A DNA stretch of 39,592 nucleotides from an uncultured Alphaproteobacteria bacterium (GTDB taxonomy: Bacteria > Pseudomonadota > Alphaproteobacteria > MPNO01 > UBA2964): the NCBI GenBank assembly GCA_938048165.1, contig CALIBP010000010.1, positions 1 through 39,592 of the forward strand, written 5' to 3'. Position 1 is the first letter of the stretch; each line of letters opens with the position of its first letter. The position numbers and the translations under genes are program-made. The notes under the pieces were generated by a model. The model had not been told where the DNA came from, made no database searches, and was given only the letters and a program-made list of their open reading frames with translations. This document shows, piece after piece, positions 1 through 39,592 of this stretch.

Positions 1-12
1 TAGACTGTCGGG

Positions 13-759
13 TTATCCGCCATTGGCGTTTTCACCCGGTGTCCGCGGTGCGCCAAAGAATTCTTCTGCTTCTGCCAGACCTGCTGGCGTCCCGATATGG
101 TGCCAGGCACCATCGTGAATAATGCCAAAGAGCCGACCGGATGCCTCCGCCTCATCATAGAGCCGTGTGAGGGAGAACGGTCCCGCCGGAGCATTCGCGA
201 ACAAACGCGGATGCAGCAACTGAACGCCGCTAAACACATAGGGGGCGGTAGCAACGCCGCGCCGTCGCGTGAGAGCGCCGTTATCGTCGCGGCGATAATC
301 ACCAACGCCGTCATACCCCGTTGCCTGTTCTACCGGGTGTAAAAGCAGAAGCGCATCCATCGCCTCATCGCGCCAGAAATCCGCGAGCCGACTTAATGCC
401 GGCTGCGATCCATCTTCCCAGGCGATATCGGCGTTCACGACATAAAAGGGATTGTCGCCAAGGGTTGGGAGTGCTGCCGTCACCCCACCGCCGGTTTCCA
501 AAAGAAGATCAATTTCAGAAGAGAATTTGATCTGCGGCGCTTCGCGGGCTGCCAGATGTTCTTCAATCATATGGCCGAGATAATGAATATTGACCGTCAC
601 AGCGCCGACACCTGCCGCCTGCAAATGATCGAGAGCCCGATCAAGCAGCGTTTTACCAGCGAGCGGCACCAGGGGCTTTGGCAGAGTCTCCGTGATCGGC
701 CGCATGCGCAGCCCGAGCCCGGCGGCAAGCACCATGCAATGTGTCGGGCGCGCCTTCAT
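13..759 (-). CDS. murU: N-acetylmuramate-1-phosphate uridylyltransferase (MurU-like)
   Basis: A 248-residue nucleotidyltransferase. The N-terminus carries the sugar-nucleotidyltransferase signature LAAGLGLRMRPIT (about residues 11-23), followed by a PKPLVPLAGK segment that normally contacts the nucleotide and sugar. Known MurU enzymes convert MurNAc-1-phosphate plus UTP to UDP-MurNAc in peptidoglycan recycling, bypassing de novo MurA/MurB synthesis. The start overlaps the stop of the upstream kinase by 4 bp, so the two are translationally coupled. That pairing (AmgK then MurU) is the main reason to prefer MurU over glucose- or mannose-1-phosphate transferases of the same fold. The gene is complete, ending in TAA. 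It is expected to act in the cytoplasm. Confidence 0.85.
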   Translation of the reverse strand: MKARPTHCMVLAAGLGLRMRPITETLPKPLVPLAGKTLLDRALDHLQAAGVGAVTVNIHYLGHMIEEHLAAREAPQIKFSSEIDLLLETGGGVTAALPTLGDNPFYVVNADIAWEDGSQPALSRLADFWRDEAMDALLLLHPVEQATGYDGVGDYRRDDNGALTRRRGVATAPYVFSGVQLLHPRLFANAPAGPFSLTRLYDEAEASGRLFGIIHDGAWHHIGTPAGLAEAEEFFGAPRTPGENANGG

Positions 760-1769
760 GACGCCCGCAGTGCTTCAGGAACATCGCGATGTTCAGCCGG
801 AATATGATGGCTAAGCCATTCTCTCATCGGCGCAAGATCAGGATGCCGGCAAGCGGATTCTAACAACCGCCACACCCGCGGAATGTGATCGAGATAAATC
901 GGCTTGCCGTCGCGCACACACAGGCGCGTAAAGATACCGACCACCTTGGCATGGCGTTGCGCCCCGAGAACTGCCATCGAGCAATCAAATTCCTCCCGAT
1001 CAAGGTCAGGAAAGGCGGCAAGGTAGCGCGCCTTCACCGCGGCAATAGTGTCGGTGGACACATCCCGTCTGGCATCTTCGATCAAAGAGACAAGGTCATA
1101 GGTCGCTGGTCCGGCCACAGCGTCCTGAAAATCCAGCAAACCGCAAGCAGCAATACCTGTGCGACCCTCGAGCCGCATCAGATTGTCGACGTGATAATCC
1201 CGCAAGACCAGCGTATCAGGAATGCTGTTTCGAATAGACAGAATTGCTTTCCATAGCGCCTGATATTCTTGCGCTTCAGCGGCTGATAACGCCTTGCCAG
1301 TTGCGGCGGGAACAAACCAGTCCGTCAATAAAGCCGCTTCACTCAGAAACTTCTCAACATCATAGAGCGACAGGTTCTCAGGTATCGCCTCGGCCGCCGG
1401 TTTTTGATGCAGATTGATCAACACGTCGGTCGCCAATATGTAAAGCGCTGTCTCGTCCGCACCCGCCGCCAGCAAGCGGGTAAAGGTCGAATCGCCAAAA
1501 TCTTCCAGCAGGATAAATCCCGCCTCGCGATCCTCACCCAGTATCTTCGGCGCGCTATAGCCGAGCCCGGACAGGTGGCGGGCGATGTTTAGAAAGGGGC
1601 CGATATCCTCCTGGGGGGGCGGCGCATCCATCAGCATCGCCTTTCGCCCCATATCCGCAAGACGGTGATATCGGCGGAATGACGCGTCGCCGGTCAGCGC
1701 CATGCGATCAGCATCAGCCCAGCCCTCGCGGGTTAGAAATGCTTCGATAAGGTCGTGCCGCTCAGCCAT
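756..1769 (-). CDS. amgK: Anomeric MurNAc/GlcNAc kinase (AmgK-like phosphotransferase)
   Basis: A 337-residue aminoglycoside-phosphotransferase-fold kinase. The catalytic loop is visible as LRDYHVDNLM (His/Asp/Asn, about residue 190), and the metal-binding motif as LLDFQDAVAGPATYDL some 25 residues later. AmgK proteins phosphorylate the anomeric carbon of recycled MurNAc or GlcNAc, making the substrate of MurU, which lies directly downstream with a 4-bp overlap. The gene overlaps the end of tsaE by 8 bp, so tsaE-amgK-murU read as one operon. Antibiotic modification is unlikely given this context. The length is normal for the family and nothing looks broken. Confidence 0.85.
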   Translation of the reverse strand: MAERHDLIEAFLTREGWADADRMALTGDASFRRYHRLADMGRKAMLMDAPPPQEDIGPFLNIARHLSGLGYSAPKILGEDREAGFILLEDFGDSTFTRLLAAGADETALYILATDVLINLHQKPAAEAIPENLSLYDVEKFLSEAALLTDWFVPAATGKALSAAEAQEYQALWKAILSIRNSIPDTLVLRDYHVDNLMRLEGRTGIAACGLLDFQDAVAGPATYDLVSLIEDARRDVSTDTIAAVKARYLAAFPDLDREEFDCSMAVLGAQRHAKVVGIFTRLCVRDGKPIYLDHIPRVWRLLESACRHPDLAPMREWLSHHIPAEHRDVPEALRAS

Positions 1770-2259
1770 TTTCGGAAAATCCCAACTCTCTTGTCATCCA
1801 GCTGCCGTGCCTCTCTATAGCTATCGTCCGGGCACCTTCATGATCGCCGGATGACAGCGTCAAATGCAAGCGATCGGCGGGCAGATAAGGCCCCATACGC
1901 TCCGGCCATTCGATCAGGCAAACACCGTCGGCAAAGAAATCCTCAACGCCGAGTTCCAGCACGTCCGCTGGCTGATCGATCCGGTACAGATCAATATGGA
2001 ACAGCGAAAATAGCGGGAAGTCATATTGCTGGACCAGGGTGAAGGTTGGGCTGGGAATATCATCAACCGGAACAGCATGCATCGACGCCAGCGCCCGAAT
2101 GGTCGCTCTCGCCAGAACTGTCTTGCCGGTTCCGAGATCTCCCGACAAGCCAATGACGTCACCCGGTTCAAGGATCGTCGCCAAATGCTCAGCAAAATTT
2201 TCCGTTGCCGCGATATCGGCAAGAGTCAGGGAGGTAGTTGCTGTGATGTCATCGGCCAT
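1762..2259 (-). CDS. tsaE: tRNA t6A biosynthesis ATPase TsaE
   Basis: TsaE is the P-loop ATPase that works with TsaB and TsaD to make N6-threonylcarbamoyladenosine at position 37 of ANN-decoding tRNAs. The Walker A motif GDLGTGKTVLAR and the family segment SPTFTLVQQYD followed by FHIDLYRI are present, and the C-terminal LIEWPERM motif is intact. I start it at the ATG giving MADDITATT (165 aa). A longer version beginning at a TTG 45 bp upstream adds a tail without family resemblance. It lies 77 bp after divL and overlaps amgK, which fits the common alphaproteobacterial divL-tsaE-phosphotransferase-nucleotidyltransferase order. Confidence 0.9.
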   Translation of the reverse strand: MADDITATTSLTLADIAATENFAEHLATILEPGDVIGLSGDLGTGKTVLARATIRALASMHAVPVDDIPSPTFTLVQQYDFPLFSLFHIDLYRIDQPADVLELGVEDFFADGVCLIEWPERMGPYLPADRLHLTLSSGDHEGARTIAIERHGSWMTRELGFSENG

Positions 2260-2336
2260 GTTTATGGCTCTGCTTGTACCGGTGGAACCCGAATCCCGCA
2301 ACAAGCGGCGGCGGCCATCGCTTGCGCCCTGCGCCG

Positions 2337-4793
2337 TTAAACCGTGGCCTCTGGCGGTTGAGCTGAGGGTGTCGCCCGTGATGGCAGGGTGCAGATGACC
2401 CGCGTCCCAACCTCTGGTTCGGATTCAAGGGCAACATTACCGCCATGCATTTCGACAAAGCTCTTCACCAGCGACAAGCCCAAACCGGCCCCTGACCGGC
2501 GGGCCTCTTCCGTGGTGCCGCGCTCAAATTTTGCGAATACCCGATCGCGGTCTTCCGGACTAATGCCAACCCCGCTATCACTCGTCGTCAAAACGATTTC
2601 ATCGCCTTGTCGACGTGCCGAGATAATAATTTCACCGTTATCGGGCGTAAACTTGACCGCATTGGACAAGATGTTAAATAGCGCCTGCTTGAGCCGCCTC
2701 TCATCAGCGACCATCGCGCCGATATCGGGCGGACAATCGCATTCTACAGTCAGTTTTTTCTGTCGCGCCCGTTCATGAACCAACCCGAGGACACTATTCA
2801 GCAAGCTGTTGATATCTATTGAGTCGAGCTCGAGGCTCATATGGCCCGCTTCAATCGTTGCCAGATCGAGAATGTCATTGATCAGCAACAGCAGGCGGTT
2901 AGAGGACTCCAAAATACCATTAGAATATTCAGCCTGACGCTCATTGAGATCACCAAAATATTCTCCGCCCAGAATTTCGGTAAAGCCGATGATGGTATTT
3001 AACGGTGTACGAAGCTCATAGGACACGTTGGCAATAAATTCGGATTTGAGCCGGTCGGCGGTTTCCAGCGCCTCATTCCGTTCACGCAATGCCCGTTCCA
3101 TATTGATCGCTGCTGACACGTCGAGGAAGCTCAGTAGCACGGCACCATCAGGGAGCGGCACCGTTGCATAATCAAGCACACTCCTATCGATACGTTTCAT
3201 ACGGCCACTATGGGATTCACGATCTGTCAGAATACCAATCAGCTGTTGCTTGTCGGCATGTTTGGTGTCGTTTTCGCTGATGAGATCGGAAATATGGTTG
3301 GCGATTTCCGAAATATGCGGTTCATTGGCCAGCTCATTGGCAGGAATTTGCCACATGCTGCCGAAGGCAGGGTTTGAAAGACGCAACCGGCCATTTGCAC
3401 CAATCACTGCAACACCCTCGAACAGATTGTCCAAAGTTTCCCGCTGCACAGCAATCAACGTGTTGTAATTGCGCTCCAGCGCCAAGGCGTCGGTTACATC
3501 TTCCCAAAGCAGCAAGAGACCACCGAAGGGATGGGGAATCACAACCGACCGAAGGGTCGTCCCGTCCGGCAAATGAACCATCTCTTCAACTGGTTCAATC
3601 AGCGTCGTGAATAGACGCAGCTGTTCATTTTTAAAAGCCGGAAAATCAGCGAATTCGGGAAGTCTGCGGTCTTCGCGGAGCTGTTCAAGGACTTCGCCCA
3701 TCCGGGGGTTACCCCGCAGCATCACTTCATCCAGACCCCATAGCTGAAGAAAGGCGTTATTGAAAAACTGCAGCGACTGGTCGGCCCCATAAATCGCGAT
3801 CGCGGTACCAAGATTTTGTAAAATGACTTCCTGGCCAGCGACGTGACGTGACAGAGCGGCCTGCACCTCGTCGACTAGGGTAAGATCGAGAGCGAACCCG
3901 GCCGTGCCGCCAGAGGCGCCCATCGGTGTTTCAATCAATTCAACAAAGTGACGGGTGCCCCCCATAACGACATGCTGTCGTTCACTTTGTGGGCTACCCT
4001 GCGATGCCGCGCGTTCCGCAAGATCCCTGGCGCTCTGGAGACCCGTGCCCGCTGAAATTTCAGGCAACAGATCAGCACCAAGACCATCTTCTGCATCTAC
4101 TGCCTCGCGATAGGCTTTATTGGCGTATTTGAGTTTCTGCTGCGCGTCCCGCATCCAAACCGGAACAGGCAAAGCATCAAGCAGGTCATGCATCTGCGCC
4201 GCATCAGTCGATAGACGTTCAACCCGGGCGGCGTCCACCGTGCGATCCGACACCAGCATTACCGCAGTGCCAGTGGCATCGGCCACCACGCTGTCCCCGC
4301 GTACAGAGAATGTTCTTGATAAGTCAGCGGACTTTACAGGAAGAAGAAAAGGGCGGCGCTCATGACGAAGCGAATGGACCGCCTCTTTTAGGGTCACGGC
4401 ATCTTCAGGCTGCAACTGCTCGAGGAATTTTGAAAACTGATTACGGCTGGAGCTTTCAATATCGAGAGCGGAGGCGAAACCCGCCGAGACAATCTCACTC
4501 TCTCGGTCAAAGGGCCAAAGAATTGCCTGCTCTTGGCGCAACAAGGTCGTTGCCTCGTGCAAAGCAAGCTCAGAACCCAGCGCTTCATTTCGGGCGATCA
4601 ACCGTTTGGCCTTGGCGGCGTAAAACAGTGCGGCAGCCGTAGCGACAATAAAGGCGACCGCAAAAACCACGACGAGTGGTCCTGGCACCAATGAGGACGA
4701 CGTAGAGGTTACCTGAGCCAGTGCAGGGCTAACCATACTGCTCAGCATGATGATGATGCCGGTCATTCGCCAGCGAAAACACTTAACTCGCAT
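2337..4793 (-). CDS. divL: DivL-type PAS-domain pseudo-histidine kinase (Tyr at phospho-site)
   Basis: An 818-residue multi-PAS sensor. It has a hydrophobic N-terminal signal (about 10-26), a membrane helix (about 38-58), then PAS-like segments (roughly 205-310, 325-435 and 445-560) before a kinase core. The dimerisation helix reads FIANVSYELRTPLN, with Tyr592 where ordinary kinases have the phospho-accepting His. The ATPase half looks complete: N-box NILSNAVKFTP, G1 DSGVGI, G2 GAGLGLSL. Tyr at this position is the hallmark of DivL, which in Caulobacter binds DivK~P and controls the CckA-ChpT-CtrA phosphorelay rather than acting as a normal kinase. It sits between ahcY and tsaE on the same strand. 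An ordinary histidine kinase is excluded by the missing His. Confidence 0.88.
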   Translation of the reverse strand: MRVKCFRWRMTGIIIMLSSMVSPALAQVTSTSSSLVPGPLVVVFAVAFIVATAAALFYAAKAKRLIARNEALGSELALHEATTLLRQEQAILWPFDRESEIVSAGFASALDIESSSRNQFSKFLEQLQPEDAVTLKEAVHSLRHERRPFLLPVKSADLSRTFSVRGDSVVADATGTAVMLVSDRTVDAARVERLSTDAAQMHDLLDALPVPVWMRDAQQKLKYANKAYREAVDAEDGLGADLLPEISAGTGLQSARDLAERAASQGSPQSERQHVVMGGTRHFVELIETPMGASGGTAGFALDLTLVDEVQAALSRHVAGQEVILQNLGTAIAIYGADQSLQFFNNAFLQLWGLDEVMLRGNPRMGEVLEQLREDRRLPEFADFPAFKNEQLRLFTTLIEPVEEMVHLPDGTTLRSVVIPHPFGGLLLLWEDVTDALALERNYNTLIAVQRETLDNLFEGVAVIGANGRLRLSNPAFGSMWQIPANELANEPHISEIANHISDLISENDTKHADKQQLIGILTDRESHSGRMKRIDRSVLDYATVPLPDGAVLLSFLDVSAAINMERALRERNEALETADRLKSEFIANVSYELRTPLNTIIGFTEILGGEYFGDLNERQAEYSNGILESSNRLLLLINDILDLATIEAGHMSLELDSIDINSLLNSVLGLVHERARQKKLTVECDCPPDIGAMVADERRLKQALFNILSNAVKFTPDNGEIIISARRQGDEIVLTTSDSGVGISPEDRDRVFAKFERGTTEEARRSGAGLGLSLVKSFVEMHGGNVALESEPEVGTRVICTLPSRATPSAQPPEATV

Positions 4794-4827
4794 CCCCTGT
4801 AACCCCTTTTCAGGTGATCGCGATCAA

Positions 4828-4857
4828 GGACTTCGGTACCTTTAAGCACCGAAGTCC
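4828..4857 (-). terminator. Perfect hairpin between ahcY and divL
   Basis: A 10-bp perfect inverted repeat (GGACTTCGGT at 4828-4837 and ACCGAAGTCC at 4848-4857) with a 10-nt loop starts 7 bp past the ahcY stop. The T-tract after it on the minus strand is poor, so it may be a weak or Rho-assisted terminator, or an mRNA 3'-end stabiliser. Confidence 0.6.
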
Positions 4858-4864
4858 CAACACG

Positions 4865-6175
<1,311 letters not shown>

Positions 6176-6184
6176 TTACAGATG

Positions 6185-6222
6185 GCTTTATCCACCCCCC
6201 TGCGGGAACAAGTCGATAAAGC
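6185..6222 (-). promoter_or_regulatory. Stem-loop in the ahcY leader
   Basis: An 8-bp perfect inverted repeat (GCTTTATC 6185-6192, GATAAAGC 6215-6222) encloses a 22-nt loop that itself contains CCC-GCA-GGG on the minus strand. It lies 25-62 bp upstream of the ahcY ATG, inside the likely 5' UTR. I could not match it to the conserved core of the SAH, SAM-II or SAM/SAH riboswitches from memory, so its function is open. Confidence 0.4.
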
Positions 6223-6294
6223 TGACACAGTGGAAACGCGCGCCGTATAGCAGTCAAATGCGCTAAATTGCAAGGGTTTTAGCAAATTGATGCT

Positions 6295-6561
6295 CTACTC
6301 TTCGTCAAACCGACCCTTTACCAACGCGACAAGTGCCACAAGCCCTGCCTCGGCATCGCTCCCTGCCGACGAAATCGAAATTTCTGTACCAGGTCCTGCC
6401 GCCAGCATCATGAGCCCCATAATGGACAAAGCCGATACTTTTAGACCCGATGCCTCAACCGTAATCTCGGCGTCAAATTGCTCGGCAAGTTGGGCAAACT
6501 TCGCTGCAGCCCGGGCATGCAGGCCGCGCTGATTTATAATCGTCACTCTTTCCTGAAACAC
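6295..6561 (-). CDS. ptsH: HPr-family phosphocarrier protein
   Basis: An 88-residue HPr. The active-site His15 sits in RGLHARAAAKF and the regulatory Ser46 in VSALSIMGLM, both at canonical positions. It can therefore accept phosphate from PTS enzyme I on His15 and be phosphorylated by HPr kinase on Ser46. It follows the EIIA-Man gene with a 49-bp gap, and no sugar-permease (EIIB/EIIC) gene is nearby. The system is therefore the regulatory PTS known from many alphaproteobacteria rather than a sugar transporter. Enzyme I must be encoded elsewhere. The gene ends with TAG at the normal family length, evidence that TAG is used as a stop in this genome. Confidence 0.95.
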   Translation of the reverse strand: MFQERVTIINQRGLHARAAAKFAQLAEQFDAEITVEASGLKVSALSIMGLMMLAAGPGTEISISSAGSDAEAGLVALVALVKGRFDEE

Positions 6562-6610
6562 TCAAAATCCGATTTGTTTGGGTTAGCGCAGACGTCTCAA
6601 ACAACAGCAC

Positions 6611-7027
6611 TCAGGACTGTTTGCGATCAGCGAGAAGTTTGGATGCCACGCTTATATATTTTTTTCCGGCCTCCTGCGCATCCGTTACCGCATCATCAAG
6701 GGATTGCGATTGTCGAGCGCGCGCTAATTGAATCAGCATCGGCAGATTGACACCAGCGATCACTTCAACTTGCCGTTGCCCTTCGCCCATTACCGAAATA
6801 GCAAGGTTCGAAGGCGTGCCACCAAACATATCTGTCAGCAAAATAACGCCGTCGCCCCCCTCAACACTTTTGACCGCTTCAAGAATATCGGATCGACGCT
6901 TTTCCATATCATCTTCCGGCTCGATACAGATCGTCGCTATTTGTTCCTGTTCGCCAACGATATGAACCATTGCGCTGAGAAATTCGTCGGCGAGCCGGCC
7001 ATGGGTAACAAGGACTAGTCCAATCAT
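6611..7027 (-). CDS. PTS EIIA component, mannose-family (regulatory)
   Basis: A 138-residue EIIA of the mannose/fructose family. The N-terminus MIGLVLVTHGRLADEFL holds the phospho-accepting His9, and LLTDMFGGTPSNLA is the conserved central segment. In a permease-less PTS it receives phosphate from HPr and serves as a regulatory output. I use the ATG at 7027; a TTG two codons earlier would almost touch the rapZ stop. The gene lies directly after rapZ and before HPr in one run of minus-strand genes, so co-transcription with hprK and rapZ is likely. Confidence 0.92.
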   Translation of the reverse strand: MIGLVLVTHGRLADEFLSAMVHIVGEQEQIATICIEPEDDMEKRRSDILEAVKSVEGGDGVILLTDMFGGTPSNLAISVMGEGQRQVEVIAGVNLPMLIQLARARQSQSLDDAVTDAQEAGKKYISVASKLLADRKQS

Positions 7028-7033
7028 GAGCAA

Positions 7034-7975
7034 TCAACTCTTTTCGCTGCGAGTTTCAGCGTCGTGCAACTCCCGATGCATTACACCCGCATGTTGGCCG
7101 TTTTTGCTAAGCCACGCCACAAGTTCTTCCGCCACGAAAACCGAGCGGTGTTGCCCGCCCGTACAGCCAACAGCAATTGTAAGATAGCTTTTGCCTTCAT
7201 TTTGAAAACGCGGCAAGAGCGGTTGCAACAATCCGGTTAGGGACTGAAAAAATTCCGCAAAGCCTGGATCGTCCGATACAAATTTAGCAACCCGCCGGTC
7301 CAGCCCTGTTAGAGGTCTGAGGGCTTCATCATAATGAGGATTAGCCAAAAACCGTGCGTCAAAAACCAAATCGGCTTCGCGCGGTATGCCATTGCGATAG
7401 GAAAACGACATAACGAAAACAGCAAAAGAGGCTTCGACATCCAGCGCAAAATGACCTTTCAACAATCGCCGCAGATCATTGAGAGAGAGTTGTGATGTGT
7501 CGATGACCAAATCTGCACGCCCCCTTAGAGGCACCACCGACCGTCTTTCATGTTTAATACCATCCATCACGGGCCGGTCGGCGGCCAAAGGGTGCCGTCG
7601 GCGCGTTTCCGTAAATCGGCGCTGCAACACCTCATCATCGCAATCGAGAAAAACCAGTCGAGCGTCCAGATCGACACGGGCGATGAGCGTATCGATTTCA
7701 TAAAGGAACTGTTCGACACCAAAATCCCGGGTACGAACATCAATGCCAATGGCGAGAGGTCGACGGTTTGAGAGCGCCGGGGCCACGACACTTGGCAGCA
7801 GGGTGAGCGGTAAATTATCAACCGCTTCATAGCCAAGATCTTCCAAAATCTTCAACGTCGTCGAGCGCCCAGCACCAGAGATCCCGGTCACCAGCAAAAC
7901 GGGGGTCCTGTCAGATGCTTCCCCAAGGACGGCATCATTCCCAGAACCAGAGACATTGTTTGCAGTGATGGTCAT
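7034..7975 (-). CDS. rapZ: RNase adapter protein RapZ (P-loop)
   Basis: A 313-residue RapZ/YvcJ-family protein. The Walker A region is GISGAGRSTTLKILEDLGYE, with Arg in place of the usual Lys, a variant I believe is common in alphaproteobacteria. The following VDNLPLTLLP and the C-terminal GCTGGQHRSVF are strong family signatures. In E. coli RapZ targets a small RNA for RNase E cleavage and senses glucosamine-6-phosphate; the alphaproteobacterial role is less clear. Its position between HPr kinase and EIIA-Man matches the conserved regulatory PTS cluster. Whether the substituted P-loop binds nucleotide is unknown. Confidence 0.93.
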   Translation of the reverse strand: MTITANNVSGSGNDAVLGEASDRTPVLLVTGISGAGRSTTLKILEDLGYEAVDNLPLTLLPSVVAPALSNRRPLAIGIDVRTRDFGVEQFLYEIDTLIARVDLDARLVFLDCDDEVLQRRFTETRRRHPLAADRPVMDGIKHERRSVVPLRGRADLVIDTSQLSLNDLRRLLKGHFALDVEASFAVFVMSFSYRNGIPREADLVFDARFLANPHYDEALRPLTGLDRRVAKFVSDDPGFAEFFQSLTGLLQPLLPRFQNEGKSYLTIAVGCTGGQHRSVFVAEELVAWLSKNGQHAGVMHRELHDAETRSEKS

Positions 7976-8044
7976 TTTCGGGCGCTACTATTGCTCTTTG
8001 CCTCAAGATCGGCAAGCAATCTCATCACGCCGCTGGCGTCGGCG

Positions 8045-8473
8045 TCACGCCAGCCGTCCCGCCAAGAACCGAACCTTCGCCGGACAGGATGCATCAAACG
8101 CATGTAGCCGATGCAGCGGCAAGGATTGCCCAGTAAGATCACAACAGGCTGGCTCCGGTAAACGAGCAACATCATCTCGCGGGACGAGATCAATCACCAA
8201 CTGGATGCTAGCAGATTGTTTATAAGACATGTCAAAAATACCGACCCCCCGGATCTCGATTTTTCCGCGCAAAACGTCAGGCGCACTGGCCAATAAAGAG
8301 CCCGCCTCCCCAGACAACACGACCTGGTCATCGGCCACGAGGTCAGCGCCGTCGTAGATGAGGCGGAGAGCGAGATCAGATTTACCACTGCCCGAAGGAC
8401 CGCGAATCAAAACACCCACCTCTCTTATCGCCACACAGCTTGCATGAACGAGTATTTTCCCGTCCGCGCTCAT
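8045..8473 (-). CDS. hprK: HPr kinase/phosphorylase, short alphaproteobacterial form
   Basis: A 142-residue protein containing only the catalytic domain of HPr kinase; the N-terminal half found in Firmicutes enzymes is absent, as is usual in alphaproteobacteria. The P-loop GPSGSGKSDLALRLI and the acidic segment LVADDQVVL are clear, and the signature RGKIEIRGVGIFDM follows. It would phosphorylate and dephosphorylate Ser46 of the HPr three genes downstream. The ATG overlaps the chvG stop by 4 bp (ATGA), so translation is coupled to the sensor kinase. This supports a functional tie between carbon status and ChvG/ChvI. Confidence 0.92.
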   Translation of the reverse strand: MSADGKILVHASCVAIREVGVLIRGPSGSGKSDLALRLIYDGADLVADDQVVLSGEAGSLLASAPDVLRGKIEIRGVGIFDMSYKQSASIQLVIDLVPRDDVARLPEPACCDLTGQSLPLHRLHAFDASCPAKVRFLAGRLA

Positions 8474-10155
8474 GACACTGGAAACCGAACATTGAAACGG
8501 GCGCCAAGGACCTTGCCATGCAGGTCAGTCCGGTTTTCGGCCTGGATCTTACCCTGATGCGCGGCGACAATTTGACGGGAAATACTCAGCCCTAACCCCG
8601 AATGCGTTCCAAACTGTTCAGATTCCGGCCGTTCGCTATAAAACCGGTCAAATATTTTTTCCAAACTACCCGCCGGTATCCCTGGCCCTTCATCTTCGAT
8701 GGTCGCAACCACCCAACCTCCTTCACGGCCAATCCTGACCATGACCAGGCCATCGGGTGGACTAAAGGAAAACGCATTGCTAATCAGGTTTTGCAGAACC
8801 TGAACAATACGTCCTTCATTTCCAAGAATTCTGAAAGGCCCTTTGGATGTTTCTTCAAAGGCAATTTTCCGGTCACCGTGGCTCCCGGAAGTCACATGCA
8901 CTTCGACCAGGGCGGCCAGTAGCCGGTTGAGTTCAATCTTGTCAGATTCATCGCGCGATAGTTCCGCATCCAGCCGCGAGGCATCCGATATATCCGAGAT
9001 AAGACGGTCAAGCCTTTTAACATCGTCCTGGATGATATCCATCAGACGGCGTTGCTGGCCTAAATCATCGATACGAGCCGCCGTTTCTACGGCGCTCCGG
9101 AGCGACGTTAGAGGATTCTTTAGCTCATGCGCCACATCTGCCGCGAAGCTTTCAATAGCATCGAGGCGCTGCGTCAGAGCGTCAGTCATCGCGTTCAAAT
9201 CTGCCGCCAGGTCGCCTATTTCATCGTTGCGCCCGGTAAATTCAGGCATCGACCGAACCTGCCCGGGGGCGCTTCTCACCTTGTCTGCTGCCGCCGCGAG
9301 CCGCCGCAACGGACGGACAATTGTATTGCCAAGATAAACTGACAGCAAAACGGTGACACAAAGAGCGATTCCAAAAATCGTCAAAATATCAACACGGACC
9401 GACCGTACCGCCTCGTCAATCATTGTGCCGTCACGGGCCACAAACACCGCACCGATAACCTGTTTGAAACGCTGGACTGGCACCGCAACACCGATCACCA
9501 ATCGATCCGCGTCGTCAACCCGAAGGGCAGAAGCGGAGACCCCTTCGAGCGCTCGAGCAACCTCCTCATAATCGGCTGCCCGTTGATCTGCCCGCTCCTC
9601 ATATAAAGGTAACCCTCTGCCGGGCAGCCACCCGATGATCTTGTTGTAGGCACGGTCAAACAGATTACCGACTGATGTTTCCAAATCGGGTGGCGGCAGC
9701 GCGCTGACCGTAATCGAAGCACCCTGTGATCCCAGTAACGTACGGCTGTCCGCGACCAGAAGACCATCTTGATCAAACAATCTGGTCCGGTTTTTTGTTG
9801 GGGTAACCAATCTCCGCAACATCGTAGACGCGATCGCCCCTTGCAGTTCGGTCGTGCCATCTGGACGGGTACCGTAAGCGCCTTCAGCAAGCGCTTCGGC
9901 AAAAATTTCGCCCTGTGTTCTCAGGGCCTGTACTTCGGAAGCGATCAGGTTTTGTTCATAGCGTCCGAGATACAGCAGACCCGCCAACAGGATCGCCAGC
10001 GCCAGAACATTGACAACGAGAATTCTGCGCGTGAGAGGAGACAGAAAACCACGACGCGAAACCCGAGCCGTTTCTGACAGCTCGGGATCAGCGTCCGCAG
10101 AGATTTGTGTTTTACGCTCCCTATTCTCCGCGCTGAGATTAAGTCTCAGCGCCAA
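8470..10155 (-). CDS. chvG: ChvG-like sensor histidine kinase
   Basis: A 561-residue inner-membrane kinase with membrane helices at about 43-64 and 255-278 that bracket a periplasmic domain of about 190 residues. Next come a HAMP segment, a HisKA helix with His343 in FAADVAHELKNPLTSL, and an intact ATPase domain (NLISNAFSFSP, DEGPGIP, HSGLGLSIS). ChvG (ExoS in Sinorhizobium) phosphorylates ChvI in response to acid and envelope stress, controlling envelope, exopolysaccharide and central carbon genes. It lies 6 bp after chvI and overlaps hprK by 4 bp, the arrangement seen in many alphaproteobacteria. The assignment rests on this synteny plus domain order. Confidence 0.9.
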   Translation of the reverse strand: MALRLNLSAENRERKTQISADADPELSETARVSRRGFLSPLTRRILVVNVLALAILLAGLLYLGRYEQNLIASEVQALRTQGEIFAEALAEGAYGTRPDGTTELQGAIASTMLRRLVTPTKNRTRLFDQDGLLVADSRTLLGSQGASITVSALPPPDLETSVGNLFDRAYNKIIGWLPGRGLPLYEERADQRAADYEEVARALEGVSASALRVDDADRLVIGVAVPVQRFKQVIGAVFVARDGTMIDEAVRSVRVDILTIFGIALCVTVLLSVYLGNTIVRPLRRLAAAADKVRSAPGQVRSMPEFTGRNDEIGDLAADLNAMTDALTQRLDAIESFAADVAHELKNPLTSLRSAVETAARIDDLGQQRRLMDIIQDDVKRLDRLISDISDASRLDAELSRDESDKIELNRLLAALVEVHVTSGSHGDRKIAFEETSKGPFRILGNEGRIVQVLQNLISNAFSFSPPDGLVMVRIGREGGWVVATIEDEGPGIPAGSLEKIFDRFYSERPESEQFGTHSGLGLSISRQIVAAHQGKIQAENRTDLHGKVLGARFNVRFPVS

Positions 10156-10161
10156 CCGAAT

Positions 10162-10908
10162 TTACTCTTCGCGGTAGCGGTAACCAATTCCGTAGAGGGT
10201 CTCGATATGATCGAAATCATCATCGACAGCTTTGAGCTTCTTACGAAGTCGTTTGATGTGGCTATCGATTGTGCGATCATCGACATAGATGTGCTCCCCA
10301 TAGGCCGCGTCCATTAGTTGATCTCGATTTTTAACAAGGCCGGGACGCGCGGCCAGCACTTTTACAATAAGAAACTCCGTCACCGTAAGATTAACGGCTT
10401 CCCCACCCCAGGTGCAAAGGTGACGTGATGTATCGAGAACTAGGTTTCCACGGACGATTGGTGGCTCGGCATCATCATCGTCATCTATAGAGTTCATCCG
10501 ATCGCGACGGCGGAGCAACGCCTGAATGCGTTCAAGGAGCAAGCGCTGTGAGAACGGTTTTTTGACATAATCATCAGCTCCCATACGAAGCCCGAGTATT
10601 TCATCGACCTCATCGTCTTTCGAAGTCAGGAAAATTACCGGCAAATCACTCTGTTTGCGGAGTCTCTGCAGGAGTTCCATACCATCCATACGCGGCATCT
10701 TGATGTCGAGGATAGCGAGATCAACCGGTTGGGCACTTAATCCGCGGAGCGCTGCATCCCCATCGGTGAAACTACGAACATCGAACCCTTCAGCTTCCAA
10801 TGCCATTGTAACCGATGTCAGGATATTCCGATCATCATCAACCAACGCAATTGTGTGCCCCACGGGTACCCCCCCGATATCAATGTGTTGTCGTTCTAGC
10901 GTATCCAT
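10162..10908 (-). CDS. chvI: ChvI-like OmpR-family response regulator
   Basis: A 248-residue two-domain regulator. The receiver begins at [13 protein letters not shown]; the phospho-accepting Asp68 is in [13 protein letters not shown] and the conserved Lys in [10 protein letters not shown] winged-helix OmpR/PhoB DNA-binding domain follows, ending GIGYRYRE. I start it at the ATG giving MDTLERQ, with GGGAG upstream; a frame extension of 42 codons has no family resemblance. It is the first gene of the chvI-chvG-hprK-rapZ-EIIA-HPr run and diverges from the flavoprotein gene at 11093, so the 184-bp gap between them should hold both promoters. Confidence 0.93.
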
Positions 10909-11092
10909 TTTCCAGCTCCCAAATTTTAGTGATATTGCGAGATATCGCCGAATTCGGGCGGAAATGAGGCAGCAAAAAGGCCATAACACGATCTTTTTTA
11001 CCGCCACACGCTTATTAGGCCGAATCAACAACAATTAGGCAATTTTAAAGCGCTATACTGCAGGCTCGTTATTTTTGGTACAGGATCGGGTG

Positions 11093-11848
11093 ATGTCAGA
11101 AAAATCGTCTCAAATAGACCGCAAGGCTGAAGTTAAACTAGGCACTGAGGCCAGATTGCTGGCCCGTTCAATCGATAGAGGTTCACTCGCAACGGCCATG
11201 CGAGAGGACCAATGGCCCTATGCCTCTCTGGTCATGACAGCGAGCAGCTATGATGGCAGCCCACTTTTGTTGATTTCTGAACTCGCCGAACACACCCAAA
11301 ACATTCTTAAAGATCAGCGCTGTGGTTTGCTAATCGATGGGACGGCAGGCCCCGACACCCCTTTGACTGGCTCCCGTATTACGCTGATCGGTACCCTTCA
11401 GAGAACCGAGGATTCAAGGGATTTAGAGCGTTACATCCGGCGCCATGCTGATGCGGAAATATACGCCGGATTTGCTGATTTTGCACTGTACCGAATGGCC
11501 GTCGAACGAACCCATATGGTAGCCGGGTTTGGCGAAATTCACTGGATTGATGGTGCCGCTTTCAACTTCAACACCGATTCATCGGCAGCATTGGCAGAAG
11601 CAGAAGCCGACATCATTGAACATTTGAATGATGACCATGGCGATGCCGTCACTCTTTATGCCCGAAACCTGTTACACCACCCAACAGGCGAGTGGCGACT
11701 TACCGGCGTCGATCCGGAAGGGTGTGATTTGAGGTCGGCGGGCGCTGTCGCCCGTCTTGCCTTTGACCGAATCGTTTGCGATGCGGAGCAAGCCCGCGCC
11801 GAACTGGTCAAGCTGGTCAAAAAAGCCCGGAAATCAGAGGAAAAATGA
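11093..11848 (+). CDS. HugZ-like FMN-binding split-barrel protein with DUF2470 domain
   Basis: A 251-residue protein with an N-terminal pyridoxamine-phosphate-oxidase-like split barrel (about 20-155, including WPYASLVMTASSYDGSPLLL). A C-terminal DUF2470-type domain is marked by IIEHLNDDHGDAVTLYARN. This combination is typical of HugZ-related proteins, some of which bind or degrade haem, but haem activity is inference here. I choose the ATG at 11093, with AGGA 7 nt upstream; a TTG six codons earlier is the alternative. It is transcribed divergently from chvI and in line with pckA, 145 bp upstream of it. Confidence 0.85.
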   Translation: MSEKSSQIDRKAEVKLGTEARLLARSIDRGSLATAMREDQWPYASLVMTASSYDGSPLLLISELAEHTQNILKDQRCGLLIDGTAGPDTPLTGSRITLIGTLQRTEDSRDLERYIRRHADAEIYAGFADFALYRMAVERTHMVAGFGEIHWIDGAAFNFNTDSSAALAEAEADIIEHLNDDHGDAVTLYARNLLHHPTGEWRLTGVDPEGCDLRSAGAVARLAFDRIVCDAEQARAELVKLVKKARKSEEK

Positions 11849-11851
11849 GTC

Positions 11852-11871
11852 TTATCCACGCTTTGTCCACA
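11852..11871 (+). promoter_or_regulatory. Two DnaA-box-like sequences upstream of pckA
   Basis: TTATCCACG (11852-11860) and TTGTCCACA (11863-11871) each match 8 of 9 positions of the DnaA box TTATCCACA, in the same orientation, 11 bp apart. They lie just after the stop of the flavoprotein gene and about 30 bp ahead of the pckA promoter. DnaA binding is inference. Confidence 0.35.
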
Positions 11872-11900
11872 GTTGTAGTAGCCTCTTTATGAGGTTATGT

Positions 11901-11929
11901 TTGATACAATGTTAGGATTGCGCTATAGA
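11901..11929 (+). promoter_or_regulatory. Predicted sigma70-type promoter of pckA
   Basis: TTGATA (11901-11906), a 17-bp spacer, then TATAGA (11924-11929). This predicts a start site near 11936 and a leader of about 58 nt. It is the only good candidate in the 145-bp gap before pckA. Confidence 0.6.
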
Positions 11930-11993
11930 CGCGCAAATCTAGTCTAAAATCGCCGGCAAGCTATGTCGGCGATAACAGTTTCAGGAGAGTGAT

Positions 11994-13604
11994 GTGGCGG
12001 ATATTGGACCTTATATAAGCAGCTTCGGCGTCAATAATCAGGGACTGACGGGAAATTCGTCGGTTCATTGGAACCAGACTGCTCCGCAGCTATATGAAGC
12101 AGGACTGCGACGCAAAGAGGGTGTTCTGTCCATTGATGGTGCGTTTGTCACCAAGACCGGCGAATATACGGGTCGCTCCCCCAAAGATAAGTTCATGATC
12201 GAAGATCCATCGATCCAGGATGATGTCTGGTGGGGGCCGGTCAATCAACCACTCGGTGCCGACAAGTTCACTACCGTTCACGCCCGCATGATGGATTATC
12301 TCAAAGACAAGGAAGTCTTTGTCCAGGATTGCTATTGCGGTGCCGATCCGGCCTATCGCCTGCCGGTTCGGATTATTACGGAGAATGCGTGGCATAGCTT
12401 GTTTGCCCGCAACATGTTCATCCAGCCTGCGAACGAAGAGCTCGCGGGATTTCAGCCAGAGTGGACTGTTATTCAGGCGCCTGATTTTCATTCGATTCCG
12501 GAAACCGACGGCACCAATAGTGAAGTCTGTATTCTGGTCAATATTCCATCCAAGACTGTCCTTGTCGGCGGCAGCCACTATACCGGTGAGATCAAGAAGA
12601 GCATCTTCGGTGTGATGAACTGGATCCTGCCAGCCCTCGGCGTGATGACCATGCATTGCTCTGCCAATATTGGCGCCAAGGGTGATGTCGCGATTTTCTT
12701 CGGTCTGTCCGGCACTGGCAAAACCACGCTGTCGTCAGACGCCTCGCGCACGATGATTGGCGATGACGAGCATGGATGGTCCGACAATGGTGTGTTCAAC
12801 TTCGAGGGCGGCTGCTACGCCAAGACCATCAACCTGTCGGCTGAAGCCGAACCGGAAATCTACGCCGCGTCACGTCGCTTTGGCACAGTTCTCGAGAACG
12901 TCGTGCTTGACCCGGTAACAAGGGCACCCGACTTCGACGATGGTTCGCTGGCCGAAAATGCACGGTCGTCTTATCCGATCGACTATATGGATAATATCAG
13001 TGAGACCGGCATGGGTGGCCATCCCGACAACATCGTGATGTTGACCGCCGATGCGTTTGGCGTTCTGCCCCCGATCAGCAAGATGACAGCTGAACAGGCG
13101 ATGTATCACTTCCTGTCCGGCTACACCGCCAAGGTAGCTGGTACAGAGCGCGGCATGACCTCGGGTGCCGAAGCAACCTTCTCAACCTGTTTTGGCGCTC
13201 CGTTCCTGCCACGGCACCCAACGGTCTATGCCAAGATTCTTGGAGAGCGGATTGCCAAACATAAATCCAACTGCTGGCTGGTGAACACCGGCTGGAGTGG
13301 CGGTGGCTACGGTGTTGGTGAACGGATGAAAATTTCGCATACCCGTGCCATGGTTCGCGCCGCGCTCGACGGCAAGCTGGCAACTGCCGGTGTTGCCGAA
13401 GATCCCAACTTTGGTCTGTTGGTCCCCGAAGGCTGCCCGGATGTCCCGAGTGACGTTCTTGCCCCGCGCAACACCTGGAGCGACAAGGGTGAATATGACA
13501 GCACGGCTCAGCATCTCGCCAAACAGTTCGAAGAGAATTTCAAACAATTCGAATCAGATGTTAGCGATGATGTTAACAAGGCGGGGATTCACGCCGCAGC
13601 CTGA
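11994..13604 (+). CDS. pckA: Phosphoenolpyruvate carboxykinase (ATP)
   Basis: A 536-residue ATP-dependent PEP carboxykinase that converts oxaloacetate to PEP in gluconeogenesis. The substrate motif GRSPKDKF, the P-loop GLSGTGKTTLSSD and the nucleotide-site segment NTGWSGGGYGVGERM are all intact. The start is a GTG with AGGAG upstream; an ATG overlapping it by 2 bp is in another frame and gives nothing. pckA beside chvI/chvG is a classic alphaproteobacterial arrangement, and ChvI and carbon status are known to affect it in rhizobia. Here it has its own promoter and a strong terminator, so it is probably monocistronic. Confidence 0.97.
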   Translation: MADIGPYISSFGVNNQGLTGNSSVHWNQTAPQLYEAGLRRKEGVLSIDGAFVTKTGEYTGRSPKDKFMIEDPSIQDDVWWGPVNQPLGADKFTTVHARMMDYLKDKEVFVQDCYCGADPAYRLPVRIITENAWHSLFARNMFIQPANEELAGFQPEWTVIQAPDFHSIPETDGTNSEVCILVNIPSKTVLVGGSHYTGEIKKSIFGVMNWILPALGVMTMHCSANIGAKGDVAIFFGLSGTGKTTLSSDASRTMIGDDEHGWSDNGVFNFEGGCYAKTINLSAEAEPEIYAASRRFGTVLENVVLDPVTRAPDFDDGSLAENARSSYPIDYMDNISETGMGGHPDNIVMLTADAFGVLPPISKMTAEQAMYHFLSGYTAKVAGTERGMTSGAEATFSTCFGAPFLPRHPTVYAKILGERIAKHKSNCWLVNTGWSGGGYGVGERMKISHTRAMVRAALDGKLATAGVAEDPNFGLLVPEGCPDVPSDVLAPRNTWSDKGEYDSTAQHLAKQFEENFKQFESDVSDDVNKAGIHAAA

Positions 13605-13628
13605 TCGACACTGTTATCTTTTCAAGAA

Positions 13629-13660
13629 AATAGGCGGGTGTTTTTCCTGCCTATTTTTTT
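13629..13660 (+). terminator. Rho-independent terminator after pckA
   Basis: A 10-bp stem (AATAGGCGGG with CCTGCCTATT, one G-T pair), a 7-nt loop, then an uninterrupted T-run ending at 13660. It lies 25 bp past the pckA stop. It also separates pckA from the converging permease gene that ends at 13682. Confidence 0.92.
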
Positions 13661-13681
13661 GCCAAAAATTTCGGCTTAGCA

Positions 13682-15316
13682 TTAAGTTTTGTTACGCTGA
13701 GAGGCATTTATAAGAATCACCGGACCGAGGCCGGCGATGATGATGGTTAGTGCCGCGAGGGCCGATTCTTCGAGCAGTTCATCCTTGGCAAATTGATAGA
13801 CATAGGTCGACAATGTCTCATAGTTGAAGGGACGCAGCAGGAGCGTCATCGGCAGTTCCTTCATGACATCGACGAAGACCAGGATGCCCCCGGCCATCAG
13901 CGACTTCCGCAAGAGCGGTGGTGCCAGAACGGCCATGCTGCCGGCGAAACTCCGCCCGAGGACAAAGCTCGCACTCATTATATTCGGTGACAAACGATTG
14001 ACCCCGGATGTAATCGCGCCATGGCCGACAGCCTGAAACCTTACGACATAGGCGAGAACCAGCAACCCGACACTGCCGATCAGGATGCCATTCGACGCGC
14101 CCAATAAAGCGGCTACCTGGTCAACACCGCCTGCAAACGACACCACACCGATCGCCAGAATTGCGCCGGGAAAGGCATAGCCAAGCGCTGAGATGGTGGT
14201 GAGCGCCTTTAAAACCGGATGTTTCTTATAGGTGGTGACGAGGATCATAACCGTCGCAATCGTCATAACCGCGACAGCCGCGGTCAGGGAAATTGTGAGA
14301 GAATTGACCGTCGCTGATAGCAACGCATCGATATTGGTAATAGCGAGCCCCTTAACGACAAAGCTCAACAGGACGCCAACCGGGATCACAAAACCCAGAA
14401 TAATTGGCAGAAGACATAGAAAAATACAAAGCACGGCTTTACCGCCTGAGACCGGGATGGCCGGCAAAACCGTCGCCCGGCCACTGGTATCATTGAAGCG
14501 TTGCCGCCGCCGCGCCTGACGTTCAATAACCACCAGCGCGAGTATGAAGATGAAGGCCATGCCGGCGATCTGCGCGGCGGCGGTCAAATTGTTCATCCCG
14601 AGCCAGACATTGAAGATACCGAGGGTCAATGTCTCGACAGCAAAGAACTCAACAGTTCCAAAATCAGATAAAACCTCCATCAGGACCAACGCCAATCCTG
14701 CGATGATCGCCGGTCGCGCCAATGGCAGATCGACCGTAAAAGGCAGGTTCCGGTTATGGAGACGCGCGACCTCAAAGTAAGAAGCGGGTGTGAGCCGGAA
14801 AGCCGTACGGGCCATCAGATAGATATAAGGATAAAGGACGGAGGCCATCACCAGGATCGCGCCACCCATCGACCTTATTTCCGGAAACCAGTAATCACTG
14901 GCCGAACTCCAATCAAACATGTCCCGTAAAAAGACCTGAACCGGACCGGCATATTCCAGTAAGTCCGTATAGGTGTAGGCAATGATATAGGCGGGAACCG
15001 TTGCCGGGAGAAGCAAGGTCCATTCGAGAATTTTGGAACCGGGGAAGGTAAAACGCGCCACGATCCAGGCCGTGACAATGCCAAACAGCAGGCTAAGGAC
15101 GCCAACGCCCAACATCAGCCAAAGGGTGTTTGCGACATAGCGGGGAAACACCGTTGCCATGAGATGCGACCATAGCCCGCCACTATTGTCTGTTGCCGTG
15201 ACAACAATAGCGGCGAACGGGCTGATCAGGATGAGGCTGAGTATAAGCGTCGTCACCGACCAGCCGCCGACGGGGTCGTGCAGAGAGCGGCCCCGTTTTA
15301 AGACGTCAGCAAACAC
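13682..15316 (-). CDS. fbpB: Ferric-iron ABC transporter permease (FbpB-type, duplicated)
   Basis: A 544-residue inner-membrane protein with two tandem permease halves, each of about six membrane helices. The conserved cytoplasmic loops fall near residues 180-200 and again near 440-470. This fused architecture is that of FbpB/SfuB permeases for Fe3+. The gene follows the binding-protein gene by 20 bp on the same strand, so it is the second gene of a two-gene operon. The start is a GTG; no better in-frame start was seen. The matching ATPase is not in this operon but on the opposite strand at 17232. Confidence 0.9.
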   Translation of the reverse strand: MFADVLKRGRSLHDPVGGWSVTTLILSLILISPFAAIVVTATDNSGGLWSHLMATVFPRYVANTLWLMLGVGVLSLLFGIVTAWIVARFTFPGSKILEWTLLLPATVPAYIIAYTYTDLLEYAGPVQVFLRDMFDWSSASDYWFPEIRSMGGAILVMASVLYPYIYLMARTAFRLTPASYFEVARLHNRNLPFTVDLPLARPAIIAGLALVLMEVLSDFGTVEFFAVETLTLGIFNVWLGMNNLTAAAQIAGMAFIFILALVVIERQARRRQRFNDTSGRATVLPAIPVSGGKAVLCIFLCLLPIILGFVIPVGVLLSFVVKGLAITNIDALLSATVNSLTISLTAAVAVMTIATVMILVTTYKKHPVLKALTTISALGYAFPGAILAIGVVSFAGGVDQVAALLGASNGILIGSVGLLVLAYVVRFQAVGHGAITSGVNRLSPNIMSASFVLGRSFAGSMAVLAPPLLRKSLMAGGILVFVDVMKELPMTLLLRPFNYETLSTYVYQFAKDELLEESALAALTIIIAGLGPVILINASQRNKT

Positions 15317-15336
15317 GAGAAACAGTCATGGGGCGA

Positions 15337-16374
15337 TCACCAACCAACACGGTCGATGATGCGTTGGGCCGTCGGTGCCAGCTTGGCAATTGCCGAAATC
15401 GGCAATTTGTCTGATTTAAACCGGCCGAGTTCCAAAACCTCGGCACTGGCGTCAACCACAGGGTTCGCAGGATATTCATGATTTACCGCAGCATATAGAG
15501 ACTGCGCGTGTTTGGAACTGAGATATTCCATGAGCTTTAGGGCAAGCGCCCGGTTTTTAGAATGCTTTGCCAGTCCGACCCCGGAGACATTGATATGGTT
15601 TCCCCGGCCCTTCTGATTGGTGAAAAGGATGTTAACGGCTTTGGCCCATTTGGATTGATGGGGATTCTTGCTCTTCTTCATCAGGAAATAATAGTAGTGA
15701 TTCATGATGGCTACGTCACAGATACCTTGCGAGATGGCCTTTGCCTGCGCGCGGTCATTGCCCTGCGGTTTGCGCGCGAGGTTGGCAACCAGCCCGCGGG
15801 CCCATTTTTCTGCAGCTGCTTCGCCATGGGCGGTTACTAAAGAGGCGAGCAATGCCCGGTTATAAACATGGCTCCCCTTGCGGGTGCAAATGCGACCTTT
15901 CCATTCTGGATCGGCGAGATCTTCAATTCGGTTGATGTCGCCCTTCTTGACTCGGTCTTTCGAGACAGCGACGACCCGCACCCGTTTGGAAAGCCCATAC
16001 CAGAGCCCGTTGGGATTGCGCAGGTGGGCCGGGATATTGGCTTTGAGTAACGGTGTCGAGACGGGAGCAAACAGACCCTTCTTGGCATATTCCTGCAAAC
16101 GCGCAATATCGACCGTGAGAATAATATCCGCCGGGCTTCGGGACCCCTCCGCAATCAGCCGCTGGATCAGTCCTTTTGAGGCGAAGACAATGTTGATCTT
16201 GGTTCCGGTTTGCTTCTTGAAATCCTCAAGAAGAGGGTTGAGTATAAATGCTTGGCGGTGCGAATAGATATTCAGTTCTTTTGCCTGGGCAGGCACAGAA
16301 ACGATGCCGGCAATCAAGCCAGCGGCAAGAATAATTGGGCTCAATCGGTCCTTACATTTCCCATATATCGTCAT
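15337..16374 (-). CDS. fbpA: Periplasmic Fe3+-binding protein of ABC transporter (FbpA/FutA-like)
   Basis: A 345-residue secreted binding protein. A signal peptide ends at about VPAQA, followed by the mature start KELNIYSHRQ, typical of the FbpA/FutA/IdiA family. A Tyr-rich stretch NHYYYFLM near residue 220 corresponds to the Tyr ligands that hold Fe3+ in this family. I use the ATG at 16374 (MTIYGK), with a GAGGA motif upstream; a GTG one codon earlier is also possible. Two Fur-box-like sequences lie 75-125 bp upstream, so iron repression is likely. Fe3+ rather than another metal is inferred from family and Fur sites. Confidence 0.92.
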   Translation of the reverse strand: MTIYGKCKDRLSPIILAAGLIAGIVSVPAQAKELNIYSHRQAFILNPLLEDFKKQTGTKINIVFASKGLIQRLIAEGSRSPADIILTVDIARLQEYAKKGLFAPVSTPLLKANIPAHLRNPNGLWYGLSKRVRVVAVSKDRVKKGDINRIEDLADPEWKGRICTRKGSHVYNRALLASLVTAHGEAAAEKWARGLVANLARKPQGNDRAQAKAISQGICDVAIMNHYYYFLMKKSKNPHQSKWAKAVNILFTNQKGRGNHINVSGVGLAKHSKNRALALKLMEYLSSKHAQSLYAAVNHEYPANPVVDASAEVLELGRFKSDKLPISAIAKLAPTAQRIIDRVGW

Positions 16375-16450
16375 CACCTTACTTCCTCATCAAATCTTTG
16401 GTTCTTGGCTCCCGCGAACCCATTGGTTGGGTGGGTGATCTTTTCTTAAT

Positions 16451-16469
16451 AAGAATGATTATCAATGTC
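16451..16469 (-). promoter_or_regulatory. Fur-box-like site 1 upstream of fbpA
   Basis: On the minus strand this 19-mer matches the consensus Fur box at 15 of 19 positions by my count, with the central 11 bases TGATAATCATT identical. It lies about 77 bp upstream of the fbpA start, in promoter range. Confidence 0.7.
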
Positions 16470-16478
16470 AACAAAGTT

Positions 16479-16497
16479 GCGAATGATTATTAGTTTC
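16479..16497 (-). promoter_or_regulatory. Fur-box-like site 2 upstream of fbpA
   Basis: A second site 28 bp from the first (start to start), with core TAATAATCATT and 14 of 19 matches to the Fur consensus. The pair suggests cooperative binding. Confidence 0.55.
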
Positions 16498-16504
16498 ACA
16501 GAAA

Positions 16505-16609
16505 TTATTTCAAAAAATACCGGAAACGCGAGAAACTGATTGATTCTTCAAATGGGTATATAGCCTTAAATCGCCAAGATTTCGGCTGTTGACCACCGGC
16601 TCCGGCCAT
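16505..16609 (-). CDS. Candidate 34-residue small ORF with ideal Shine-Dalgarno
   Basis: An ATG at 16609 is preceded on the minus strand by AAAGGAGG at a 4-5 nt spacing, the best ribosome-binding site seen in the window. The 34 codons start MAGAGGQQPKSWRF and end in TAA at 16505-16507, just before the Fur-like sites and fbpA. The peptide is basic and aromatic at its C-terminus, with no signal peptide. I recognise no family. It may be a leader or small protein, or chance in an intergenic region; only the ribosome-binding site supports it. Confidence 0.3.
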   Translation of the reverse strand: MAGAGGQQPKSWRFKAIYPFEESISFSRFRYFLK

Positions 16610-16676
16610 TAAACCTCCTTTAACCGGGGCTGTGCCACATTATTGGTCTCGCAATATTACTATGTGGACTGGTCTC

Positions 16677-16940
16677 ATGACTCATTTTCTTGCATCAGAC
16701 GACAAGCCGGAAGGCTTTATGCTGGAGCATATCCTAACCGCAATTCGCCAGGATATAATCAAACGTGCAGACAAGATATCTGAAGATAATAAGCCTGAGG
16801 CCAAGCAAGTCCTCAAAAACAACATCCGCATTCTCGGCATGATTACCGACTGCATTGAATTGGCGGAAAACAGCACACAGATTCTCAATAAGAGCTTTGG
16901 CCGCAGCAACCCCAACGAACCCAGGATAGGCAAACCCTAA
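16677..16940 (+). CDS. Conserved-looking small hypothetical protein
   Basis: An 87-residue protein from the ATG giving MTHFLASDDKPEGFMLEHIL. In-frame alternatives at 16632 (GTG) and 16662 (ATG) add 15 or 5 residues. It looks alpha-helical and soluble, with a charged segment (residues 20-45) followed by a helix IRILGMITDCIELAENS; there is no signal peptide, metal motif or membrane helix. I do not recognise its function. It sits alone between the divergent arms of the iron transporter. Base composition and codon use fit a real gene. The ribosome-binding site is weak, which makes the exact start uncertain. Confidence 0.6.
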   Translation: MTHFLASDDKPEGFMLEHILTAIRQDIIKRADKISEDNKPEAKQVLKNNIRILGMITDCIELAENSTQILNKSFGRSNPNEPRIGKP

Positions 16941-17133
16941 CCAGCGGCCGCATAAGGAGCTGGACGGTTAAACTCTGGCACTGAGAATAATTATTAATCA
17001 CACAGTACCCGGCCCAACCTGTCACGGTGCCGGTTCTAATTTAACACATTGAGAAAACTGATCTAATTCGCTAAATAAACTCTAGTGGAAATCACGGAGT
17101 ATTATTTACATCGCGGCGGTCCCGACATAAGAT

Positions 17134-17152
17134 GCGAATGATTTGCAATAGC
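17134..17152 (+). promoter_or_regulatory. Fur-box-like site upstream of fbpC
   Basis: This 19-mer matches the Fur consensus at 13 of 19 positions on the minus strand and shares the ten bases GCGAATGATT with site 2 upstream of fbpA. It lies 80 bp before the ATPase start. Apart from this site, 16941-17231 is gene-free and shows only an AT-rich stretch near 16983-17001. Confidence 0.45.
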
Positions 17153-17231
17153 AGACAGTTTGTCTCCAGCAATTTTTATGTGACCCTGTCGCTCCAAAAG
17201 ACGGCAAATTGAGAAGTTTGGATAAACCTTA

Positions 17232-18293
17232 ATGCTCAAGCTCGAAAACCTAAGTCTCTGGTTTGGCGACGATCAGATTATCCGCGACGTCTCGTTTGAA
17301 GTCACCGATGCCGAGCTGGTTTGCCTGCTCGGCCCCAGCGGCTGTGGTAAAACAACAACTCTGCGTCTCATTGCCGGTTTTGAAAAACCCGAAGCGGGAA
17401 CGATCACGATGGGTGATCAAGTTGTTTCGAGCGCCGGGTACGCCGTTGACCCGCAACAACGCGATGTCGGGTTTCTGTTTCAGGATTATGCGCTGTTCCC
17501 CCATTTAACAGTGGCCGAAAATATTGCCTACGGCCTGTCGGGGCGCAGCAAACAGGAAGTTAAAGAATGGACCTGGGAAATGCTGCACCAGATCCGTATG
17601 ACGGATCACGCCGACAAGTACCCGCATGAGCTTTCCGGTGGTCAGCAACAACGCGTCGCCCTCGCCCGAGCCCGCGCGCCACGACCCCGCCTGCTGTTAC
17701 TCGATGAGCCGTTCTCCGGTCTCGATACATCCCTGCGTGGAAAGCTGCGGCGCGAGACGCGTGACATTTTAAAAGATCGCGGTGTCACCGCCATTATGGT
17801 GACCCATGACCCCGAAGAAGCCATGTTGATGGCAGACCGCATCGTTTTGATGCGCGACGGCAGGGTCGTTCAAACAGGAACACCGGAAGAACTTTACACC
17901 AACCCCGTCGACGCCTTCACCGCAGAGTTCTTTTGCGACGTAAATCATCTCGACGGTATCGTCGATGGTGACTGGATAAAGACCGACGCCGGGCTTATTC
18001 CCAATCAGAATTACCCGGATGGTACCGAGGTCGATGTCCTGATCCGCCCCGAAGCAGTGACCATAGGATCCGAAGCCTTTGACAAGGCGCTGTCCCAGGA
18101 AGTCCGGGTCTGCGCTGTTGATTACGCCGGGGGCGCCAGCCATATCCGTCTCGGTCTTGGTGAGACCCCGGAGCCGGCAACGCATATTCAGGCCCGTTAT
18201 CCCGGACCGTTCCGGGCCGCGGTCGGTGATCGTGTACAGCTGAACATCGATCAATCCCAGACTCTCGTCTTTCCAAAACAGGATAACGCCTAA
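17232..18293 (+). CDS. fbpC: Ferric-iron ABC transporter ATP-binding protein (FbpC-like)
   Basis: A 353-residue ATPase of the Fe3+/sulfate/polyamine import class. Walker A is GPSGCGKTT, the Q-loop is in FLFQDYALFPHL, the signature is LSGGQQQRVALARA, Walker B is LLLLDEPFSGLD and the H-loop is MVTHDPEEA. A C-terminal TOBE-like region (about 235-350) is the regulatory part typical of FbpC. It would power the permease and binding protein encoded divergently at 13.7-16.4 kb. The next gene is 160 bp downstream, so it is likely monocistronic. The region after it (18294-18455) holds only a small 6-bp dyad at 18400-18421. Confidence 0.9.
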   Translation: MLKLENLSLWFGDDQIIRDVSFEVTDAELVCLLGPSGCGKTTTLRLIAGFEKPEAGTITMGDQVVSSAGYAVDPQQRDVGFLFQDYALFPHLTVAENIAYGLSGRSKQEVKEWTWEMLHQIRMTDHADKYPHELSGGQQQRVALARARAPRPRLLLLDEPFSGLDTSLRGKLRRETRDILKDRGVTAIMVTHDPEEAMLMADRIVLMRDGRVVQTGTPEELYTNPVDAFTAEFFCDVNHLDGIVDGDWIKTDAGLIPNQNYPDGTEVDVLIRPEAVTIGSEAFDKALSQEVRVCAVDYAGGASHIRLGLGETPEPATHIQARYPGPFRAAVGDRVQLNIDQSQTLVFPKQDNA

Positions 18294-18455
18294 CAGGCGT
18301 CACACTTTTCAATTCCCCGCGCGATACAGCCAGGCAAATAAATCACGGCTCCTGCCTTAGACAGGTGCCATCGCTTGGTTTAGTACTGGTTTTTCCTTTC
18401 CGGTTAAAAGGCATCAACCGGCAACAACAAAGCTGATAAAGCACGCAGAAATTCA

Positions 18456-19373
18456 ATGGGACTTTACGCCAACCTGTCCACGAGATTCGACGCCGTTCCC
18501 GCCCCCGCGCGGGCGGCGTTCTGGATCACCATGGCGGGATTTTGTTTTACGGTCTCAATGACGGCGGTGCGAAAAGTTTCGGTCGATATGCATGTTTTCG
18601 AGGCCGTCATGTTCCGCAGCCTGTTCGGAATTGCCTTTATGATGCCTTGGCTGATGCGCAAGGGCTTTTCCGGCATCAGGACCAAGCGGCTCGGCCTGTT
18701 CGCCATCCGTGGCACCGGTGCCTATTTTGTAACCTATTTTTATTTTTCCGCCGCTGCGCTGATCCCGCTCGCCGACCTGACCTCCATCACCTTTACCCGG
18801 CCCATTCTGGGAACCATCGCCGCCATCATCTTTCTGAAAGAGGTCGCAGGCGCGCGGCGATGGTCGGCGATCGCAGTCGGGTTTATTGGTATGCTGATTA
18901 TCGTACGACCAGGGTTCGTCGACGTGAATCTTGGCATTCTGCTGGTCCTGTGCGGCGTGATGTTCCAGACCTGCAATACAATCATCGTCAAAAAGCTGAC
19001 TGAAACCGAACATCCTGACACCATCGTGCTGTATCACACGCTTTTTATTCTGCCGCTCTCCATCATTCCGGCGATCTATGTCTGGCAAACACCAACGCCG
19101 GAGCAATGGGCGTGGTTGGCGGTTATTGGGGCTGCCGGTATCCTGACCCAACGGGCCATGACCCGGGCCTTTGTTGCTGCTGATGCCTCATTCGTTCTTG
19201 CCATGAGCTATCTGCGTCTGCCGATTGCCGCCTTCGTTGGTTTTGCATTCTTTGGCGAGGTTCCGGAAATCTGGGTGTGGGTTGGCGCCAGCGTCATCTG
19301 TGCATCTTCTGCCTATATCGCCCGCCGAGAGTCTGTTCTCGCGCGCGAGAAACAAAAAGAAGAATCCACATGA
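18456..19373 (+). CDS. EamA/DMT-family transporter, first of pair
   Basis: A 305-residue integral membrane protein with about ten hydrophobic segments in two EamA repeats (about 20-150 and 160-290). The ITFTRPILGTIAAIIFLKE stretch at the end of the first repeat is characteristic of the drug/metabolite transporter superfamily. The substrate cannot be told from sequence; such proteins usually export amino acids, metabolites or S-adenosylmethionine-like compounds. Its stop overlaps the start of a paralogue by 4 bp (ATGA), so the two are co-translated and could form a heterodimer. Confidence 0.88.
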   Translation: MGLYANLSTRFDAVPAPARAAFWITMAGFCFTVSMTAVRKVSVDMHVFEAVMFRSLFGIAFMMPWLMRKGFSGIRTKRLGLFAIRGTGAYFVTYFYFSAAALIPLADLTSITFTRPILGTIAAIIFLKEVAGARRWSAIAVGFIGMLIIVRPGFVDVNLGILLVLCGVMFQTCNTIIVKKLTETEHPDTIVLYHTLFILPLSIIPAIYVWQTPTPEQWAWLAVIGAAGILTQRAMTRAFVAADASFVLAMSYLRLPIAAFVGFAFFGEVPEIWVWVGASVICASSAYIARRESVLAREKQKEEST

Positions 19374-20275
19374 GCAGGCTGAATGACGCCATCGATAGCT
19401 GGCCCGCGGTCATTCAATGTACCTTCTGGATTCTGATTTCAGGCACCCTGATGGTGGTGCAGCTTGGCATCGTGCGGATGATTGCCAATGATATCGATGT
19501 CTTTGAAATCGTTTTTTTCCGGGCTTTGTTCAGCTGTCTGTTTATTGCGCCGCTGATTATGAGTAACCCGACAGTGTTATTGCGCCCCAATCGACCGGTG
19601 ATCATGGGGCTTTGCGGCACGCTCGCCTTTGCCGCCGGCGTGTTTTTCTATTTCGCGGCAAAACACATGCCGATTGCCGACATCACGGCAATCCATTTTT
19701 CACGTCCGATCTTCGCCGCTATCCTCGCCGCAATAGTGTTGAAAGAAGTGATCAAGGGGGCGAGAGCCGTCGCCATTCTCGGCGGGTTTATCGGCGCGGC
19801 GATTATCATTCGACCTGGCATGGTGGATTTTAATATCGGTATCTTCTTTGTGCTGGGCGTGGTTTGCGTTCAGACTTGGAATCCGATCAACCGACGCCTG
19901 CTCTCGCAAAGCGAGCACCCGGATACGGTCGCCGTCTGGACGCAGCTGATCGTTCTCCCCTTAGCCATGGTTCCGGCATTCTTTTTCTGGACCACACCAA
20001 CACTGGAACTGCTCGGCTGGATGGCAATGATCGGGCTGCTGGAGATGTTGAACCAGCGCGTTCTCGCCCGTGCCTATGTCCAGGGCGAAACCGTTGTCGT
20101 GCTGGCCCTGCATTATACCCGCCTGCCACTGGCCGCCATCGTCGGCTATCTGATGTTTGGCGAAGTCGCTGAAATCTGGATTTGGGTCGGTGGTGCCGTC
20201 ATCGCCTGCGCCGCGCTCTATCTCGCGCAGCATGAGAGACGGGCGGAAATGAGCAAGGCAGCTCAGAACCCCTGA
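19370..20275 (+). CDS. EamA/DMT-family transporter, second of pair
   Basis: A 301-residue paralogue of the preceding gene with the same ten-helix plan; ADITAIHFSRPIFAAILAAI aligns with its neighbour's repeat-end segment. I start it at the ATG overlapping the previous stop (MSRLNDAIDSW). An upstream in-frame start at 19277 would lie inside the preceding gene. The tandem arrangement suggests gene duplication and possible pairing as a heterodimeric transporter. The substrate is unknown. A hairpin 38 bp past the stop may end the transcript. Confidence 0.88.
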   Translation: MSRLNDAIDSWPAVIQCTFWILISGTLMVVQLGIVRMIANDIDVFEIVFFRALFSCLFIAPLIMSNPTVLLRPNRPVIMGLCGTLAFAAGVFFYFAAKHMPIADITAIHFSRPIFAAILAAIVLKEVIKGARAVAILGGFIGAAIIIRPGMVDFNIGIFFVLGVVCVQTWNPINRRLLSQSEHPDTVAVWTQLIVLPLAMVPAFFFWTTPTLELLGWMAMIGLLEMLNQRVLARAYVQGETVVVLALHYTRLPLAAIVGYLMFGEVAEIWIWVGGAVIACAALYLAQHERRAEMSKAAQNP

Positions 20276-20312
20276 CAAAGCAGATCCTGAAATGACCAAT
20301 ATGACCCCTCAT

Positions 20313-20348
20313 TGGGACATATTTGAGTCAAATACGGGAAATATCCCA
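20313..20348 (+). terminator. Imperfect hairpin after the EamA pair
   Basis: TGGG-ac-ATATTT pairs with AAATAT-CCCA (10 bp with a 2-nt bulge and a 14-nt loop). There is no clear T-run, so termination is only a possibility. Confidence 0.3.
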
Positions 20349-20406
20349 CATAATTTAACTGGCGCTTTTCTGGTCAAAATTCAAAGACATAATATTTCGT
20401 GTTGGT

Positions 20407-20438
20407 TTTGATAACTCGCATAACAATCGGTTATCAAA
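20407..20438. promoter_or_regulatory. 9-bp perfect inverted repeat upstream of small secreted protein gene
   Basis: TTTGATAAC (20407-20415) and GTTATCAAA (20430-20438) flank 14 bp. It lies 36-67 bp before the ATG at 20474, a position that fits an operator for a dimeric repressor or a leader hairpin. Confidence 0.45.
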
Positions 20439-20473
20439 GTTTGGGGTTAGCAAACAAAAAGGGGGATTGCATC

Positions 20474-20683
20474 ATGCAATCAATAATCAGAACAGCGGCA
20501 TTACTTCTTGGCGTTATTGCACTTACCAGTTTCGGTAGCGCAAGCCTGCCGTCAGTCGCATCGGCCGCCGATATCACCAAGAGCTGCGGCGGCGTAAACC
20601 AGAAAAAATGCTCGACATCAAAATACGAGCCTCGACGGGCTCACACCGATGGAGTTTACAACCCGGTCCCAACAGGACCATAA
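20474..20683 (+). CDS. Small secreted protein with a Cys-pair motif
   Basis: A 69-residue predicted exported protein. The signal peptide runs to about SVASA, and the mature part is only about 37 residues, starting ADITKSCGGVNQKKC. The CGG-x-x-Q-x-x-C pattern resembles the N-terminal Cys motif of some larger secreted proteins, so this may be a stand-alone version or a truncated one. I use the ATG at 20474, preceded by a GGGGG stretch; the frame is open to 20399 but the extension lacks a signal-like start. It has no operon partner. The function is unknown. Confidence 0.6.
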   Translation: MQSIIRTAALLLGVIALTSFGSASLPSVASAADITKSCGGVNQKKCSTSKYEPRRAHTDGVYNPVPTGP

Positions 20684-21144
20684 CCAGAACAGATTCTGCT
20701 CATAATCGAGGACAATCAGGGGGCAAGGTCAGCGTCGTCTCAGAAGCTATAGATGACTTCCGAGAAGCCAATTCGGCTTTGAGAGATACCTAGTAGGACT
20801 AAATTTAAGTAAAACTGCAGCATCCGCGGGAGATTGTTTAAACCAAGCAATCACCCTTTAAATAGCCTACAGAGCTTCTCCATACTCTTATTGCATATCC
20901 CGACCAGGGGCGCCCAAAAGGACCCACTAGAGCGTCATGAGCCTTTTCAGCATGAACTCTTTAAAACCCAGGAAATGACCCTTTTCTCTGGCACTTGATT
21001 AAAAGTTAAAATTTTTGTTTTGGGCGAGAATTAGGGTTTGTTCCAGCGCCATTGCGCCCCCGCCTGGTGTTGAAACGCTTAAGACGCTTTTTTTGTCTTT
21101 CGATACGCCTTTGTTCATCGCGAATTGTATTAAACTCCTGTTGA
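20684..21144. other. Gene-poor stretch after the secreted protein
   Basis: I see no convincing gene in these 460 bases. The stretch is more AT-rich than the core genes. A 38-codon minus-strand ORF (start 21118) contains a plausible SD but no recognisable features. It probably forms the edge of the accessory patch. Confidence 0.5.
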
Positions 21145-21378
21145 TTAAGCCGGGCGAATATCAATTACTCGGTCCTCCCGGAATGTTTTGAAGGTACTCC
21201 CTTGGTATGCACCAATATATCGTTTGCCGTTAGAGCCACTCCCGACCCCATAGAGCCGTACAATTCGTTGCTCCGTGACAACGCCATCAGCATCTGCATA
21301 GTCCAATAACACCACCGACTGTTCATCGACAGAGTACTCTTGCCATTCAATTGCGAAGTCACCAATCGAGGGGGCAGG
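21145..21378 (-). pseudogene. Orphan C-terminal fragment resembling a WYL-type domain
   Basis: Directly after the stop of the TPR/P-loop gene, a 77-codon open stretch on the minus strand reads PAPSIGDFAIEWQEYSV and ends GSTFKTFREDRVIDIRPA before TAA at 21145-21147. It has no ATG, GTG or TTG start in a sensible place. The pattern of hydrophobic strands, RYIGAY, then a TFR-x-DR-I ending resembles the C-terminus of WYL-domain proteins, which bind nucleic acid or nucleotides in regulators and in some exonuclease fusions. I read it as the remaining tail of a gene cut by insertion of the neighbouring low-GC gene. An overlapping frame is longer with a start, but its protein looks random. Confidence 0.5.
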
Positions 21379-22701
21379 TCAGTTGTTGACAAAAGCATAC
21401 GTATTTTTATTGCGCATTTCCTCGAATATATAGCATTTGTTTTTCTCGATAATCAGACTATTTCCTGTGGGTTGTAAGGAACTAATTTCCTCAAGCCAGG
21501 AGTAATAAATTGACGAGTGGGCTTGCTTTGCAAGTTTCGGGGGCAGTTCGAATAAATTGTGTCTAATATTAAGTTGGGAGAGACATCTCTTCTCATATCT
21601 TTTTTGATTTTCATCAAATTCAAAGAATAGTGTGGTCACATATATATCGCTGAAATTCTCCAAGAAGGTGTCATTTAAGAATAGATTAATTATCATTCTG
21701 TTTGCCGTATTTGATAAAAGATCTAGATCGCCTCTAGGCGAGCGATCTGACTGATGACTGCTTTGTGTTTTAAGTGCATCAGATATATAAAAATGTTGTT
21801 TTATTAAGTCCCTTAGGTCGACATGCAATATGACTTCTTTTTGGAGGCACCCTGATTCTTTTAGTTGTGGGATTTGGTGGGTGCTATATATATTTTTCGA
21901 TGGATCATCGAGGTTTGTGCTCCAGTCATCAATTGAAATTTCTGGTCTGTCGAAGAACTGTTTCAAGTGACTGGTTGGAAGCCCTTCTATCGGCTCCCTC
22001 CCTTGTGCAAAGAAAACTTCTAGATGTTTTTCTGAAAATGCTTTTAATAGTGTACTTTTCCCTGAACCGGAGCATCCAGCAAGAATAAAAAGAGTTTTGT
22101 CAGGTGTAATTTGATCTTCGGATGACTTCCTGGGCTCGGATGTTCTCCAGGTAGATTGGGTTGCTTGGAAAAAATTTTTCTCAAATTGTTTTCGGTATTT
22201 CTCTGATTCGTTTGATGCGTCTAGCTGGGTGTAGTCGTTTGAGATCCGCTCGAGCCAATACCATCGATTCCCCAGGCCGTTTTGGAGTGCAATTTGGCAT
22301 AGATTAATCGATCCTTTTGGCTTGTCTGCTTGCCTATAGGTGTTGGACCCAAGAATAATCATGTCGATATCATAGGGCATTTCCCCTAATCCTCGATTGA
22401 CAACTACCACTGCTTCGTCAAGTCGCTTGAGCTTGGTTAGATCTTGAACAGCTCGTATGTATCCAGTTAGTTTGTCTGGATGATGAGTGATTAAGAGTTC
22501 AGAATATTCAAGAGATTTTTCTCGATCTCCAGATGCACGGTAGACATCAGTTGCAATGGTGAGGAGATTGATCTGATTAGGGATCTTCTCTAGACCTGCC
22601 TGGATTTTTGTTTGTGCTTCTTGAAACTGTTTAAGCGCAACTAGATCTTGTGCTGCACGTCCATATCCATTTGAAAGCGGGGGTTTGTCGGGTGTCTTCA
22701 T
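21379..22701 (-). CDS. TPR-repeat protein with C-terminal P-loop domain, low-GC
   Basis: A 440-residue protein in two parts. Residues 13-145 contain two units of about 68 residues of TPR-like helices; the first opens YGRAAQDLVALKQFQEAQ and the second YIRAVQDLTKLKRLDEA. Residues 200-440 begin with a strand and Walker A motif, FILAGCSGSGKSTLL (Lys215), as in kinase or sulfotransferase-like P-loop proteins; no clear Walker B or acceptor motif could be assigned. There is no signal peptide. Base composition is clearly more AT-rich than the neighbours, pointing to transfer. The repeat type reminds me of proteins in marine cyanobacteria and other marine bacteria, which is recollection only. The N-terminus starts near a repeat boundary, so an ancestor may have had more repeats. 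Confidence 0.7.
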   Translation of the reverse strand: MKTPDKPPLSNGYGRAAQDLVALKQFQEAQTKIQAGLEKIPNQINLLTIATDVYRASGDREKSLEYSELLITHHPDKLTGYIRAVQDLTKLKRLDEAVVVVNRGLGEMPYDIDMIILGSNTYRQADKPKGSINLCQIALQNGLGNRWYWLERISNDYTQLDASNESEKYRKQFEKNFFQATQSTWRTSEPRKSSEDQITPDKTLFILAGCSGSGKSTLLKAFSEKHLEVFFAQGREPIEGLPTSHLKQFFDRPEISIDDWSTNLDDPSKNIYSTHQIPQLKESGCLQKEVILHVDLRDLIKQHFYISDALKTQSSHQSDRSPRGDLDLLSNTANRMIINLFLNDTFLENFSDIYVTTLFFEFDENQKRYEKRCLSQLNIRHNLFELPPKLAKQAHSSIYYSWLEEISSLQPTGNSLIIEKNKCYIFEEMRNKNTYAFVNN

Positions 22702-22852
22702 GACGAAACGTTTTTTCCGTGGAACCCCAATAAGCCTTTAATCATAACCTAAATATCGCATCGAGCGGAAGGTCGCCGCTATGGCTGGCGGGCCGTAGCG
22801 CAGGGCTTGAACGTTAGGGGCGTCCGGCTAGTTCTTTGATCAGGGCAGCAGC

Positions 22853-23260
22853 CTACTTACGCATCTCGGTATCTGAGACGTCCTCCGCCCCCATGAAGAC
22901 GACTAAAATCTGCACAGTACCCCCGCCAACAACGCGGCCGTTGTGATATCGGTCCATCGCCTCAAGAAACGTATCTCCTGCACGATACCGCTTCACCGTC
23001 CCTCCGCCGTAATCGACCTCTAATTCGCCGCCGAGCACGCGGTCATAGAGCGGCACATCGTGCCGGTACCATCCAGTCTCCTGCCCGGGGACCATAGTAA
23101 GGATGTAGGACCGGATACGCGCCGTACCCGCAGGATACCGGACCGCCGCACCGACTGTATCTGTACGCGCATATAGAATCGTCTCTGTCAGGGGGACTGC
23201 AGACGGCGTAGCGCAGCCTGCCAGCGAGCAGAGTAGGGCAGCGGTGATGAGGAGGTTTAT
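22853..23260 (-). pseudogene. Cupin-domain lipoprotein lacking a standard start codon
   Basis: Read in one frame, 135 codons give INLLITAALLCSLAGCATPS, a good lipoprotein signal with lipobox LAGC, then a cupin barrel. The barrel includes GWYRHDVPLYDRVLGGELEV and AGDTFLEAMDRYHNGRV, and the stop is TAA at 22853. The first codon of the signal region is ATA (23258-23260), where ATG would be expected. The only standard start in frame is an internal ATG at 23095, which would delete the signal and part of the barrel (80 aa). So either an ATG mutated to ATA, or translation starts at a non-standard codon. Cupins bind metals or small ligands; the substrate is unknown. Confidence 0.6.
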
Positions 23261-23299
23261 CGACCACGACGAGGGTAACGACGAGCCGCTCTGATGTTA

Positions 23300-23401
23300 C
23301 CGCGATCTTACCGTGACCTTACCGCAATCTTGTTGCGATCTTGGTGTGCCCCTTGCCGTAATCTTGCCGTCCTGCATTAGGGTAACCTTGGGGTAATCTT
23401 G
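23300..23401. repeat. Degenerate 11-bp tandem repeat array
   Basis: About nine units of 11-12 bp follow one another: CCGCGATCTTA, CCGTGACCTTA, CCGCAATCTTG, TTGCGATCTTG, then GTGTGCCCCTTG, CCGTAATCTTG, CCGTCCTGCATT, AGGGTAACCTTG and GGGTAATCTTG. The common element is roughly CCGYRATCTTR. No coding sense is apparent on either strand. It lies just upstream of the cupin gene. Confidence 0.75.
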
Positions 23402-23758
23402 TGGTGTTCGCCCGCTTCTAAAACGAAACGCAACCCCGTTTTGTAAAGTCTGTCGCTAGGAAAGCCTTGGGGTCGCGCGTTACCCGTTCCGAATAGAGCC
23501 GGGAAAGACCCGCAGTCTACGGCGTACAGAGTGATGCAAAAATGACAGCATATTGCTCGGCGCGATGCGAAGGAGTCTGTTTATGAGGCGAAATTGCCGA
23601 AAATGGCTTCGCCGTAGTCCGTATGTAGTTCTCATGGCAGATTTGGGATTTAAAATAATCAGTATTCCAATAACTTAACGCAATTATATCTATATCACTC
23701 TGTTAAGACGCCCCGATCAAACTGGCCAGCTGAATTCTATAACAGTGTATTGTAGTCC
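23402..23758. other. Non-coding stretch before the HTH-PAS gene
   Basis: No gene is visible. It contains a small dyad AAAACG/CGTTTT (23420-23442) and, in an AT-rich segment near the HTH gene, an inverted repeat CTTAAC (23674-23679)/GTTAAG (23702-23707) that could be a regulator site. Confidence 0.5.
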
Positions 23759-24421
23759 ATGATCTATATTATGACGGCGCTGGAAGCCGCCGAATTTCTT
23801 CGAATTAAGACCGACACGCTATATACGCTGATCGAGAAAGACGATCTGCCAGCCAGCAAGCTCGGCAACCAGTGGCGTTTTGTTCAGGAGGATCTCGTTT
23901 AGTGGCTGCGATCAAACACCAAATCCGCTCAGGCCAAACGGCCAGAAAAAATTTACAGCGAGCGCGACGCAATGGTCGAGATTTACCAGAAGTTTCTCGA
24001 CGCGACCTTTGATGCGGTGTTTTTGACACGCGACAGGATGATCATCGAATGCAACGACATTACCCTTGATCTCTATGGCTATAGGAGAGACGAGCTAGTC
24101 AACCAGCCGACGCAAAAATTAATGGCGCCGGAATTTCACGCCGCCGGCGCCTAGTCATCGACGACGGACAGAACCGGCTTATTGCAAACCGTGTGTCTTA
24201 AGGCAGACGGGACGGCCTTTCCGGTCGAAATCTCTGTCAAAACCGTATTCTATAATGAGCCGGGCCATCCGGAACAGCGCTGCCTGCGCATAACCACTGT
24301 CCGGAATATTGCGGATTTTGGCCAACACTGCTTGACCGACCCTGTGAGAGAAGTACTGCAAAACTATAAGGTTCAATCCCTGCAACCAGGTGTCGCCAGC
24401 GATATACGCCCGAAACGTTAG
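23759..24421 (+). pseudogene. Excisionase-type HTH plus PAS protein, interrupted by two in-frame TAG codons
   Basis: From ATG 23759 one frame stays open for 220 codons except for TAG at 23900-23902 (codon 48) and TAG at 24152-24154 (codon 132); it ends at a third TAG at 24419. Residues 4-50 form an excisionase/MerR-like HTH (MTALEAAEFLRIKTDTLYTL, then LPASKLGNQWRFVQEDLV). The first TAG falls where related proteins have E or another residue before WL. Residues 70-185 form one PAS domain: FDAVFLTRDRMIIECND and YGYRRDELVNQ precede the second TAG, CLKADGTAFPVEIS and TTVRNIAD follow it. Nothing is frameshifted. It is most simply a recently inactivated signalling regulator. Confidence 0.75.
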
Positions 24422-24560
24422 GGTTCACCGCAAAAAACCACTGAAATCGCCAGCCTGGGCAAAACAGGATGGCGTCATGCCCTTGGCAGCGGTCTGAAAA
24501 TTGGGTACGCCTTGTATCACTGATAATAAGCGCCATAGCGCCAGGATACGAGGAAACATC

Positions 24561-25550
24561 ATGACACCACTCAAGCTTAGTATTGCATCCACGGATTACG
24601 ATCATTTTCGCGATCTCCGCACCGGCGAAGTGCGCGCCCAGGGCATTGACCACACCTGGTCTACCCTGCGGCATCATGAGGTTTTTGCGCGCTTCACCGC
24701 CAGCCGCGACTGGGATGTCGCCGAGCTGAGCTTTGCCAAATTCATGGCCCAGGTTACCCGCGACGACGCCGACATCATCGGCCTGCCTGTGGTTTGCTCA
24801 CGGCTGTTCCGCTTCTCGTCCTTTTATGTTAACAAAAACGCCGGGATCAAAACCGTTGAGGACCTCAAGGGCAAACGTATTGGATCACCGGAATGGGCCC
24901 ATTCCGCTGCGGTCTATATGCGCGGCTGGATGCATAATGATTGCGGCGTCAAATTGCAGGACGTCCATTGGTATCAGGCAGGCGCGAACGCGCCGGGCCG
25001 GGTTGAGAAGGTCGAACTGACCCTGCCGGACGGTGTTGAGCTGACACGTGTTTCCGACAAGTCTCTTTCTGAACTGCTCGCCGCCGGTGAGATTGATTGT
25101 GCGATTATTGCGCGACCGCCAACCTGCTTCCTCGAAGGCCACCCAGATGTCGTGCGGCTGTTCCCCGACTATCTCGAGATGGAAAAGGATTATTACGCCA
25201 AGACCAAGGTCTGGCCGATCATGCATATCATGGTGATGCAAAACAAAGTTCTCGAAGAGAATCCCTGGGTGGCCCGCAATCTGCTCAACGCCTTCAACGA
25301 GTCCAAGGATAATAGTGTTGAGCGTCTGCTCGATCCCGCCGTATCCCGCTACCCGCTGGCCTGGGTACCGACCTATGCGCGTGAGATGCAGGCCATGTTT
25401 GGCGATGATCCCTATCCATTTGGTATCGAAGAAAACCGCGCGACCTGGGAACAGATGCTGCTTTATACCTATCAGCAAGGTATCGCCCACAAACATGTAA
25501 CGCCGGAAGATATTTTCCCGCAGGGGATCATGACCGACGTGGTGGTTTAA
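24561..25550 (+). CDS. 4,5-dihydroxyphthalate decarboxylase-like / NMT1-type binding-fold protein
   Basis: A 329-residue protein of the family annotated as 4,5-dihydroxyphthalate decarboxylase (Pht5), which shares the fold of ABC substrate-binding proteins. Recognisable parts are LKLSIASTDYDHFRDL at the N-terminus, VCSRLFRFSSFYVNKNAGI, and GKRIGSPEWAHSAAVYMRGW. No signal peptide is present, so it is probably cytoplasmic and an enzyme rather than a transport protein. The ATG at 24561 has GAGGA upstream; 20 codons of open frame before it are ignored. A GST gene follows by 13 bp, so the two are co-transcribed. The true substrate is unknown; decarboxylation of an aromatic acid is inference from the family. 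Confidence 0.8.
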   Translation: MTPLKLSIASTDYDHFRDLRTGEVRAQGIDHTWSTLRHHEVFARFTASRDWDVAELSFAKFMAQVTRDDADIIGLPVVCSRLFRFSSFYVNKNAGIKTVEDLKGKRIGSPEWAHSAAVYMRGWMHNDCGVKLQDVHWYQAGANAPGRVEKVELTLPDGVELTRVSDKSLSELLAAGEIDCAIIARPPTCFLEGHPDVVRLFPDYLEMEKDYYAKTKVWPIMHIMVMQNKVLEENPWVARNLLNAFNESKDNSVERLLDPAVSRYPLAWVPTYAREMQAMFGDDPYPFGIEENRATWEQMLLYTYQQGIAHKHVTPEDIFPQGIMTDVVV

Positions 25551-25563
25551 CGGGACTATAATA

Positions 25564-26223
25564 ATGGCGCGCGAGCTCTATTTCATTTCCGGCTCGCCGC
25601 CCTGCTGGTCGGTGATGCTGGCGCTCGAAGTAAAAGGTCTCGCCTATACACCAAGACGGCTCGATAACGCCAAGCGTGAGCAAAAGAGTGCGGAATATCT
25701 CGCGATCAACCCGCGCGGTCAGGTGCCAGTGCTGGTTGAGGGCGATGTCACTATCTGCGAAACCCTCGCCATCCTGTCTTATCTGGAGGCCGCCACACCG
25801 ACGCCTGCTTTATTTGGCAGCCTACCGGTTGAGACCGCCAGAATCTGGCAAGCCATTTTTGACTGCGATGGCAATCTTCGCGAGCCGGTCGGACAAATCT
25901 CGCGCCCGTCGTTTCGTGGCAAGGCGATCGAGGCTGCGGAGCAAATCAAGGAAGCCGCTGAAACCGTACGCGATGAGCTGGCGCTGTATGAAACAGCCCT
26001 TTCGGAAAATGAATGGCTCGCGGGGAACAGTTTGAGCGCCGCCGACCTGATTGTATTCCCCGTCATCATGCAGCTGCTGCGCGCTGTCGGCCGCGAGGAT
26101 GCAGCACCGTTAGAGCTCGCGATATATCCCCTGGCGGATCACTTTCTTAATCTCGCTAGCTGGGTTAGCCGGATCGAAGCCCTGCCCGGCTATGACAACG
26201 CTTACCCGCCGCACTGGAAATAA
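25564..26223 (+). CDS. Glutathione S-transferase family protein
   Basis: A 219-residue GST. The thioredoxin-like N-terminus starts YFISGSPPCWSVMLALEVKG with a Ser/Cys-containing active-site region, has the cis-Pro element in GQVPVLVEGD, and the glutathione-contacting CETLAILSYLE. An all-helical C-terminal domain follows, including WLAGNSLSAADLIVFPV. It lies 13 bp after the decarboxylase-like gene, suggesting a glutathione-dependent step, isomerisation or detoxification in the same pathway. Its stop is only 6 bp from the stop of the converging MmgE/PrpD gene. Confidence 0.9.
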   Translation: MARELYFISGSPPCWSVMLALEVKGLAYTPRRLDNAKREQKSAEYLAINPRGQVPVLVEGDVTICETLAILSYLEAATPTPALFGSLPVETARIWQAIFDCDGNLREPVGQISRPSFRGKAIEAAEQIKEAAETVRDELALYETALSENEWLAGNSLSAADLIVFPVIMQLLRAVGREDAAPLELAIYPLADHFLNLASWVSRIEALPGYDNAYPPHWK

Positions 26224-26229
26224 CCGTCG

Positions 26230-27585
26230 TTAAAAATCCATCATGTGAATAAGTGGTCGCAAGTCAGGCGCATTGACGACATCACCCCACGCCGCGATCA
26301 CCTCATTGCAACGCTCTGCCCCGATTAACGGCTCGCTCATCAGCCGCAGCTTGTTGGCCGTGTCTTCATCACTCATCGGGTTCGCCGGATGACCGGGTGG
26401 ATTAGTGTTCTCAACCTCCAAGACCGTACCGTCCTGCATTGTCACGGTAATCGCCAGCTTCATATCAGGCAGCAGCGCCTCAATTGCAGGATCAACGGTC
26501 ACCGTGATTTTATTGAGAAGGGGCCGGAGTGACGGATCCTGCACGCGGTCTTCCTCAAAGGAGGCAATCGAGATCGTGCTATCCACCAAGGTTCGGGCAA
26601 AAATATAAGGCAAGCTATGGTCAGCGGTTTCGCGAGTCTGCGGATCCCATTTTTCTGGCTCACCACCGATTTCTACGCGGGTGAGCTCGTCACAGAAAAT
26701 CTCAATGGATTTTATTTTATTAATATTGTTCGCCGCCAGTTTCTCCCGCAGCTCCATCGCCGCCCAGACTGCCGGCTGGCCATTGGTTTCCAGCGGCCAA
26801 TATTTAAAGAGAATCTGATCGAGGGTGCACGCACCGCCGTCGGTGGGAAACGGCGACAGATCGAAAGGCCCGGTAATGTTATCAAACAATCCATGCCGCC
26901 CCTCAAAGGCATTGCCGGGACCGACCATGCCTTCAGCGGCCAACGTCGCGGCGAACACACCGTTACGCGCGGCAAAGGGCGTCGCAACACTCTTCCACGA
27001 AGTCAGCTCACCCGACCGTGTGACCCTCAACGGCACGGAGGCCGTGGCGCTCATGCCGATGGCGTTAGCGGTCTGCTCGAGCGTAAGGCCCAGCAGATTA
27101 CAGACACCTGCCGTGGTCGAGAGCGCGACCATAAATCCCTGATCCCAGCCAAGTTTACGCAGATCGGTGCCTTCACACAGTCGCGTATAAATCTCGTAAC
27201 TCACCATCATCGCGGTGAGAAACTGTTGGCCGCTGAACGGTGCCGCCCCAGCCAAAGCGAGATGCGCGCCGAGACTGTCGCTGGGATGGCCGCCGGGAAA
27301 CCGGTCATTGAAATCATATTTGCGGATCATGCCGGAATTGATAAAGGTCGCCATTTCTACCGGCATCGTCGCATCGACAAACAATGTCCGCCCGGCATAG
27401 AGACCGGCACTCTGGCCGCCAGCGAGTCGTCGGCCAATGGACGCCGCCTCACACGCATGCGCCGCAAAGGCGCAGCCCAACGTATCGATCATATGCTGGG
27501 TCGCGGATCGGGCGATCCCGTCACTAAGATGATCAAAATTCAGCGTCGTCGCAAAAGTCGCAATCTGTTCGGTCAGACGATCCAT
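26230..27585 (-). CDS. MmgE/PrpD family protein
   Basis: A 451-residue protein of the 2-methylcitrate dehydratase (PrpD)/MmgE family. Typical segments are HMIDTLGCAFAAHACEA, a NDRFPGGHPSDSLGAHLAL motif near residue 100, and VPLRVTRSGELTSWKSVATP. Members dehydrate tricarboxylic acids or act on unknown substrates. Without prpB/prpC neighbours a propionate role is not supported. I start it at ATG 27585; the open frame extends 34 codons further but overlaps the upstream gene. It follows the arylsulfotransferase by 10 bp, so the two form an operon. Confidence 0.88.
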   Translation of the reverse strand: MDRLTEQIATFATTLNFDHLSDGIARSATQHMIDTLGCAFAAHACEAASIGRRLAGGQSAGLYAGRTLFVDATMPVEMATFINSGMIRKYDFNDRFPGGHPSDSLGAHLALAGAAPFSGQQFLTAMMVSYEIYTRLCEGTDLRKLGWDQGFMVALSTTAGVCNLLGLTLEQTANAIGMSATASVPLRVTRSGELTSWKSVATPFAARNGVFAATLAAEGMVGPGNAFEGRHGLFDNITGPFDLSPFPTDGGACTLDQILFKYWPLETNGQPAVWAAMELREKLAANNINKIKSIEIFCDELTRVEIGGEPEKWDPQTRETADHSLPYIFARTLVDSTISIASFEEDRVQDPSLRPLLNKITVTVDPAIEALLPDMKLAITVTMQDGTVLEVENTNPPGHPANPMSDEDTANKLRLMSEPLIGAERCNEVIAAWGDVVNAPDLRPLIHMMDF

Positions 27586-27595
27586 CACATTTCCA

Positions 27596-28858
27596 TCAGC
27601 TCGGCACGTATTCGCTACGGAAGGACGAGAGCGGCATGGGCGGGTCTTCCTCGCTGCCATCGATCCACATATCGAACACAATTTCATTATGCGGTGTTAT
27701 CTCAAGCAACCGCGCGCGGCACATGCCGCCACGATTGTCATTGGTCGGCACCCCATCGATGGTGCATACCCCGCCAAAATTCATAAAGGTGTTGCCGGTC
27801 TTCGGCAGGCGATAGGCACCGCCCTGATAGCAGCCATAGAGCCCCTCACCCAGGCCATCACCATCACCAAACGCCCAGACCTGTTCAACCGTCATCGCGT
27901 CTTCATCAACGGCAAACTCCACCACCCGGCTATAATTCTTTTCACCGGGCAGCGGGTCGGCGAACGGCAGGGCGCGGTGATTGCCATTGTCAAAACACAG
28001 GATGGTGCCAGTTGGAGTCACCGAACAATCATGCTGGTGATATTGCCATTCCACATCGCCAACCGGTTTGAGCAGCTTGTCCGACCAAGGCGCCCGCCAG
28101 TTACCGGGATCGCCGAGTATCCATTTGATCTCGCCGCTGCTGCGGTGGAATTTCAGAATACAGTCCTGGGTGCGCAGCGACAGCATGATGGTGTCATCGC
28201 GCGCGTCATAAAACACCGCATTGGTGTGGCACCAGTCATTGCTGTCGGGGAATCCCAGCTTGCGCCAGTAGCCCGAGCAGCTGCCATAACACAGCCGGTA
28301 GGGATCGAGCATATCGAGCAGATGCCATTTATTGACGACCTCACCCTTTGGAGTCACTTCGAGTACGACATCGCCAACCACATTGGCCGGCCCGCGCGGC
28401 GCGTCAGGATCGGTGTCGTTTTGTGGCCAGTCCGGCAGCACGCGCATCTCGGCGCTCAACAGCAACAGATTACCATTGGGGAACCGGTTTACCCGGTGAT
28501 GGGTCAACGGCACATCTATCTCGACCGAATTCGGCGGCGGCTCCTTATCCTGCCATTTGCCAGCGACATGCCATTGCCGAACCACCTGCCCCGAACGCAG
28601 CACTTCCTTGATCAGCCCGGCGCCGGTTAACGAGAACATCAGATTCCCGTTGGGCAATGCACAGCTATCCTGGGCCGCAGTGTCAAACTTCATATTGAGC
28701 GGGAAATTGCCATCCTGATCGACGCCGATAATCCAGCCGACCTTATTGCGCCCGATGTCAGGCCCGCCGGGACGGACGTTGAAGACCAACATCCCCGGCT
28801 CGCGCCGGGCCGGTTTACAGACATCAATATGATGCGGCGGCAGGTTTCCAAAACTCAT
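27596..28858 (-). CDS. Arylsulfotransferase (ASST)-family protein
   Basis: A 420-residue protein resembling the ASST family, a beta-propeller that transfers sulfate between phenols without PAPS in characterised members. Family-like segments are DSCALPNGNLMFSLTG, LTHHRVNRFPNGNLLLLS, WCHTNAVFYDARDDTIMLSL and WQYHQHDCSVTPTGTILCF. The His residues in the last three are candidates for the catalytic and propeller positions. Characterised ASSTs are periplasmic; no signal peptide is seen here, so activity or location may differ. It precedes the MmgE/PrpD gene by 10 bp and converges on the decarboxylase/GST pair. Sulfation as the reaction is inference. Confidence 0.75.
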   Translation of the reverse strand: MSFGNLPPHHIDVCKPARREPGMLVFNVRPGGPDIGRNKVGWIIGVDQDGNFPLNMKFDTAAQDSCALPNGNLMFSLTGAGLIKEVLRSGQVVRQWHVAGKWQDKEPPPNSVEIDVPLTHHRVNRFPNGNLLLLSAEMRVLPDWPQNDTDPDAPRGPANVVGDVVLEVTPKGEVVNKWHLLDMLDPYRLCYGSCSGYWRKLGFPDSNDWCHTNAVFYDARDDTIMLSLRTQDCILKFHRSSGEIKWILGDPGNWRAPWSDKLLKPVGDVEWQYHQHDCSVTPTGTILCFDNGNHRALPFADPLPGEKNYSRVVEFAVDEDAMTVEQVWAFGDGDGLGEGLYGCYQGGAYRLPKTGNTFMNFGGVCTIDGVPTNDNRGGMCRARLLEITPHNEIVFDMWIDGSEEDPPMPLSSFRSEYVPS

Positions 28859-29010
28859 TTAAACTGTTCCGTTCCTGAAGCGTTGACCACAGGATATCAC
28901 AGCAATCGGGCGGAGCTATAGCGCGACCGATACCGTCTGGACCAGGTTTTCTTGCGCGAGATGGAAGCCACCCATTTTTAGGAAGTTCTGCGAGTCGTCA
29001 GCAGCGGACA

Positions 29011-29931
29011 CTAGAGGTTTTTTTGACACTCGCTTTTTATCAACCGGCGGAGCCAACGATGTGCTGGGTCTTCGGTAAATCGTTCATGCCAGATTTGAGA
29101 GAAGGTAAACGGCGGCGCCTGAAGCTCACTTGGCAATTCCAAAAAAATCAAGTCATCGGTCATGACTTGTCGGGCCAGCAGCTCTGGGACCGTGATAATC
29201 AAATCAGTAGGAGCAATTACAGCACTAATTGCAAGGAACTGCGTGATCCTGAGCGCAATTGTCCTTTCAAAGCCGTGCTCTTTCAAAACGCTATCAATCC
29301 GGCTCCCTCCCCTTCCGGTGATGCTCAGCAAGGCATGGTGTGCAGTAGCATAGTCTTTGAGGTCCATGCTGCGCTCAGACAGGGGGTGTCCTTTGCGCAT
29401 CAAACAGACCTGCCGGTCGGTCAACAGGGACTGCGCCGCGACATTGTCCAAAACGGGTCCATCGTCGAAAACACCAAACCCGAGCGAGATTTTCCCTTGG
29501 CACATCTCGGCAATGCCCTCCTCGGAAAGGTTTTCTAATTCGATCTGGATCTGCGGGGCCAAATTGAAGACCTGGCCGAGGACCGGAGGCATTATCATTT
29601 GAGCGAGATAGTCCGGCGCCATGATGCGAAACCGGTCTTGCGCTTTTGATGGGTCAAATACCGGCGGCTTGAACACTCCTGATACACGTGCCAAGGCGTC
29701 TTGGACTGGCCCACGTAGCGCCTCACCACGGGGCGTTAAGACCATGCCTCTGCCCGATCGCACAAGCAACGGATCCTTAAGCGCATACTGCAGGCGGTTC
29801 AATGCCCGGCTCATGGCTGGTTGCGAGAGGTTCACCTAGTTTGCCGCCCTAGTGACACTTTCGGTTTCCAGCAACGCTTTAAGCGCTTTCAACAGGTTCA
29901 GATCAATGTTCCCAATATTTGAATATTGCAT
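29011..29931 (-). pseudogene. LysR-type regulator with in-frame TAG inside the HTH
   Basis: From ATG 29931 the frame encodes MQYSNIGNIDLNLLKALKAL and continues to VTRAAN, then TAG at codon 32 (29836-29838). It then reads VNLSQPAMSRALNRLQ and a full effector domain to a final TAG at 29011, 306 codons in all. Both sides match a LysR protein, with the amber falling between the two helices of the HTH. The GTG immediately after the stop could restart a 274-residue protein lacking the first helix, which would not bind DNA normally. The gene diverges from the NmrA-like gene, the usual place for a LysR regulator of that gene. Confidence 0.8.
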
Positions 29932-29970
29932 AAATAATATATAAAACATGCATTATAATTATTTAATTAG

Positions 29971-30010
29971 CTCCCGTAAGTTTTGGTCATCGAAACCGAC
30001 TACACGGGAG
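29971..30010 (+). promoter_or_regulatory. Leader hairpin that pairs with the SD of the NmrA-like gene
   Basis: CTCCCGT (29971-29977) is fully complementary to ACGGGAG (30004-30010), which overlaps the SD GGGAGG (30006-30011). Short inner pairs AGT/ACT and GGT/ACC extend the dyad. Formation in mRNA would hide the ribosome site; as DNA it could be an operator. Confidence 0.5.
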
Positions 30011-30018
30011 GAATTATC

Positions 30019-30882
30019 ATGTTTGTTATTTCAGGCGTCACCGGAAACACTGGTTCCGTCGTTGCCCAAACGCTCATCGACCAAGGGCAACCGGTGCGAG
30101 TCATCGTCCGTACCGAAGAGAAAGGAAACCCTTGGAAAGCGAAAGGTGCCGAGATTGCGGTTGCTGACATCTTAGATATCGCAGCCATGACAAAAGCGTT
30201 GGACGGTGCCAGTGGAGCTTACTTTCTGCTACCTCCTGATCTTTCCAATGATGACTTTATTGGCGTCAGCATCAAATGTGCTGAGGCAATAGTCGCCGCA
30301 GCCAAAGTCGCCCGGTTGCCGCATGCGGTTATCCTTTCGTCCGTCGGCGCACAGCACGAAGAGCGCATTGGGCCGATCACTACCATCGGCCATCTGGAAA
30401 GACTTTTTGTAAAGGCACACGTCCCTCTGACCGCAGTTCGCCCTGGGTATTTTCTGGAAAACATTCAGGATGTCCTTCCTGCCACCGTCCACGAAGGGGT
30501 ATATCCAAGCATGATCCATCCTCTTAATCGGAAGATCGACATGGTTGCCACACGTGACATCGGCCTGACTGTTGCCAAGGCCCTCCTGGACCCGTCGTCG
30601 ATCCCGTATCGAGTAATCGAACTGAGGGGAGCGAACCAATATTCCGCTGAGGACATCGCGGAGGAGCTTTCAAAAACGCTTGGTCGCGACGTTGTTGCGG
30701 TTGCAGTTCCACGGGAACGCTGGGTGGATCAACTCAAGCAAAACGGCTTGTCTCAGCAGTCCGCTGAGAGTCTTGCTGAAATGCATGAGAACATAAACAA
30801 CGGGCGCATCGACTTTCTTGATCTGGATGCTCGAAAGGCCTCGATTGACCTGAGCACTTTCATCACCAATTTGGCAGTCTAG
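30019..30882 (+). CDS. NmrA-like NAD(P)-binding protein
   Basis: A 287-residue Rossmann-fold protein of the atypical SDR/NmrA class. The dinucleotide motif is SGVTGNTGSVVAQTLIDQG at the N-terminus, followed by PVRVIVRTEEKG as the region that usually selects NADP. The family segment LTAVRPGYFLENIQ lies near residue 145. Members are NAD(P)H-dependent oxidoreductases or redox sensors. I use the ATG at 30019 with the strong SD GGGAGG 7 nt upstream; the open frame upstream adds only 12 codons. It is divergent from the interrupted LysR gene and followed by a VOC protein gene 73 bp later. Confidence 0.88.
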   Translation: MFVISGVTGNTGSVVAQTLIDQGQPVRVIVRTEEKGNPWKAKGAEIAVADILDIAAMTKALDGASGAYFLLPPDLSNDDFIGVSIKCAEAIVAAAKVARLPHAVILSSVGAQHEERIGPITTIGHLERLFVKAHVPLTAVRPGYFLENIQDVLPATVHEGVYPSMIHPLNRKIDMVATRDIGLTVAKALLDPSSIPYRVIELRGANQYSAEDIAEELSKTLGRDVVAVAVPRERWVDQLKQNGLSQQSAESLAEMHENINNGRIDFLDLDARKASIDLSTFITNLAV

Positions 30883-30955
30883 ATGAGTTGACCATAACTA
30901 TCCTCAATCTTGGCAATTTTGAACATTCTAGCGCACTTCAGGAGATGATCAAAAA

Positions 30956-31357
30956 ATGAAACAGATTACCGGTATCAATCACGTGGGAATTAGGGTTAGG
31001 AACCTTGCGGTGACGCGGGATTTTTATGAAAAGCTCGGTTTCGAGTTTATCAAAGGACCGGTCGGCCCCGAGCCTGTTGCGGTTATGATCCACCCATGCG
31101 GTGTCAACATGAACTTCATATTAAACGCTTCGAAGAACGCTGACAGCGACAATGTCTTAATGGACCGGTCGACGAAGCAGGCTGGGTACACTCATGTAGC
31201 ATTGGAAGTTAGTGATCTGGAAAGTGTAGAGCGCCAGCTGGGCGAACTGGAAATTCCGATCACTGGCGAGGTTGAACTGCCAACAGGCGCACGGTTCATC
31301 TTTGTTAGAGATCCGGATCGCAACGTCATTGAATTTCACAGACCCGCATCCAGCTGA
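30956..31357 (+). CDS. VOC-superfamily (glyoxalase/dioxygenase-fold) protein
   Basis: A 133-residue single VOC domain pair. It has INHVGIRVRNLAVTRDFYEK at the start, YTHVALEVSDLESVERQL in the middle and FVRDPDRNVIEFHRP at the end. His9, His80 and Glu126 are at the expected metal-ligand positions. The family includes glyoxalase I, extradiol dioxygenases and resistance proteins; the substrate is not evident. It probably shares a transcript with the NmrA-like gene 73 bp upstream, so it may belong to the same LysR-linked response to an electrophile or aromatic compound. Confidence 0.85.
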   Translation: MKQITGINHVGIRVRNLAVTRDFYEKLGFEFIKGPVGPEPVAVMIHPCGVNMNFILNASKNADSDNVLMDRSTKQAGYTHVALEVSDLESVERQLGELEIPITGEVELPTGARFIFVRDPDRNVIEFHRPASS

Positions 31358-31458
31358 CTAAAGGCGGCGGCCACGCAGGTTGCATCCCAACTTCGACAAG
31401 TCTTGATCGAATTTGTTAACCGTTTCTTTTCTACATGGAAGGAATGAACGTGTCCGCT

Positions 31459-31479
31459 TCAGGTCAAAAGCAGACCTGA
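31459..31479. terminator. 7-bp perfect hairpin between VOC gene and polA
   Basis: TCAGGTC (31459-31465) and GACCTGA (31473-31479), loop 7 nt, lie 11 bp past the polA stop. No T-run is present. An alternative overlapping pairing, GTCcGCTT with AAGCaGAC, is also possible. Confidence 0.4.
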
Positions 31480-31489
31480 CGACCCCTTC

Positions 31490-34312
31490 CTAATGCGCGA
31501 CGTCCCAGTTGGCGCCGGAGCCGGTGTCGCAGATCAGCGGTACGGACAGGCTGGCGGCTGATTCCATGGTTTTCTTGACCACCTCTTCAGTCTTTTTCAG
31601 CTCTTTTTCCGACACTTCGAAGATCAGCTCATCATGGACCTGCAGCAGCATCTGCGCCTTGAGCTTGGCCTTTTTGAGCGCCCCCGGCATCAGGATCATC
31701 GCGCGCTTGATGATGTCGGCAGCCGAGCCCTGGAGCGGCGCGTTGATCGCGGCGCGTTCCATGAAATTGCGACGCGCCGGGTTCTTGTCCTGGATGCCCG
31801 GCACATGCACCCGGCGGCCATAGATGGTTTTGACATAGCCGTTTTCGCGGGCGAATTCCTTGGCGTCATCCATATAGCCCTTTACGCCGGGATAGCGCTC
31901 AAAATAGGCCTCGATATAGGATTTGGCTTCACCCTGCGCGATGCCGAGCTGACGCGCCAGACCAAACGGGCTGATGCCATAGATGATGCCAAAATTGATC
32001 GCCTTGGCACGATTGCGGGTGGTGCTATCGAGCTCATCAATCGGAATGCCAAACACCTCGCTGGCCGTCATCGCGTGAATATCCGCCCCATCCTTGAAAG
32101 CCTTTTTGAGCACATCGATATCGGCGACATGTGCCAACAGCCGCAGCTCAATCTGCGAGTAATCCGCCGACAGCAGCACATTGCCCTTATCGGCGACAAA
32201 GGCGGTCCTGATCTTGCGACCCTCTTCGGTGCGGATAGGGATATTCTGGAGGTTGGGATCATTGGAGGACAGCCGCCCGGTCGAGGCAATCGCCTGCGCG
32301 TAGGAGGTATGGACGCGCCCGGTGCGGGCATCGATCTGCCCCATCAGCGCATCGGTGTAGGTACTTTTGAGTTTGCTGAGCTGCCGCCATTCGAGGACTT
32401 TTACCGGCAGGTCATGACCCTGAGCCGCCAGCCCTTCGAGAATATCAGCACCGGTGCCGTAAGCGCCGGTCTTGCCTTTCTTGCCGCCCGGCAGACCCAT
32501 CTCGTCAAACAGCACTTCGCCGAGCTGCTTGGGGGAGCCGATATTAAACTCATGTCCGGCCAGCTCGTGGATAGCATCGCCGAGCGTCGCGATGCGTTTT
32601 TCAAAATCATCGGACAGTGATTTCAGCACATTGACATCGACCTTGATGCCCGCGCTTTCCATATCTTCCAGCACATCAATCAAGGGTCGTTCGATGCGCT
32701 CATAAACCGTTGCCATCTTTTCAAATACCAGACGCGGTTTGAGCAGCCGGTGCAGCTCGAGCGTGACATCGGCATCTTCCGCCGCGTAATCCAGCGCTGC
32801 TTCCAGTTCAACCTCGGCAAAGCTGATCTTCTTTTTACCGGTGCCGGTAACCTCGCTGTATTTGATGTTGGTGCGATCGAGATGCAGCCGCGTCAGATCA
32901 TCAAGACCATGACCATGCGACCCGCCATCCAGCACATAAGACAGCAGCATGGTGTCATCGACCGGTGACATATCAATGCCATAGCGGGCGAAGACCTCGC
33001 TGTCATATTTGGCGTTATGAGCGACCTTGAGCGTGCCGCGATCCTCAAGCATTGGCTTGAGCAGTTTGAGCGCCTTCTTCATATCGATCTGCTTCGGCGC
33101 GCCATCTGCGCTCGGCTCCTCGGCATCACCGCCACCGAGATCGAACGAACCCTGGCTTTTGGGGGCGACATGGCCAAGCGGGATATAGCAGGCGCGGGCA
33201 CCTTTCACCGGCAGGTCCATCGATAGCGAGACCCCGACCAGCTCCGCATTCAGCGAATCCAGGGAGTCGGTTTCGGTATCGACCGCGACCGTTCCCTGTT
33301 CCATTGCCGATGCGATCCAGGTCTTGAGCGCGGCTTCATCCTGCACCAGCGCATAACCCGCCTCATTCCGCTTATCATCCGCCGCCGGGGTGGGTGCATC
33401 TTCCGGCACATCGTGACCCGCCTGGACCAGCCCGGCTTTGACCTTGGCGAGGATCGATTTAAAGCCCTGCTCTTCCAGAAAGGGAATGATTTTTTCGGGA
33501 TCAAGATCCCTAACCACAAAATCCTCATAGGATTGCTCGACCGGCGCATCGACCGCCAGCGTGACCAGATCACGCGAGATACGCGCCTGATCGGCAAACT
33601 CGATCAGGTTTTCGCGGCGCTTGTTCTGTTTAATCTCGCCCGCGCGCTCGAGCAACGTATCAAGATCACCATATTCTTCTATCAGCTGCGCGGCGATCTT
33701 GACCCCGATCCCCGGCACACCCGGCACGTTATCGGCGGAGTCGCCCGCGAGAGACTGAATATCGACGACCTTGTCGGGCGTGACGCCAAATTTCTTTTCA
33801 ACTTCCTCATAGCTGATGATGGTGCCCTTCATCGGGTCCTGCATCGAGATATTATCATCGATGAGCTGCATCAGATCCTTGTCGGAGGACACGATGGTGA
33901 CCCGCAGCCCATCAGCGGCAGCCTGTTTGGCATAGGTCGCGATCAGATCATCGGCCTCATAGCCCTCCATCTCAGCCTGCGGCAGCCCATAGGCCTCCAC
34001 CGATTCGCGGATCAAGGAAAATTGCGGGACCAGGTCCTCCGGTGGCGGTGGGCGGTGCGCCTTATATTCAGGGTATATGTCAGAGCGGAAGGTCTTGCGC
34101 GCGGTATCAAAGATCACCGCCAGATAATCGGTCTCGGAGTCCTCAACCAGCTTGGTCAACATCGAGGTAAAGCCATAGACGGCATTAACCGGCGTGCCGT
34201 CGGGTCGCGTCATCGGCGGCAGGGCGTGATAGGCCCGGAAAATATAGCCAGAGCCATCAATCAGAAATAAATGCTTGGGTTCTCCGTCATCCGGTTTGCT
34301 TGTCGTGGCCAT
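31490..34312 (-). CDS. polA: DNA polymerase I
   Basis: A 940-residue three-domain Pol I used for Okazaki-fragment processing and repair. The 5'-nuclease begins HLFLIDGSGYIFRAYHALPP and includes EGYEADDLIATYA. The 3'-5' exonuclease appears active, with Exo I AVDTETDSL, Exo II VAHNAKYDSE and Exo III DYAAEDADVTLEL. The polymerase has motif A LLSADYSQIELRLLAH, motif B RNRAKAINFGIIYGISPFGL and motif C LLQVHDELIFEV. The length is normal, and the start MATTSKPDD leaves about 13 residues before the conserved core. It is a single gene with 75 bp to the peptidase-like gene downstream of its start. Confidence 0.98.
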   Translation of the reverse strand: MATTSKPDDGEPKHLFLIDGSGYIFRAYHALPPMTRPDGTPVNAVYGFTSMLTKLVEDSETDYLAVIFDTARKTFRSDIYPEYKAHRPPPPEDLVPQFSLIRESVEAYGLPQAEMEGYEADDLIATYAKQAAADGLRVTIVSSDKDLMQLIDDNISMQDPMKGTIISYEEVEKKFGVTPDKVVDIQSLAGDSADNVPGVPGIGVKIAAQLIEEYGDLDTLLERAGEIKQNKRRENLIEFADQARISRDLVTLAVDAPVEQSYEDFVVRDLDPEKIIPFLEEQGFKSILAKVKAGLVQAGHDVPEDAPTPAADDKRNEAGYALVQDEAALKTWIASAMEQGTVAVDTETDSLDSLNAELVGVSLSMDLPVKGARACYIPLGHVAPKSQGSFDLGGGDAEEPSADGAPKQIDMKKALKLLKPMLEDRGTLKVAHNAKYDSEVFARYGIDMSPVDDTMLLSYVLDGGSHGHGLDDLTRLHLDRTNIKYSEVTGTGKKKISFAEVELEAALDYAAEDADVTLELHRLLKPRLVFEKMATVYERIERPLIDVLEDMESAGIKVDVNVLKSLSDDFEKRIATLGDAIHELAGHEFNIGSPKQLGEVLFDEMGLPGGKKGKTGAYGTGADILEGLAAQGHDLPVKVLEWRQLSKLKSTYTDALMGQIDARTGRVHTSYAQAIASTGRLSSNDPNLQNIPIRTEEGRKIRTAFVADKGNVLLSADYSQIELRLLAHVADIDVLKKAFKDGADIHAMTASEVFGIPIDELDSTTRNRAKAINFGIIYGISPFGLARQLGIAQGEAKSYIEAYFERYPGVKGYMDDAKEFARENGYVKTIYGRRVHVPGIQDKNPARRNFMERAAINAPLQGSAADIIKRAMILMPGALKKAKLKAQMLLQVHDELIFEVSEKELKKTEEVVKKTMESAASLSVPLICDTGSGANWDVAH

Positions 34313-34387
34313 GGCTTTCGTCCCCTGTTTCGATGTCTAAAACATGCCGCAAGGGGGCGGAGGAGTCGAGGGAGAGTCGAGTCGTCC

Positions 34388-35407
34388 CTAAGGGGTATCC
34401 ACAGATATCTGCTGTGTCTGAGGGGTTTTATCCGTGTCGGTCCCGGAAAGTAATTTTGCCACCCCGCGATAGCGCCCCGGTGGCCAGCTCTTGCCGACCC
34501 TGCGCTTGCGCCCGATATAGACCATCCGCCAGGCCTGGTTACGGGTGATGGCGATATCCTTGGTGATAAAGTCGCTGCCATCCGGCATTTTTATGGTGAG
34601 TTGCAGCGTACTGCCTTTTGCCACGCTGAATAGCGCCGCCCAGAATACCAATGCCTTTGCATTGCGCTTTATCACAGGCGGGCTCGCCGCATTGGTTTTG
34701 ATCCCGGCACCGCTGGGCATCGCGGGCGCAAACCCGGCGGCATAGAGCCATGAGTGCTGATAGCGAACATTTGCAACGCTTTTGAACAGTGGCTTGCCCG
34801 GCAGGCCACACCCCTGCCCCTGCCTCCTCCCATTGACCGGATCAACAATCTGCCCGTCCTTGCGCAAGGCCAGGTGAAGATACGGGAACGCTGTCCGGCC
34901 GGACATGCCGACCCGTCCGATGGCCTCACCCCGCGCAACGACATCCCCCTGCGTCACCCAGATACTGCCACGCCGCAGGTGACAATACTGGCTTTCCCAG
35001 ACACCCGCGTGACGGATAACAATGCCATTGCCGCATTCCCGGCCCTTGATCTTTTCTGCCGAGAAACTGAGTCCGTGCTCGGCGATGTTGTTTCGCAACC
35101 GCAGGACCGTGCCGGCGGCAATGGCGCGCACATCAACACCGCGCTGCATCTGCGCAAGATCGCGGACCGCAAAGTCAGTCCCTTTGTGCCCGTCATAGCT
35201 GCGCGGACCGCAGGCACTATCGGCAACGGCTTTGCTCCCATCATGATCGACATAGTTCATGACCCAGCAGGTCGCGCCGAGATTGCAGTTAAGGGGCAGG
35301 TCAAAAGGCGGGCGGTCACTGGCAACGGCCGCAAAGGGCTGTCCGGCAAGCAGAATAGATATAATGGCAAGCAGACGTCGGCAGGCGGCGCCCGAGCAAA
35401 TTTTCAA
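34388..35407 (-). CDS. M23-family (LytM-like) peptidase with altered HxH motif
   Basis: A 339-residue exported protein. A signal peptide (about LLAIISILLAGQPFAAVAS) is followed by an M23 domain (about 65-195) with zinc ligands in GHKGTDF. A conserved YCHLRRGS segment is also present, then FPYLHLALR where M23 enzymes normally read PHLHF; the first His of HxH is Tyr here. The C-terminal part is unassigned. No ATG lies near the signal peptide, so I use TTG 35407, just after the zf-CHCC stop; the open frame upstream overlaps that gene. The role would be cell-wall hydrolysis or, if inactive, activation of an amidase. Confidence 0.75.
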   Translation of the reverse strand: MKICSGAACRRLLAIISILLAGQPFAAVASDRPPFDLPLNCNLGATCWVMNYVDHDGSKAVADSACGPRSYDGHKGTDFAVRDLAQMQRGVDVRAIAAGTVLRLRNNIAEHGLSFSAEKIKGRECGNGIVIRHAGVWESQYCHLRRGSIWVTQGDVVARGEAIGRVGMSGRTAFPYLHLALRKDGQIVDPVNGRRQGQGCGLPGKPLFKSVANVRYQHSWLYAAGFAPAMPSGAGIKTNAASPPVIKRNAKALVFWAALFSVAKGSTLQLTIKMPDGSDFITKDIAITRNQAWRMVYIGRKRRVGKSWPPGRYRGVAKLLSGTDTDKTPQTQQISVDTP

Positions 35408-35414
35408 AAGCAGC

Positions 35415-35606
35415 TTAATGCCCGCCGGAGATTTTGGTACCGGGTTTGAGGATATACATCCGGTCGCAATAGCCGCATTCGACCTTGCCCTCGACCAGGG
35501 TGAGATAAACCCGCGGGTGTCCAAGCGCACCGCCACCGCCATCACAGGCAACTGTCATCTCTTCGATTTCGATGGTTTCAGGGGGCTCCGGGGCTGTTCC
35601 GGCCAT
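35415..35606 (-). CDS. Zinc-finger domain protein (zf-CHCC type)
   Basis: A 63-residue protein whose C-terminal part contains Cys-x8-His-x13-Cys-x2-Cys (VACDGG, LGHPRVYL, VECGYC), the pattern of the zf-CHCC family. The mitochondrial complex I subunit NDUFS6 belongs to this family, and alphaproteobacterial members are its likely relatives. It probably binds one zinc ion and may serve complex I assembly; that role is inference. The M23-like gene starts 8 bp after its stop, so the two may be co-transcribed. Confidence 0.88.
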   Translation of the reverse strand: MAGTAPEPPETIEIEEMTVACDGGGGALGHPRVYLTLVEGKVECGYCDRMYILKPGTKISGGH

Positions 35607-35746
35607 ATCTCAATCCTCATTGGCTCTATAACGGGCCGCACGCAGTTCATTGACCGCGAAGGCTGCGCGATGATACCCAATGTGCCGCGATGTGCAAAGA
35701 AACTTGCACAGAGGATAACCGCCTAATTTTCAGGAATTTTAAGCCT

Positions 35747-36781
35747 ATGGATGCCGCCGCACCGACCAATTCAGATGATATGCCCGACCTCGCGGTTGAG
35801 ACGGAGAGCCTAACCAAAATCTACACCCCGACTTACGGTCCGACGGTCCGGGCACTGGACAATGTCAGCCTGCAGGTGCCGCGCGGGTCGGTATTTGGAT
35901 TGCTGGGGCCCAACGGTGCCGGCAAATCGACGCTGATCAATATTCTCGCCGGGCTGGTCATCAAGACTTCCGGCAGTGCGCGGATCTGGTACTTCGATAC
36001 CGAGAAGGAGTTTCGCCGCGCGCGGTCCGCCATTGGTGTGGTGCCACAGGAGGTCAATCTCGACGCGTTCTTTTGTCCGCGCGAGGTTCTCGAACTCCAG
36101 GCCGGACTCTACGGCGTGCCCAAAAGCGAACGTCGCACGATGGAAATCCTCGAGGCGGTCGGGCTGGCGGATAAGGCTGATGCCTATGCGCGGTCGCTTT
36201 CCGGTGGGATGAAGCGCCGCCTGCTGATCGCCAAGGCTTTGGTCCATACGCCGCCGGTCGTGGTGCTGGATGAGCCGACCGCCGGCGTCGATGTTGAGCT
36301 GCGGCGTCAGCTCTGGGCCTATATGCGCATCTTGAACGAGGCCGGGACGACCATCCTGCTAACGACGCATTATCTCGAAGAAGCTGAGGAGATGTGTGAC
36401 ACCATCGCGATTATTGACCACGGCAAGCTGATTGCCTCTGAACCGACACCAAAGCTGATCGGGCGGCTCGATCAACGCACTCTGACCATCACCGTTACCA
36501 CAGCGCTGGACGCAGTACCCGAAACCCTCACGGCCTTTTCAGCGAGTCTGACCGCCCCAAACGAGCTGACCTTTTGTTTCTCCCCCAGCAGCACGACTGT
36601 CGGTGAGATCCTCGGCGCGATCCAGTCTGCCGGGCTGACGGTCGCCGATCTGGCAACCCAGGAAGCCGATCTGGAAGACATCTTTCTGCGGCTCACCGGG
36701 ATTGATGAGGCGCCTCGCGTCATTGCGACCGATCCGCCGTCGAGCGTCGTTCAGGACGCGCGCAGCAACCCACCGCTTTAA
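35747..36781 (+). CDS. ABC-2-type transporter ATP-binding protein
   Basis: A 344-residue ATPase of the DrrA/NodI/YadG class. Walker A is GPNGAGKSTLINIL, the Q-loop VVPQEVNL, the signature LSGGMKRRLLIAKAL, Walker B VVVLDEPTAGVD and the H-loop LLTTHYLEE. The C-terminal region (about 225-315) is the domain typical of this exporter class. I start it at MDAAAPTNSDD, with AGGA upstream; 19 codons of open frame lie before it. Its partner permease (ABC-2 membrane protein) is not adjacent; the next gene is a lipoprotein hydrolase 6 bp away. Substrate unknown. Confidence 0.9.
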   Translation: MDAAAPTNSDDMPDLAVETESLTKIYTPTYGPTVRALDNVSLQVPRGSVFGLLGPNGAGKSTLINILAGLVIKTSGSARIWYFDTEKEFRRARSAIGVVPQEVNLDAFFCPREVLELQAGLYGVPKSERRTMEILEAVGLADKADAYARSLSGGMKRRLLIAKALVHTPPVVVLDEPTAGVDVELRRQLWAYMRILNEAGTTILLTTHYLEEAEEMCDTIAIIDHGKLIASEPTPKLIGRLDQRTLTITVTTALDAVPETLTAFSASLTAPNELTFCFSPSSTTVGEILGAIQSAGLTVADLATQEADLEDIFLRLTGIDEAPRVIATDPPSSVVQDARSNPPL

Positions 36782-36787
36782 CACGAG

Positions 36788-37783
36788 ATGCGCCTCGCCG
36801 TTCTATCGCTACTGTTTCTGTGTGTCGGATGCGCATCCCCGATCCTCAAACCGATGGGGCCGGCAACGGTGAGCCCAATCGCAAGCGACAAGATGTTAAC
36901 CGCAGCTGACGGCGCGCAATTGCCACTCCGGATTTGGCAAGCCAAGCCAGACCGAGAAAATCCCCGCGCGGTTATCATCGCGGTGCATGGCTTTAATGAT
37001 TATGCCAACGCGTTTTATTTGCCGGCGCCGTTCTGGGCTAGGCACGGCATCGTCACCTACGCCTATGACCAGCGCGGCTTTGGCGGCGCACCCCATCGCG
37101 GCTTCTGGCCCGGCACCAAAACCCTCACCGCTGATCTGCGGTCCGCCGTGAAAGCCATTCACCATCGCCATGCCGGAACGCCGGTCTATGTACTGGGTGT
37201 CAGCATGGGCGGCGCGGTGGTGATGGCCACCCTCGCCGACGGCCCGATCGACGGCATAGACGGTGCGATTCTTGCGGCCCCGGCGGTGTGGGGACGGGCC
37301 CATATGAATATATTTCAGCGCACCGCCCTGTGGCTGGCTTTTCACACCATGCCAGACCTCAAGCTGACCGGACGTGGGCTTAAAATCCAGCCCAGCGATA
37401 ATATCAAAATGCTGCGCAGGATTTCCAAAGACCCGAAGATGATCCGCGAGACCCGTATTGATGCCATCAAGGGGCTGGTCGATCTGATGGACAGGGCCTT
37501 CGCCGCGGCACCTAAGATTGGCCATACGCCGATCCTGATCGCCTATGGGCTGAAGGATGAGATCGTCCCCAAAGACCCGACCCTGCAGGTCATGCAGCGG
37601 CTCGACACAAAGCTGGCGACGCGGGCGCTGTATGACACCGCCTGGCACATGCTGCTCCGCGACCTCAAAGCCGAGATCATCTGGCGGGACATTACCGCGT
37701 GGATTTCAGACCGCCGCAAACCGCTGCCCTCGAGGGCTGACGGGCGGGCGACCGAAACCCTCAAATCCGCGCCTGCCCGCTAG
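36788..37783 (+). CDS. Alpha/beta-hydrolase lipoprotein (lysophospholipase/monoglyceride lipase type)
   Basis: A 331-residue lipoprotein. The signal [16 protein letters not shown] carries lipobox VGC with Cys15, and the catalytic domain has the oxyanion strand [14 protein letters not shown]. The nucleophile elbow is [12 protein letters not shown] (GxSxG), a later [12 protein letters not shown] supplies the probable Asp, and TAWHMLLRD the His. These are hallmarks of the serine-hydrolase/monoacylglycerol-lipase group. It is anchored in the membrane with the domain periplasmic. It follows the ABC ATPase by 6 bp, suggesting a link to lipid handling in the envelope. Confidence 0.9.
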
Positions 37784-37856
37784 CAAAAAATAACGTCAGA
37801 ACACGCAACGAAGACAATTGCACCAAGGGGGGCGGCTGGAGTAGTCTCCGCCTCAC

Positions 37857-37933
<77 letters not shown>

Positions 37934-37992
37934 CTTTTCTTCATAAAAACAATGACTTGGGTTTTCGCCAACTCGTTGTTTGACCCTAAAAC

Positions 37993-38026
37993 CGCATGCA
38001 CATATCATACACATGATACACATGCG
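37993..38026. repeat. Short repeats in front of the integrase
   Basis: ATACACATG occurs twice in tandem (38007-38015 and 38016-38024), framed by inverted CGCATG (37993-37998)/CATGCG (38021-38026). This is a candidate binding site for integrase arm domains or a regulator. Confidence 0.45.
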
Positions 38027-38042
38027 TATTGGGGTAATCTCC

Positions 38043-39311
38043 ATGACAGACGTTAATAACAAGGTTGATGTGCGGGGTGATGGTTCAGTCATCCTCTATC
38101 AACGTCTGAAGTTTGGTAGCAAAACCGAGATTAGTGACATTTTCCATATGAGGATTCGCATTCCCCTCTCTGCATCGAAGGGGTATTTCCGGGGAAGCAC
38201 GGGTGAGAGCAACCAAGGCAGAGCAACTCAGGTCGCCCTGAACAAGTTCGATGAACTCTATAAAAAGGTGAAGGGTGGAGGGACTTTGCTGGGTAAATCC
38301 TTCAAGGATTTGTTCAACGAATGGAAAGTCCATTACCCCAAGGTGAGCAACGAGAGTCTTCCCCAGTATATCGAGTGGTCAATCAATCGTATCGGGAACT
38401 ACCCCTATACATTCTTCGTCGATGAAAAGGGGAACCCAAAGGTAGACACGATCACCCCGCAGGATTTTAAGGAATACTTCATTTACAGGAAGAATAATTC
38501 TGTGAAGAAGGGTGTTCCCTACTCACCCTCGAACAATACCATTCGTAAAGAATGCACCCTTCTCGGTCAGATGTTCTCTTATGCATTCGAGAAGGGTTAT
38601 CTTCCGAAGGAACTCAAAGTCAGCAGACCCTCTCCTGAGAAGGATTCGAGAAGACCCTCATTCACCAAAGATGAATGGAGAAAACTCACCACTGGGATGA
38701 GGAGACGGGTCAAAGACGGTTGGGGTGCTCACAAACGTGATCGGTTCATCCTCAATCAATATGTTCTCATCCTTGCAAATTGTGGTGTCCGTCTGGGTGA
38801 GTTGAGAAACATCAAGTGGAGTGATGTCCGAAGAGAGACTTACGAGGATGATGGAGACACGGTCCGTCTCATCATTCTGGTCAAAGGTAAAACAGGGATC
38901 AGAGAGGTCGTCTGCAACAAGGGAACTGAGGTCTTCTTTGAGAGGTTATACGACAACCGCAAAGAGGAACTGAACGCACATCCCTCACCCGACACCTTCG
39001 TGTTCTGTCATCAAGATGGAACACCCATCAAAACGATGCGTAAGGCGTTCGACAGTCTATTGGACGACCTCGACCTCAAGCAAAACTCGATGGGTAAGAA
39101 CCGCACCCTTTACTCACTTCGACACATGTATGCGACCTTCCGTCTGAGTGAAGAGGTGTCACCGTATCTGCTGGCAAAACAAATGGGGACATCGGTTGAG
39201 ATGCTGGAGAAGCATTACGGTCAGGTGGTCAATCGTCTGGTCGCAACCCAGATCACCAAAACCAGAAGTCGTCAGACGGTCAGGGTGACGGAGAAGGTTT
39301 ATCCCTTTTAG
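38043..39311 (+). CDS. int: Tyrosine recombinase / integrase of an integrated element
   Basis: A 422-residue tyrosine recombinase. The core-binding SAM-like domain spans about 90-210. The catalytic domain has the first Arg in NCGVRLGELRNIKW, a Lys in the VKGKTGIREV beta-hairpin, Arg and His in LYSLRHMYATFRL, and the nucleophile Tyr in LEKHYGQV. I start it at ATG 38043 (MTDVNNKVDVRGD); 21 codons of open frame lie before it. It begins 110 bp after tRNA-Arg and reads away from it, the usual layout of a tRNA-targeted phage or genomic island. Codon and base use differ from the upstream core genes. Confidence 0.93.
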   Translation: MTDVNNKVDVRGDGSVILYQRLKFGSKTEISDIFHMRIRIPLSASKGYFRGSTGESNQGRATQVALNKFDELYKKVKGGGTLLGKSFKDLFNEWKVHYPKVSNESLPQYIEWSINRIGNYPYTFFVDEKGNPKVDTITPQDFKEYFIYRKNNSVKKGVPYSPSNNTIRKECTLLGQMFSYAFEKGYLPKELKVSRPSPEKDSRRPSFTKDEWRKLTTGMRRRVKDGWGAHKRDRFILNQYVLILANCGVRLGELRNIKWSDVRRETYEDDGDTVRLIILVKGKTGIREVVCNKGTEVFFERLYDNRKEELNAHPSPDTFVFCHQDGTPIKTMRKAFDSLLDDLDLKQNSMGKNRTLYSLRHMYATFRLSEEVSPYLLAKQMGTSVEMLEKHYGQVVNRLVATQITKTRSRQTVRVTEKVYPF

Positions 39312-39323
39312 ACGGAACCACCG

Positions 39324-39485
39324 ATGAAGAAGAAACGAAACCTAAGTCCCTGTGTATCGGTCTGTCGTATTGATGCTGACAACGTATGTGAAGGTTGTGG
39401 AAGGACCATCAAAGAAATACGAGATTGGTCAATTTATGGTGACAAAAAGAAAGTCGCCATCATGAAGAGATTACAGGTTGGGTAA
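39324..39485 (+). CDS. DUF1289-family small Cys-rich protein
   Basis: A 53-residue protein starting MKKKRNLSPCVSVCRIDADN. Cys10 and Cys14 plus Cys22 and Cys25 (VCEGCGRTIKEI), followed by a Trp in IRDWSIYG, match the DUF1289 pattern SPC-x3-C ... C-x2-C-GRT-x-x-EI-x-x-W, a likely metal- or Fe-S-binding motif. It begins 13 bp after the integrase stop and ends in TAA at 39485. It belongs to the integrated element. The function is unknown. Confidence 0.85.
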   Translation: MKKKRNLSPCVSVCRIDADNVCEGCGRTIKEIRDWSIYGDKKKVAIMKRLQVG

Positions 39486-39592
39486 CTAACTAAATTTATT
39501 TTACCCACCCTCATTTTGAAGGGATGCGATTGTATAAATAGAAGGACAATTCAAGTTTCCCAGACAAGACGATGGGTGTCCCCAGTTGACTA

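Follow-up and report, generated by a model that had tools for sequence, protein, structure and literature searches.

Two in-frame amber codons in an HTH-PAS regulator gene of an uncultured alphaproteobacterium very probably mark a young pseudogene

The window analysed here (the whole stretch of 39,592 nucleotides, from an uncultured alphaproteobacterium) contains a frame on the forward strand, 23759-24523, in which TAG occurs at 23900 (codon 48), 24152 (codon 132) and 24419 (codon 221) before a TGA is reached at 24521 (codon 255), which raises the question whether a regulator gene has decayed here or whether TAG is sometimes read as a sense codon. With the TAGs translated as X, the frame matches the Pfam models HTH_17 at residues 5-53 (46.4 bits) and PAS_9 at residues 85-166 (31.8 bits), both above the curated cut-off, and these matches span codons 48 and 132, respectively, so the first-pass annotation was right that an HTH and a PAS domain run on across two in-frame TAGs. 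Within 663 bases the regulator frame holds 3 stops, compared with 6 to 14 in each of the five other frames, and together with protein identities of 63% and 69% to genes of two other genomes (G002 and G007) this means that the frame is more than chance. The features of the gene are as follows:

23759-24421, forward strand: very probable pseudogene of a 220-residue HTH-PAS one-component regulator, from start to natural stop at codon 221 (frame, Pfam, intact orthologues of G002 and G007)
23771-23917, forward strand: HTH_17/excisionase-type DNA-binding domain (residues 5-53), cut by the TAG at codon 48 (Pfam; NCBIfam TIGR01764 on the intact orthologues)
23900-23902, forward strand: first premature TAG, codon 48, where the intact orthologues have Asn/His (orthologue alignment)
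24011-24256, forward strand: PAS domain (PAS_9, residues 85-166), cut by the TAG at codon 132 (Pfam)
24152-24154, forward strand: second premature TAG, codon 132, where both intact orthologues have Trp (orthologue alignment)
24419-24421, forward strand: natural stop, TAG here (TAG in G002, TAA in G007, TAG in G001)

Both G002 (OX638326.1, a 4.1-Mb chromosome) and G007 (WLWZ01) are recorded as alphaproteobacterial metagenome assemblies, and each carries an intact orthologue of 220 residues. All 220 codons align with these orthologues without a gap, which means that the regulator frame contains no frameshift, as had been noticed from the letters alone. The comparison with intact homologues that had been proposed as a check thus places sense codons at both codon 48 and codon 132, and since the two orthologues end at codon 221 (with TAG and TAA), the TAG at this codon is the natural stop. 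Of the three amber interruptions originally counted, the two at codons 48 and 132 are indeed premature, but at the third the gene ends normally, which leaves two lesions instead of three. Likewise, the open frame to the TGA at 24521 does exist, but the stretch from codon 221 to 255 is a non-coding, intergenic tail, the counterpart of which in G002 contains a TGA and a TAA, while the G007 gene ends at its TAA. Readthrough past codon 221 to this TGA can be ruled out, because the orthologues end at 221 and the tail is conserved intergenic DNA.

By its sequence, the regulator is a member of a genus-restricted HTH-PAS family. A comparison with 61 genomes (its own and 60 relatives) gave strong matches along most of the frame in the window's own genus only, and a profile built from the intact members matched 3 of 385 genomes of the class at E <= 1e-15, all of them in this genus. 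The intact orthologues match both HTH (PF12728, TIGR01764) and PAS (PF13426, TIGR00229) models above cut-off, while none of the NCBIfam equivalog (whole-protein) models reaches its cut-off against them. The likeness to HTH_17/excisionase-family proteins therefore lies in the HTH_17 domain, here fused to PAS, whereas the lack of an equivalog match and the confinement of the full profile to one genus set the family apart.

The nine genomes of the genus yielded seven copies of the family. Three of these are intact, two in G007 and one in G002; the remaining four are broken, each in a different way. In the window genome (G000) the copy is interrupted by the two TAGs; in the orthologue of G001, the start and the HTH (including codon 48) are deleted and a conserved Trp is replaced by TGA; a second G001 copy (G001:C117) is a PAS remnant carrying one TAG; and in G004 the HTH is split over two frames, without a matching PAS. 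Neither of the window TAGs is shared with G001, G002 or G007 (codon 48 being deleted in G001). The gross lesions of two of these copies, i.e. the HTH deletion in G001 and the frame break in G004, are beyond repair by any suppressor tRNA, and the damage to relatives in sister species by other types of lesion indicates an ordinary young pseudogene rather than an altered genetic code.

The age of the decay was estimated from the selection on the gene. With branch lengths fixed by five neighbouring genes, omega is 0.246 on the regulator branch (0.153-0.339 in 100 bootstraps), compared with 0.230 and 0.131 on the branches of G002 and G007, and against a background of 0.177 this gives a 2 delta lnL of 2.1 under these fixed lengths. 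A fit with free branches gives 0.32 versus 0.039 (2 delta lnL of 7.2), which would suggest stronger relaxation, but its synonymous sites are saturated. An omega of 1 over the whole regulator branch is excluded. When the genes share branch lengths, the regulator has an omega of 0.19 and the neighbours have 0.015-0.10, which makes the regulator the least constrained of the six; the five neighbours have 78-96% protein identity among G000, G002 and G007, compared with the 63-69% between the regulators and the window frame. Changes by codon position (20:15:40 in the window, 32:15:61 in G002 and 22:13:43 in G007) show no relaxation. If the excess omega reflects unconstrained evolution, it would correspond to ~8% of the branch (0-20%), or ~24 changes, with roughly one nonsense mutation; the probability of two or more nonsense changes is then 0.25 under a simple model, and that of no indel is 0.09-0.30 if 0.1-0.05 indels per change are assumed. 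Purifying selection on the branch and the absence of a frameshift together mean that the decay must be young, and from the substitution pattern it appears that the regulator decayed recently, purifying selection having held for most of the branch.

The same constraint is what one would expect if TAG were read through to some extent, by a suppressor tRNA or by leaky termination, so that a little full-length regulator is still made. Such partial readthrough is very unlikely here, even though every premature stop in the regulator is a TAG. RF1 is intact (prfA is full length, 504.8 bits, above cut-off), and the check for an amber suppressor or pyl genes that had been suggested found no CUA anticodon among the 24 tRNA matches of the 68% complete genome (ARAGORN names 23, and the last, a fragment, reads CAT by eye), nor any among 35 distinct tRNAs read from the complete G002 (43 matches listed). 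A suppressor tRNA could be missing from the window genome because of its incompleteness. The pylS N-terminal family TIGR03912, the sole pyl model used, is absent from this 68% complete genome, while it was detected in a control archaeon. A pattern search for CUA anticodons is uninformative, with 48 hits (28 forward, 20 reverse) versus 168 for a reversed-pattern control. TAG is moreover a common natural stop: 373 long ORFs in 838 kb of the window genome end with TAA (149), TGA (134) or TAG (90), and polA as well as HPr (6295-6561, minus strand) and the integrase (37980-39311) terminate at TAG, the latter two as already pointed out in the first-pass annotation. There is also no excess of TAG among 73 stops flanked by coding sequence (33 TGA, 21 TAA and 19 TAG), as found by a codon-usage scan of low power, in which the middle and last segments of the regulator itself score 0.17 and -0.01. 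Thirty frames around these 73 candidate stops were sent to Pfam (12 of them without a domain), and two sensor kinases and a DivK-like regulator were found to be interrupted, while most other domain-bearing frames look like natural neighbours. The kinases are interrupted by other codons, namely TAA, TGA and TAA in a PAS-PAS-PAS-HisKA-HATPase kinase (L157:3790-6594, G000:C222; no frameshift) and TAA between HisKA and HATPase in a HAMP-HisKA-HATPase kinase (L118:6101-7564, G000:C18).

Amber-decoding bacteria (pyrrolysine users and lineages with reassigned UAG) presumably resemble this case in having in-frame TAGs inside recognisable domains, but here RF1 is present, no pylS match or CUA tRNA was seen, and TAG is in common use as a stop; amber reassignment is thus unsupported by RF1, tRNAs, pylS, stop usage and coding-flanked stops alike. 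The all-amber pattern is also weaker than it seemed, since the third TAG is natural and the probability that both premature stops are TAG by chance is 0.12-0.16, i.e. about 1 in 7. That many in-frame stops are tolerated in bacterial genes under purifying selection, as reported by Belinky et al. 2021 (PMC7918605), would favour readthrough, but most of these stops are short-lived, and the test for function in that study relies on stops common to several species. The regulator resembles the young pseudogenes surveyed there (in-frame stops, purifying selection still visible, short-lived), and it differs from the cases resting on shared stops in that no orthologue has either TAG. The earlier preference for decay over readthrough therefore holds, given the sense codons in the orthologues, the four of seven copies broken in various ways, the intact RF1, the fact that neither a CUA tRNA nor a pylS match was seen in the 68% complete genome, the TAA and TGA codons in other interrupted genes and the absence of a genome-wide TAG excess.

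Other genes with TAGs could still be taken as signs of readthrough. The receiver-domain gene (Response_reg) at L109:1951-2313 (G000:C8), which we take to be DivK, has a single in-frame TAG and is intact in G002, G003, G004 and G007. The change that gives this TAG affects two neighbouring bases in a stretch that is conserved, for which reason it may be an error, and the gene seems dispensable in the family, as no close match to it was found in G008 (96% complete) and G011 (99%). A TAG and a break in the frame close to the end of a DivK-like gene from the same order (L214, G019:C155) have the look of an assembly error. In the sister genome G002, the chromosome of which is complete, four neighbouring genes (G002:C1, ~482-491 kb; L234:1900-11100), including enoyl-CoA hydratase, amidohydrolase-like and aminotransferase genes, each have one internal TAG that passes the filter described below, while being 88-95% identical to intact G000 copies; a second stop shows in the alignments of two of them. 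Lesions were called in 10 of 82 aligned G002 genes (4 frameshifts and 6 stops, not all inspected by eye; the 70% identity required drops the regulator itself), and with four called frameshifts among them this indicates ordinary gene decay in G002. That low-level decoding of UAG in the genus keeps the HTH-PAS regulator, the DivK-like gene and the G002 cluster functional at reduced expression is very improbable. It is likewise very improbable that the true gene is intact and that a sequencing or assembly error accounts for one TAG or both. The genome is in 307 contigs and 67.86% complete, and the TAG in the DivK-like gene does look like an error, but when 115 regions (98 kb) were aligned with G002 genes, filtered internal stops occurred in just three, namely in the regulator, ahead of a gene start in a second region and within an 88-residue match in the third. 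To pass the filter, a stop must be flanked on either side by 10 residues with 4 of them identical, a requirement that drops codon 132 of the regulator; an unfiltered run lists more stops, many of them at alignment ends. Two errors in one 660-base gene are unlikely, since such a rate would have broken many other genes.

The locus is thus very likely best described as a young pseudogene. It would derive from a one-component regulator of 220 residues, made up of HTH_17 and one PAS domain, and lies in a conserved gene order. The order is shared by G000, G001, G002 and G007 and consists of an ABC-type gene, two EamA genes, the regulator, an NMT1-like gene, a GST gene and MmgE/PrpD (names from Pfam domains, except for the ABC-type label, which derives from the sequence of that gene), with extra DNA ahead of the regulator in G000 and G007. 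The neighbouring features in the window are:

18456-20275, forward strand: two EamA transporter genes, syntenic upstream neighbours (Pfam, synteny)
24422-24560, forward strand: intergenic region of 139 bases, non-coding, ahead of the NMT1-like gene (alignment)
24561-25550, forward strand: NMT1-like gene, intact here, probable regulated neighbour (Pfam NMT1, synteny)

Upstream of the NMT1-like gene, an intergenic block (CTTGGCAG..AAAATT..TAC.CCTTGT) is kept in all four genomes, while no match to the sigma-70 consensus was found in the region 24422-24560. The block is a probable cis-regulatory element of the NMT1-like gene. From its position, the intact protein would probably sense a small ligand or the redox state via PAS and control the NMT1-GST genes, or its own gene, via this block. 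In the window genome, two nonsense changes would have ended the regulator, with translation stopping at codon 48, inside the HTH. The peptide left would lack the sensor altogether as well as the last part of the HTH, and has probably lost its function. That the remaining frame persists is presumably due to the recency of the loss, and not to any decoding of TAG. A broken regulator stands next to an open NMT1-like gene in G000 and G001, whereas G002 combines an intact regulator with an NMT1-like gene (L056:7137) in which TGA replaces a conserved Trp. One further G002 gene (L195:10936) has a TGA where a conserved Trp is expected.

If readthrough were true after all, an alphaproteobacterium would be decoding amber codons at a low level while keeping RF1, which would matter far more than a pseudogene. 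As it is, the locus illustrates how little an interruption by TAG only says in favour of recoding if the gene naturally ends at one of the three stops. For the genus, the case shows one regulator family being lost in parallel, through different lesions, while its neighbours are still 78-96% identical at the protein level.
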